Source of the DNA: a bacterium
GTDB lineage: Bacteria; SZUA-182; DTGQ01
DNA length: 47,468 nucleotides
Assembly (NCBI GenBank): GCA_040755755.1
Contig: JBFLZW010000084.1
Span: forward strand, 1-47,468
Direction of reading: 5' to 3'
Within the stretch, counting starts at the first letter, position 1. Each line of letters opens with the position of its first letter. Positions 1-47,468 of this stretch are shown here, piece by piece. The notes under the pieces are model-generated. The model did no database searches. It had not been told where the DNA came from and was given only the letters and a program-made list of their open reading frames with translations. The translations under genes and the position numbers were made by a program.

Positions 1-358
1 AAAGACCGCCAAGGCCATACAATCCGCCGCCGTACAGCCCGTAGAGTCCGCCCATGAGCCCGGAATAGCCGTAGAGACCGCCACCGTAAAGGCCATATAA
101 CCCGCCCATAAGTCCGCCATAGCCATACAGCCCGCCATAGAGTCCATACAATCCGCCGCCGTACAGCCCGTAGAGTCTGCCCATGAGCCCGGAATAGCCG
201 TAGAGACCGCCACCGTAAAGGCCATATAACCCGCCCATAAGTCCGCCATAGCCATAGCTGTAATAAGCCCGGGCAGTGCCAGCGGGAATAACTGTGAAAG
301 CAAACAGGAAAAGAAACCAAACAATCAAAGCCTTCGGTCGAATAAATAGATTCCTCAT
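1..358 (-). CDS. Secreted Gly/Tyr/Leu-rich repeat protein (5' part, runs off the left edge)
   Basis: The frame opens at an ATG at 358 and stays open to base 1, so only the first 119 codons are seen and the C-terminus lies outside the window. GGAGGAGAG lies just upstream of the ATG and supports the start. Residues 1-31 are a clear Sec signal peptide: basic residues (RNLFIRPK), a hydrophobic stretch (LIVWFLFLFAF), and a cleavage site near TARA-YY. The mature part is almost entirely Gly, Tyr, Leu and Met, built from units such as GGLYGLYGGGLYG and GYSGLMGG. There are no Cys or charged clusters. The product is probably exported and self-associating or cell-surface, like other Gly/Tyr-rich low-complexity proteins, but no function can be assigned. 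The coding DNA contains a 129-bp duplication. Confidence 0.75.
   Translation of the reverse strand, partial: MRNLFIRPKALIVWFLFLFAFTVIPAGTARAYYSYGYGGLMGGLYGLYGGGLYGYSGLMGRLYGLYGGGLYGLYGGLYGYGGLMGGLYGLYGGGLYGYSGLMGGLYGLYGGGLYGLGGL
15..256. repeat. 129-bp-period direct repeat inside the Gly/Tyr-rich gene
   Basis: Bases 15-127 and 144-256 are the same 113-bp sequence with a single mismatch (C at 50, T at 179). The mismatch changes one Gly codon to Arg on the coding (minus) strand. The period of 129 bp is exactly 43 codons, so gain or loss of a unit keeps the frame. Near-identity at synonymous positions points to recent duplication. Confidence 0.9.
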
Positions 359-860
359 GATACTCTCCTCCATAACCATACGAAAAAAAACATCGGGAAA
401 TCGAACAATCGCTAATACAATATGCCTTCACCTGTTCCTTACCAAGGCCAGTGGCTGCTCTCCACCTCCTTTCCTAACCGTTCACTCCCCCTTGCTCCCT
501 CTCCATACTTCTTTATTTTTGAGATATGGCAATATTGATACCAGCGGGGAGTGGGCCGGTTTTTTCCGCCGATGCTCAAGGCTGGCGAGCCGCAAAGCCC
601 ATAGTCTGCAAGCTGCAAGCCTTAAGCCGGACTCGAAGCTGTCAGCAAGGCAAACTTAAGGCGGGCAGTTGTCATAGAAGATATTAAGGTTAACTCATAA
701 AAGTTGTGTATATTGTTGAAATATTCAAGCTCGGTAAGCAGGCGCTGTTCGGTCAAGGGAATCATGCCTGCTCAGGCGATCTGAAGGTGCATACGCATAT
801 AGCAGGAGGGAAGGCCCTTCTCAACCGATTCCCCCGCCACACCCCAGCGGCTGCCGCCGC
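359..860. other. Non-coding stretch, nothing recognised
   Basis: No frame here shows a recognisable protein; the plus-strand frame overlapping 276-659 looks like a shadow of the Gly/Tyr gene plus intergenic DNA. The part nearest 358 holds the ribosome binding site and presumably the promoter of the minus-strand secreted protein. I see no RNA gene or clear terminator. Confidence 0.5.
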
Positions 861-1199
861 TCAAGGCAGGCAAAAATCGAGGTTCCAGTCCAGCCAGGAA
901 ATCTCATTATCCTGGCAATAGGCATTGTTATTCCCCTTTTGGGTGCAGCCAATTTCATCACCGGCATGCAGCATCGGCACCCCTTGCGAGAAGAACAGGG
1001 TGGCCGGGAAATTCCGCTGCTGTCGCGCCCGCAGCTTCAGCATCTCCGGATCGTCGGTCGGCCCTTCGACCCCGAAGTTCCAGCTCAGGTTCTCGTTTGC
1101 GCCATCACGGTTTCCCTCGCCATTGGCTTCGTTATGCTTTCCGTTATAGCTCACCAGGTCATGGAGGGTGAATCCGTCATGAGAGGTGACAAAGAGGAA
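861..1199 (-). pseudogene. Fragment of a GlgX/isoamylase-type glycogen debranching enzyme
   Basis: The translation from about 1193 down to 885 carries signature GlgX/TreX (GH13) sequence: [17 protein letters not shown], then [47 protein letters not shown] and [16 protein letters not shown]. These are the region around the conserved HDG motif and the following segment of a protein of about 700 residues. Only about 105 residues remain. There is no start upstream, because homology stops near 1200 where an unrelated plus-strand fragment begins. After WLDW the frame continues for seven unrelated residues to a stop. It is a remnant, not a working gene. It may be a relic of a debranching enzyme once linked to the glucan cluster at 5.4-13.2 kb (inference). 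Confidence 0.8.
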
Positions 1200-1406
1200 T
1201 CCCCCTGGGCCGATGATGTTCTTATCGGTGAGATAGGTCTTAAACCCAACACGACCATGACGTATTTATATGATTTTGGTGATAACTGGCAATTCGAGGT
1301 GAAACTGGAGCGCATTGACCCGCCAGACCCTCAGATCGAGAAACCGGTTATCCTTGAAGCTCACGGCAAGGCTCCGGAACAATATCCAAGCTGGGATGAG
1401 GAGTAG
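1200..1406 (+). pseudogene. C-terminal fragment of a plasmid pRiA4b ORF-3-like protein
   Basis: From about 1212 the plus strand encodes [13 protein letters not shown], then the family hallmark [17 protein letters not shown], and ends PSWDEE before a stop. This matches the C-terminal part of the pRiA4b ORF-3 / IS1096 TnpR-like family, seen in passenger genes of mobile elements and in free-standing proteins. The family is normally about 180 residues or more; only about 65 are left. The upstream part of the open frame is antisense to the GlgX fragment and is not homologous. It abuts that fragment within about 15 bp, so the junction looks like an illegitimate-recombination scar. Confidence 0.65.
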
Positions 1407-1513
1407 AGAAATTTTTGCCTGCTTTTCCTTTTTGGGATCTTTTTATTTTCAGTCTGGAATAGCCGTAAACTCCTGGCCAGTCAAGCTCCTGCATTTATTA
1501 ATTAAGTATAATA

Positions 1514-1542
1514 TTGACAAAAATAACATGACATGTTAAATT
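1514..1542 (+). promoter_or_regulatory. Sigma-70-type promoter with a palindrome in the spacer
   Basis: TTGACA (1514-1519), a 17-bp spacer and TAAATT (1537-1542) lie 29 bp ahead of the response regulator start. The spacer contains the palindrome AACATG-A-CATGTT (1525-1537), which touches the -10 box and is well placed to be an operator. The binding protein is unknown; autoregulation by the downstream regulator is possible. Confidence 0.55.
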
Positions 1543-1570
1543 ATACAAAATTCCATAAAGGGGGACAGAG

Positions 1571-2908
1571 ATGGATAATATTCTTATCATTGAAGATCAT
1601 CAAAGTACTCGGCAGGGATTAACCTCTCTCCTGAAAAATTCAGGCTATCAGGTAGATGAGGCGTGCAATGGTTTTGAGGCTGAAGCCATGATTACCGGAA
1701 TGCCCTATGACCTTATTTTGGTTGATTTGCTTTTACCCTACATCAATGGATTGGATCTGCTGAAAAAGGTAAAAGAGATATCTCCCAATACCGAAGTCAT
1801 CGTCATTACCGGAAATGAATCCATCGACAGCGCCATTAATTCAATGAAGCTCGGGGCTTACGACTATTTACTGAAGCCGTTTGAACCCCGGCGGATTATC
1901 GAGACCGTCCATCATGCCATTGAGCGCAGGAATTTCATGAAGCGCTCGTGCGGTGAAAATTACACCGGAATACCTTCTCTGGTTGGAAGATCGCGGCAGA
2001 TGGTTGATATCTTCAAACTCCTGGCCAGAATCTCAGATGTCGAGAGCCCGGCCTTGATTATCGGCGAGGATGGAACCGGCAAAAAGACTCTGGCTACCAT
2101 GATCCATCAAAACAGCCCCCGGCGGACTTCTCCTTTCATCACCATCAACTGCACAACGATTCCGGATAACCTGTCCGAAGAACAAACCTTCCAGTACCTG
2201 AGAGACAGAATCCTCGAAGAAGCGGAAAAGGTCAATGGCGAGGAAGTGCATTGCACACTCCATCTGAATAACATCGACCGGGCTACGCCTTTCGTTCAGG
2301 CAAGTCTGCTTTTTCTCCTCGATGCCGCCTCCTGCTCATGGAACCAGAAAAACTTCATGAGCGGAAGTATCCGGCTGATCGCCTCAAGCAAGAGGAACAT
2401 CAAAACCCTGGTTGAACAGGGATTATTCCGTCAGGATCTGTTTTTCAGGATAAACGGGCTTCCCATTTATCTTCCTCCCGTGAGGGAGAGAAAAGTCGAT
2501 ATTCCCCTTTTAGCTAACCATTTTCTCAGCAGATATGCCATCTCTCCGGCCAAGTCTCTCTCCCCGGAAGTATTGTCACGGTTCATGAGATATCAATGGC
2601 CGGGGAACGTTCAGGAAATCAAGAACGTCATCGAGTATGCGGTCCTTATGTCGAGCCAGGAGCAAATCACCCTGGAAGACCTCCCCAGCTATCTCAGAGA
2701 GTCAGATTTTCTCTTCCCTCAGGTTCTTCAGGAGCGGAACCTTACCCTGAAGGAACTGGAAAAGCTTTATATCTTAAAGCAATTGAAAGCTAACTGCTGG
2801 GACCAGAAAAAGACAGCCAAGAACCTGGGAATCGGACGGACAACTTTATGGAGAAGATTGAAAGAGTACGGGGCTGATATTATGCCCCTCAGAAAAGCTG
2901 AAAATTGA
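1571..2908 (+). CDS. Response regulator with NtrC-like architecture but degenerate AAA+ domain
   Basis: Domain order is receiver (1-120), AAA+ (about 136-325) and Fis-type helix-turn-helix (about 400-433). The receiver has the acidic pair E8/D9, phospho-acceptor D52, T80 and K102, so it should be phosphorylated by a sensor kinase not found here. The AAA+ part keeps a Walker A (GEDGTGKK, 165-172), the arginine-rich FRQDLFFRINGLP and PPVRERKVDIP stretches, and WPGNVQE (343-349). The GAFTGA loop, which contacts sigma-54, is missing: after NCTTIP the sequence runs into an unrelated Glu/Lys-rich stretch. The Walker B position reads CTLHLNNID in place of the usual GGTLFLDEI. It is therefore unlikely to activate sigma-54 RNA polymerase in the standard way and may act like TyrR- or HupR-type regulators on other promoters (inference). 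GGGGGACAG precedes the ATG. Confidence 0.85.
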   Translation: MDNILIIEDHQSTRQGLTSLLKNSGYQVDEACNGFEAEAMITGMPYDLILVDLLLPYINGLDLLKKVKEISPNTEVIVITGNESIDSAINSMKLGAYDYLLKPFEPRRIIETVHHAIERRNFMKRSCGENYTGIPSLVGRSRQMVDIFKLLARISDVESPALIIGEDGTGKKTLATMIHQNSPRRTSPFITINCTTIPDNLSEEQTFQYLRDRILEEAEKVNGEEVHCTLHLNNIDRATPFVQASLLFLLDAASCSWNQKNFMSGSIRLIASSKRNIKTLVEQGLFRQDLFFRINGLPIYLPPVRERKVDIPLLANHFLSRYAISPAKSLSPEVLSRFMRYQWPGNVQEIKNVIEYAVLMSSQEQITLEDLPSYLRESDFLFPQVLQERNLTLKELEKLYILKQLKANCWDQKKTAKNLGIGRTTLWRRLKEYGADIMPLRKAEN

Positions 2909-2934
2909 AGGTTTGCTAACTTTCAATATCCTGC

Positions 2935-2978
2935 AAAACAGCCCACCCTCCAAAGGAAGGGTGGGCTGTTTTGTTTTC
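2935..2978 (+). terminator. Rho-independent terminator after the response regulator
   Basis: A near-perfect stem, ACAGCCCACCCT pairing with AGGGTGGGCTGT, is followed by TTTGTTTT. It lies 27 bp after the stop at 2908. The preceding A-run could also let it work on the other strand. Confidence 0.85.
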
Positions 2979-3017
2979 CTCGGCCGCCTAATACTACATT
3001 TAAGCTGAATGACACTT

Positions 3018-3053
3018 AAAACATCTCAGCCCTTGATCAAATGTCAAGGGCTG
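3018..3053 (-). terminator. Rho-independent terminator after the sigma factor gene
   Basis: CAGCCCTTGA (3027-3036) pairs perfectly with TCAAGGGCTG (3044-3053). Read on the minus strand the hairpin is followed by AGATGTTTT. It lies 18 bp beyond the end of the minus-strand sigma factor gene, so the two convergent genes are each insulated. Confidence 0.75.
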
Positions 3054-3071
3054 ACTCCCCCAACCTTATCC

Positions 3072-3989
3072 TCATTGACAGATATCCAGTCGACTGCTCA
3101 GTTCCTTGACCCGTTGCCGAAGATGTTTGATTCCACGGTGATGATGAGAGGAAACAGTCGATTCGGCCAGTCCCAGCAGTTCTCCTACCTCCCTCATGCT
3201 CATCTCCTTCCAGTAATACAGAGAAAGAACGGTTTTCTGTCTGGCTGGCAACTCATCAATCGCCTCGCTCAACACATCACGAATCTCCTTATAGTTAAGG
3301 TACTCCAGGACATGTTCATCATACGAATATCGGAGCATGCCGATAAGGTTGTCCTTCTCTTTTTTGGATAACCCCTTGTCAAGGTCCTCCAGATTGAGAA
3401 CGGAAAACCCTTTTGTCTGCTGGCTCAATTGATTGAATTCCTCTACGGAGAGCCCCATTTCCTGGGCAATTTCCACTGGAGTTGCATCCTTTCCAACCTT
3501 TTTTTCCGCATCCTGATAGGCGCTTTCAAACAGCTTGGCTTTCTGATGAATAGACCTGGGAGTACAATCAAGGGATCGCAGCTCGTCCAGAATAGCTCCG
3601 CGAATCCTGAATTCCGCATAAGTTTTAAACTTAATATTCTTGGTGGGGTCGTATTTCTCGATGGCATCAATCAGTCCAATGATTCCTACTTCAATTAAAT
3701 CTTCCAGATCAAGACATGCAGGCAGATGATTTGCCAATCTCTTGGCAATATATTTGACCAGCATGAGATGATCCAGGATCATTCTCTCACGGGTCTCCGA
3801 ATCGAAACCCTTTTTCTCTTTCCCCCCGTCTCTTCTTCCTTCCTCTTCTCTCTGCTCTTCCAAAATATCATCCCCTTTTACCATAAATATTCTATTCCCC
3901 AAAAGCTTATTTACCTCCATTCCTGTTGCCATTCCAATTACCGTTACCGTTCTAAAAATGGTCTCCATCAGCCGGGAACCTGACTCCAT
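3072..3989 (-). CDS. RNA polymerase sigma factor, FliA/WhiG (sigma-28) family
   Basis: From residue about 60 the protein is a typical group 3 sigma factor. Region 2 includes LVKYIAKRLANHLP, DLEDLIEVGIIGLIDAIEKYDP and FKTYAEFRIRGAILDELRSLD. Region 3 includes TPRSIHQKA, ATPVEIAQEMGLS and EEFNQL. Region 4 carries IDELPARQKTVLSLYYWKEMSMREVGELLGL and AESTVSSHHHRGIKHLR. It should direct RNA polymerase to flagellar or surface-structure promoters (TAAA-N15-GCCGATAA type). No flagellar gene or FlgM-like anti-sigma is in the window, so the regulon cannot be read here. The family is usually about 240-260 residues; this frame gives 305 because the first 35-50 residues look non-homologous. A start at the internal ATG at 3884 (270 residues) is as likely as 3989, and none has a strong ribosome binding site. 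Assignment is firm, start uncertain. Confidence 0.85.
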   Translation of the reverse strand: MESGSRLMETIFRTVTVIGMATGMEVNKLLGNRIFMVKGDDILEEQREEEGRRDGGKEKKGFDSETRERMILDHLMLVKYIAKRLANHLPACLDLEDLIEVGIIGLIDAIEKYDPTKNIKFKTYAEFRIRGAILDELRSLDCTPRSIHQKAKLFESAYQDAEKKVGKDATPVEIAQEMGLSVEEFNQLSQQTKGFSVLNLEDLDKGLSKKEKDNLIGMLRYSYDEHVLEYLNYKEIRDVLSEAIDELPARQKTVLSLYYWKEMSMREVGELLGLAESTVSSHHHRGIKHLRQRVKELSSRLDICQ

Positions 3990-4046
3990 CAGGTGTCATA
4001 CCCAAGATATAACCTTGTATCCGAATGACCTCTTCCTTTTCGAATG

Positions 4047-4108
4047 CCTCTTGTGCCTTTGCCCCCTTTGTGCCTTTGTCTCTCTGTGCCTTTGTGTCTG
4101 AGTAGTTA
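4047..4108. repeat. Dispersed TGTGCCTTTGTG-type repeat, copy 1
   Basis: Degenerate tandem units of the form TTGTGCCTTTG end in GTGTCTGAGTAGTT. The same ending, GTGCCTGAGTAGTT, recurs at 13249-13292. Such low-complexity units are common in intergenic regions of environmental bacterial genomes. Confidence 0.6.
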
Positions 4109-5321
4109 CGATTCAGATAGATACCGACATTGCTCTTCAATCACCAGTATCCCTCCCTCATCAGACCCATTCAGGGGAATCTGCCCGTTATTGCTTTCAC
4201 ATTTCTTCCGATACTGAAAATGAAAACAACATGAGCGCCTATGGCATCAATAGATTTTCCGATTGGAAGATCAGGAATCAATAAATACCTCTCTGCTCTA
4301 TATGCTCAATCTGGTTCTGTTCGAGACTTTGCCGAGGTATTTCTCAACAACCGTGTATGCATCGGGCATTCTTGGAAAATGCATTTACCTGCTGGAACTT
4401 TCCCTCAACCTGGTCTGTAACAATCCGGCTGAGAGATAAACTCAGCCAGGGTCTCCATCAACAATCCGGTTCTGGAACCAAAAAGAGCGGTATTATCTCC
4501 ATGCTCCTTGGTTTTTTTATTCAGAGAAAGGAAAATGCAGGCCGGGGGGAGAGAGGGAGAAGGTTACCCCATTTATTATTACAACCGGCCTGCATGTTAA
4601 TTCATACCTCTTGCCATCTCGTGGGAAGAGACGGCGCTTTCTTCAATTTCCCAATCCTCTGCTCAACAACATTTCCTTCATTGATAATTAAAGAAGCAAT
4701 ATACATGCCTTTCTGGTAAATTTTTTATTTTTGTAAATAAATAATATCTTAATTTTTTATCGTTATCTTAAAAGATAAAATTTAGCGGCGGGAACGGAAA
4801 AAATGAGGGAATAAAATCCAGGTATTAGTAAAAAATTCTTTTTCCAAGGGAGACATAACCTGAAAGTATGGTCGTCACATCCATAAACCGGGGTAAGGAA
4901 TAGCCCGGCTAAGGAGGATTTTCTCAATAATTACCGATAGAATGCTGATAAAAAATCATGGAATGGATAATCTATCAAATTCCAGGAAATAAATGATTTT
5001 TTTCTTTTCCTTTCTCCTGCTCCCCATATAGCCTGTGGTCCTGGGGTCGGACCAAACCATCATCATGATTGTCCCTGTTTAATCTGAAGATGTTACTACC
5101 TGAAGAAGTTATGGTCATATTGAAACTTCCGGGGCTGGGATGGGAAAAAAACCGGCATTTATCCGATAGAGAGATATCAAACCGTTAAGATATGTAACAT
5201 TTAATCAAATGGTTAAGTAAAGTGTATTTTATCACCCATACTGGCCAGAAAGGGTGAATAATGGAACCAAAATTCAAAAAGGTTTCCTGGGAAATGAGAG
5301 GGCGAAGCTTTATGGAAAGCA

Positions 5322-5347
5322 AGGAGTCAGGAGTCAGAATTCAGGAG
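5322..5347. repeat. Dispersed GGAGTCAGGAGTCAG repeat, copy 1
   Basis: AAGGAGTCAGGAGTCAGAAT followed by TCAGGAGG. The same core recurs at 26626-26785, where it forms both arms of an inverted repeat, and at 28001-28048. Confidence 0.7.
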
Positions 5348-5373
5348 GTTTTATTCCGGCTGCTGAATTCCCT

Positions 5374-5427
5374 ATCACTGGCCACTGACAACTGGTCACT
5401 GACCACTTTTCTTCCCCCCTGGCCACT
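5374..5427. repeat. Dispersed CACTGGCCACTGACC repeat, copy 1
   Basis: Units of the form CACTGGCCACTGAC, ACTGGTCACTGACCACT and CTGGCCACTGAA sit 24 bp ahead of the first glucan-cluster gene. Related palindromic copies lie at 9447-9470 and 10923-10997, so the family marks several junctions of this cluster. Confidence 0.65.
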
Positions 5428-5450
5428 GAATCTTTGAGGAGGAACAAAGC

Positions 5451-6227
5451 ATGGCGAAAAACCGGACCGGAAATCGGCCTGATCAGGCTGTCGATATACT
5501 TGAGCGCGGTAATATCTATTTTTTTTACCGTCCGCAGGTGCAGGAGGAATCAGCGCAGGGGCTTTCGGATGTCCAGCGTTTTCAATTCGTACTCGGCCCG
5601 GAGGACAAAGAACGGTATCGGCTGATCACTGTGGGGAAGAAAAGGCTCCCTGAGCCGGAAGAGCATAATAAATACTGGGGTTTTGTGGATCGAGCAGGCT
5701 CGACCGGCGAGCAGATCAGGGATGCGCTGAGGGGAGAAAAATATCAGACCGCAACCCGCGGTGAGCGGGCTCTTCCGGCTGCCCGGCCTGCGGGTGAGGG
5801 TGTATATGCTCTTGCCCGGCATGGCAGTCATACTCATCTGGTGTATATGCTGGAGCTTCCCAAGGGCGTCGGGGAGGTGCAGCGTGCTCTGAACATCGAA
5901 GAGGAAGGAAGCTACATTATCAGTGTCAAAAATCCAGATGTTCCCTCTCAGGCCGGACTTGGTGGGGAGCGAAAACCCGGATTCCCGCCTCAGCTTCGGG
6001 ACAGGTTCAAAGACCAGCGGTGGATCGCCGTTGATCCGCCCGATTTTCTGGATTACGAGGGGGCGGAGCTTTTAATCATCGGCGCTGCCGAGGATGTCGG
6101 CGGGGAGCTTGACATCCGGCTCAGTTCCGAGGATGAGTCCGAAAGTACGGCTGATGTGTTGAATGAATTCCGGCTGCGCAAGTCTGAGCATCCGGTTGAA
6201 CCTCTGCTGAAAGGAAAGTGGGAGTAG
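5451..6227 (+). CDS. Conserved-looking hypothetical protein encoded just ahead of the glucan dikinase
   Basis: A 258-residue soluble protein without signal peptide or membrane segment. GAGGAGGAACAAAGC before the ATG is a strong ribosome binding site. The N-terminal third reads GNIYFFYRPQVQEESAQGL, then VQRFQFVLGPE and YRLITVGKKRLP, followed by YWGFVDRAG. It looks like a folded beta-rich domain, but I do not recognise a family with a known role. The C-terminal part has WIAVDPPDFLDYEGAELLIIGA and an acidic stretch (SSEDESES). Only 15 bp separate its stop from the dikinase start, so the two are almost certainly co-transcribed, which suggests a role in phosphoglucan handling (inference from context only). 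Confidence 0.8.
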   Translation: MAKNRTGNRPDQAVDILERGNIYFFYRPQVQEESAQGLSDVQRFQFVLGPEDKERYRLITVGKKRLPEPEEHNKYWGFVDRAGSTGEQIRDALRGEKYQTATRGERALPAARPAGEGVYALARHGSHTHLVYMLELPKGVGEVQRALNIEEEGSYIISVKNPDVPSQAGLGGERKPGFPPQLRDRFKDQRWIAVDPPDFLDYEGAELLIIGAAEDVGGELDIRLSSEDESESTADVLNEFRLRKSEHPVEPLLKGKWE

Positions 6228-6242
6228 GGCAGGGGAGGGGGA

Positions 6243-9200
6243 ATGAAAGAAATGACCGACAACCCAAAAAATACAGGTTCCTCCCTTCTGGAGGCTGCCA
6301 GAAAACGGATCAGGCGGGAGGATATCTCCTTTGAGCATCTTTATCACCTTGATGACGGCCATGAACTGGCTGTTGTGGTCAGCCATGAGAAAGACCACAG
6401 CCACAGCCAAGAGAAAGGCTACTACCGGATCGTGCTGGCCACCGACATTCCGGGGCCGCTGCTCCTGCACTGGGGAGTGGCCAGGCGGTTTCGCTCCGAA
6501 TGGGTCCTGCCGCCGGAAGAGATACGGCCTGACGGGACGGCTGTTTTCCAAAATGCCGCAGCCCGGACCCCGTTTGCCGACCTGGCAGGCTGCCGGCAAC
6601 TGCACCTTCGGATGAGCGGGCAGGAGGCACCCCTTGGTATTTCCTTTGTGCTCTTTCAGCAGGTTGACCACGGGCAGTGGATCAAGGATCATGGCCGCAA
6701 TTTCACCATTCCGGTCGTTATCCCGCAGGAATACCGGGTGGCTTTCGGCAGTCCTGAACTGGCCACCCTGGCTGAGACCATCATTGACCGGGAGGTCAAC
6801 AGCGGTTCGTGGACCCTGATGCACCGCTTCAACCTCTGTCATGACCTTGTGGACCAGATCGGGAGGGACAACCTCGACGGCCTGGCACTGCTCTTTGTCT
6901 GGCTGCGGTTTTCAGCCATCAGGCAACTGGCCTGGCAGAGAAACTATAACACCAAGCCCAGCGAGCTGAGCCACGCCGAGGACCGCCTGACCCAGAAACT
7001 GGCTGAGCGGTTCACCAGCGCAGGCACCGGAGAGCGCGAACTTATCCGGCTGATGCTGACCACGGTGGGCCGGGGAGGCGAGGGACAGCGGGTCCGCGAT
7101 GAGGTTTTAACCATCATGCACCGCCACGACATCAAGGAGACTTCCGGCCATTTTCTGGAGGAGTGGCATCAGAAGCTCCACAACAACACAACTCCCGACG
7201 ATGTAGTCATCTGCGAGGCCTTTCTGGAGTTTTTGCAGAGCAATGGGAACCGTGACCGATTCTACCAGAGACTCAAAGGGGGCGGGATCACCAAAGAGCG
7301 GCTGGAAAGCTATGAGCGGCCGATCAGGTCTCACCCCGATTTCATGCCGCATCTGAAAGATGCCCTGATCCACGATTTCGAGTATTTTCTGGGGGTCCTC
7401 AAGTCGGTTCACTCCGGCACTGATCTTGGAATTGCCATCCAGGCCGCCCGCTACCTTTTCGATGGCGGGATGCACGGCCTCATGGATTTTATCTGGGCAC
7501 ACCAGGCTGACCCCTGGATGCCGGCAGGCGCCATGGTGGAGAAAATCACCGAAGCCCGAAAGAACCTGACCGGCCGCCTCCAGGGAGGGCCGCCGCCTCA
7601 GGTGCGGGATATGCTCTATCTTGATCTTGCCCTGGAGGATTTCCTGCGGGTCGTGGTGGAGCGGACCTCGTATTCCCGGCTGGAAGGGAATCAGATGGTG
7701 GACTTGACAGGCCTGATTCTTGAAAATCTCATCCTTTCCCGGCAGGATGACGAGCTTTCCGCCATTTTTCACCAATGGAGCCGCCTGCGGCAGATGCCGC
7801 GCTTTGACAGGGAGTGGTCGCTTCGGGCCGAGGCTGCCCTTGGCCGCCTGAGCCGCAACCTCAGCGGCTTTATCGACAGCCTGTATCGCCTCATTCAGCC
7901 CAAGGCCGAGTTTCTCGGACATGCCTTTGGGGCTGATACCTGGACCATCACCCTTTTCAGCGAAGAGGTTGTGCGGGGACGTCCGGCTTTTATCCTGGCT
8001 GTGCTCCTGCGCTCCCTCGATCCAATCCTGCGCCGGAGCGCCAATCTCGGCAACTGGCAGGTTATCAGCCTGAACCGGGTCATAGGCGAGGTGAAAGCGG
8101 TGAAAACCCTGAGATCCATTCAGGCTAAAACCTTTCGCCAGCCAACAATCATCGTGAGCGATCAGATTGACGGCGATGAGAATATTCCGGACGGAGCGAC
8201 TGCGGTCATCACCCCGGATTCGACCGATATCGTCTCCCACGTGGCGATCCGGGCCCGAAATGCGCGGGTTTTGTTTGCCACCTGTTATGAACCTGAGATC
8301 GTCAAACGGCTGAAATCGCTCAAAGGGCAGGTGATTCAACTGAAGGTGGATACCTGCGGTGAGGTGATGATCGAAGAACATCCGAAAGAACGTATTGAAG
8401 CTCCTTCCCTGCGACTGCCAAAGGTCAGGGCACCGCGCTGCCAGCCCGGCTTTACTGCCTATGCGATTCCGATGAGCGATTTCAGCGGGCAGAACGTGGG
8501 GAGTAAATCCAACAACCTGAAACGCCTGCCGGGCAAGGTGCCTGACTGGATCAGCCTTCCCTCGTCAATAGCGCTGCCATACGGAGTGTTTGAAAAGGTC
8601 CTGGATGACGAGCGCAATATCGAGGTATCCGGCCATTACCGGCAATTGAGCAGCCGGATCGATGGGGAGGAAGAGAAAGCCGACCGCACCCTGCTCGATG
8701 AGCTTCAGCGGGCGATCCTGGCCCTCAACGCACCGGATGAACTCATTTCCTCCTTCCGGCGGACCATGGAAGAAGCAGGGCTCCCCTGGCCAGCCACCCC
8801 GCAGGGGGCTGCAAGTTGGGAGGATGCCTGGATGTGCATCAAGAAGGTGTGGGCCTCCAAATGGAACGAACGGGCATACCTGAGCCGCAGGGCACGGGGC
8901 TTTTCCCATAAGGACCTGCATATGGCCGTGCTTATTCAGCGGGTTGTCGAGGCTGAATACAGCTTCGTGATCCATACGGTCAATCCGCTGTCCGGCGACC
9001 GGGACAAGATGTATGCCGAAGCGGTCCTGGGACTTGGAGAGACCCTGGTCGGCGATTATCCCGGCCGTGCCCTCGGCTTTACGTGCGGTAAAGGAGAATG
9101 CTCGCCGCAACTGCTCTCCTTTCCGAGTAAAAGCACGGGCCTTTTTGGCGGCGGCCTGATCTTCCGCTCGGATTTCAGCGGGGAAGACCTTTCAACCTAT

Positions 9201-9458
9201 GCAGGTGCAGGACTCTACAGCAGTATCATGCTCCCGCCGCCCCGCGAAGCTGTCCTTGACTACGCGGGTGAGAAACTGGTGTGGGATGATGCTTTCCGGA
9301 ACGAATTCCTGGCTACTATTTCCCGAATCGGAACAACGATCGAACGGATCTTGGGAGCCCCGCAGGATATTGAAGGGGCCTATTCCAAAGGGCAATATTA
9401 TGTTGTGCAGACCCGGCCACAGGTGGGAGTTGAAAAGGTAGTGGCCAGTGGCCAGTGA
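6243..9458 (+). CDS. Plant-type alpha-glucan water dikinase (GWD)
   Basis: GWD phosphorylates glucosyl residues of starch-like glucan, using ATP and water and releasing AMP and phosphate by way of a phosphohistidine. The 1071-residue protein has a CBM45-like N-terminus (LHWGV..., EWVLPPEEIRPDGT, ARTPF, about 75-125). The GWD core follows: LMHRFNLCHDLVDQ, NYNTKPSELSHAEDRL, GRGGEGQRVRDEVLTIMHRHD, and FLEEWHQKLHNNTTPDDVVI joined to CEAFLEF. The phosphohistidine domain is TPDSTDIVSHVAIRARNARV with H666 as the catalytic residue. The C-terminal nucleotide-binding domain has WASKWNERAYLSRR, FVIHTVNPLSGD, GLGETLVGDYPGRALGF, RSDFSGEDL and GQYYVVQTRPQ. All landmarks of the plant enzyme are present, but only one N-terminal CBM45-like region is seen, against two in plant GWD, and there is no evident transit peptide. 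The ATG at 6255 is an alternative start; GGGGAGGGGGA suits either. The last codons and stop fall in a palindromic repeat. Confidence 0.92.
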   Translation: MKEMTDNPKNTGSSLLEAARKRIRREDISFEHLYHLDDGHELAVVVSHEKDHSHSQEKGYYRIVLATDIPGPLLLHWGVARRFRSEWVLPPEEIRPDGTAVFQNAAARTPFADLAGCRQLHLRMSGQEAPLGISFVLFQQVDHGQWIKDHGRNFTIPVVIPQEYRVAFGSPELATLAETIIDREVNSGSWTLMHRFNLCHDLVDQIGRDNLDGLALLFVWLRFSAIRQLAWQRNYNTKPSELSHAEDRLTQKLAERFTSAGTGERELIRLMLTTVGRGGEGQRVRDEVLTIMHRHDIKETSGHFLEEWHQKLHNNTTPDDVVICEAFLEFLQSNGNRDRFYQRLKGGGITKERLESYERPIRSHPDFMPHLKDALIHDFEYFLGVLKSVHSGTDLGIAIQAARYLFDGGMHGLMDFIWAHQADPWMPAGAMVEKITEARKNLTGRLQGGPPPQVRDMLYLDLALEDFLRVVVERTSYSRLEGNQMVDLTGLILENLILSRQDDELSAIFHQWSRLRQMPRFDREWSLRAEAALGRLSRNLSGFIDSLYRLIQPKAEFLGHAFGADTWTITLFSEEVVRGRPAFILAVLLRSLDPILRRSANLGNWQVISLNRVIGEVKAVKTLRSIQAKTFRQPTIIVSDQIDGDENIPDGATAVITPDSTDIVSHVAIRARNARVLFATCYEPEIVKRLKSLKGQVIQLKVDTCGEVMIEEHPKERIEAPSLRLPKVRAPRCQPGFTAYAIPMSDFSGQNVGSKSNNLKRLPGKVPDWISLPSSIALPYGVFEKVLDDERNIEVSGHYRQLSSRIDGEEEKADRTLLDELQRAILALNAPDELISSFRRTMEEAGLPWPATPQGAASWEDAWMCIKKVWASKWNERAYLSRRARGFSHKDLHMAVLIQRVVEAEYSFVIHTVNPLSGDRDKMYAEAVLGLGETLVGDYPGRALGFTCGKGECSPQLLSFPSKSTGLFGGGLIFRSDFSGEDLSTYAGAGLYSSIMLPPPREAVLDYAGEKLVWDDAFRNEFLATISRIGTTIERILGAPQDIEGAYSKGQYYVVQTRPQVGVEKVVASGQ

Positions 9459-9470
9459 TCACTGGTCACT
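9447..9470. repeat. 24-bp palindromic repeat overlapping the dikinase stop codon
   Basis: AGTGGCCAGTGA and TCACTGGTCACT form an inverted repeat with one mismatch and no loop. The TGA at 9456-9458 that ends the dikinase lies inside it, so its last residues (ASGQ) are repeat-encoded. It belongs to the TGGCCAGTGG family also seen at 5374-5427 and 10923-10997. Confidence 0.75.
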
Positions 9471-9612
9471 TCTCTGCCCGTTTATCCTGTCATTCCCTGT
9501 CGATACGAAATAGTGACCTTTTGTTCAAAATCTATGCTACAATAAGACCTCTCTGGAGCCAAAACCACACGATGCAGGAACGGAACAATTTGCATAAAAG
9601 GAGCAATGTGGC

Positions 9613-10917
9613 ATGAGTAGACCGGAAAAGATGATCATCTACAACCTGTTTCCCCTTCTGGCTGGAAAATTTTCTGACTGGGAAAAACATCTCGATCGAG
9701 CTTCCCAAATGGGTTTCAACTGGATTTTCGTCAATCCCATTCAACGCCCTGGAACGTCAGGCAGTATTTACGGTATAGCGGATTACGCCGATATTAATCC
9801 CCTGCTGATCGATCAGAAGAGCAGCTTAAGTCCTCAGGAGCAGGTCAAGGAAGTCACCAGGACGGCAGGCAGGCTTGGCCTTCGAATGATGGTGGATCTG
9901 GTTATCAATCATTGCAGCGTGGATTCCGACCTCTTGAAGCTGCACCCCGAATGGTTTCTCTGGGAGTCCAAGGGGCATGTTGCTCATCCTTTTGCTGACG
10001 AAAATGGGAAAAAGGTGGTCTGGATGGACCTGGCTCAGTTCGACCTCAAACATACCAGGGACAAGGAAGGTGTTTTTCACTATTTCTTCGGGGTGGTGAA
10101 GTCTCTGGTAGAGCTTGGCTTTACCGGATTTCGCTGCGATGCAGCCTACCAGGTTCCCCGGAATCTGTGGGAGCGGCTCATTCGTGAAACCAGGAAACTG
10201 TATCCGGATGTGCTCTTTTTTGCCGAAACCCTCGGATGTCCGCCGGATCTGACCAGAAACACCGCCAGTGCCGGTTTCGATTACATCTTCAACAGCTCCA
10301 AATGGTGGGATTTCAACAGCCAGTGGCTGATGCAGCAATATGATCTCACCCGGGATATTGCCCCCTCAATCGGCTTCCCTGAGAGTCACGATACAATAAG
10401 GCTCTGTGAGGAGCTCAAGGGCAATATCGACGGACTGAAGCAGCGGTATCTGTTTGCCGCGCTTTTTTCCGGCGGGGTCATGATGCCCATCGGCTTTGAA
10501 TTCGGCTTTCGCAAAAAGCTCCATGTAGCCAAAACCAGGCCTGAAGACTGGGAGGAGACAGACATCGATCTGACTTCCTTCATCACCGCAGTCAACAGGA
10601 TCAAGGCAGCACATGCAATCTTTCAGGAGGATGCTCCCACCGAGATACACCATCATGAAGACAATCATCATGTTTTACTCATGTGGAAAGCATCTACCAG
10701 TGACCGGGAAGAATCGCTGGTCATTCTCAATAAGGATATTCATAACAGGCAGCATTTTCGCACGGAAAGCCTGCAAAAATTCATTCAATCAGGGGCTCCG
10801 CTCAAGGATATCTCCCCGGAATTCACCCTGGATTACATTCCTGTGCCATTTGCCTATGACCTTCGGCCCGGCCAGGGTATTGTGCTGATCACCTCACGGG
10901 ATGCTGTTGCGGGGTGA
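9613..10917 (+). CDS. GH13 (alpha-amylase family) glycoside hydrolase or transglycosylase
   Basis: This 434-residue protein is a compact (beta/alpha)8 GH13 enzyme acting on alpha-glucans. The four conserved regions are visible: DLVINH (95-100), GFRCDAAYQVP with nucleophile D176, FFAETLG with acid/base E205, and FPESHDT with stabiliser D260. Near the N-terminus SIYGIADYADINP resembles the substrate-lid segment of amylases and maltosyltransferases. There is no signal peptide, so it works in the cytoplasm on internal glucan. The GlgE nucleophile motif (RVDNPH) is absent, so it is not a standard GlgE. The exact specificity (hydrolysis or transfer) cannot be read. AGGAGCAATGTGGC precedes the ATG. 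It lies 154 bp after the dikinase and 96 bp before the debranching enzyme, with palindromic repeats in both gaps. Confidence 0.85.
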   Translation: MSRPEKMIIYNLFPLLAGKFSDWEKHLDRASQMGFNWIFVNPIQRPGTSGSIYGIADYADINPLLIDQKSSLSPQEQVKEVTRTAGRLGLRMMVDLVINHCSVDSDLLKLHPEWFLWESKGHVAHPFADENGKKVVWMDLAQFDLKHTRDKEGVFHYFFGVVKSLVELGFTGFRCDAAYQVPRNLWERLIRETRKLYPDVLFFAETLGCPPDLTRNTASAGFDYIFNSSKWWDFNSQWLMQQYDLTRDIAPSIGFPESHDTIRLCEELKGNIDGLKQRYLFAALFSGGVMMPIGFEFGFRKKLHVAKTRPEDWEETDIDLTSFITAVNRIKAAHAIFQEDAPTEIHHHEDNHHVLLMWKASTSDREESLVILNKDIHNRQHFRTESLQKFIQSGAPLKDISPEFTLDYIPVPFAYDLRPGQGIVLITSRDAVAG

Positions 10918-10922
10918 AAAGA

Positions 10923-10997
10923 AGTGGTCAGTGGAAGGTGTCCCTGCATTAGGGGCGAGGGAGAAAAGGTGCCCCTGGCCCCTGGCCACTGACCACT
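10923..10997. repeat. Repeat element with perfect 12-bp inverted ends
   Basis: AGTGGTCAGTGG (10923-10934) is the exact reverse complement of CCACTGACCACT (10986-10997). The 75-bp element fills most of the gap between the GH13 gene and the debranching-enzyme gene. It looks like a small REP/MITE-like unit of the same family as 9447-9470. Confidence 0.75.
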
Positions 10998-11013
10998 AAA
11001 CTGAGACTGTCCT

Positions 11014-13203
11014 ATGGAGCATGCCACAGCCGGAAATATTTTCCCCAGTCCGCCCATCAGGAGAATGTCCTGGGCAAGGGCTGAAACCGATTCAAGCCCG
11101 CTTCTCAACCGCGAATGGCTGGTAGCCAATGGCCTTGGCGGCTACGCATCGGCTACTGTTTCCGGGGTATGCACCCGGAAATATCACGGCCTCCTGATTG
11201 CGGCTCTGCCTGCTCGCCGGGGCCGACTGGTGATGCTTACCAATCTTTTGGAAGAGATAGCGTTTACTGACGGCAGGGTGGTCGAATTGGGAAATGAGGA
11301 GCGGGCCGAAGGAAATTTTTGGAAAGAGGGCTTGGAAGAGGACTCTTCGCGAGAGAAACCGCCGGGAGAAAACCCTCCGTCAGGGAATCATCCCGGAGGA
11401 AAGCTGCATCTGCCCGGAGCCGGGTTTCTTCGGGAATTCAGGCTTGAGAGCGGGCTTCCCGTGTGGCGCTTCGAAGTGGAGGGGCTGGTTGTTGAGAAAA
11501 GAGTTTTCCTTTCCTACCTGCACAATACCGTCTTTATCAATTACCGGCTGATTTCAGGCAGCAGGCCGTTCCGGCTTCGGCTTCGGCCCTTCATGCACTT
11601 TCGTCCGATCCATGACGAGGTGGATACAAGCCTTCAGACCCCTTATACTATGAAGGTCATGAGGAACTGGATCGAGATCAGGGCGGATGGAGATTTCCCC
11701 TCGCTCCGCCTCGTGCTGCATGGCCGGGAGAACTCACTGAATCTGATTGGCAGGGGATTCAGAGGTGTCTATTACCGGGTTGAGCACGAGCGGGGCTACC
11801 CCTGCCTGGGCACGCTCTGGGGTCCTGGCTCCCTGGAGGCAGCGATGGGAAATGACGGTGATAACAGTGGTGATGAAGTAGCGCTGATGGCCTCCACGGA
11901 AAGCTGGGAGGTTATGCTGGCCCAAAAGTCCCGGGAAGCCTTCAGGTCGGAGATCGAGCGGCGGCAGCGGCTTCTGGCCGCAGCCTGGCCGCAGGTGCGG
12001 TCAGGCCCGGCATCGGAGCTCGTCCTTGCGGCTGACCAGTTCATCGTCACTCCCGGCTTCCGGATAGCTGATAACGCCCCAGACCTTGCCACGACCGATG
12101 AGCGGGGGCGTACCATTATGGCGGGTTATCACTGGTTTACCGACTGGGGCCGCGACACCATGATCAGCCTTGAGGGGCTCACCCTGATCACCGGACGTCA
12201 GGCCGAGGCAGCATATATCCTGCAAAGCTTTGCCCGCCACATTCGCCACGGCCTCATTCCCAATGTTTTTCCCGAAGGCCGGTCACAGGGAGAGTATAAC
12301 ACGGCTGATGCCACCCTCTGGTTCTTCCAGGCCCTTTCGGACTATCTTCTGGTCAGCGGGGACCAGTCTATGCTGAGTAATCTCCTGCCCCTGCTTTTTG
12401 AAATCGTCAATCATCACCTGGCCGGAACCTGCTTTGGCATCGGCGTCGATCCGGGAGACGGGCTTCTGAGACAGGGCGAGGCCGGCTATCAGCTCACCTG
12501 GATGGATGCCAAGGTGGGCGACTGGGTAGTTACTCCGCGACGCGGCAAAGCGGTTGAGATCAATGCGCTCTGGTACAATGCCCTGTGCCTCCTGGGGCAG
12601 TGGGTGACAAGGGAGCGGGGGGCAAAGGAAGCCCAACCGATTGCCAGACTGGCCGAATGGGTCTATGATTCCTTTAACCGCCGTTTCTGGTATGAGGAAG
12701 GAAATTACCTGTATGATGTCGTTGATGGTGAAGCCGGTGATGACGCCTCACTTCGCCCCAATCAGATTCTGGCCATATCCCTGCCCAATCCGGTGCTCGA
12801 TCCCGACCGGTGGGAATCTGTCCTCCAAACCGTCCGAAAGGAGCTTCTCACCCCCTTCGGGCTGAGGTCCCTGGCTCCCGGACATCCGGACTACCGGCAA
12901 AGATGCTGCGGAGACATCCGGCAACGCGATGCAGCCTATCATCAGGGAACTGTCTGGTCCTGGCTCATCGGCCCCTTCATCGACGCCTGGCTCAAGGTTT
13001 ACCCTGATGACCGGTCAGGAGGCAGGCACTTTCTCGATGGATTGATCGCTCACCTCGATGATGCCTGCCTTGGATCGATCAGCGAGATTTTCGATGCAGA
13101 GCCGCCATTCAATTGCAGAGGATGCGTGTCGCAGGCCTGGAGCGTCGCTCAAATGCTTCACTGCTGGGTGAAAACCACCGCCAGTGGCCGAAACACCACA
13201 TGA
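11014..13203 (+). CDS. Glycogen debranching enzyme (amylo-alpha-1,6-glucosidase type, GH133)
   Basis: A 729-residue protein in two parts. The N-terminal bacterial/archaeal GDE domain (about 25-300) shows NREWLVANGLGGYASATVSG, TRKYHGLLIAALPARRG and LVMLTNLLEEI. The C-terminal (alpha/alpha)6 amylo-alpha-1,6-glucosidase domain (about 330-720) shows GYHWFTDWGRDTMISLEGL (DWGRD at 377-381), GLIPNVFPEG, ADATLWFFQAL, VEINALWYNAL and LRPNQILAISLP. It should release glucose from alpha-1,6 branch stubs of glycogen-like polymer in the cytoplasm. A low-complexity Glu/Pro/Gly insert lies at about 105-130. No strong ribosome binding site precedes the ATG, and a start a few codons downstream near 11065 is possible. 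A separate GlgX-type debrancher survives only as a fragment at 861-1199, so this enzyme may be the working one here. Confidence 0.9.
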   Translation: MEHATAGNIFPSPPIRRMSWARAETDSSPLLNREWLVANGLGGYASATVSGVCTRKYHGLLIAALPARRGRLVMLTNLLEEIAFTDGRVVELGNEERAEGNFWKEGLEEDSSREKPPGENPPSGNHPGGKLHLPGAGFLREFRLESGLPVWRFEVEGLVVEKRVFLSYLHNTVFINYRLISGSRPFRLRLRPFMHFRPIHDEVDTSLQTPYTMKVMRNWIEIRADGDFPSLRLVLHGRENSLNLIGRGFRGVYYRVEHERGYPCLGTLWGPGSLEAAMGNDGDNSGDEVALMASTESWEVMLAQKSREAFRSEIERRQRLLAAAWPQVRSGPASELVLAADQFIVTPGFRIADNAPDLATTDERGRTIMAGYHWFTDWGRDTMISLEGLTLITGRQAEAAYILQSFARHIRHGLIPNVFPEGRSQGEYNTADATLWFFQALSDYLLVSGDQSMLSNLLPLLFEIVNHHLAGTCFGIGVDPGDGLLRQGEAGYQLTWMDAKVGDWVVTPRRGKAVEINALWYNALCLLGQWVTRERGAKEAQPIARLAEWVYDSFNRRFWYEEGNYLYDVVDGEAGDDASLRPNQILAISLPNPVLDPDRWESVLQTVRKELLTPFGLRSLAPGHPDYRQRCCGDIRQRDAAYHQGTVWSWLIGPFIDAWLKVYPDDRSGGRHFLDGLIAHLDDACLGSISEIFDAEPPFNCRGCVSQAWSVAQMLHCWVKTTASGRNTT

Positions 13204-13248
13204 AAAAGGGGAAATGGGGAACCCGTTGAGTTATTCTCTCATGCTTTT

Positions 13249-13292
13249 CTCTGTGCCTTTGCTTTTCTGTGCCTCTGTGCCTGAGTAGTTTT
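13249..13292. repeat. Dispersed TGTGCCTTTGTG-type repeat, copy 2
   Basis: CTCTGTGCCTTTG and CTGTGCCTCTGTGCCTGAG are followed by TAGTT, the same ending as copy 1 at 4047-4108. It lies between the debranching enzyme and alcohol dehydrogenase genes and may break co-transcription. Confidence 0.6.
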
Positions 13293-13368
13293 CCATAACC
13301 AACTGATAAACATAGAGCTAATCCTGATAACTTCAGGTAATGCCTTAATCAGATAAGGAGATTAAACC

Positions 13369-14583
13369 ATGCAAGCTGTTGTTTTTCATTCAATCGGTGA
13401 TATTCGCCTTGAAGATGTGCCTGAGCCGATGATTCAGAAACCTACCGATGCCATCGTGAGACTCACGGCCACTTCGATCTGCGGGACGGACCTGCACATG
13501 ATTCGCGGCACAATGGGTGTGATGGAGCCGGGCACGATCATGGGCCATGAGGGTGTCGGCATTGTCGAGGATATCGGCTCCGATGTCAGGAACCTGAGCA
13601 TCGGCGACCGGGTCGTTATTCCATCCACGATTGCCTGTGGTTATTGTGCCTACTGCCGGGCCGGTTATTACGCCCAGTGCGACAATGCCAACCCGAACGG
13701 GAAGCGGGCCGGGACCGCCTTTTTCGGGGGGCCGAAGATGTCCGGACCCTTCCACGGTCTTCAGGCCGAACGGGCCCGTATTCCCTTTGCCAACGTCGGA
13801 CTGCAGAAGATCCCCGAAGGGATGACGGACGAGGAAGCCATTCTGATTTCCGATGCCTTTCCTACGGGCTATTTTGGGGCAAAACTGGCTGAAATCAAAG
13901 CCGGTGATACCGTTGCCGTCTTCGGATGCGGGGTCGTTGGCCAAATGGCCATTGCCAGTGCCAAACTCCTGGGAGCCGGCCGTATTCTGGCTGTGGACCA
14001 TATTCCTTCCCGGCTCCAGATGGCCAGGGATCAGGGGGCTGAGATCATTGACTTCAATGCCGAGGATCCGGTTGAAACAATCCTGAATCTCACCGGCGGC
14101 ATCGGCGTTGACCGGATAATCGATGCAGTCGGGGTCGATGCCCAGCGTCCGCAGCGGGGCCCGGCAGCAGCGAAGGCCGACCAAAAGTCCGAGCAGTTCC
14201 GGTGGGAGATCCGGCAGGTCGCTCCCCATGCCAATCCGCGCGGCGAGCTCTGGAAGCCGGGAGATGCACCCTCGCAGGCACTTGAGTGGGAAGTGGAAGC
14301 CCTGGACAAGGCGGGAACACTCTCTGTTATCGGGGTTTATCCAGAGACGGTCTGCTTCTTCCCCTTCGGTGTCTCGATGAATAAAAACATCACCGTGAAC
14401 ATGGGAAACTGCAATCACCGCAAGTATATTCCGATGCTCATAGACATAGTCGAAAGCGGCATTATCGATCTGCCGGAGCTTCCCACTCAGGTTGAGCCTT
14501 TCAGCAAAATTATCGATGCCTACAGGGCCTTTGACCTGCGGGAGCCGGGCTGGATCAAAGTGGAGCTGGTGTTTGGCAGATGA
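13369..14583 (+). CDS. Zinc-dependent alcohol dehydrogenase, GSH-independent formaldehyde dehydrogenase-like (MDR family)
   Basis: This 404-residue medium-chain dehydrogenase oxidises an alcohol or aldehyde hydrate with NAD(P). The catalytic zinc site is shown by SICGTDLHM and IMGHEGVGIVEDIG. The structural zinc loop reads CGYCAYCRAGYYAQC (four Cys). The cofactor-binding Rossmann turn is FGCGVVG, with D in LAVDHIP favouring NAD(H). An insertion at about 255-305 (PQRGPAAAKADQKSEQ onwards) is typical of the glutathione-independent formaldehyde dehydrogenase / alcohol dehydrogenase subgroup. AAGGAGATTAAACC precedes the ATG. It follows the glucan genes after 165 bp and a repeat, so it may be a separate unit. 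The true substrate is not readable. Confidence 0.88.
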   Translation: MQAVVFHSIGDIRLEDVPEPMIQKPTDAIVRLTATSICGTDLHMIRGTMGVMEPGTIMGHEGVGIVEDIGSDVRNLSIGDRVVIPSTIACGYCAYCRAGYYAQCDNANPNGKRAGTAFFGGPKMSGPFHGLQAERARIPFANVGLQKIPEGMTDEEAILISDAFPTGYFGAKLAEIKAGDTVAVFGCGVVGQMAIASAKLLGAGRILAVDHIPSRLQMARDQGAEIIDFNAEDPVETILNLTGGIGVDRIIDAVGVDAQRPQRGPAAAKADQKSEQFRWEIRQVAPHANPRGELWKPGDAPSQALEWEVEALDKAGTLSVIGVYPETVCFFPFGVSMNKNITVNMGNCNHRKYIPMLIDIVESGIIDLPELPTQVEPFSKIIDAYRAFDLREPGWIKVELVFGR

Positions 14584-14631
14584 ATCAAGGGCTCATGATG
14601 GCGATTGACTGCCAATAGCATTGAGCTGAAG

Positions 14632-14659
14632 GGGGAGGACATCTTATCCTCCCCTTTTT
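14632..14659 (+). terminator. Rho-independent terminator after the alcohol dehydrogenase
   Basis: GGGGAGGA (14632-14639) pairs with TCCTCCCC (14647-14654) and TTTTT follows. It sits just before the convergent end of the hydrogenase-like gene at 14664. Confidence 0.85.
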
Positions 14660-14663
14660 CCCC

Positions 14664-15575
14664 TTACTGTTCCAGAAAAGCCCCCTTGCCGCCGATCGAT
14701 GGTTCGACAGCGATAGGAGAAGGAAATGCCTCGCCCGGCTTTTGGTTGGATAACGGTCCTGGATTGAGAACGGGAGGGGGAGGAGTCAATATCTTAAAGT
14801 TATCCATCTCGCCTTCATACAGTTCCGGAACAGGCCCCATACATCCCCAGCAGGGAACATTTCCCTTTAAGCATCGTGCCCCGCAACCCTCGGCAGTTGT
14901 TTTTCCCCTGCACATTACCCCTTGCTCAAGAAAGCAGACTGCCGGATCGAGCTTATAATTTTGAATGGCCCTATGGAAGGAATCAAGATCAGGCGGAAGG
15001 TCATGGTTGAATAATACCGAACCTTTTTTTCTTTTGCATTCAGCACAGAGGCTGTGTTTTGCCTTTGATTTTGGTTTTTGACCTTTCAATAGACCCATGA
15101 CGGTTTCTTTCAGGGTTTTCAGAAGGGGAGGGCATCCGGGAATAGCATGATCCACGGTGACAAACTGATGGAGCGGCCTGCCCTGTGGATGACTGCATTC
15201 TATCCGTTCAAGCCGCTCTTCCGGTTGATAATCGCTCCTGTCGGTAGTGCACTCTTCCTGAAACATACTCCGTATTCCCGGCAACGCACCGAAACAGGCG
15301 CAGGTTCCGACAGCCACCAGAATTTTGGATTTCTCCCGAAACCTCTTCAATATCTTCTCGTTTTCCTTATTGGCAACTGCTCCCTCAATGATTCCGATAT
15401 CCACTTCTGAAATGCTTTTCTCATCAATGGCGGTAAAAAAATTAATTTTCAGATCCTCCCCACGGAGGTTGAGAAAATCCTCCCGCAGGTCAAACATTTT
15501 TACATGGCAGCCAGAACAGCTTCGGAGCCAGGTGGTGGCGACATTGACCGATGGTTCCGTCTGAGTCATCTGCAT
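14664..15575 (-). CDS. Orphan [NiFe]-hydrogenase small subunit / NuoB-like iron-sulphur protein (MvhG/sulfhydrogenase-delta type)
   Basis: A 303-residue cytoplasmic electron-transfer protein. The N-terminal NuoB-like domain has the proximal cluster ligands: SCSGCH (C20, C23), GTCACFG (C92) and PGCPP (C148). The C-terminal part has further Cys motifs: LCAECKRKKG (about 177-184) and C-x7-C, GCGARC and PCWGC (about 214-246), as in F420-nonreducing hydrogenase gamma subunits that carry extra [4Fe-4S] clusters. The last 50 residues are Pro/Gly-rich and look disordered. In known complexes this subunit passes electrons from a [NiFe] large subunit, but none is within 15 kb on either side in this window. 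It may pair with a large subunit elsewhere or have another partner. No twin-arginine signal is present. Confidence 0.8.
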   Translation of the reverse strand: MQMTQTEPSVNVATTWLRSCSGCHVKMFDLREDFLNLRGEDLKINFFTAIDEKSISEVDIGIIEGAVANKENEKILKRFREKSKILVAVGTCACFGALPGIRSMFQEECTTDRSDYQPEERLERIECSHPQGRPLHQFVTVDHAIPGCPPLLKTLKETVMGLLKGQKPKSKAKHSLCAECKRKKGSVLFNHDLPPDLDSFHRAIQNYKLDPAVCFLEQGVMCRGKTTAEGCGARCLKGNVPCWGCMGPVPELYEGEMDNFKILTPPPPVLNPGPLSNQKPGEAFPSPIAVEPSIGGKGAFLEQ

Positions 15576-15666
15576 TCTTTCTCTCTCCTGTAAGTTACCC
15601 GATCCCTCTCCTGCCAGTTACCTGAATCGGAATTTCACGAATCGATACTCCATTAAGCCAGGAATT

Positions 15667-15706
15667 GCCGGGCCTTCCCCCCCAAAAAGACATTCCAAGG
15701 CCCGGC
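15667..15706. repeat. Inverted repeat between two minus-strand genes
   Basis: GCCGGGCCTT (15667-15676) and AAGGCCCGGC (15697-15706) are perfect 10-bp arms round a 20-base loop. No T-run follows on either strand, so it is a weak terminator candidate at best. It lies between the small acidic gene and the hydrogenase-like gene. Confidence 0.55.
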
Positions 15707-15847
15707 ATGTTCTCTGCCTGATTTCACGGTATTTTTCATCGAGGTCTGATCATGAGATGGCTGTTGGAATCTGCAAACAGCGGATTGGAAAATCAGCCAG
15801 CACTCGAACCTTACTCATCAGAACTTTTTTCATTTTCGGTTTAACTA

Positions 15848-16120
15848 TTAATGATATATAACCTTTATGTCTTTTTTATTAATTTCTTGTGTTAATTTCC
15901 TCCCCGCCCAGAAATCCTGGTTCGATATATCAAACCCTGGCTCGCATCCCTCCCGCTGAAAGATATCCTGCAGCATGTATTTTACCCAAAGGTTTTTTTC
16001 GTCTTCAGGGATAAAGGGATTTTCGAGCTCCAGCTCTTCTTCCAGGGCATCGATCAATTCGGCAACCAGAATTTCCCGTGCCTTCGGTCCCACCGCCTTC
16101 GAGTTATCGGAATCATGCAT
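15848..16120 (-). CDS. Small acidic hypothetical protein
   Basis: A 90-residue protein that I do not recognise. GGAGGAAACAAGACT before the ATG is a strong ribosome binding site, which supports a real gene. It has an acidic helical segment (AELIDALEEELELENPFIPEDE), one Cys and no membrane segment or signal. It is upstream of the hydrogenase-like gene on the same strand, but 272 bp and a 10-bp inverted repeat lie between them, so co-transcription is uncertain. Confidence 0.65.
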   Translation of the reverse strand: MHDSDNSKAVGPKAREILVAELIDALEEELELENPFIPEDEKNLWVKYMLQDIFQREGCEPGFDISNQDFWAGRKLTQEINKKDIKVIYH

Positions 16121-16471
16121 AGTCTTGTTTCCTCCTTCGAATAATCTCCAAATCCCATAGCATATTGCATGCCAAGATGTGGGGTTCTATTTTTTCGGTT
16201 CAAATGGTCAAAATTATCTACAGGTTAGAAGATTTTCTGAAAATTCCGGCCGTGAGGTGATACGGAAAGGTTTGATGAAAAATCACTATTTTGGTTCTTT
16301 ATGGTTCCAGCAGGGAAACAGGGAAAATATAGCTTCAAACCCTGCTTCTGCGGCCTATAACCCCTGGTATAACCTTGTTTTCTCCGGGCTCCTGGCTTTC
16401 AGGATATAAGATAGCGAACAACGGAGGGCGGTGGGATTGGGAAAAATGCACTGAATTAAAATAGTGCAATA
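16121..16471. other. Non-coding stretch, nothing recognised
   Basis: About 350 bp upstream of the small acidic gene. The plus-strand frame 16179-16409 has no ribosome binding site and no recognisable sequence. The region presumably holds the promoter of the minus-strand gene. Confidence 0.5.
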
Positions 16472-16672
16472 TCATCGGCTGGGCAGCTTATTCAACAACA
16501 CCCAGTACATTCCCAGTTCCGACACGACCTGGGAAAATTCTTCAAATTTGACCGGCTTGGTCACATAGCTATTGACACCCAGATCCTAAGCGTTTTTCAG
16601 GTCTTTGTCCTCTTTGGATGCGGTCAGCATGACCACCGGGATTTTTTTCGTATGCTCATCCGTCTTTAACCG
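16472..16672 (-). pseudogene. Remnant of a CheY-like response regulator with an in-frame stop
   Basis: Read on the minus strand the region gives LKTDEHTKKIPVVMLTASKE, then DKDLKNA, a stop, and [17 protein letters not shown] with [14 protein letters not shown]. This is the C-terminal half of a single-domain response regulator of the type with IPVVMLT and the invariant Lys in TKPV. A TAG at 16588-16586 replaces the residue that is normally Tyr in AYDLGVNSY. The half carrying the phospho-acceptor Asp is missing. The gene is dead unless the stop is suppressed. Confidence 0.85.
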
Positions 16673-16771
16673 GCTATGTCTGTTACTTGCTCCCCAAAAT
16701 GGGGGGTTAAGCTACCAGAAAGCCAAGTTTGTTTCAGATAAACTGGATGATGAAGAGCAGCAGAAGAAAAG

Positions 16772-16915
16772 CCTTTCTCCCTGATTGTTATCAAAAGGTA
16801 CACGAAAGTCATCCATAAAGGTCAGCACCTGCTGTTTGTGCTCCTTTAATCGGTCAAGGAGGTTTTCAGGGGGAGATTGCTTGACCTTGCCTCTTTTCTT
16901 TTTTGACACCTGCAC
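16772..16915 (-). mobile_element. Remnant of an IS66-family transposase
   Basis: The minus-strand translation [20 protein letters not shown], then [21 protein letters not shown], matches the IS66 transposase core segment that normally reads RGRPKQS...NLLDRL and PFDNNxAERD. Only about 45 residues remain; immediately after GER the frame loses homology. No terminal inverted repeats or target duplication are visible. Together with the CheY-like remnant it marks a patch of decayed insertions. Confidence 0.75.
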
Positions 16916-17199
16916 CCTGCGTCCGAGATAGTTCCGCCAAATGGCGAAGGCTTACGCCCGGCTCCGTAAGAATTGAAATTTTACCGGTAATGCAGATTAT
17001 TACCAATTTAATTTAGATTCCATGACGATAAATAAGATAGTGACGGGCCCCTTTTCCGCTGTCCTTGATATTGCTGGGAGTGCATTCGGCTATAAAAGCT
17101 ATCCGGGATCCGGGTTCAGCAGCAGAGCTTAAAAGTGGGCAGCACTTTCCGGTTAAGACTTTCCTCTAAAAGTGTCTGGCAGAGAAATTAGGATACATT

Positions 17200-17664
17200 A
17201 TGGCTGAGAACCTGACAAATGAAAGAGGATTCACCCTTGTAGAGTTATTAATCACTATAGCTATCATCAGCATACTGGCATCCTACGCCATTCCCCTGTA
17301 TTCTACTTTTAAATTAAAAGCAAAAACATCGGAAGCTAAAATTAACATCGGATCAATTCGAACCTGTGAGGAATCCTACAAAGCGGAGAATATGGAATAT
17401 AGGGTCTGTAATGCCAGTCCAAGGGCTCTCTCCCAGGTAAATACTACTAAGGTAGACTGGCAGAATAATGGTGGTTTTAATTCCATAGGCTTTAAACCAA
17501 CTGGCAAGGTCTACTATAGCTATCAAGTTTTGGTGAATGATTTCAATACTAACGTTTACACAATTTATGCAGTAGGAGACCTGGATGGAGACAAACAGTT
17601 TGGAATATTTCAGTATACGAATACCGGCTCAGGAATAGTGAATTTAGCAGGAGGTAAGTATTAG
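17200..17664 (+). CDS. Type IV pilin-like protein (prepilin, PilA/PilE type)
   Basis: The 154-residue protein starts with a short leader and the class III prepilin cleavage motif NERG-FTLVELL, with cleavage after G10 and E15 as the conserved Glu5 of the mature pilin. The hydrophobic N-terminal helix LLITIAIISILASYAIPLYS follows. The globular domain contains a Cys pair (SIRTCEESY and RVCNASP) and ends in a short beta-rich tail. It would be processed by a prepilin peptidase and built into a pilus or pseudopilus. No pil assembly gene flanks it, so it is an orphan pilin locus. AGGATACATT precedes the ATG. The region upstream to the IS66 remnant is non-coding. Confidence 0.88.
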   Translation: MAENLTNERGFTLVELLITIAIISILASYAIPLYSTFKLKAKTSEAKINIGSIRTCEESYKAENMEYRVCNASPRALSQVNTTKVDWQNNGGFNSIGFKPTGKVYYSYQVLVNDFNTNVYTIYAVGDLDGDKQFGIFQYTNTGSGIVNLAGGKY

Positions 17665-17694
17665 TGAGTGTCTGGATATGGAAATTCCACCTTC

Positions 17695-18831
17695 TCACTG
17701 GAAAAGCTTTTTCCTTGTAATCACCAGACTTGCCAGCCCCAATCCAAGTAAAGAAATCGTTGACGTCTCAGGAACAGGCCCGGGAGTTGGTGGTGGGGTC
17801 GAGGTAGTATAATTGTCTATTTCATAGCCACCTAATTCAAGAAGACAGCATTCATTTGGATTATAAGTATCACTTCCTGAAGTTGAAGCGGTTGCCCAAA
17901 AGTGGCCAAAAGCGCCAAATCCCATCCCTTCGACATTACTATCATCTGATCCAACATACCCAAAGCGCCTCCATTCAGTCCATTGTTCTGGTCCTTCAGT
18001 GGTGATGGTTTCTGGATTATCACCTTGTGCCCATTGGCTGATATAGTCTGAAGCTGAATCATGTACATAGAGAAAACCGGTTCCATCATCAGGATCCCTG
18101 ACAAACTCCATTCCATCCCCTTGAGCACCAGCACCTATTATGCTCCATTCAAATTCCAGGTTCCATCCTGTTCCCGTGGACGAATACGAATACACCCGTC
18201 TTTGTTTATCTGCGCCATACCAGATGTCGTTTTGAGGATCATAGGTTAACAGCGCAATAAGGCCGATCGTAGGGTCACTATTGTTGACTGCATTATCGAT
18301 GTATATGCCTTGAGAGTTAAAGTGTAAAACATCACCTCCGAACTCTAAGCCCGTCCCTATGAACGCTGGATCCCCCCCTCCTGTAATGAATATGCCTCGT
18401 GCATCCACATAAATCTCAGCATCGCCGATAGGGTTGACTGCTTCATTATTACCACTCAGGGTAATGGTACGTTGATGAGTCAGTGTTCTGGAAGAGGGAT
18501 CATCGGTATTCACGGAAATCTTATACTCATCGATCTTATCGATGGCATGACGAACATAGATAAGATCGCCATAGCTGGCGCAGTCCAATCCACCACGAAA
18601 TACCGGGTTTGGGTTGTTTGGGCTGACTCTTGAGCTGAAAACAGCCAATTGGCCATATCCAGATCCGTAATATTCAGTAGCAGATGCTTTCAGGGAAAAC
18701 CCGGTTACTAACAATCCTCCGATAAGTAACCCAACGAACATCCTGGAGCCTGAAAAAAACCACAGCCCTTTGTTAACTATAATTCCAGAAAGTTGCCGCC
18801 ATTGCCTTTGACCTTTGAATATCCTTTTCAT
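17695..18831 (-). CDS. PEP-CTERM sorting-domain exported protein
   Basis: A 378-residue exported protein. The N-terminus is a long signal: basic residues, then FVGLLIGGLLVTGFSLKASA with cleavage near ASA-TEY. The C-terminus is a PEP-CTERM sorting signal: the motif VPETS, a hydrophobic helix (TISLLGLGLASLVI) and a basic end (TRKKLFQ). It would be recognised by an exosortase and sent to the surface or exopolysaccharide matrix. The body has repeated phrases typical of a beta-propeller-like or sensor-like fold (DAEIYVDARGIFITGGG, TYDPQNDIWYGADKQRRVYS, FVRDPDDGTGFLYVHDSAS), but the fold is inference. AGGGGGCAGTA precedes the ATG. It is convergent with the pilin gene. Confidence 0.88.
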   Translation of the reverse strand: MKRIFKGQRQWRQLSGIIVNKGLWFFSGSRMFVGLLIGGLLVTGFSLKASATEYYGSGYGQLAVFSSRVSPNNPNPVFRGGLDCASYGDLIYVRHAIDKIDEYKISVNTDDPSSRTLTHQRTITLSGNNEAVNPIGDAEIYVDARGIFITGGGDPAFIGTGLEFGGDVLHFNSQGIYIDNAVNNSDPTIGLIALLTYDPQNDIWYGADKQRRVYSYSSTGTGWNLEFEWSIIGAGAQGDGMEFVRDPDDGTGFLYVHDSASDYISQWAQGDNPETITTEGPEQWTEWRRFGYVGSDDSNVEGMGFGAFGHFWATASTSGSDTYNPNECCLLELGGYEIDNYTTSTPPPTPGPVPETSTISLLGLGLASLVITRKKLFQ

Positions 18832-19721
18832 TACTGCCCCCTTATCTTAATACATATTGTTTTCATTAACTTATTTAATAGAATCCACTAGTTTTAAATA
18901 GAAATCAATTTGTTTGACAAATTAAAACAATATGATTAAAATTATATAGCTCTTTGAAATCAAAAGTATGAGGTTTCGGTAAATAGGTTACTGAGTAAAA
19001 CTTTTGCCGATAAAGAATATATTTTCCAAGTAAAATATACCGTGTACATAATTGGAAAATGAATCACAGATTCAATCAAAATAGGATATTTAAGTACAAA
19101 ATTGTGATTGTATCAAGGAGTAAGATCTTTATTTATCCTGAATTGATTGATCATAGGAGCATATGGTCCCTATCGACTAACAGCCTTCAGCCTGGTCTCA
19201 CCAATCTCTGAGTAGATGCGCTTATGGATTGAATTTACAGCGAATGTGGCTCTTTTTAGAGCAAACCTGCGATGGAGGCTACTTTGATCTTTACTGCATG
19301 AGGATGGATAACCGCTTGAAACCTTAATATCATGATCAATAACATCAATAGGCAAAAATTAGATCAAATTAGCAAAAATTTCATGCTGAGATCTAATATG
19401 AGCGCTTACTAATACCGAAATATTATATAATATAATACAACAAATTTCAACATCTATTTTCATAAATATTATAAAAATCCATATGAGCGGCAAACATAAA
19501 AGATTTATCATTTTTCAGCGGGCGCGGCTTTTTGCGCTCCTTGAAGGGCAGGGATTCTTCAGCATACAGTCATCCTTTATCAACTGCGGCGGCAGGCCAT
19601 TTGGGATTGGGATGGCACGATACTGCTTTGCCGGGCGTTATACTATGCAAGGTTTGTGCACTATGCCAGCAAAGCGGTCTTGTGCGCTGAGCACTCCAAA
19701 GTAGCTGCCTCTACCCTCCAT

Positions 19722-19757
19722 CTGAAGCACGCATTAAAACTGAAGCACGCATTAAAA
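19722..19757. repeat. Two tandem copies of an 18-bp unit
   Basis: CTGAAGCACGCATTAAAA occurs twice in direct succession (19722-19739 and 19740-19757) with no mismatch. The meaning is unknown. Confidence 0.85.
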
Positions 19758-19796
19758 AGACAAGATATTGTATTTATTTGCGTAGGATAAGTATTT

Positions 19797-19829
19797 TCGC
19801 TCATATTTGGTAAGACAACATATGAGCGA
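19797..19829. repeat. Inverted repeat downstream of the tRNA genes
   Basis: TCGCTCATA (19797-19805) and TATGAGCGA (19821-19829) form a 9-bp stem. It lies about 33 bp beyond the 3' end of tRNA-Glu and could help end or protect the transcript, but no T-run follows on the minus strand. Confidence 0.4.
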
Positions 19830-19861
19830 GTATTTTTATGGTGGATTTTCAAGGAGATAGT

Positions 19862-19936
19862 TGGCAGCGCTACGGGGAGTCGAACCCCGGTTTGATGACT
19901 GAGAATCACCCGTCCTAACCACTAGACGATAGCGCC
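19862..19936 (-). tRNA. tRNA-Glu (anticodon CUC), CCA encoded
   Basis: On the minus strand the acceptor arms GGCGCTA and TAGCGCT pair, the D-arm is GTCTAGTGGTTAGGAC, and the anticodon stem GGTGA/TCATC closes the loop TTCTCAG with CTC at positions 34-36. The T-arm is CGGGG-TTCGACT-CCCCG. G73 and CCA are encoded. It is the last of three minus-strand genes: gltX, tRNA-Gln, tRNA-Glu. It reads GAG codons; a UUC isoacceptor must lie elsewhere. Confidence 0.95.
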
Positions 19937-19987
19937 GCATGGCTTTCAATTTCTGATCAAGGTCTGACTTTTCTATTCTATAAGAAT

Positions 19988-20061
19988 TGGCTGCAGGACC
20001 AGGATTCGAACCTGGACTGGATGATCCAGAGTCATCTGGCCTACCATTAGCCGATCCTGCA
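19988..20061 (-). tRNA. tRNA-Gln (anticodon CUG), CCA encoded
   Basis: The acceptor arms TGCAGGA and TCCTGCA pair, the D-arm is GGCTAATGGTAGGCC, and the anticodon stem GATGA/TCATC closes the loop CTCTGGA with CTG at 34-36. The T-arm is CCAGG-TTCGAAT-CCTGG. G73 and CCA are encoded. It lies 47 bp after gltX and 51 bp before tRNA-Glu on the same strand. Confidence 0.95.
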
Positions 20062-20108
20062 GCATGTATATAAAATAGCATACTTTTTGTTATCTGTAAA
20101 GACCTTTG

Positions 20109-21626
20109 TCAACACGCCAGATGTTCCCCATCTGATATGGAAGCTTTCACTCCTGCAAGCTGGCGCACGGCATCGGCCAGGCGCTTCAATACCCGCTCTT
20201 TTCCCAGCAGCGACATGGTCAGGAAAAGTCCTGGGCTGGCGGTTTTCCCGGTAATGGCAGCCCGGACAGGCTGGGCAAGATCGGCAAGTTTCATTCCCTT
20301 CTCCCTGATAATATCCTGGAAAAGGCTTTCTATTGCGGCCTCGTCGAACACCCCGATACCCGGCAGCCGCCCGGAAATCTCCTGAAGCAGGGAAAGATTA
20401 TCCTCTCTGGCCAGAATCTGGCTTCGGGCACCTTCGGTCAGGGTGATTGGATCGACGAAGAAAAAATCGACCAGGTCAGGGAGCTCGGAGAACTTTTTGA
20501 ACTTGTCCCTGACACTTCCGAGAATTCGGACAACCTCAGCAGACGGCTTCCGCGTAGCCGCCTCATCCACCAGGCCGGCCTTGTGCAGATATGCCAGCGA
20601 GAGAGAAATATACCGGGGCTCATCGAGTTGCCGGATGTATTTTCCATTCATCCAGTCCAGCTTGATGGGGTCGAAGATGGCGGCTTTTTTGCTGACTTTT
20701 TTCAAGTCGAACTTCTCTATCAGCTCCGGGATTGAAAACAGCGTCTGCTGGCTGTCGTAGGACCATCCGAGCAAAGCCAGATAATTCACCAGGGCTTCGG
20801 GCAGATAGCCTGCCTCCCGGTACTGACCGACGGCCACAGCCCCATGCCGCTTGCTCAGCCGGGTATTATCCGGCCCCATGATCATGGGGATATGTGCAAA
20901 CTGCGGGCAGGGGATACCCAGTGCCTGGTAGAGCAGGATCTGCTTTGGAGTGTTGGAAATATGGTCGTCTCCCCGGATGACGTGGGTGATTTTCATCAGT
21001 GCATCATCGACCACTACGGCCAGGTTGTAGGTTGGCTCTCCATTGGATCGAAGGATGATGAAATCATCGAGCTCCCGGTTATCGAAGGAAACTTTCCTGC
21101 GGATCAGGTCATGGAATTCGGTTCTTCCGCCTTCCGGCACCCGGAAGCGGATGGCTGCCGGATTGCCCGCGCTGATTCGCTCAAGGGCTTCCGGGGCCGG
21201 AATCTTCAGACACCGGCCATTATAGCGAAAGGGAATATTGTTCCGGCTGGCTTCCTCCCGCTGCCGTTCCAGTTCCTGGGGTGAGCAGAAGCAATAGTAT
21301 GCCTTCTGGTTTTGGACCAGATCTTTCGCGGAGCGGGCATAAATATCCTTTCTGCCGTGCTGAAAAAAAGGCCCCTGGTCCCAGTCCAGTCCTAGCCATT
21401 GCATGTCTTCGAGTATCTGCTTCCAGAATCGTTCCTCGCTTCTTTCAACATCCGTATCTTCAATCCGCAGGAGGAAAATACCCTGGTTCCGTCTGGCAAA
21501 GAGCCAGTTGTACAGAGCTGTTCTGGCCCCTCCTACGTGCAGAAATCCCGTAGGGCTGGGTGCGAAGCGGACACAGATTTTATCTGGCCTCGACGATACA
21601 TCGGGCGGATGAGTGTGCTGATTCAT
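20109..21626 (-). CDS. gltX: Glutamate--tRNA ligase
   Basis: GltX charges tRNA-Glu (and, in organisms without GlnRS, also tRNA-Gln, later amidated by GatCAB). The protein is a class I synthetase: the HIGH-type motif in RFAPSPTGFLHVGGARTALYN, the GluRS-specific LRIEDTDVERS, and HVIRGDDHISNTPKQ with LYQALG. The KMSKS equivalent RLSKRHGAVAVGQY is also present, followed by the helical anticodon-binding domain. I place the start at the ATG at 21626 (505 residues) and not at an upstream TTG at 21662, because the longer frame runs through a good promoter and adds 12 non-homologous residues. Two of its likely substrate tRNAs follow directly on the same strand. Whether it is discriminating or not cannot be read by eye. 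Confidence 0.93.
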   Translation of the reverse strand: MNQHTHPPDVSSRPDKICVRFAPSPTGFLHVGGARTALYNWLFARRNQGIFLLRIEDTDVERSEERFWKQILEDMQWLGLDWDQGPFFQHGRKDIYARSAKDLVQNQKAYYCFCSPQELERQREEASRNNIPFRYNGRCLKIPAPEALERISAGNPAAIRFRVPEGGRTEFHDLIRRKVSFDNRELDDFIILRSNGEPTYNLAVVVDDALMKITHVIRGDDHISNTPKQILLYQALGIPCPQFAHIPMIMGPDNTRLSKRHGAVAVGQYREAGYLPEALVNYLALLGWSYDSQQTLFSIPELIEKFDLKKVSKKAAIFDPIKLDWMNGKYIRQLDEPRYISLSLAYLHKAGLVDEAATRKPSAEVVRILGSVRDKFKKFSELPDLVDFFFVDPITLTEGARSQILAREDNLSLLQEISGRLPGIGVFDEAAIESLFQDIIREKGMKLADLAQPVRAAITGKTASPGLFLTMSLLGKERVLKRLADAVRQLAGVKASISDGEHLAC

Positions 21627-21632
21627 GGCTTT

Positions 21633-21662
21633 ATTATAGGACTGCTCTTTCCGGTCAGTCAA
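21633..21662 (-). promoter_or_regulatory. Sigma-70 promoter abutting the gltX start codon
   Basis: On the minus strand TTGACT (21662-21657), an 18-bp spacer and a consensus TATAAT (21638-21633) lie directly ahead of the gltX ATG, with only AAAGCC between. Transcription would be expected to begin about seven bases after the -10 box, that is, at or next to the A of the start codon, giving a leaderless or nearly leaderless mRNA (inference). Confidence 0.6.
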
Positions 21663-21748
21663 GCATAATTTTTCATGATATTCAGGATAATCTGTTGACC
21701 GATCTTCACTTTTGTATTATCCTATTGATGTGGCTGCCAAGAATTAGC

Positions 21749-21778
21749 TTGACAAAGAGGAGAATTTCTCCTTAAAAT
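21749..21778 (+). promoter_or_regulatory. Sigma-70 promoter of the yceD-rpmF-plsX-fab operon
   Basis: TTGACA (21749-21754) with a 17- or 18-bp spacer is followed by TTAAAA/TAAAAT (21772-21778), 39 bp ahead of the yceD start. The spacer includes the short palindrome GGAGAATTTCTCC. No FapR-type operator was recognised. Confidence 0.6.
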
Positions 21779-21817
21779 AAAATCCCATTTTCTCAATGCT
21801 CAAGGGGAAGGTTCAGG

Positions 21818-22345
21818 ATGAAGATCAACATTAAAGATATCGTCGGCGAAAGAACCAACCTGGTTTTTACTGTTCCCGTTGCTCATTTTGATATTTCTCC
21901 TGACGAAGCTGTTCTCAGGAAAGATATCCAGGTCAACGTAAAGATTGAGAAAATCCGGAAAGAGATTCTCATCCGGGGAACTATCAATACTCAACTGGAA
22001 TTGGAATGCAGCCGGTGCCTGAATCATTTTCTCTATCCGGTAGCTGAAAATTTTCAGACGATTTTTCAGCCCTTTTCGCCCAGAACACTGGATGAGGAAA
22101 TCGAACTGGCCAAAGAGGACCTGGATATAGAGTTTTACCAGGATGACATAATTGATTTGACGGAAATCGTAAGAGATCAGATTCTCTTATCGATCCCCAT
22201 GATACCTGTTTGCGAGCCAGCATGCCAGGGATTGTGTCCGCAGTGCGGCCAGAATTTGAATCAGGCACGATGTCAGTGCGTTACCGAGACTGTTGACCCT
22301 CGGTGGCAAAAACTGCAGTATCTGGCTAAGAAGAAAACACTCTAG
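21818..22345 (+). CDS. YceD family protein (DUF177)
   Basis: A 175-residue protein of the YceD/DUF177 family, encoded ahead of rpmF in most bacteria and linked to ribosome/large-subunit rRNA maturation. The N-terminal beta domain (about 1-60) is followed by the family motif LECSRCLNHF. The C-terminus has a Cys cluster: VCEPACQGLCPQCGQNLN and CQC, a probable zinc site retained in the long form of the family. It begins the operon; 23 bp separate it from rpmF. AAGGGGAAGGTTCAGG lies ahead of the ATG. Confidence 0.85.
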   Translation: MKINIKDIVGERTNLVFTVPVAHFDISPDEAVLRKDIQVNVKIEKIRKEILIRGTINTQLELECSRCLNHFLYPVAENFQTIFQPFSPRTLDEEIELAKEDLDIEFYQDDIIDLTEIVRDQILLSIPMIPVCEPACQGLCPQCGQNLNQARCQCVTETVDPRWQKLQYLAKKKTL

Positions 22346-22368
22346 GAAAAAACAAGGAGGAATACAAT

Positions 22369-22554
22369 ATGGCCCTGCCAAAAAGGAAAATCTCGAAAGC
22401 GAGGCGGGATAAGAGACGTACTCATTACAAGCTGTCTCCACCAACATACACGACCTGTCCACAATGTCAGGAGGCGAAACTTCCCCATGCCGTATGTCTT
22501 AACTGTGGGCATTACAACGGGCAAAAGATCATTGAAGTAAAAGAGAAGATATAG
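22369..22554 (+). CDS. rpmF: 50S ribosomal protein L32
   Basis: A 61-residue protein with the L32 hallmarks: basic N-terminus MALPKRKISKARRDKRRTHY, then a zinc ribbon CPQC...CLNC and the end HYNGQKIIEVKEK. AAGGAGGAATACAAT precedes the ATG. The four Cys indicate the zinc-binding (C+) form. It lies 8 bp before plsX. Confidence 0.95.
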   Translation: MALPKRKISKARRDKRRTHYKLSPPTYTTCPQCQEAKLPHAVCLNCGHYNGQKIIEVKEKI

Positions 22555-22562
22555 GAACAGTA

Positions 22563-23597
22563 GTGAGAATCGCCGTTGATGTGATGGGAGGAGATCGGGG
22601 CCCCAGGGTAATTGTGGAGGGAGCGATCCAGGCTGCCCGGGAGTTTGGAGTCCAGTTGTCGCTGGTCGGAGACCAAAGCACGATTGAGCACGAATTGGCG
22701 AGCTTCGATGTGCAGGGTCTGGATATCGGTATCAGGCATGCTTCAGAAGTGGTTGAAATGAATGAGCCTCCGACTATGGCCATCCGGAAAAAAAGGGACT
22801 CTTCCATCCGGATAGCTACCGAACTGGTAAGGACCGGTGAGGCCGATGCAGTAGTCAGCGCGGGAAATACCGGTGCTGCTATGGCTACAGCTAAAATCCT
22901 GTTAGGTTCCCTGAAAGGAGTAGAGCGTCCGGCTATAGCGACTATTCTGCCAACGGCCAAGAATATTGCCCTGTTATTGGACGTAGGAGCCAATGTCGAT
23001 TGCAAGCCCCGCCATCTGCTTCAATTCGCTATTATGGGGTATACCTACTCCAAAGATATTCTTGGAATCATGAATCCGAGAGTCGGGTTATTGAATATCG
23101 GAGAGGAAGAATCCAAGGGGAATGAGCTCACCAAGGAATCTTTCAAGACACTCAAAGATGGCGGACTCAATTTTATCGGTAATGTAGAGGGAAAGGACTT
23201 ATATTCCGGAAACGTGGATGTGGTTGTCTGTGATGGATTTACGGGCAATGTGGCCTTGAAGATCAGTGAGAGTGTGGCGGAGATGATCTCCTCCTATTTC
23301 AAGCAGGAAATTCCGAAGAAGTTTATCTGGAAAATCGGTTATTTTCTGATGAGACCCTGCTTTAAGGGTTTCAAAAAAAAGGTGGATTACGACGAATACG
23401 GAGGGGCTCCTCTTCTGGGGATCAATGGCGTCTGTATCATTTGTCATGGCAGGTCCGGTGCAAAGGCGATCAAAAATGCCATTAAAGTGGCAATAGGATT
23501 CATCCAGCAGAATGTAAACTGTCACATCCAGAATTCTCTGGCCTTCCCCCCTTCCAAGGAATTCGAGAACCACGGGAAAGTTGCCCAAGAGAATTAG
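22563..23597 (+). CDS. plsX: Phosphate acyltransferase PlsX
   Basis: PlsX converts acyl-ACP to acyl-phosphate, the donor for the glycerol-3-phosphate acyltransferase PlsY in phospholipid synthesis. The protein (344 residues) starts at GTG with RIAVDVMGGDRGPRVIVEGA and contains VVSAGNTGAAMATAKILLG, LLDVGANVDCKPRHLLQFA, LLNIGEEESKGNELTKES, DVVVCDGFTGNVALK and YDEYGGAPLLGINGVCIICH. Length is normal. It is peripheral to the inner membrane. No plsY is in the window. Confidence 0.95.
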   Translation: MRIAVDVMGGDRGPRVIVEGAIQAAREFGVQLSLVGDQSTIEHELASFDVQGLDIGIRHASEVVEMNEPPTMAIRKKRDSSIRIATELVRTGEADAVVSAGNTGAAMATAKILLGSLKGVERPAIATILPTAKNIALLLDVGANVDCKPRHLLQFAIMGYTYSKDILGIMNPRVGLLNIGEEESKGNELTKESFKTLKDGGLNFIGNVEGKDLYSGNVDVVVCDGFTGNVALKISESVAEMISSYFKQEIPKKFIWKIGYFLMRPCFKGFKKKVDYDEYGGAPLLGINGVCIICHGRSGAKAIKNAIKVAIGFIQQNVNCHIQNSLAFPPSKEFENHGKVAQEN

Positions 23598-23648
23598 ACC
23601 ATCCCCGATTAAATCCATGATATGCAGCACGGTACAAAGTGAAAAGAG

Positions 23649-24629
23649 ATGAAATCTGCCTATATTGCAGGAACAGGTTCTTATGTTCCCGAAGAAGTAG
23701 TTACCAACTTTGCTCTGGAAAAGATTGTCGAGACGAGCGATGAGTGGATTCGCACCCGGACCGGTATTTCAGAGCGTCGAATTGCCCGGGACGGAGAACC
23801 TACTTCGGACCTGGCAGCCCAGGCAGCCCAATCCGCGTTAGAGGATGCAGGGCTTGAGGCCGGGGATGTGGATTTGATCATTACGGCCACGGTAACGCCC
23901 GATATGGCCTTTCCTTCGGCTGGATGCATGACGCAAAGGAAAATCGGCGCGGTCAGGGCAGCGGCTTTCGATGTCTCTGCCGCCTGTTCGGGATTCATAT
24001 ACGCACTCAGTATTGCTGATCAATTCATCAGGAACGGCCGGTATGCGAACATCCTGGTCATCGGTGCCGACACTCTTTCCAAAATAACCGATTGGACGGA
24101 CCGCAACACCTGCATCCTGTTTGGAGACGGAGCCGGGGCTGCGGTTCTGAAGGCTACGGATGAGGAGCGGGGCATACTTTCCACCCATTTATACTCGGAC
24201 GGGACCCTGAGTGAGCTGCTTCAGGTACCAGCCGGGGGATCATTGCGGCCGGCTTCCCGCGAAACCCTGGAAAACCGGCTGCATTACATCACCATGAAGG
24301 GAAATGAAACTTTCAAGGTGGCCGTTAAAGCCCTGACTGACTCTATCCAGGCCGCAGTTACCCATCAGGGGATCACCTGCGCTGAGGTCGATCTTTTCAT
24401 TTTTCATCAGGCCAATGCCCGGATTATTCAATCCGTGGGAGAGCGGCTGTCCATCCCGGAGTCCAAGATGCCGTTGACTATAGCCAGGTACGGTAACACC
24501 TCTGCGGCCAGTATTCCCATTACCCTGGATGAGCTGAACAGGGCTGGAAAGATTCACCGGGGAGATCTCATCTGTATGGCTGCTTTCGGCGGTGGGTTGA
24601 CCTGGGCTTCGAGTGTGATAAGATGGTGA
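23649..24629 (+). CDS. fabH: Beta-ketoacyl-ACP synthase III
   Basis: FabH condenses an acyl-CoA primer with malonyl-ACP to start fatty acid synthesis. The Cys-His-Asn triad is complete: C113 in VSAACSGFIYAL, H253 in FIFHQANARI and N283 in YGNTSAAS. The N-terminal YIAGTGSYVPEEVVTN and the substrate-binding RTGISERRIA are typical, as is the C-terminal MAAFGGGLTWASSVIRW. Length is 326 residues. It follows plsX by 51 bp. The start context is weak (AAAGTGAAAAGAG before the ATG). Confidence 0.95.
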   Translation: MKSAYIAGTGSYVPEEVVTNFALEKIVETSDEWIRTRTGISERRIARDGEPTSDLAAQAAQSALEDAGLEAGDVDLIITATVTPDMAFPSAGCMTQRKIGAVRAAAFDVSAACSGFIYALSIADQFIRNGRYANILVIGADTLSKITDWTDRNTCILFGDGAGAAVLKATDEERGILSTHLYSDGTLSELLQVPAGGSLRPASRETLENRLHYITMKGNETFKVAVKALTDSIQAAVTHQGITCAEVDLFIFHQANARIIQSVGERLSIPESKMPLTIARYGNTSAASIPITLDELNRAGKIHRGDLICMAAFGGGLTWASSVIRW

Positions 24630-24677
24630 AATTGCTGGATATCCAATGAAATGAAGAAATGAAGAGAGGTGAGGAAT

Positions 24678-25835
24678 ATGGATTATTTTCTGACTGAAGA
24701 GCAAGTCATGATTCGGGACCTGGCCCGCCAGATCGCCCGGGAGAAAGTTTTGCCGATCCGGGCTGAGCTGGATGAAAAGGAGGAATTCCCCTGGCCGGTT
24801 ATGCAGAGTCTGGCTGAAGCGGATCTTTTCGGTGTTTATCTGCCTGAAGAATACGGCGGGACTGGCGGCGGAGTTTTTGAATTGTGCCTGGCAGTCGAGG
24901 AACTGAGCCGGGTCTGCGGCGGAGTGGCGGTCTCGTTTGCAGCCAGTGCTCTGGGTGCTATTCCGATTCTGTTATTCGGCAATGGCCAGCAGAAGGAAAA
25001 GTACCTGCCGGAAATCGCCCGCGGCAGGAAACTGGCTGCCTTTGCACTCACTGAAGCCAATGCCGGAAGCGATGCCGGAGGGATTCAAACCACGGCCAGG
25101 CTCGAAGGTGAGGAATATGTTTTAAACGGAACCAAACAATGGATTACCAACGGCGGAGAGGCGCAGGTTTATACGGTCATTGCCATGACCGACAGAGCCA
25201 GGGGAAGCCGGGGAGCCAGTGCTTTTATTGTTGAAAAGGGTACACCCGGATTTGAATTCGGTAAAAAAGAGAAAAAAATGGGGATCAGATCCTCCGCCAC
25301 CCGCGAGCTGGTGTTTACCGATTGCCGGATCCCGAAAGAAAATCTCCTGGCCAAAGACGGCATGGGTTTTTTAGTGGCCATGAAGACCCTGGATACCTCC
25401 CGGCCAGGCATCGGAGCCCAGGCTCTCGGCATTGCCCAGGGAGCCCTTGATGAGGCCATTGAGTATGCACGGGAAAGAGTTCAATTTGGAAAACCGATCT
25501 CCTCTCTTCAGGCTATCCAGCATATGATGGCTGATATGGCTACCCAGGTCGAAGCGGCACGGGCTTTAACCTATGCTGCCGCCCGGTACATCGACAGCGG
25601 GGCCAAGGATGTATCGAAAATATCGGCCATGGCCAAGGTATTCGCTTCCGATGTGGCCATGCAGGTAACCACCCAGGCAGTGCAGATTCTTGGCGGATAT
25701 GGCTACATGCGGGACTATCCAGTCGAGAAAATGATGCGGGATGCCAAGATCACCCAGATTTATGAGGGAACAAATCAGATCCAGCGCAATGTCATCGCCC
25801 TGTCGCTCATCAAGGAGAAGGCCCAGAAGAAATGA
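24678..25835 (+). CDS. Acyl-CoA dehydrogenase (short-chain/butyryl-CoA type)
   Basis: A flavoprotein that oxidises acyl-CoA to enoyl-CoA, or runs the reverse with its ETF partner. It shows the family signatures AFALTEANAGSDAGGIQTTA, LNGTKQWITNGGEAQVYTV, GMGFLVAMKTLDTSRPGIGA, YARERVQFGKPI and AVQILGGYGYMRDYPVEKMMRDAKI. The catalytic base is E363 in IYEGTNQIQR. I chose the ATG at 24678 (385 residues), placed 5 bp after GAGGTGAGG, over a GTG at 24669. Its stop overlaps the etfB start (ATGA), so the three genes form a dehydrogenase-ETF unit. It sits between fabH and fabG, where fabD is normally found. Confidence 0.92.
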   Translation: MDYFLTEEQVMIRDLARQIAREKVLPIRAELDEKEEFPWPVMQSLAEADLFGVYLPEEYGGTGGGVFELCLAVEELSRVCGGVAVSFAASALGAIPILLFGNGQQKEKYLPEIARGRKLAAFALTEANAGSDAGGIQTTARLEGEEYVLNGTKQWITNGGEAQVYTVIAMTDRARGSRGASAFIVEKGTPGFEFGKKEKKMGIRSSATRELVFTDCRIPKENLLAKDGMGFLVAMKTLDTSRPGIGAQALGIAQGALDEAIEYARERVQFGKPISSLQAIQHMMADMATQVEAARALTYAAARYIDSGAKDVSKISAMAKVFASDVAMQVTTQAVQILGGYGYMRDYPVEKMMRDAKITQIYEGTNQIQRNVIALSLIKEKAQKK

Positions 25836-26623
25836 AAATCATTGTCTGCATCAAACAGGTGCCGGAAACGGGAAATGTGAAGATCGATCCGCAAACCAAT
25901 ACCCTGATTCGCAGCGGCGTTCCCAGCATCATCAATCCGCTTGATATGTACGCCATCGAGGAAGCGCTTCGGTGGAAGGAGAAACTGGGAGCAGAAACGC
26001 TGGTATTGACCATGGGGCCGCCACAGGCTGAAGAAGCCCTCCGTGAGGCTGTCTCGATGGGCATCGATCAGGCTATATTGCTGAGCGACCGCCGGTTTGC
26101 CGGTGCCGACACCTATGCTACCGCCTATACCCTTTCCCTGGCTGTCCAGAAGCTTGCCCCCTTTGGCCTGATTTTCTGCGGCAAGCAGGCGATCGATGGA
26201 GATACCGCCCAGGTTGGCCCCGGTCTTGCCGAGCATCTTGGGATTGCGCATGTCGCATATGTGAAAAAGATCGAAGAGATTGACCAGGAGAAGGGTATCA
26301 TAAGGGTTCAGCGTCTCATGGAAGATGGTTACGAGGTCCTCGATGTCCGGCTGCCTGCGCTGTTAACTATGGTGAAGGAAATCAATGAGCCCAGATTTCC
26401 CTCGCTCAAGGGGAAAATGCGGGCTAAAAAGCTGGAAATTCCCATCTGGGGAGCGGATGATCTGGGTGGAGAAATGGCGGATTTCGGCCTGTCCGGGTCG
26501 CCGACTCAGGTAAAAAGTATCTTCGCCCCGCCTGCCAGAGGGAAAGGGGAAGTTTTTACCGGCGAGGCCGCGGTGATGACGCAAATGCTGCTGAAAAGGT
26601 TACGGGAACAAAAAATTATATAG
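25832..26623 (+). CDS. etfB: Electron transfer flavoprotein subunit beta
   Basis: EtfB binds the AMP/FAD side of the ETF heterodimer that accepts electrons from the dehydrogenase upstream. The 263-residue protein starts MKIIVCIKQVPETGNVKID and shows NPLDMYAIEEALRWKE, LTMGPPQAEEALREA, GADTYATAYTL, LIFCGKQAIDGDTAQVGPGL and the family signature VRLPALLTMVKEINEPRFPS. Its ATG overlaps the dehydrogenase stop. A repeat-filled gap of 178 bp separates it from etfA, unusual for a gene pair that is normally tightly joined. FixA-like (bifurcating) features cannot be decided by eye. Confidence 0.93.
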   Translation: MKIIVCIKQVPETGNVKIDPQTNTLIRSGVPSIINPLDMYAIEEALRWKEKLGAETLVLTMGPPQAEEALREAVSMGIDQAILLSDRRFAGADTYATAYTLSLAVQKLAPFGLIFCGKQAIDGDTAQVGPGLAEHLGIAHVAYVKKIEEIDQEKGIIRVQRLMEDGYEVLDVRLPALLTMVKEINEPRFPSLKGKMRAKKLEIPIWGADDLGGEMADFGLSGSPTQVKSIFAPPARGKGEVFTGEAAVMTQMLLKRLREQKII

Positions 26624-26625
26624 GA

Positions 26626-26785
26626 AAGGAGTCAGGAGTCAGAATACAGGAGCCAGGAGAGTGAGGAGTTGCTCTCCACTCCCTCGCCCCCTTTTTTGGG
26701 GGAGAGGGCCGGGTGAGGGGGGCTTTTATTTAACCAGCCGCGCAATTCCCGCGTATTTATTCTGACTTCTGTCTCCTGACTCCTT
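26626..26785. repeat. Inverted-repeat element inserted between etfB and etfA
   Basis: The left end AAGGAGTCAGGAGTCAGAAT (26626-26645) and the right end (26758-26785), containing ATTCTGACTTCTGTCTCCTG followed by ACTCCTT, are imperfect inverted copies. Inside is a second palindromic portion, CCCTCGCCCCC...GGGGGAGAGGGCC, followed by GGGTGAGGGGGG. The element fills nearly the whole etfB-etfA gap. The arms belong to the GGAGTCAGGAGTCAG family at 5322 and 28001. Confidence 0.8.
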
Positions 26786-26801
26786 ATAAAAAAGGGACCA
26801 C

Positions 26802-27995
26802 ATGGGTATTATCATTCAACAGGATCGTTGTACTGGCTGCGGGGAATGCGTTTTGGCCTGTCCCCTCGGGGCCATTAGTCTTGTCAATAACCGGCTTCAG
26901 ATCAATGAGCAGTGTATTCTCTGCCAGGCGTGCCTGAATGTCTGTCCAGCGGAGGCTCTTGTTCTCGAAGAGGAGAAAAAAAGCAGGCCATCGCCCAAAG
27001 ACCGCTCTTGTGAAGGGGTTTGGGTTTTTGGAGAGCAGAGGCATGGGACCATATCGGAGGTGGTCTATGAACTGATGGGTGAAGGAAGACGTCTGGCAGA
27101 CAAGCTGGGCACCCATCTGGGGGTGATTGTCTTAGGGTCCGGCATGAAGTCAGAGGCTGAACAGTTGCTGCATTACGGGGCTGATCATGTCTATCTGGTC
27201 GATCATCCTGACCTTGCTGATTTTCATGATGATTCTTACACCAGGGTCTTCAGTTACCTGATCGAAAAATATCAGCCGGAAATTGTCCTGAGTGGAGCAA
27301 CGGCCATCGGGCGCTCTTTTATTCCGAGAGTGGCTGTCCGGCTTAAAACCGGTTTGACAGCAGACTGCACAGCTCTTGATATCGACCTTGACCAGCGCCT
27401 TCTGCTGCAAACCCGGCCAGCGTTTGGCGGCAATATCATGGCCACGATTACCACCCCGCTGCACCGGCCCCAAATGGCCACCGTGCGGCATAAGGTTATG
27501 AAAAAAGCCGCCTTTTCCGCTGTTCCCCACGGGACGCTGCGGATTGAAACCGTACCCGAAGACCTGATATCGCCTGAGACAAAAGTTGTATCCCTGGTCA
27601 GGGATCTGACCGAACAGGTCAACCTGACCGATGCAGACATCATTGTTTCCGGCGGAAGAGGACTGGGAGGACCTCAGAACTTTCAGTTGCTGCACGATCT
27701 GGCCCGCGCCCTGGGAGCTGCCGTCGGTGCATCGCGGGCTGCTGTGGATGCAGGCTGGATTCCCTATTCACACCAGGTAGGCCAGACAGGTAAGACCGTC
27801 TGCCCCAAACTCTATATTGCCTGCGGCATCTCAGGGGCGATTCAGCATCTGGTCGGGATGCAGTCCTCCAGCACCATTGTAGCCATTAACAAAGACCCGC
27901 AGGCGCCGATCTTTTCAGTAGCTGATTACGGGCTTGTCGGAAACCTGTTTGAGATTGTGCCCTCCCTGACGAAAAAGTTGCAGGAGGCACGGTAG
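26802..27995 (+). CDS. etfA: Electron transfer flavoprotein subunit alpha with N-terminal two-cluster ferredoxin domain
   Basis: Residues 1-55 are a bacterial ferredoxin domain with two CxxCxxCxxxCP motifs: CTGCGECVLACP and CILCQACLNVCP. They should hold two [4Fe-4S] clusters. The rest is EtfA: LGVIVLGSG and HYGADHVYLVDHP in the N-terminal domain, GATAIGRSFIPRVAVRLKTG and DCTAL, then the FAD-binding C-terminal domain with VSGGRGLGGPQNF, GAAVGASRAAVDAGWIPYSHQ, VGQTGKTVCPKLYIACGISG, AIQHLVGMQSS and IVAINKDPQAPIF. Length of 397 residues fits the fused form, known for example from CarE of Acetobacterium. The fusion suggests electron exchange with ferredoxin, possibly bifurcation. No start site problem. 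Confidence 0.94.
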   Translation: MGIIIQQDRCTGCGECVLACPLGAISLVNNRLQINEQCILCQACLNVCPAEALVLEEEKKSRPSPKDRSCEGVWVFGEQRHGTISEVVYELMGEGRRLADKLGTHLGVIVLGSGMKSEAEQLLHYGADHVYLVDHPDLADFHDDSYTRVFSYLIEKYQPEIVLSGATAIGRSFIPRVAVRLKTGLTADCTALDIDLDQRLLLQTRPAFGGNIMATITTPLHRPQMATVRHKVMKKAAFSAVPHGTLRIETVPEDLISPETKVVSLVRDLTEQVNLTDADIIVSGGRGLGGPQNFQLLHDLARALGAAVGASRAAVDAGWIPYSHQVGQTGKTVCPKLYIACGISGAIQHLVGMQSSSTIVAINKDPQAPIFSVADYGLVGNLFEIVPSLTKKLQEAR

Positions 27996-28000
27996 AAAGG

Positions 28001-28048
28001 AAAGGAGTCAGGAGCAGGAGCCGTTATTCTGACTCCTGACTCCTGAAA
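28001..28048. repeat. GGAGTCAGGAGTCAG-family hairpin after etfA
   Basis: AGGAGTCAGGA (from 28003) pairs with TCCTGACTCCT (up to 28044) round a short loop. It starts a few bases after the etfA stop. It could act as a transcript-end hairpin but has no T-run. Confidence 0.7.
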
Positions 28049-28058
28049 AGAATTGGGA

Positions 28059-28087
28059 TTGACAACAAATATACAACCTGCTATATT
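28059..28087 (+). promoter_or_regulatory. Sigma-70 promoter ahead of the PilX-like gene
   Basis: TTGACA (28059-28064), a 17-bp spacer and TATATT (28082-28087) make a near-consensus promoter 71 bp upstream of the next start. It suggests that the PilX-like gene and the fabG-acpP-fabF-rnc segment can be transcribed apart from the upstream genes. Confidence 0.65.
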
Positions 28088-28157
28088 TGCCGTCAGTATA
28101 GCTATATGGCGGGTATTACAGCAGGCGCTCAGCCTGTTGAGTTAAAGGATCGCGACT

Positions 28158-29504
28158 TTGATGAGGGATAGCTTTTATTATTCCAGGAAAGCGGCAAATC
28201 TGCCGTATCCTCAATTTAATCAGCGGGAAGAGGCAGGCTATATTCTCATCATTTCTTCATGTCTTATCTCTTTTACCTTAATCCTTTTAGCCGCAGGATA
28301 TCTGAGTCTTCAGGCAAATCAGGTGTATCAGCTTGAGAGGGAAATCTGTTCGATCAGGGCTTTTTATATTGCCCAGGCTGGATTGAAGAAGATTGCCAGG
28401 GATCCGGATGCGTTGCAGAAAAACCTGAGCCAGGAACCGTGGCTAGGTTCCTTTGGGGAGGACGAAACGTACCAAGGGGAAAAGGTGCCGGACAGCAATC
28501 CTGTTCGGATCGTTGTTTCGGGAGCGTGCAGAACTGAAGATGGGCATATAGTGAGGCGGATTCTGGAGGCAACGTTGAGCCCGGGGAGAAGGGAATTGCC
28601 TTTTACCCTACCGGCGGTTTATGTTGAGAGTGAGCCCAGCTTCGCCGTTATTCCCGGGGATATCTATGGCAAATGCCTGGATATTGATAAAAATAAATAC
28701 TCTCTGGCCATCCAGAGTGCAGGTAGAATTAGAAATGAGTTATTCTATACCATCCCGACCTATTTTCACGACGAATTTATTTCATTTCTTACTTTAGGAT
28801 GCAACCAGGGTGTAAATTGTAGATCTGAAGATAATTATTATAGGAAAATGGAGACCAGGCATGAAGAGGAAGGAAATGGCTTACGGCTTTTATTGCCCAC
28901 CACCACAAATGCCGCGCTTACCAAGTCACCTCTCTTGCCAGGCAGGGATCCGGAGTATGACTGGTACTATCACGATGCAACCAATAATATCGAATACCGC
29001 GGCACAGCGGGCAACGCACGAGGGACAGGGGCTAGAGCCGAGGTTGTTGTCAACCATGAGTATAATCTGTCTGAAGGGAACTATTACTTAACCAGGCTGG
29101 AATTGAGGCCGGACGCCAGGCTCAAGGGGACGGGTAAGGTAAAAATTTTTTGCGTTGGAGATATGTTACTGGGAAAAAACAGCCAGATCGGAGATCCAAA
29201 CCATATCGGCAATCTCACTATCCTGGGTTATAGTATCGGTGATAACCCGCAATTTAGACTTCAGGAAAACTGCCGTGTCTACGGATCGATCCTGGCTCCT
29301 GGCTGTGAGCTTTTAATGCAGGCTGGAGTTGATATCCGGGGTGGGATTGTGGCCTGGTCGATGACCAACGATCTGCAGGGAAGCAGCAGAAGACCCTGGA
29401 AGATCGCATTCGATCCAGCCTTTGAGGAAGCAGTCAGCGAATCTGTTCCATCATCAGGAGCCTCTCTCCTTGCCAATTGGCGGGAGCGCAGGGCTCCAAA
29501 CTGA
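28158..29504 (+). CDS. PilX-like type IV pilus-associated protein
   Basis: A 448-residue protein with an N-terminal segment like those of PilX/GspK minor pilins: REEAGYILIISSCLISFTLI and LLAAGYLSLQ form a hydrophobic helix (about 28-50), followed by a helical spine with FYIAQAGLKKIARD. The rest is a beta-rich secreted domain; near the C-terminus KIFCVGDMLLGKNSQI, LTILGYS and CRVYGSILAPGCELLM resemble the domain often fused to PilX N-termini in environmental bacteria. There is no canonical G-FTLVE cleavage site; the equivalent is EEAG-YIL. It lies inside the fatty-acid operon region but has its own promoter. The role in pilus assembly is inference. Confidence 0.65.
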   Translation: MMRDSFYYSRKAANLPYPQFNQREEAGYILIISSCLISFTLILLAAGYLSLQANQVYQLEREICSIRAFYIAQAGLKKIARDPDALQKNLSQEPWLGSFGEDETYQGEKVPDSNPVRIVVSGACRTEDGHIVRRILEATLSPGRRELPFTLPAVYVESEPSFAVIPGDIYGKCLDIDKNKYSLAIQSAGRIRNELFYTIPTYFHDEFISFLTLGCNQGVNCRSEDNYYRKMETRHEEEGNGLRLLLPTTTNAALTKSPLLPGRDPEYDWYYHDATNNIEYRGTAGNARGTGARAEVVVNHEYNLSEGNYYLTRLELRPDARLKGTGKVKIFCVGDMLLGKNSQIGDPNHIGNLTILGYSIGDNPQFRLQENCRVYGSILAPGCELLMQAGVDIRGGIVAWSMTNDLQGSSRRPWKIAFDPAFEEAVSESVPSSGASLLANWRERRAPN

Positions 29505-29573
29505 TATCTGCCTTCACCTTGGTACTGTTTTACGAACAAAAGTGCCCAAAGAGCAGGAAAGTGAAGAGGAATT

Positions 29574-30314
29574 ATGAGCTTAAACAATAAGGTTGCTTTT
29601 ATTACTGGAGCAGCCCAGGGAATCGGAAAAGAGACCGCTCTGACCCTGGCCCGAAAGGGGGCGATAATTGTTGCCGTTGATCTCAATAAAGAATTGCTTC
29701 TGAAAAACGCTGATGAATTCCAGAGCCTTGACCGGGAGTATTTTCCTCTGGCCATGAATGTCACCGACGAGCAGGAAGTGAATGATGCTGTAGCCAAGGT
29801 TATTGAACAATTTCAACGAATCGATATTCTGGTCAATAACGCCGGTATCACCAGGGACTCTCTTATTCTCCGGATGTCTGAAGCTGCGTGGGATTCCGTG
29901 CTCTCGGTTAATTTGAAAGGGGCTTTTCATTGTACCAAGGCTGTTGCCCGGGTTATGTTAAAGCAAAAAAAGGGAACCATTATCAATCTGGCTTCCGTGG
30001 TCGGGCTTATGGGCAATCCGGGACAGGCGAATTATTCGGCCTCAAAGGCAGGGTTGATAGGCCTGACCAAGACGGTAGCCCGGGAGTTGGCCGCCAAGGG
30101 AATTACCGTAAACGCTGTAGCTCCCGGCTATATCGATACCGATATGACCAGAGCTTTACCCCAGGCAGCCAGAGAGAAACTTGAAGATGCAATTCCGCTG
30201 AAAAGATTGGGAACTGTCCAGGATGTAGCGCAGGTTATCGCTTTTCTGGCTTCCGATGAGGCGAGTTACATTACCGGCCAGGTTATCAATGTCAACGGCG
30301 GAATGTACATGTGA
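29574..30314 (+). CDS. fabG: 3-oxoacyl-ACP reductase
   Basis: FabG reduces 3-oxoacyl-ACP with NADPH in each elongation cycle. The 246-residue SDR has the cofactor motif TGAAQGIGK (11-19), NNAG (88-91) and the catalytic S141, Y154 and K158 (YSASK), with the C-terminal YITGQVINVNGGMYM typical of FabG. GTGAAGAGGAATT precedes the ATG. It follows the PilX-like gene by 69 bp and precedes acpP by 63 bp. Confidence 0.95.
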   Translation: MSLNNKVAFITGAAQGIGKETALTLARKGAIIVAVDLNKELLLKNADEFQSLDREYFPLAMNVTDEQEVNDAVAKVIEQFQRIDILVNNAGITRDSLILRMSEAAWDSVLSVNLKGAFHCTKAVARVMLKQKKGTIINLASVVGLMGNPGQANYSASKAGLIGLTKTVARELAAKGITVNAVAPGYIDTDMTRALPQAAREKLEDAIPLKRLGTVQDVAQVIAFLASDEASYITGQVINVNGGMYM

Positions 30315-30377
30315 TTAACTTAATTACTAATTCTCCGTACGGAAAGATTTGAATTTTAACTCAAGGAGGTAAAAAAG

Positions 30378-30629
30378 ATGGCAGCTTCAATTGAAGATCG
30401 AGTGAAAGAGATCATTACGGAACAGTTGGGAGTGGATGAAAAAGAAGTTACACCAGATGCTTCTTTTATCGATGATTTGGGTGCAGACTCTCTGGATACC
30501 GTTGAGCTGGTTATGGCCCTGGAGGAAGAGTTTGACATCGAGATTTCCGATGAAGATGCGGAAAAGATCATTACGGTAGGTGATGCCGTTAATTATATTA
30601 CTGAGAATGCTAAGGAAGATTCTGAATAA
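30378..30629 (+). CDS. acpP: Acyl carrier protein
   Basis: An 83-residue acidic four-helix protein. S38 in [20 protein letters not shown] is the site for 4'-phosphopantetheine. The C-terminal [20 protein letters not shown] is typical. CAAGGAGGTAAAAAAG gives a very strong ribosome binding site, in keeping with high expression. It lies 15 bp before fabF. Confidence 0.97.
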
Positions 30630-30644
30630 GGAGCAGGAGGAACA

Positions 30645-31889
30645 TTGGAAAGGCGGGTTGTTATAACCGGTCTGGGGGCAGTAACCCCAGTGGGCACGGG
30701 AGTTGATAAATTCTGGAAGGCGCTGTGTGCTGGTGAGCCGGGAATTGGGCCGATTACCCGTTTCGATGCTCAAAATTATCCGACGAGGATCGCTGGCGAG
30801 GTGCATGATTTCAATGCTGAAGACTTTATACCCAAAAAAGAAATCAAGAAGATGGATCCCTTTATCCACTATGCGCTTGCTGCCTCAGATATGGTTATGG
30901 AAGATGCAGGTATCAAGATTGACACTGATGAATCCTCGCGCTTTGGGGTATTGGTTGGCGCAGGTATTGGTGGGCTTTCAACCATTGAAAAATACCATGA
31001 GCTTGTTTTGCAGCACAACGGCCCCAAAAAGATCACTCCTTTTTTTATTCCCATGCTGATTATCAATCTGGCCTCAGGCCAGATTGCTATTCGCCATGGA
31101 CTGAAGGGACCAAACTCCGCGGTTGTTACCGCCTGTGCTACCGGCACGAACGCCATTGGTGATGCATTCAGGATAATCCATCGTGGAGATGCCGACGGCA
31201 TGATTACCGGTGGAGCTGAATCGGTCATCACCCCAATGGGAGTGGGAGGGTTCTGTGCCATGAGGGCACTCTCGTGCAGAAACGATGAACCTGCACGAGC
31301 AAGCCGTCCCTTTGAGAAAGACCGCGACGGCTTTGTGATGGGGGAGGGTGCCGGTCTCCTTCTTCTGGAGGAAATGAACCATGCTGTCAATCGGGGTGCA
31401 AAAATTTATGCTGAAGTGATCGGCTATGGCATGTCCTGTGATGCCTATCATATCTCTGCTCCGGACCCGGAGGGAAACGGTGCTGTCCTCTGCATGCAAA
31501 ATGCCTTGCGGGACGCCCGCATTGAACCTTCTGAAGTTCAATACATCAACGCTCATGGAACATCGACGGAGCTCAATGACCGGAGTGAGACCGAAGCGAT
31601 AAAAAAGGTATTCGGCCCTCATGCCTACCGGCTGCTGATCAGCGCAATCAAGTCCATGACCGGACATCTTCTGGGAGCTGCCGGTGGAGTTGAAGCTGTC
31701 GCTACTGCTTTGACGATTTTTCATGGGATCATTCCGCCGACGATCAATTATGAAACTCCTGATCCTGCCTGTGATCTGAATTATGTTCCCAATAAATCTC
31801 AGCGCAGTGATGTGCAGGTGGCTCTTTCGAACTCGTTTGGTTTTGGGGGAACTAATGCTACTCTCGTGTTGAAAAAGTTTGAACCTTGA
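30645..31889 (+). CDS. fabF: Beta-ketoacyl-ACP synthase II
   Basis: FabF elongates acyl-ACP by condensation with malonyl-ACP. The Cys-His-His triad is complete: C164 in [14 protein letters not shown]304 in [12 protein letters not shown] and H341 in [30 protein letters not shown] is the N-terminal signature and [13 protein letters not shown] the C-terminal one. The start is a TTG, supported by GGAGGAACA directly ahead and by the fact that the conserved sequence begins at residue 2. Length is 414 residues. Confidence 0.95.
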
Positions 31890-31958
31890 AAGCTCATTCT
31901 GGCTCTTTCAGGAAGTCGATTCAAGAGAAACGAACTATTTAACACAACAAAATTACTT

Positions 31959-32684
31959 ATGGATGAAGATCGAATCAATTGTTTGAAAGAATTACAAGAC
32001 AATATCCAATCTCAATTTAAAAATCCAGCCTTTCTTAATCAAGCCCTGACCCATAAATCATATGCCAATGAAGCCAAGGACAGAAACCTCGTTATCGAAG
32101 ATAACGAGCGGCTGGAATTTCTCGGCGATGCTATTCTCTGCTATGTAATTACCGATTTTATCATGGAAAAGTTTCCCGAATATACCGAAGGAATGCTCTC
32201 AAAGCTGCGGGCTCACCTTGTCAGTGAGAATACTCTGGCCTCTATAGCCATGAAAAGTAACCTTGGGAATTATCTCCTGTTGGGGAAGGGGGAAGAAAGC
32301 AGCGGCGGAAGATTAAAAAAATCTATCCTTGCCGATTGCCTGGAGGCTGTGTTTGCCGGAATTTACCTGGATCAGGGACTGGAGGCTGTGAGGGCATTTA
32401 TTATCCAGAACTTTCAACCCTACATCGAAGAGGCAACTCAAAAAAATTACATCCCGGATTTTAAGACCATTCTCCAGGAATATGTGCAGGGGAAGCTCAA
32501 CTGTACACCGATTTATCGAGTCACAAGCCAGAATGGCCTGGATCATGAAAAAATCTTTGAAGTGAAATTGACCATCGATCAAACTACCTATGGAACCGGA
32601 GAGGGCCGAAGCAAAAAAGAGGCCGAGCAGAAAGCCGCCTACCATGCCTTAAAAAAGATGAACATTGATGGTTTGGACTTCTAA
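31959..32684 (+). CDS. rnc: Ribonuclease III
   Basis: RNase III cuts double-stranded RNA in rRNA and mRNA processing. The 241-residue protein has the signature NERLEFLGDAIL (49-60) with catalytic acidic residues E53 and D57, the second site in ILADCLEAVFAGIYLDQG, and a C-terminal double-stranded RNA-binding domain (about 160-235; TILQEYVQGKL, GEGRSKKEAEQKAAYHAL). It ends the lipid operon; the fabF-rnc pairing is common. The ribosome binding site is weak. Confidence 0.95.
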   Translation: MDEDRINCLKELQDNIQSQFKNPAFLNQALTHKSYANEAKDRNLVIEDNERLEFLGDAILCYVITDFIMEKFPEYTEGMLSKLRAHLVSENTLASIAMKSNLGNYLLLGKGEESSGGRLKKSILADCLEAVFAGIYLDQGLEAVRAFIIQNFQPYIEEATQKNYIPDFKTILQEYVQGKLNCTPIYRVTSQNGLDHEKIFEVKLTIDQTTYGTGEGRSKKEAEQKAAYHALKKMNIDGLDF

Positions 32685-32700
32685 ATAGTAAATATTTTAG

Positions 32701-32759
32701 ACCACGAAACACACGAAATACACGAAAGTATTTTCTGTGCTTTTCGTGTGTTTCGTGGT
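32701..32759. repeat. Perfect 17-bp inverted repeat of CACGAAA units
   Basis: ACCACGAAACACACGAA (32701-32717) and TTCGTGTGTTTCGTGGT (32743-32759) are exact reverse complements round a 25-base loop. The unit CACGAAA is repeated within each arm. It lies just after rnc and could fold in the mRNA tail; similar CACGAAA-type repeats are common between genes in environmental genomes. Confidence 0.85.
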
Positions 32760-32789
32760 TAATATTCTTTTCTCTTCTCATTGAAATTC

Positions 32790-32828
32790 AAAAGGCGCCA
32801 GTCTCTCGAGAGGCTGGCGCCTTTTTTT
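32790..32828. terminator. Strong bidirectional terminator between rnc and the convergent secreted-protein gene
   Basis: AAAAGGCGCCAGTCTC pairs with GAGGCTGGCGCCTTTT round a short loop. A T-run follows on the plus strand and an A-run precedes it, so it can stop transcription from both sides. It lies between rnc (ends 32684) and the minus-strand gene ending at 32848. Confidence 0.9.
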
Positions 32829-32847
32829 ATTTCAACCTTTCGCTCTC

Positions 32848-34752
32848 TTACAACGACCACCAGGGTTGTACATCCAGGGTGAAGTGTGCTGTGCTCCAGG
32901 CTCCATGCGTATCGTAAGCGGTAATCTGCACCTGGTAGAGGCCAGGGAAGTAAGTCAGGAACGAGAAGACAGCACCGCCTCTATACAGACCGTAGGCTGC
33001 CTCGCCGCTCAGGCTTTGATCAGCATTAAGCTGATCCTGTATGCCCTTGCCCGAGAGCTCTGTAACCATGCCGATATTGCAGGAGTAGTAGAGAGGCTCT
33101 ATGTCAGGATCATAGAATTCAACCGGAATGGAAAACAACTGACCTGCCAGCGCAACCTGGGGGCTGTCGATATCTTCTCCCAGGACTGGAGGATGATTCA
33201 ACCAACTGCCGGGATTAGCCACAACAAGAGTATATTCACCCACGCTGCTGAGGCCACGGGTATCTCTGGCAATCACTACGATTCGGTGAACCCCCTCAAA
33301 TTGAGGATGAAAGCTGATATATGGCGTGGTGGGATCGTGAATGAGATCCTCCTGATAGGGTCCATATCCATAATAAGGCATTCCATCGATAAAGGCAGTA
33401 TAGGTGACGTTGCCCCAGAAAGTTCCAACCCCGGTAGAATCGGATTTCCCGTTTTGATCTGGTTGATTATCCTGATCATAACAAACGAAATATTTCTCAT
33501 ACGGCTGGGAGCTTCCGAGAAGATAGAAATCATCCTCAAGTTCCTCCAATCGGGGAGGATGATTGACTACCGGGTAATTCACCACAGTTATTGGAAAAAC
33601 CTCTACATCGCTTAATCCCATCCGGTCGGATACCCGGACAGTTATTACCATCTCTTCCAGGTATTGCGGAATATAGGTCAGCATTACCACATTGGACAAG
33701 ACCTTCGGATCATCAATGCTGCAGGGCATAAGGTATTTGTCTCTATAAAGAATCGGAGTAATCTCATCCACAAGTTTTACCCGGGTGATAAGGTTTTGAG
33801 CAGCCGTTCCCTGTGCACCCCAGCCACCGATGTTAGCGGTAAAATGTAACTGAGGATCTCCTACCGGCGGGGGAGATACATCGATATCGCTAGCTTCGAT
33901 CACGAGATTGAAAGGAGCGAAAAGCTGGGCAAATTGAGGACCGATCTTCTGAAGTTTCGGCGGATGGTTGGTAATGAGGTTCTTGTTGTTATGAAACCAG
34001 ATATTATCGATACGGTATCCGTTACCATAGATTCTGATCCAGAGTACCCTGGATTGGCCTCCCCCGAATGCCTGGGAATCATTATCGGTTCCATCATCCG
34101 CCAGGTCAAGATCCTCATCCATATCCCGCATCACCATGTGCCAGGTCCCGTCTTGATATTGCCGTCCGAGGTTGACCACGATGTAGGCCGGATTCTTCTC
34201 CGTATTTCCTCCTGCCGGGAATCCTCCTTCTACCAAAGCGGGGGGCTCTCCCTGAGTACCGAGGGGACGATAACCTAAAACTGCATAATGGCCACTTGCG
34301 GTAACAAGCCCTACCTGGAATTCAAATTGGTCCCATTGTTCCAGGCCGAGCCTTGAGGCAATGTTAAAGGAGATGGCCTGGTGATCGGTGACAGGCTGAG
34401 GTCCCGTTGATGTCGAGTAGGCAATGTTCTCATTCATAACCCAGAAGCGTTCCAGGCTGTTGAATACTGAAGGATTGGATGACCAGACTTCCATGACGCG
34501 GCTGCCCTCGGTGTAATCGAGGATAGTATGCATGCTGCCATATCCGACGCCATAACCAAAGTAGGGGTAGGCATAACTGGAAGTTTTCCACCCCCAGTTT
34601 TGGGGATTATCCCAGTACTCAAAATCCTGCCAGCGAATTGTCTGTGTTGTCTGGGCCAAAACCCTATGGCAGCACAAAAGAACAATAACGCCAAGGAGCA
34701 GCCCAAATATTTGTTTTTGAACCTTTGATTCTCTCAAAAATTTAATCTTCAT
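32848..34752 (-). CDS. Large secreted protein with repeated Ig/cadherin-like modules
   Basis: I chose the ATG at 34752 (634 residues), which follows GGAAGGAGTTTCGGAT; an upstream ATG at 34809 lacks a ribosome binding site. The N-terminus is a signal peptide (FGLLLGVIVLLCCHRVLA-Q). The first 250 residues look like a beta-sandwich, possibly lectin/LamG-like (WQDFEYWDNPQNWGW, IYGNGYRIDNIWFHNN). Three modules follow, each opened by NHPP (TNHPPKLQKIG, VNHPPRLEELED and LNHPPVLGEDID) and ending in strands such as VRVSDRMGLSDVEVFPITV, VIARDTRGLSSVGEYTLVV and ITAYDTHGAWSTAHFTLDV. This pattern fits PKD/cadherin-like extracellular domains. There is no anchor or sorting signal. It is 95 bp downstream of another secreted protein gene on the same strand. 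Confidence 0.8.
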   Translation of the reverse strand: MKIKFLRESKVQKQIFGLLLGVIVLLCCHRVLAQTTQTIRWQDFEYWDNPQNWGWKTSSYAYPYFGYGVGYGSMHTILDYTEGSRVMEVWSSNPSVFNSLERFWVMNENIAYSTSTGPQPVTDHQAISFNIASRLGLEQWDQFEFQVGLVTASGHYAVLGYRPLGTQGEPPALVEGGFPAGGNTEKNPAYIVVNLGRQYQDGTWHMVMRDMDEDLDLADDGTDNDSQAFGGGQSRVLWIRIYGNGYRIDNIWFHNNKNLITNHPPKLQKIGPQFAQLFAPFNLVIEASDIDVSPPPVGDPQLHFTANIGGWGAQGTAAQNLITRVKLVDEITPILYRDKYLMPCSIDDPKVLSNVVMLTYIPQYLEEMVITVRVSDRMGLSDVEVFPITVVNYPVVNHPPRLEELEDDFYLLGSSQPYEKYFVCYDQDNQPDQNGKSDSTGVGTFWGNVTYTAFIDGMPYYGYGPYQEDLIHDPTTPYISFHPQFEGVHRIVVIARDTRGLSSVGEYTLVVANPGSWLNHPPVLGEDIDSPQVALAGQLFSIPVEFYDPDIEPLYYSCNIGMVTELSGKGIQDQLNADQSLSGEAAYGLYRGGAVFSFLTYFPGLYQVQITAYDTHGAWSTAHFTLDVQPWWSL

Positions 34753-34847
34753 ATCCGAAACTCCTTCCCTCTTTGGTCTAAGACTGCTGTTTTTTCCTTC
34801 TTTATCCATTTAATAAATATAAAAAATGTAAAATGAGTTATTTTTTG

Positions 34848-37448
34848 TTAAGGTGTCGTTCTTTTTCCTCTCGACCATGATATTGCCTTTTTCATGTCTG
34901 CCAAATATCCTCGTGTTCTTTCGATCTTGAAATTGTCTCCCGCACATCTCCCCCAGAGCCAGGTTGTGGATCTCCACTTCCCTTCACGGGGGTCGAAGTG
35001 GCTGAGAGCGGTACTGTTGAGTCTGGCATCCTGTTTGTTCCCTCCAAAGGTAATGATAACGTCCTGAGCACACAAGTGCTTATCAGGTCCATCCGGGACG
35101 GAAATAATATTGCGGCCACTATCGAGGTTGATTGTGGGTGGTGGAGCGATAGTAAAGGGAGGAATGCGAAGGTTAGAGACTTCCTTATCCAGATACAATA
35201 TATATCCGCGACCGGTTTCGATTGCGAAGTCATTGCCTTGAAAAGAATTGCTGTTGGGATCAATATAGAGTGTTTTTCTCCCGATCCCCCCTGTTCCAAT
35301 CGATGTCTGGCTGTGCGGTTCGCGGGGGAAAAGCACCAGGAACTCTGTGGCCGTATCACAAGCCTTGAGAGGTGTCCCTGGATAAGCGAATAGATTCATG
35401 CCTGCCGGAAAAGGATACTGGTGGTTCGACAGCCCGATGTTGACCTCCCGGTCTTCCCCGCCAGTAATAGAGACAGGAGTGATAAGAATGTTGGGGTCAT
35501 CCATATGCGACGAATCGATATTTTGCAGGACCGATGTCAGTCGGTTGGTTTCCCATTGGCACCAGTTTTCCGCCTGCTTAAAGGCAATGACATTGTCATA
35601 CATCTCGTTGAAATATCCACCGGTAACTTTATTCGGATCATAAACGGTATAAACAATAAATTCCGAATTTGGGAGATTGGATATGGTGAAATTCCCTGCC
35701 GTGTCAGTAATGGCGGAGCTGGGAATCTGGCCAACGTCACGAAGGTGTTTGATATCGAGGGCACGCACCGTAATATTAGCCAATCCTTTTTGAGGGTCTT
35801 CATCCAGGTAAATCCGGCCATGAATTTTTCCTGTTCCCTGACCGGGGATAAACGGTGTTAAGGTAATAGTTCCGACATTCCTGTTTTCTCCCAATTTTAA
35901 ATTCGTCAGAGTCTGCTCCACCACGCTGTAGCCGTCCTTGGCAATGCGAAGGATCACCTCCCCCGAAAGCAGCTGGTGAAAAGAAAACTCTCCGGTGGTT
36001 GGATTGATAGAGGCAGAGTTGATATGCTCATGGTTTTTGGTCAGCAAGATGGCAATCTTGGGCAAATTGCCTCCCTGGACAGCCACCTTGCCGCTGATAG
36101 AAGTTTCCGCCAGGGTAAAGTTAATCTGCTTTGATTCTCCTTCCCCCAGTGAAATTATCTCTTCCTTGGTGGAAGTGGCATTTTGACCGTAGAAAACACT
36201 AAAAATATCAACACTCCCAATCCTTGAAAAGGCCCGTACCTTATACCCGCCTGGCTTGAGGAACTTAAAAGCATAACCTCCATATTTTCCGGTATGGAAA
36301 ACTACCGGCTGGTTGGCATCGGGATCAGGAACGTTCATTACCTTGGCCGGAATGACAGATCGGCTTATTGGCTGGTTATTGACGGGAACGATTTCCACCT
36401 GGATGCCCTTGATTCCCTGGTCACTGCCATCGGCTTGCGTAAAATAGGTAATCTGCGGGTTAGCAGGATCCCGGCGGTTCGGGTCCCTGCCAATATCCAG
36501 GTCCGATTGGCCGCTCTGACCTTCCTGAACTGATTGAACGTAAAAAATGTGAGAGGTCACTTCCCTGGTATTCGGATCGGTAATGATACCGAAAATCATG
36601 CCCGCACGACCAAACGAGTCAAAATGTACCGGTTCCGCTCGTGGCTTGTCACAGGAGATAACCACAGTGCTGCTTTTCGGGAGAAAGCAGGATATTGGAT
36701 TGATGGAATACGTCAGATACGGAGTTGTGATTTCGAAGTCATAAAAGAACTGGGCATAATCTTCCACCCTGAGAGTGTAATTTCCCGATGGCAGCGGCAC
36801 TTTAGCATCGGGTTTTAAAATATAATCTGCCAGATCAAGGGAGTAATGCGTTGTATTGGGATCACTGAAAATTCCCTTCCAGGGTGGATTTTCAGGCGGG
36901 AAGACCATGGAGGTTTTGGCCTTATAGTTAATCGTACCATCCAGATACAAGACAAACCCATGATTGTGAGGCAAATCAACGGTGACCGGAATACTCCCTC
37001 CCTGGCAGAGAGCGAAATCCCTGGTGATTTTCTGGTTGGGGGCAATCCCTATTTTGTTTCCATCTCCCCATTGCCCGGTTTCAGAATAAAGCCAGTAGTG
37101 TTCCTCGTAACATTCGCTGACATAAAGATTGCCAGGATCCTGAGCGCACAGATATATCTCCTGCCATCCCGACAGGTTCAGATTCAGGGTATAATACCCC
37201 TTGCTATCGGTTACCGTCTGTTCGATAGGGGTAATGCCGACAGGGTTATAAGCGGTAATCTGTATGCCGGCAAGCCCCTGGACCGAGCCTGAACCAGGAT
37301 ATTTAATCACCCGTCCGCTGATTACAGCAGGCGGAGCGCTTGCCGTGGTGCCATTATGTGCCCGGGCGAGACAGAAAATTACCACCGGCAAAGCGATAAA
37401 AAGAGGATGTACCTGAAATGGAAAACCTGTATTTTTTCGTAACTGCAT
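34848..37448 (-). CDS. Large secreted protein with carboxypeptidase-regulatory-like repeats
   Basis: An 866-residue exported protein. AGGAGCATTATTCC precedes the ATG. The signal peptide is PLFIALPVVIFCLARAHNG with cleavage near TASA-PP. At least four regulatory-type beta modules follow: ISGRVIKYPGSG...QTVTDSKGYYTLNL (about 43-90), KYGGYAFKFLKPGGYKVRAF (about 390-410), ETSISGKVAVQGG (about 450) and KIHGRIYLDEDPQKG...DTAGNFTISNLP (about 540-600). Two C-terminal copies of a module read AGMNLFAYPG...ETGRGYILYLDK and SGRNIISVPDG...ERTRGYLADMKK. There is no membrane anchor. It probably shares a transcript with the next gene and may form an extracellular complex with it (inference). Confidence 0.8.
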   Translation of the reverse strand: MQLRKNTGFPFQVHPLFIALPVVIFCLARAHNGTTASAPPAVISGRVIKYPGSGSVQGLAGIQITAYNPVGITPIEQTVTDSKGYYTLNLNLSGWQEIYLCAQDPGNLYVSECYEEHYWLYSETGQWGDGNKIGIAPNQKITRDFALCQGGSIPVTVDLPHNHGFVLYLDGTINYKAKTSMVFPPENPPWKGIFSDPNTTHYSLDLADYILKPDAKVPLPSGNYTLRVEDYAQFFYDFEITTPYLTYSINPISCFLPKSSTVVISCDKPRAEPVHFDSFGRAGMIFGIITDPNTREVTSHIFYVQSVQEGQSGQSDLDIGRDPNRRDPANPQITYFTQADGSDQGIKGIQVEIVPVNNQPISRSVIPAKVMNVPDPDANQPVVFHTGKYGGYAFKFLKPGGYKVRAFSRIGSVDIFSVFYGQNATSTKEEIISLGEGESKQINFTLAETSISGKVAVQGGNLPKIAILLTKNHEHINSASINPTTGEFSFHQLLSGEVILRIAKDGYSVVEQTLTNLKLGENRNVGTITLTPFIPGQGTGKIHGRIYLDEDPQKGLANITVRALDIKHLRDVGQIPSSAITDTAGNFTISNLPNSEFIVYTVYDPNKVTGGYFNEMYDNVIAFKQAENWCQWETNRLTSVLQNIDSSHMDDPNILITPVSITGGEDREVNIGLSNHQYPFPAGMNLFAYPGTPLKACDTATEFLVLFPREPHSQTSIGTGGIGRKTLYIDPNSNSFQGNDFAIETGRGYILYLDKEVSNLRIPPFTIAPPPTINLDSGRNIISVPDGPDKHLCAQDVIITFGGNKQDARLNSTALSHFDPREGKWRSTTWLWGRCAGDNFKIERTRGYLADMKKAISWSRGKRTTP

Positions 37449-37867
37449 GGAATAATGCTCCTATTCCTCGTGGACGGTTCATATTCAATTGCGGGCAAGA
37501 TTTTATTCCTTAAAATTAAATGCAACACCCATGCCATAGTCCGGTATTGAATGGCAACTGCTGATCTTCCTACCCCTGGTCACGATAAGATTTTAGTTCG
37601 AGAGCCTTGAAAAACACTTTCCCCGGAGGGATGAAACTTCAGACCGCAGCCAGGATCCGCTGAACGACTATGAAATTCTCTGCATAATTATGAAACGATA
37701 TTCATAATGAGAGAGGACCATCATCATAATTTATAGAGATTTACCTATCGGAAATTCAATACTATTTCTCCGTTCAGTCGGATTGACATTACCCGTATGA
37801 AATGATATCCTCTCATACTTAGGCTGATAAGAATTTATTATGGTCTGACTCTTAAGGAGACGAAAGT
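37449..37867. other. Divergent intergenic region with a hairpin, ahead of ileS
   Basis: About 420 bp between two divergent genes. ATTATGAA (37687-37694) and TTCATAAT (37701-37708) form a hairpin extended by TCTCT/AGAGA flanks. I looked for a T-box (GGTGGNACCGCG) ahead of ileS and did not find one. Apart from the ileS promoter nothing else is recognised. Confidence 0.5.
37783..37811 (+). promoter_or_regulatory. Sigma-70 promoter of ileS-lspA-lgt
   Basis: TTGACA (37783-37788), a 17-bp spacer and TATCCT (37806-37811) lie 56 bp before the ileS ATG. Confidence 0.6.
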
Positions 37868-40741
37868 ATGGATTATAGCCTTACTCTTAATTTACCGAAA
37901 ACCAAGTTTCCCATGAAAGCAAATCTTGTCCAAAAAGAGTTGGAGCTGATCGAGTTCTGGGAAAAAAGATCAATTTATGATAAAACGGTAAACCGCAGGA
38001 CAGAATATGGTTCATTTATTTTACATGACGGTCCTCCCTATGCCAATGGGCATATTCATATCGGGCATGCCTTTAACAAGATATTGAAGGACATTATCAT
38101 CCGGTCTAAAAATATGGCCGGTTTTCATGCTGTCTACATTCCCGGATGGGACTGTCATGGCCTGCCGATCGAGCACGAGGTTGATAAAAAGCTCGGCCCC
38201 AAAAAGCAGCAGACCAGTAAATATGAAATCAGAAAGCTCTGCCGGGAATACGCTCAAAAGTTTGTTGACATCCAGAAAAAAGAATTTCAGCGGCTCGGTG
38301 TTTTCGGGGACTGGGACCATCCCTACCTGACCATGAATCCTGAATATGAATCAGCCATTGTCCGGGAATTTGGCCGGTTCGTTCATAACGGCGGGGTCTA
38401 CCGGGGTCTGAAGCCCGTCTATTGGTGCTCTTTCTGCCAGACGGCACTGGCTGAAGCCGAAGTGGAATATGCTGACCACGCTTCACCTTCGGTATGGGTA
38501 AAATTCCCCGTCCGGTCCGGCTTCCGGGAGAAATTTCCTGGCCTGGCCGATGAGGCCGCCTGGTCGGTCCTGATCTGGACAACCACTCCCTGGACGCTTC
38601 CCGCCAATCTGGCCATTGCTGTTAATCCCGACTATGAATACGCCGCCTGCCAGGTCGCAGATGAGGTCTGGCTCATGGCCAAAGATCTGGTGGAGCAGAC
38701 CATGCACAAGGCAAAAATTTCCGACTATCGGATTCTCAAGACCTTTCCCGGCAGCATGCTCGAGGGGATCGTCGGTCAGCACCCCTTCTACGACCGGGAG
38801 TCGCCGGTTGTACCGGCTGCCTATGTTACGCTCGAACAGGGGACAGGCTGTGTGCATATCGCTCCCGGTCACGGTCAGGAGGACTACGAGGTTGGCCAGC
38901 GTCATGGGTTTTCCCCCTATGCACCAGTCAATCATGAGGGGAAATTCACTTCCGAGGTTCAATATTTTGCCGGATTATCTATTTTTAAAGCCAACCCTGA
39001 AATTATCCGCCTCATGCATGAGCGGGGAACCCTCATTTTCGAAGAGACCGTGGTCCATTCCTATCCTCATTGCTGGCGCTGTAAAAATCCGGTCATTTTC
39101 CGGGCTACGGAGCAGTGGTTCATTTCCATGGAGAAAAATGACCTGCGGGCGAAAGCTCTTGAGCAGATCCGCCGCATCCGGTGGATCCCCAAATGGGGTG
39201 AAAACCGGATTACCGGAATGGTCACCGACCGGCCGGACTGGTGCATTTCCCGGCAAAGGTCATGGGGAGTGCCGATTATCGCCTTCTCCTGCTCGTCGTG
39301 CCAGTATACCATCATGGACAGTGAGATCATTAACCATGTGGCTGATCTGGTGGCCAGTGAAGGCATCGATATCTGGTTCCGGAAAGAGCCACAAGAGCTT
39401 CTGCCCGATGGGTTTACCTGTCCGAACTGCCAGGGTGTGGAATTCACCAAGGATATGAATATCCTGGATGTCTGGTTTGAATCAGGGGTCAGCTATGCCG
39501 CTGTCCTTGAAAAAAGACCGGGCCTGCATGTTCCGGCCGATCTCTACCTTGAGGGAAGCGATCAGCATCGCGGCTGGTTCCAGAGCTCTCTTCTGGCTGC
39601 CGTGGGTACCAGGGGAGTACCTCCCTATCGATCCGTCCTGACGCATGGATTCGTGGTCGATGGCGAGGGAAAGAAGATGTCGAAATCTGCCGGAAATGTT
39701 GTTGCCCCGCAGGAAGTAATCGAGAAACTCGGGGCAGATATCCTGCGCCTGTGGGTCTGCTCCGAGGATTACAAAGACGATATCCGCATCTCGGATGATC
39801 TCATCCGGAGACTTTCGGATGCCTATCGCCGGATCCGAAACACCTGCCGGTACCTTCTCAGCAACCTTGAGGATTTTATCCCGGAAACCGACCGGGTTCC
39901 CTTTGATCAGCTTGAGGAGATGGACCGATGGATCCTGCACAGGTTCCAGGAGCTTACGGCCAGAGTCCGCAAGGCCTTTGAGGAGTACGAATTTCATATT
40001 TTCTTCCACGGGCTCCATAATTTTTGTACCGTTGACCTCAGTTCCTTTTACCTGGACGTATCCAAAGACCGGATGTATACCCGGGGGAAGGCATCCCTCA
40101 GCCGGAGGTCAGGACAGACGGCAATGTATGAGATAATTCTGGGCATGGTGAAACTGATGGCCCCGGTCCTCTGCTTTACCGCAGAAGAGATATGGAAGTA
40201 TCTGCCCGCATCAAAAGACCTGCCGGAGAGTGTTCATCTGGCCTCCCTGCCAGTTCCCTGCGAGGATTACCTGGATAATGATCTGGCCCAGAAGTGGGAG
40301 ACCCTTTTGCAGGTTCGAACTGAAGTCTCAAAGGTACTGGAAGCTGCCAGAAATGCCAAGCTTATCGGCCACTCCCTGGATGCCCGCGTGGAATTGATCC
40401 TGACCGATCCCAAGTTGCACGATTTTCTGAAAGGGTATGAGGAGCTTCTGCCCACAATCTTTATTACTTCATCCGCATCACTTGAAGCTGCCGCAGCCGC
40501 ACCGGATGACGGTGACGGCTACACGCGCAGCAGCCTGTTCGATCAGCTCTATCTGAAAGTCGCTCACGCCGAAGGAGAAAAGTGTGCCCGGTGCTGGAAG
40601 TTCAGCCCCCTGGTCGGTGAATCTTCCGAATACCCGGATCTGTGTGATACCTGTATCTCGGTGTTGAAAAGCATGCCCCCCGATCAGTTGCCCAGCAGGG
40701 AGCCTCAGCCAGCGGTTGAGCCGGGAGAGTCAAGCCGGTGA
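37868..40741 (+). CDS. ileS: Isoleucine--tRNA ligase
   Basis: IleRS, 957 residues, charges tRNA-Ile and edits valine. It begins DYSLTLNLPKTKFPMKANL. The HIGH motif is HIGH at 64-67 in PPYANGHIHIGHAFNKILKD, and KMSKS is at 603-607 in DGEGKKMSKSAGN. The editing domain has WTTTPWTLPANLAIAVNP and HIAPGHGQEDYEVG. The C-terminus carries a zinc finger (CARCWKF and CDTC), as in bacterial type 1 IleRS. AAGGAGACGAAAGT precedes the ATG. It overlaps lspA by four bases. Confidence 0.96.
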   Translation: MDYSLTLNLPKTKFPMKANLVQKELELIEFWEKRSIYDKTVNRRTEYGSFILHDGPPYANGHIHIGHAFNKILKDIIIRSKNMAGFHAVYIPGWDCHGLPIEHEVDKKLGPKKQQTSKYEIRKLCREYAQKFVDIQKKEFQRLGVFGDWDHPYLTMNPEYESAIVREFGRFVHNGGVYRGLKPVYWCSFCQTALAEAEVEYADHASPSVWVKFPVRSGFREKFPGLADEAAWSVLIWTTTPWTLPANLAIAVNPDYEYAACQVADEVWLMAKDLVEQTMHKAKISDYRILKTFPGSMLEGIVGQHPFYDRESPVVPAAYVTLEQGTGCVHIAPGHGQEDYEVGQRHGFSPYAPVNHEGKFTSEVQYFAGLSIFKANPEIIRLMHERGTLIFEETVVHSYPHCWRCKNPVIFRATEQWFISMEKNDLRAKALEQIRRIRWIPKWGENRITGMVTDRPDWCISRQRSWGVPIIAFSCSSCQYTIMDSEIINHVADLVASEGIDIWFRKEPQELLPDGFTCPNCQGVEFTKDMNILDVWFESGVSYAAVLEKRPGLHVPADLYLEGSDQHRGWFQSSLLAAVGTRGVPPYRSVLTHGFVVDGEGKKMSKSAGNVVAPQEVIEKLGADILRLWVCSEDYKDDIRISDDLIRRLSDAYRRIRNTCRYLLSNLEDFIPETDRVPFDQLEEMDRWILHRFQELTARVRKAFEEYEFHIFFHGLHNFCTVDLSSFYLDVSKDRMYTRGKASLSRRSGQTAMYEIILGMVKLMAPVLCFTAEEIWKYLPASKDLPESVHLASLPVPCEDYLDNDLAQKWETLLQVRTEVSKVLEAARNAKLIGHSLDARVELILTDPKLHDFLKGYEELLPTIFITSSASLEAAAAAPDDGDGYTRSSLFDQLYLKVAHAEGEKCARCWKFSPLVGESSEYPDLCDTCISVLKSMPPDQLPSREPQPAVEPGESSR

Positions 40742-41253
40742 GATCCCTGAATATGAAATCCCCGAAAGCGGCTTTGTCCATCCTGGCTGCAATTCTGGCC
40801 CTGGACGTGGGAACCAAATATCTGGCTCAGGCTTTCCTGAGCCGGATTCATTCCCTGGCCATAATCCCCAACTTTTTCCATCTGACCTATGTCGAAAACA
40901 GGGGAGCTGCCTTTGGTTTTTTAGCCGAAACCAGTGCCCGGTTCCGTATCCCGTTCTTTATTTTCATTTCTCTGGTGGCCATTGTGGTGATTGTTATTCT
41001 TTACCGGAAAGCGGAAGGAGGGGCCTGGATCCATCTGGCATTGATCTTTATTCTGGGAGGCGCACTGGGGAACCTTATCGACCGGCTGCGGTTTGGCTGG
41101 GTAATCGATTTTCTGGACTTTCACTGGTACCACCATCATTGGCCTGCCTTTAATGTGGCTGATACCGCCATCTCCATCGGAGTGGGCATGCTGATTATCG
41201 ATATGTTTTTGAGCAAGAAAGGGAGAATATCCGGTGCATCCCATACTTTTTAA
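40738..41253 (+). CDS. lspA: Lipoprotein signal peptidase
   Basis: LspA removes signal peptides from prolipoproteins in the inner membrane. The protein has four hydrophobic segments and the conserved motifs ALDVGTKYLAQ, YVENRGAAFGFL, GGALGNLIDRL, VIDFLDF and FNVADTAIS, in which the catalytic aspartates are present. The GTG at 40738 overlaps the ileS stop (GTGA); an ATG at 40753 is an alternative. Length 171 is normal. Confidence 0.94.
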   Translation: MRSLNMKSPKAALSILAAILALDVGTKYLAQAFLSRIHSLAIIPNFFHLTYVENRGAAFGFLAETSARFRIPFFIFISLVAIVVIVILYRKAEGGAWIHLALIFILGGALGNLIDRLRFGWVIDFLDFHWYHHHWPAFNVADTAISIGVGMLIIDMFLSKKGRISGASHTF

Positions 41254-42001
41254 GCTCGGTCCGGTTACCATTTACACCTATGGTTTTTTTATTGCCCTGG
41301 CTTTTATTGCCGGTATCCTCTGGGCTTCGCGGGAAGCCAGACAACTGGGGGAAAATCCGGAGCGGATCATGGATCTTGGATTTTTCATCACCCTTGCGGC
41401 TATCATCGGCTCCCGCATCCTCTTCATTTTCCTGAATATCCAGGAATACCTCGAGCATCCGGGGAATATCGTAAAAATCTGGGAGGGAGGGCTGGTTTTT
41501 TATGGCGGATTGATCGCCAGCATTCTGACAGGATTGTTTTACCTGAAAAAGCACCGCCTCCGGGTCTGGAAATATGCCGACATTCTCGCCCCGGCCATTG
41601 CCCTGGGGCAGGGCATTGGCCGAATCGGCTGCCTGATGGCCGGTTGCTGTTATGGAAAAGAAACCTCCTGTCCCTGGGCTATCCGCTTTACCGATCCCCA
41701 TAGCCTGGCTGTGCTGAACGTTCCGCTTCATCCAACGCAAATTTATGAGGCCGTCGGTGCCCTGCTCATATTTGGCCTTTTACTCGGATTGAGAAAAAAG
41801 AAAAGCTTTGAAGGACAGATCTTCTGGACGTATATTGCCTTGTATTCAGCGCTCCGGTTTGTGATTGAATTTTTCCGCGGTGATGAAGTCCGGGCCTTCT
41901 TCTGGCATACCCTTTCCCTTACTCAGGTTATCGGGATCGCTCTTTTTCTGAGCTCCCTCTATATGCTCTGGACCTTGAAAAAAGTGGCTGCCGGGCGCTG
42001 A
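41234..42001 (+). CDS. lgt: Phosphatidylglycerol--prolipoprotein diacylglyceryl transferase
   Basis: Lgt attaches diacylglycerol to the lipobox Cys before LspA acts. It is a polytopic membrane protein of 255 residues starting at GTG, 20 bp inside lspA. Signatures are LGPVTIYTYGFFIALAF, EGGLVFYGGLI, the Lgt motif GRIGCLMAGCCYG and HPTQIYEA, with RFVIEFFRGDE near the end. The ileS-lspA-lgt overlap shows one operon. The usual Asn in GRIGNF is replaced by Cys (GRIGC). Confidence 0.94.
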   Translation: MHPILFKLGPVTIYTYGFFIALAFIAGILWASREARQLGENPERIMDLGFFITLAAIIGSRILFIFLNIQEYLEHPGNIVKIWEGGLVFYGGLIASILTGLFYLKKHRLRVWKYADILAPAIALGQGIGRIGCLMAGCCYGKETSCPWAIRFTDPHSLAVLNVPLHPTQIYEAVGALLIFGLLLGLRKKKSFEGQIFWTYIALYSALRFVIEFFRGDEVRAFFWHTLSLTQVIGIALFLSSLYMLWTLKKVAAGR

Positions 42002-42091
42002 GAAGGTGAAACCCGGTACCGGCATCTTGTTACCAGGCCGTGAAAATCCGGCCGTCCGTCCCATCCGGCCCGATCAAACTACAACCAGTGA

Positions 42092-42676
42092 CTAAGAATT
42101 CCCCTGTATCTTACTCATGAACTCCCGATATATCTCTTCGCTCAGTGATTTATTGGTGTACAATTTTTTTAATTCTGCTTTTGCCTGTTCAGAGGTAAGG
42201 ACTCCTTCACAATACAGATTGTACAAAGCTTGGGCCATTCCCTCCTGTCGTCCTTTTTCAATGCCTATTCTTTCGGCAGTAGTGATATAAGCCATTTTCT
42301 TTTCCTCCTCAAATGCCCTGATCTCATCTTGAAACTGGCGAGAAAGCTCCTTCGGTAAAACAAGCAGCCAGTCAATGAAGCGATAAAGGTTAAAAATATC
42401 TCCTCGACTATACCCTTTGTTATACAGCATCTTAACCAGGCTCAGCTTCCATAGGAGCCTGCTCTGATAGTCTCTTTTTGTCTCTAAGCTCTTAAGATGA
42501 GCCAGCACAATGATCCCAAAGGGATTGCGGCTGGCCTCAAGCTCCTCCTCTCGATATATGATTGGAAAGAAAAAAGATACAAACTCCTTGAAGTAAATTT
42601 CTATAGCTTCCTTCCAGCCGCTATCGCTGTCTTCGTAGACGATTTCGTCGCTGGTCGTAAGGTTGATCTCTGCCAT
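42092..42676 (-). CDS. Rpn-type (PD-(D/E)XK) nuclease/transposase homologue with internal deletion of the catalytic core
   Basis: The 194-residue frame joins the two ends of a longer known family of Rpn-like PD-(D/E)XK proteins (about 300 residues). Residues 21-40 are the usual N-terminus (WKEAIEIYFKEFVSFFFPII). At about residue 44 the sequence jumps to the C-terminal part: ELEASRNPFGIIVLAHLKS, RFIDWLLVLPKEL, EEEKKMAYITTAERIGIEKG. The roughly 100 residues that normally lie between and carry the nuclease residues are missing, yet the frame is intact. The C-terminus ends normally. It is most likely a decayed gene with an in-frame deletion; a shortened regulatory product is possible. Confidence 0.65.
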   Translation of the reverse strand: MAEINLTTSDEIVYEDSDSGWKEAIEIYFKEFVSFFFPIIYREEELEASRNPFGIIVLAHLKSLETKRDYQSRLLWKLSLVKMLYNKGYSRGDIFNLYRFIDWLLVLPKELSRQFQDEIRAFEEEKKMAYITTAERIGIEKGRQEGMAQALYNLYCEGVLTSEQAKAELKKLYTNKSLSEEIYREFMSKIQGNS

Positions 42677-42887
42677 CAGGATTGCTCTCCACCAATAAAA
42701 TCAATCTCTCTACAAAAATTTATTTACCAAAAGGGATCGGCTGCTTCATACCTGAAAAACCTGTCATTATTATATTGTATCTAATTTTTTGGATATTTGC
42801 CACCAGGATATCTGATCACTCCACCTCGCACATCATTAATCAGGGGAAATATAACCCTTGTTGTGGTTGGTGGCGCGAATGGAAGGC

Positions 42888-43673
42888 TTAGACACGATGA
42901 GTATACCAATGGGCGCAGCCAATGGCTCCGGCAAACTGGCCGTGGGGAAGCACCAGCACCTGCCGGGGCTTGCAGTTTTCCCGGATGATGTGCTGAATGG
43001 CCTCGTTCCGGGAAACCCCTCCGGAAAGAACGACAATCTCACTTGAAAACCGGCTGAGCATGGGAGCGATCCGGCGAAAAACGGAAAAGTTCACTCCGGC
43101 ACACAGCGAGGGCAGGGGAACGCCTTCCACGAGCTTACCGATCAGCTCTGACTCGCCGAATATAGCGCAGGTGGAATCAAGCTCGACCGGGTCCCGGTAA
43201 TATCGCCCCAGCTCTTCCACGCTGAATCCCAGGACCCTGGCCATATTTTCCAGATACCGGCCGCTGCTGGCTGCACATTTATCATTCATGATAAAATCAA
43301 CCACCTTCCCATTCTCAACCAGCACCACTTTGGAGTCCTGGCCGCCGATATCGACCAGGAGAAAGTCAGATAACCCGGTCAGGTACCGGGCTCCCAGGGC
43401 ATGGGCCATGATTTCCGGAATCTGGTGGGAATTCTCGAAGGTGAGTGAGTTGCGTCCGTACCCGGTCGTCACGACCGGATAGCAGGGGTTTTGGGCAGGA
43501 CCGATAGTCTCATCCATAATTCGCAGCTTTCCCGGATCGACCTGGCGGCAGGCGCGATAAAAGGCAATCGTCTCATGACTTTCCATCTGCCGGATATCGC
43601 CATTCTCCAGAAGAACGATCTTTACCTCTCTGCTGCCAAGATCCATTCCCCAGACCAGCTCGTGAGCTTCCAT
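42888..43673 (-). CDS. Activator of 2-hydroxyacyl-CoA dehydratase-like enzyme (BcrA/BadF/BcrD/BadG family)
   Basis: A 261-residue ASKHA-fold ATPase. Phosphate loop WGMDLGSREVKIVLLENG, second loop LLVDIGGQDSKVV and the adenosine motif VVLSGGVSRN are visible. C133 (NDKCAASSGRYLE) and C169 (STCAIFGESE) are the two Cys that in homodimers bind one [4Fe-4S] cluster. In the family it uses ATP hydrolysis to push one low-potential electron onto its partner. It starts 4 bp after the partner gene on the same strand, so it is translationally coupled to it. Length matches HgdC-type activators. Confidence 0.92.
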   Translation of the reverse strand: MEAHELVWGMDLGSREVKIVLLENGDIRQMESHETIAFYRACRQVDPGKLRIMDETIGPAQNPCYPVVTTGYGRNSLTFENSHQIPEIMAHALGARYLTGLSDFLLVDIGGQDSKVVLVENGKVVDFIMNDKCAASSGRYLENMARVLGFSVEELGRYYRDPVELDSTCAIFGESELIGKLVEGVPLPSLCAGVNFSVFRRIAPMLSRFSSEIVVLSGGVSRNEAIQHIIRENCKPRQVLVLPHGQFAGAIGCAHWYTHRV

Positions 43674-43677
43674 AGAT

Positions 43678-44688
43678 TTATGCCCCCTTTCTCTCTTTCA
43701 GGACCTGCAGGAAACTTTCGATCCGGATCCTGGTCCGGGCATCGATCCTGCCGGGGTTATCCCCCTCCAGGGTGAGGACCGGCAGGTTGATGGACTTTCG
43801 GACAATAAGATCCTCTAGGCGATGAAAGCAGAAGGACTGAACATAATGAATCAGGCCGTCGATCCGGCGCACTGCAAGCTGTTCCCTGATATCGGCAATC
43901 CGGGCAAAGACATCGTACGGGTAGGTATAGCGCCGGTACTGCTCCACCAGGTCTTCCCCCTGACCGCAGGCGGGCATGCTGAACTGGCGCTGCACCTCGT
44001 TGAAGACAATGCGGCCCTCCAGCGACTCTACCAGAGAGTAAAGATCAGTGAAAATCGGGGGCACGCCGATAAATCCCAGCCGGATTTTCTCCGGCATCCG
44101 CTCTCTGGTGCAAATTTCATCCAGGAATTGATCGACCTGGGCCTCGAAGCTCTCAGGGTCTCCCTGCATATCGCTGCAACTCACCTGGTAATAATGGTTT
44201 TCAAACCCGCTCACCACTCCCTCGTCCCAGGTCATCCGGTCAATCCGGTGCACCTTGAGGCGGATGGCATCGAGCCTCTCCTTCATGGCCAGAGCGCTCT
44301 CCCAGGAACATCCCAGGGACTTCAAAAAGCGCTCCATCTGAAGCCTCAGAAGCTCCTCGTCCCGGTCATAGGGATAGGCGAAGGGAATGACCCTGACCCC
44401 CTCAAGGCTGAGCATTTCGATCAGGGCCTGAGTGTTGCTGCAATCTCCCTGGGTCACGGCCACCATTTGGGAGATTCCCTCCTGCAGGGCAACCGAGTAT
44501 ATCCCCTTGATCCAGGCGCACAGATTCCGGGGAAAGCCCTGAATCTCAGCCTGGTGAACCAGGTGCAGGGAATCGCGGCTCATGAAAAGATTATTCAGAT
44601 CGACCGGCGCATATCCTGCGGCCAGGATAATTTCAAGGGGCACTGTGGTGGTGATGCCGATTTTTGGAATATTGGGTATATCTGGCAC
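43678..44688 (-). CDS. 2-hydroxyacyl-CoA dehydratase-type protein (HgdB/FldC/YjiM-like, possible double-cubane-cluster protein)
   Basis: A 336-residue protein of the 2-hydroxyglutaryl-CoA dehydratase D-component family. The start KIGITTTVPLEIILAAGYAP is typical. Cys residues in ligand positions are C57 (FPRNLCAWIKG), C83 (TQGDCSNTQ) and C287 (HYVQSFCFHR). Only one such subunit is encoded, followed directly by its activator; true hydroxyacyl-CoA dehydratases have two different subunits and often a CoA-transferase nearby. This single-subunit arrangement resembles E. coli yjiM-yjiL and the double-cubane-cluster proteins. The substrate is unknown. The start is GTG, without a good ribosome binding site. 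Confidence 0.85.
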   Translation of the reverse strand: MPDIPNIPKIGITTTVPLEIILAAGYAPVDLNNLFMSRDSLHLVHQAEIQGFPRNLCAWIKGIYSVALQEGISQMVAVTQGDCSNTQALIEMLSLEGVRVIPFAYPYDRDEELLRLQMERFLKSLGCSWESALAMKERLDAIRLKVHRIDRMTWDEGVVSGFENHYYQVSCSDMQGDPESFEAQVDQFLDEICTRERMPEKIRLGFIGVPPIFTDLYSLVESLEGRIVFNEVQRQFSMPACGQGEDLVEQYRRYTYPYDVFARIADIREQLAVRRIDGLIHYVQSFCFHRLEDLIVRKSINLPVLTLEGDNPGRIDARTRIRIESFLQVLKERKGA

Positions 44689-44845
44689 GGTATATATCTA
44701 ATAGTATGTATCTTGAGCTTGGAGTATGCCGTATGCTATACTCTGTGCATATTTATGCGATAACAGAACGAGTTATAATACCATATCTTCCCGGCAGTGG
44801 CAATTCTTTGAAAACCACAGCAGATCTTCCCCATGTTCCAAGAAA

Positions 44846-44989
44846 CTTGATAGAGAGATTATTCAACAAGTGAAAAAATATGCTCAAAGGAAAAATATGA
44901 GCTTATCAAAGATGGTAGAGAAATATCTTAAATCGCTAACCATAAGAAGTGCATTTTTCTCTTTACATTCCTCCCGTAAGATTTTATAG
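44846..44989 (+). pseudogene. Remnant of a ribbon-helix-helix (DUF6364-like) antitoxin
   Basis: The translation LDREIIQQVKKYAQRKNMSL, then SKMVEKYLKSLT, matches the core of small RHH antitoxins of the DUF6364 type (normally beginning MKTKLTLT before LDREII). The N-terminal strand that contacts DNA is lost: the frame upstream of 44846 is unrelated. After SLT only 15 residues of unrelated sequence remain. No toxin gene is adjacent. It seems to be the scrap of a toxin-antitoxin pair. Confidence 0.5.
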
Positions 44990-45180
44990 TAATCCGGTCT
45001 GATCCGGAGGGAATTCAGGCCGGAATCTCAACCGGTATTCGCGACGGAATTTTTCGCAATCCAACCCGCAGGATAAACCGCAATGAAAAAGAAAGGGGGG
45101 GAATATCATCAAGTAGTTACCTGTCCATCGTTCTATCAGCAATAGTGAGAGGCAATTTCTGAGGGGGAGGAAAGTGCACT

Positions 45181-46668
45181 ATGAGCTCAACAACCTTAAA
45201 CGAATCAATAAACTCAGGGGTAGGTTTAACGATGACCGTATACAGTAACTTAAAAGAATTGCTGGATAGTATTAAAGATGGGGTATCTATTTCGGCTGGC
45301 ACACTGCACATTACTGACCGGGAGTTGTTCAGGAGCCGGTTGATCGATGAACTGGCTTTGAATGCAAGCCTCAATGATGACCAGGCCGTTAAGCAGGCCA
45401 GCCAGTGGATTATCTGGGAGGCAGCACGGGAATTCGGCATTTTCCCTTCGTCCATTCAGGAGTTTTACGAAGCCAGAGGAAGGGATGAATTTGAGGGAAT
45501 TACGGTTCCGGCGATCAATATTCGCGGGCTTACTTACTATGTGGCCCAGGCGATCATCAAAACCGCTCTGAAAAACCAATCCAAATCATTCATTTTTGAA
45601 ATTGCCAAATCAGAAATCGGCTATACCTTCCAGCCACCGGCAGAATATGCCTCCCAGTGCCTGGCTGCGGCCATCAAGACCGGATACGTCGGCCCGATTT
45701 TCATCCAGGGGGATCACTTCCAGGTCAACGCCAAAAAGTACAAGGCTGATCCGGAAGCTGAAATCAACGGGCTCAAGAAACTGATCAGCGAGGCGATCGA
45801 GAGCGGCTTTTACAACATTGACATTGACAGCTCCACGGTCGTGGATTTGAGCAAACCTACCATCAGGGAGCAGCAGAAGGATAACTACACCATCGCTGCC
45901 CAGCTTACTGCCTATATCCGGCAAATCGAGCCGCGGGGGATCACGGTTTCCGTAGGCGGTGAGATCGGCGAGGTTGGCGGGAAAAACAGTACTCCGGAAG
46001 AGCTGACCGCTTTCATGGACGGCTATCGTGAAACCCTGCGCCAGATTGATCCTGACCTGGAAGGAATCAGCAAGATCAGCGTACAGACCGGCACGGCGCA
46101 CGGCGGAGTGGTTTTGCCCGATGGAAGCATTGCCGAGGTAAAGCTGGATTTTAATACTCTGGAAACCCTGTCCAGAATAGCCAGAGAGGAATACGGCCTG
46201 GCCGGGGCTGTTCAGCATGGAGCGTCAACCCTGCCGGATGAGGCGTTCCACCGCTTCCCTGACACCGAGACTGCCGAGGTCCACCTAGCTACAGGATTCC
46301 AGAATATCGTCTATGAGAGCAAAGCCCTGCCGCAGGAGCTGCGGACCAGGATCTATGACTGGCTGAAGACCAACTGCGCCAGCGAATGGAAGGAAGGGCA
46401 GACCGAGGAGCAATTCATCTACAAGACCCGCAAGAAAGGGTTTGGCCCATTCAAGAAAGAGCTCTGGATGCTGCCGCCTGAAACAAAAGAGGCCCTCAGC
46501 CGGGAATTGGAGACGCAACTGGATTTTCTCTTCAAGAAATTGAATGCCAATAACACTCAGTTGCTGATCGAGAAGTATATCAACATGCAGGTGATCCCGA
46601 AACAAATCCCCCAGGACCTTCTTGCTCTTACCGGCACTTCTGCCAGAAAGTGCAGTTGCTGTCATTAG
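45181..46668 (+). CDS. Class II fructose-bisphosphate aldolase-like protein, long form
   Basis: The 495-residue protein has a zinc-dependent class II aldolase barrel (about 90-390): AINIRGLTYYVAQAIIKTAL at the start, GPIFIQGDHFQVN with the zinc-binding HF/DH position, NIDIDSSTVVDLS, VGGEIGEVGGK, VQTGTAHGG (zinc His) and GAVQHGASTLPDEAFHRFPD. It would split or form a ketose bisphosphate in the cytoplasm. An N-terminal extension (about 1-85) and a 100-residue C-terminal part make it longer than the usual 280-360 residues. It ends with the Cys/His-rich tail KCSCCH. GGGGGAGGAAAGTGCACT precedes the ATG; an internal ATG at 45232 is possible. The exact substrate is not readable. Confidence 0.85.
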   Translation: MSSTTLNESINSGVGLTMTVYSNLKELLDSIKDGVSISAGTLHITDRELFRSRLIDELALNASLNDDQAVKQASQWIIWEAAREFGIFPSSIQEFYEARGRDEFEGITVPAINIRGLTYYVAQAIIKTALKNQSKSFIFEIAKSEIGYTFQPPAEYASQCLAAAIKTGYVGPIFIQGDHFQVNAKKYKADPEAEINGLKKLISEAIESGFYNIDIDSSTVVDLSKPTIREQQKDNYTIAAQLTAYIRQIEPRGITVSVGGEIGEVGGKNSTPEELTAFMDGYRETLRQIDPDLEGISKISVQTGTAHGGVVLPDGSIAEVKLDFNTLETLSRIAREEYGLAGAVQHGASTLPDEAFHRFPDTETAEVHLATGFQNIVYESKALPQELRTRIYDWLKTNCASEWKEGQTEEQFIYKTRKKGFGPFKKELWMLPPETKEALSRELETQLDFLFKKLNANNTQLLIEKYINMQVIPKQIPQDLLALTGTSARKCSCCH

Positions 46669-46722
46669 GGATTAATCACTCAGGGTTTGTCATTCAGGAC
46701 TTTTCATTCAGGATCATAAACA

Positions 46723-46756
46723 GGGCGCAAGGGGTGATTTTCCCCTGCGCCCTCTC
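46723..46756 (+). terminator. Hairpin terminator after the aldolase gene
   Basis: GGGCGC-A-AGGGG pairs with CCCCT-GCGCCC (46742-46752) with one bulged A. A weak pyrimidine run (TCTCTT) follows. It lies 54 bp after the stop at 46668. Confidence 0.65.
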
Positions 46757-46815
46757 TTACACTGCTGCCTTTTGCACCCGATTGTGCAGACTGTCCTTCG
46801 GAGCCCTGCCGGAGC

Positions 46816-47184
46816 CTATTCCTCGCGGGTATTCCCCACCGCGGCAAGGGCAATAGAAACAGCATGGAGGATGAGGCCCGGCAGAAAATATAAGGTGTAT
46901 CCTGCCGCTACGACCAGAAGCCACAGGAAACCTCTGGCAACCCTGCCCCGATAGATATGTCCTCCGCCCGGAACCAGAACCGACAAAGCTGCCGCTATGG
47001 CCGGATTCCATTTTGCCTGAGAACGGCTTGACGCTGCGGCCTTTAACTCCGGGTCGAGAAACTCCCCACAGTATCTACACTTTTTCGCCTCCATGAGAAT
47101 TGCTTCAGAGCAAAACGGGCATTTTTTCAGCAGATTTTGAACTTCCGACTGGATATCCGATTGTGTTGGTGAACTCGTGCTCAT
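46816..47184 (-). CDS. Zinc-ribbon small membrane protein (TM2-like)
   Basis: A 122-residue protein with an N-terminal zinc ribbon, CPFCSEAILMEAKKCRYCGEF (residues 22-42, two CxxC knuckles), a Ala/Ser-rich linker, and two hydrophobic segments (IAAALSVLVPGGGHIYRG and GFLWLLVVAAGYTLYFLPGLIL) joined by a short basic loop. The GGGHIYRGRVARGF motif resembles the TM2 family (G-x-G-x-HxFYxG). It is likely an inner-membrane protein of unknown role. GAGGGGAGGTTCCA lies ahead of the ATG. Convergent with the aldolase. Confidence 0.8.
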   Translation of the reverse strand: MSTSSPTQSDIQSEVQNLLKKCPFCSEAILMEAKKCRYCGEFLDPELKAAASSRSQAKWNPAIAAALSVLVPGGGHIYRGRVARGFLWLLVVAAGYTLYFLPGLILHAVSIALAAVGNTREE

Positions 47185-47468
47185 TGGAACCTCCCCTCTT
47201 TCGCTGGAGCTGGTATTGTGTGTGAGTCTCTTTTTCAGGGAGTCCTTCCTGCATATTACTCCCCATAGTTTCTTTTCTGCATAATGAGCAGATTTATTCG
47301 GAATGGTACTTTACAGAATGAGCTGTGCGAATATCCCTATCCCGAATGGCACTTACATAAGCCAAGCTTATAATATAGAGAGGACACAAAGCACACAGGG
47401 AAAAAAGATCTCCCGCAGAGACGCAGAGACGCAGAGAACAACCAATCCGGCAAGGTCCTGATGAAAGT
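47185..47468. other. Intergenic DNA at the right edge with a GCAGAGAC repeat
   Basis: No gene is seen. Bases 47415-47436 are tandem units of GCAGAGAC (GCAGAGACGCAGAGACGCAG). Together with ACACAAAGCACACAGGG just before, this is another low-complexity dispersed repeat of the type found at 4047 and 32701. Confidence 0.6.

Follow-up and report, generated by a model that had tools for sequence, protein, structure and literature searches.

The glucan water dikinase gene and its operon

The stretch of DNA analysed here (the window) spans 47,468 nucleotides of a bacterial genome, contig JBFLZW010000084.1 of assembly GCA_040755755.1, and carries near one end an alpha-glucan water dikinase (GWD) gene followed by two genes for glucan-active enzymes:

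5451 to 6227, plus strand: unassigned open reading frame of 258 aa, 15 bp upstream of the GWD gene
6243 to 9458, plus strand: GWD gene, ATG start, 1071 aa, no internal stop; PF23166, PF22973 and PF01326
6336 to 6716 (aa 32-158), plus strand: CBM45 / Ig-like starch-binding domain, one copy; PF23166, 9.1e-25
6747 to 8045 (aa 169-601), plus strand: GWD central helical domain with EWHQKLHNNTTPDDVV; aligns over its whole length with plant GWD structure 9ha9
8052 to 8387 (aa 604-715), plus strand: phosphohistidine domain; PF22973 (GWD1_pHisD), 7.8e-37; catalytic histidine H666, codon 8238-8240
8835 to 9425 (aa 865-1061), plus strand: C-terminal ATP-grasp half, in the permuted GWD1 order; PF01326 (PPDK_N), 3e-27
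9613 to 10917, plus strand: GH13 glucan hydrolase or transferase, 434 aa; PF14701 (hDGE_amylase), 2e-21, and PF00128
11014 to 13203, plus strand: amylo-1,6-glucosidase / archaeal-type debranching enzyme (GDE), 729 aa; PF06202, 3e-120, PF12439, and TIGR01561 over its cut-off

By its domains and motifs, the frame at 6243 to 9458 encodes an intact bacterial GWD of plant GWD1 architecture. Its ATG follows a purine-rich GGGGAGGGGG, a possible ribosome-binding site, and the large antisense reading frames across the gene look like shadow ORFs. An earlier note on this DNA had listed the GWD landmark motifs, and all of them are present in the unbroken frame: a motif check of the translation places EWHQKLHNNTTPDDVVI at residues 307-323, SHVAIRARN carries H666, VWASKWNERAY spans residues 869-879, and RSDFSGEDL spans residues 975-983. 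The CBM45-like N-terminus claimed in that note corresponds to PF23166, whose Pfam name is 'Alpha-glucan water dikinase 1 Ig-like N-terminal domain', and Pfam likewise confirms the GH13 and debranching neighbours. The Pfam and PDB matches of the GWD and its neighbours are far beyond chance. In a PDB sequence search, the best matches of the window GWD are the chloroplastic central domains 9ha9 and 9qvi (~1e-88); the former, from a chloroplastic alpha-glucan water dikinase, matches residues 169-601 at 1.8e-88, with 41% identity over 422 columns.

Plant GWD1 has a permuted ATP-grasp, with KVWASKW before RSDSNGEDL, while plant phosphoglucan water dikinase (PWD) has the plain order. In the window GWD the motifs run VWASKW (869), RSDFSGED (975), QDIEG and QTRPQ, and the PF01326 match starts at profile position 138. 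Residues H666, R975, D977, E981, D982, Q1041, D1042, E1044 and Q1056 are invariant across 35 aligned bacterial GWDs. The enzyme resembles plant and algal GWD1 (EC 2.7.9.4) in its catalytic motifs and in the order CBM45, central helical, phosphohistidine and permuted ATP-grasp domains, but it has one CBM45 copy where the plant enzyme has two, belongs to an operon that also encodes GH13 and GDE, and has no place for the role of the plant transit peptide. Since the PPDK_N ATP-grasp domain is common to this protein and to PEP synthase/PPDK, a member of that family might have been mislabelled as GWD. The probability of such an error is close to nil: the protein has no PEP/pyruvate-binding domain, the ATP-grasp is the sole match, and GWD-specific domains fill the remainder of its length. 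The NCBIfam models for PEP synthase score 22-75 bits where their cut-offs demand 598-1063, and their best stretches span ~58-75 residues.

An AlphaFold model of the window GWD, built from 35 bacterial sequences, reached pLDDT 86 and pTM 0.81. The top Foldseek matches of this model are rifampin phosphotransferase structures, including an isolated ATP-binding domain; the plant GWD central-domain structure is absent among the listed Foldseek matches, yet is the top match by sequence. That the ATP-grasp half is nearest in fold to rifampin phosphotransferase, and that the GH13 partner is similar to small amylases and GlgE-like enzymes, would fit an operon for oligosaccharide processing, in which the dikinase acceptor is a soluble maltodextrin, a sugar or a small molecule. 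We judge this improbable, given that a CBM45-type polymer-binding domain is present in 34 of the 35 bacterial GWDs (in two copies in at least one, at locus L063), that the plant GWD central domain is matched over its full length, and that the window GWD carries no other phosphotransferase acceptor domain.

The gaps in the operon measure 154 bp between GWD and GH13 and 96 bp between GH13 and GDE. The 258-aa frame upstream is probably co-transcribed with GWD; it has no Pfam or NCBIfam match, and no relative of it lies beside other GWD loci. Base composition is uneven: the GWD, GDE and dehydrogenase genes within 6243-14583 have a GC content of ~58%, against 50% for the whole window, while GH13, between GWD and GDE, has 51%. 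A mixed origin of this operon is possible, and the higher GC content of GWD hints at recent acquisition. GWD also seems dispensable in this family of bacteria, since no match to it was seen in three sampled draft relatives.

GWD is widespread in bacteria

GWD has been held to be confined to starch makers, with an origin proposed to accompany the primary plastid (PMC6260743). The GWD tree in that 2018 Goniomonas genome paper (Fig. 9) resembles our results in including homologues from some bacteria, which the main text reads as possible lateral gene transfer (LGT), but it is presented without gene clusters, PWD-type partners, phosphatase candidates or breadth over 10 phyla. Two peptide patterns, scanned once against ~85,000 genomes of prokaryote species, gave at least 110 confirmed bacterial GWD relatives; the best 80, which we kept, cover at least 10 phyla. 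Among these 80 of at least 110, Nitrospirota contribute 36, Thermodesulfobacteriota (Desulfobacterota) 9, Myxococcota 9, Pseudomonadota 6, Verrucomicrobiota 6, Planctomycetota 4 (including anammox bacteria) and Acidobacteriota 2, with others making up the rest. In an even sample of Nitrospirota (the phylum of locus L067), 23 of 296 genomes score above the Pfam cut-off; among 14 well-known control genomes there is none. The earlier note had treated a bacterial GWD as unusual, and the number of relatives, together with the bacteria already in the published tree, removes the sense of an isolated oddity.

Sequence comparison places the window GWD in this broad bacterial family, its nearest relatives being bacterial. 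It shares 43-63% identity with the 35 aligned bacterial GWDs, while the plant GWD central domain is 41-44% identical to it and to the closest bacterial GWDs, and 25% identical to the short paralogue in the same genome. 'Plant-type', the term used in the earlier note, therefore holds for architecture and not for origin. In a phylogenetic tree, plant GWD, represented by a single 450-residue fragment from a PDB alignment on a long branch, falls within a poorly resolved bush of bacterial GWDs, while the PWD-type enzymes form a separate group with strong support. With this one fragment both placements are compatible with the data (p-AU 0.506 for a group of bacterial GWDs only and 0.444 for one that also takes in the plant sequence).

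These comparisons bear on whether the gene could be a recently transferred eukaryotic (algal) GWD with no established role in the bacterium. The GC and GC3 of GWD lie above those of neighbouring core genes, GWD was not found in the three draft sister genomes, and LGT has been proposed for some bacterial GWDs (2018, PMC6260743). We nevertheless consider an algal transfer very unlikely: the closest relatives are bacterial (up to 63% identity) and come with a GH13 operon partner at ~67% identity, bacterial diversity extends over 10 phyla, and the frame is intact with its catalytic residues complete. If a transfer did take place, it more likely brought in a bacterial glucan module than an algal GWD.

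Bacterial GWD genes lie in conserved glucan clusters

Gene context was counted at the 68 usable loci, those with at least 1.5 kb downstream of GWD. A PWD-type dikinase, a TIM barrel (PF01261) and/or the GH13 found in the window lies downstream of GWD in 50 of the 68, without exception on the GWD strand, the genes often overlapping or nearly touching. In 21 other loci, GWD has a homologue of the window's GH13 downstream on its own strand (median identity 67%), and genes for GT5 synthase, GH57 branching enzyme, GH57-DUF3536, GH77 and DUF4912 occur near GWD in several. This conserved context links the dikinases with the metabolism of stored alpha-glucan.

The TIM barrel, which is endonuclease-IV-like, is encoded either as a separate gene of ~270 aa or, often, as the N-terminus of the PWD-type dikinase; such fusions (L063:611-4159, L034:11110-14571 and others) are kept across several phyla. 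Its residues H71, H105, E136, D169, H172, H198, D209, H211 and E245 are kept in all 12 aligned sequences, and its PDB profile matches are MJ1311, which is uncharacterised, and endonuclease IV only. Endonuclease IV is a metal phosphoesterase, and we take the nine invariant residues to fit its nine metal ligands. The TIM barrel may instead be a sugar isomerase, because the isomerase family has much of the same ligand set.

A second conserved protein of ~350 aa (L063:4561-5592 and relatives) adjoins the PWD-type dikinase, has no Pfam match and looks TIM-barrel-like; in L054 it is fused to GH13 (782 aa). We found no description of bacterial GWD/PWD gene clusters in the open-access papers searched. 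The presence of GWD in bacteria was already known; what does appear new is the conserved cluster in which dikinases occur with candidate phosphatases.

A PWD-type dikinase and a candidate glucan phosphatase

The genome that contains the window encodes two further dikinases, one of them followed by a phosphatase gene:

L023:5977-8751, contig C22: third dikinase, GWD-ordered, without CBM45; on a very long branch, and also in two related genomes
L024:7499-10576, contig C1: PWD-type dikinase, with RSSSNAED (822) before VWASQW (857), SHFGIRAR, and PF22973 at 2e-18
L024:10672-11877, contig C1: P0002, a dual-specificity phosphatase (DSP) directly after the PWD-type gene; PF00782, 1.3e-12
L024:11963-13195: radical SAM gene after P0002; homologues in L025, L026 and L029

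In PWD-type dikinases RSSxxxED precedes VWAS, the reverse of the GWD-type order. The paralogue on contig C1 matches PWD (EC 2.7.9.5) in this unpermuted arrangement and in SHFGIRAR, but it has an Ig/CBM45-like PF23166 domain in place of the CBM20 of plant PWD, which was not detected, and the PWD-type enzymes of other phyla differ from PWD in being fused to a TIM barrel. Together with the phosphatase candidate linked to it, this paralogue, which lies outside the window, is more surprising than the GWD itself.

P0002 resembles laforin, SEX4 and LSF2 in its phosphatase loop (C221RAGIGR, within CRAGIGRS) and in having an extra N-terminal domain. The C-x-A-G-[aliphatic]-G-R motif is kept in four genomes; the loop CxAGxGR is not specific to glucan phosphatases, as the archaeal-type PTP 5z5b has CMAGLGR. 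Unlike laforin and SEX4, P0002 has a DSP domain closest to archaeal and general DSPs: its best PDB matches are PTP 5z5b and general DSPs, with no laforin or SEX4 chain up to E 0.01. The N-terminal domain, Ig-like, ~125 aa long and with conserved tryptophan residues, matches no known CBM; searches of Pfam, the PDB and a CBM45 profile gave no match, and its identification as a CBM45 or as a homologue of a solved structure was dropped, no homology being detected. An AlphaFold model of P0002, at pLDDT 52 from four sequences, was set aside.

Distribution associates this protein with the dikinases. The P0002-type N-terminal domain occurs in all four genomes with dikinases and is absent from the five relatives that lack them. 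This genome shares the order PWD-type dikinase, DSP, radical SAM with the three others sampled from its family, in which the gaps measure ~9 to 93 bp. Near other bacterial GWDs, no CxAGxGR loop was found outside the window's family; within it, the TIM-barrel partner is absent apart from distant, 32%-identical homologues. That this family has a DSP in place of the TIM barrel found elsewhere suggests that the two do the same job. On this evidence we regard P0002 as a candidate bacterial glucan phosphatase.

Discussion

We consider it highly probable that the window encodes a genuine GWD that phosphorylates an internal storage alpha-glucan within a bacterial glucan-phosphorylation system. The earlier note had suggested that this bacterium phosphorylates a storage glucan, and this stands as the best reading, because the genome encodes a GT5 glycogen/starch synthase as well as a glucan phosphorylase; the note's further idea, that the polymer might be starch-like, is speculative. 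The gene, its domains and catalytic residues, its family, operon partners and conserved linkage are observed, whereas the substrate, the C6 position, the physiological role and the phosphatase role we infer. GWD places phosphate at C6, and PWD at C3 on pre-phosphorylated glucan (PMC13011383). By analogy, we propose that the CBM45 domain would hold intracellular alpha-glucan while H666 of the phosphohistidine domain accepts the beta-phosphate of ATP; the phosphate would then pass to glucosyl C6, with release of AMP and phosphate. Phosphorylation would loosen ordered chains, so that the GH13 enzyme, the GDE debranching enzyme and glucan phosphorylase could degrade them. The GWD would belong to a bacterial system for glucan phosphorylation in which a PWD-type dikinase is often present; in this genome the PWD-type gene lies apart from GWD and adjoins the candidate glucan phosphatase.

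A wider reading is that bacteria possess a full, reversible, plant-like glucan-phosphorylation cycle, with GWD- and PWD-type dikinases and a dedicated phosphatase, a DSP in the window's lineage and a TIM barrel in other phyla. We put this forward tentatively and rate it somewhat short of probable. A 2009 survey judged a bacterial glucan phosphatase unlikely (PMC2714694), and the P0002 and TIM-barrel candidates bear directly on that judgement. If the wider reading is true, such a phosphatase would exist in bacteria, and the TIM barrel would represent a new phosphatase fold for glucans.

With the bacterial dikinases, the origin of those that act on starch can be put to the test, and these compact enzymes may be of use for study and for starch modification. 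The set of GWD, PWD-type dikinase and candidate phosphatase genes, scattered among bacteria but conserved and linked to genes for GT5, GH57, GH77, GH13 and GDE, would mean that storage glucans are phosphorylated, and perhaps dephosphorylated, by bacteria.
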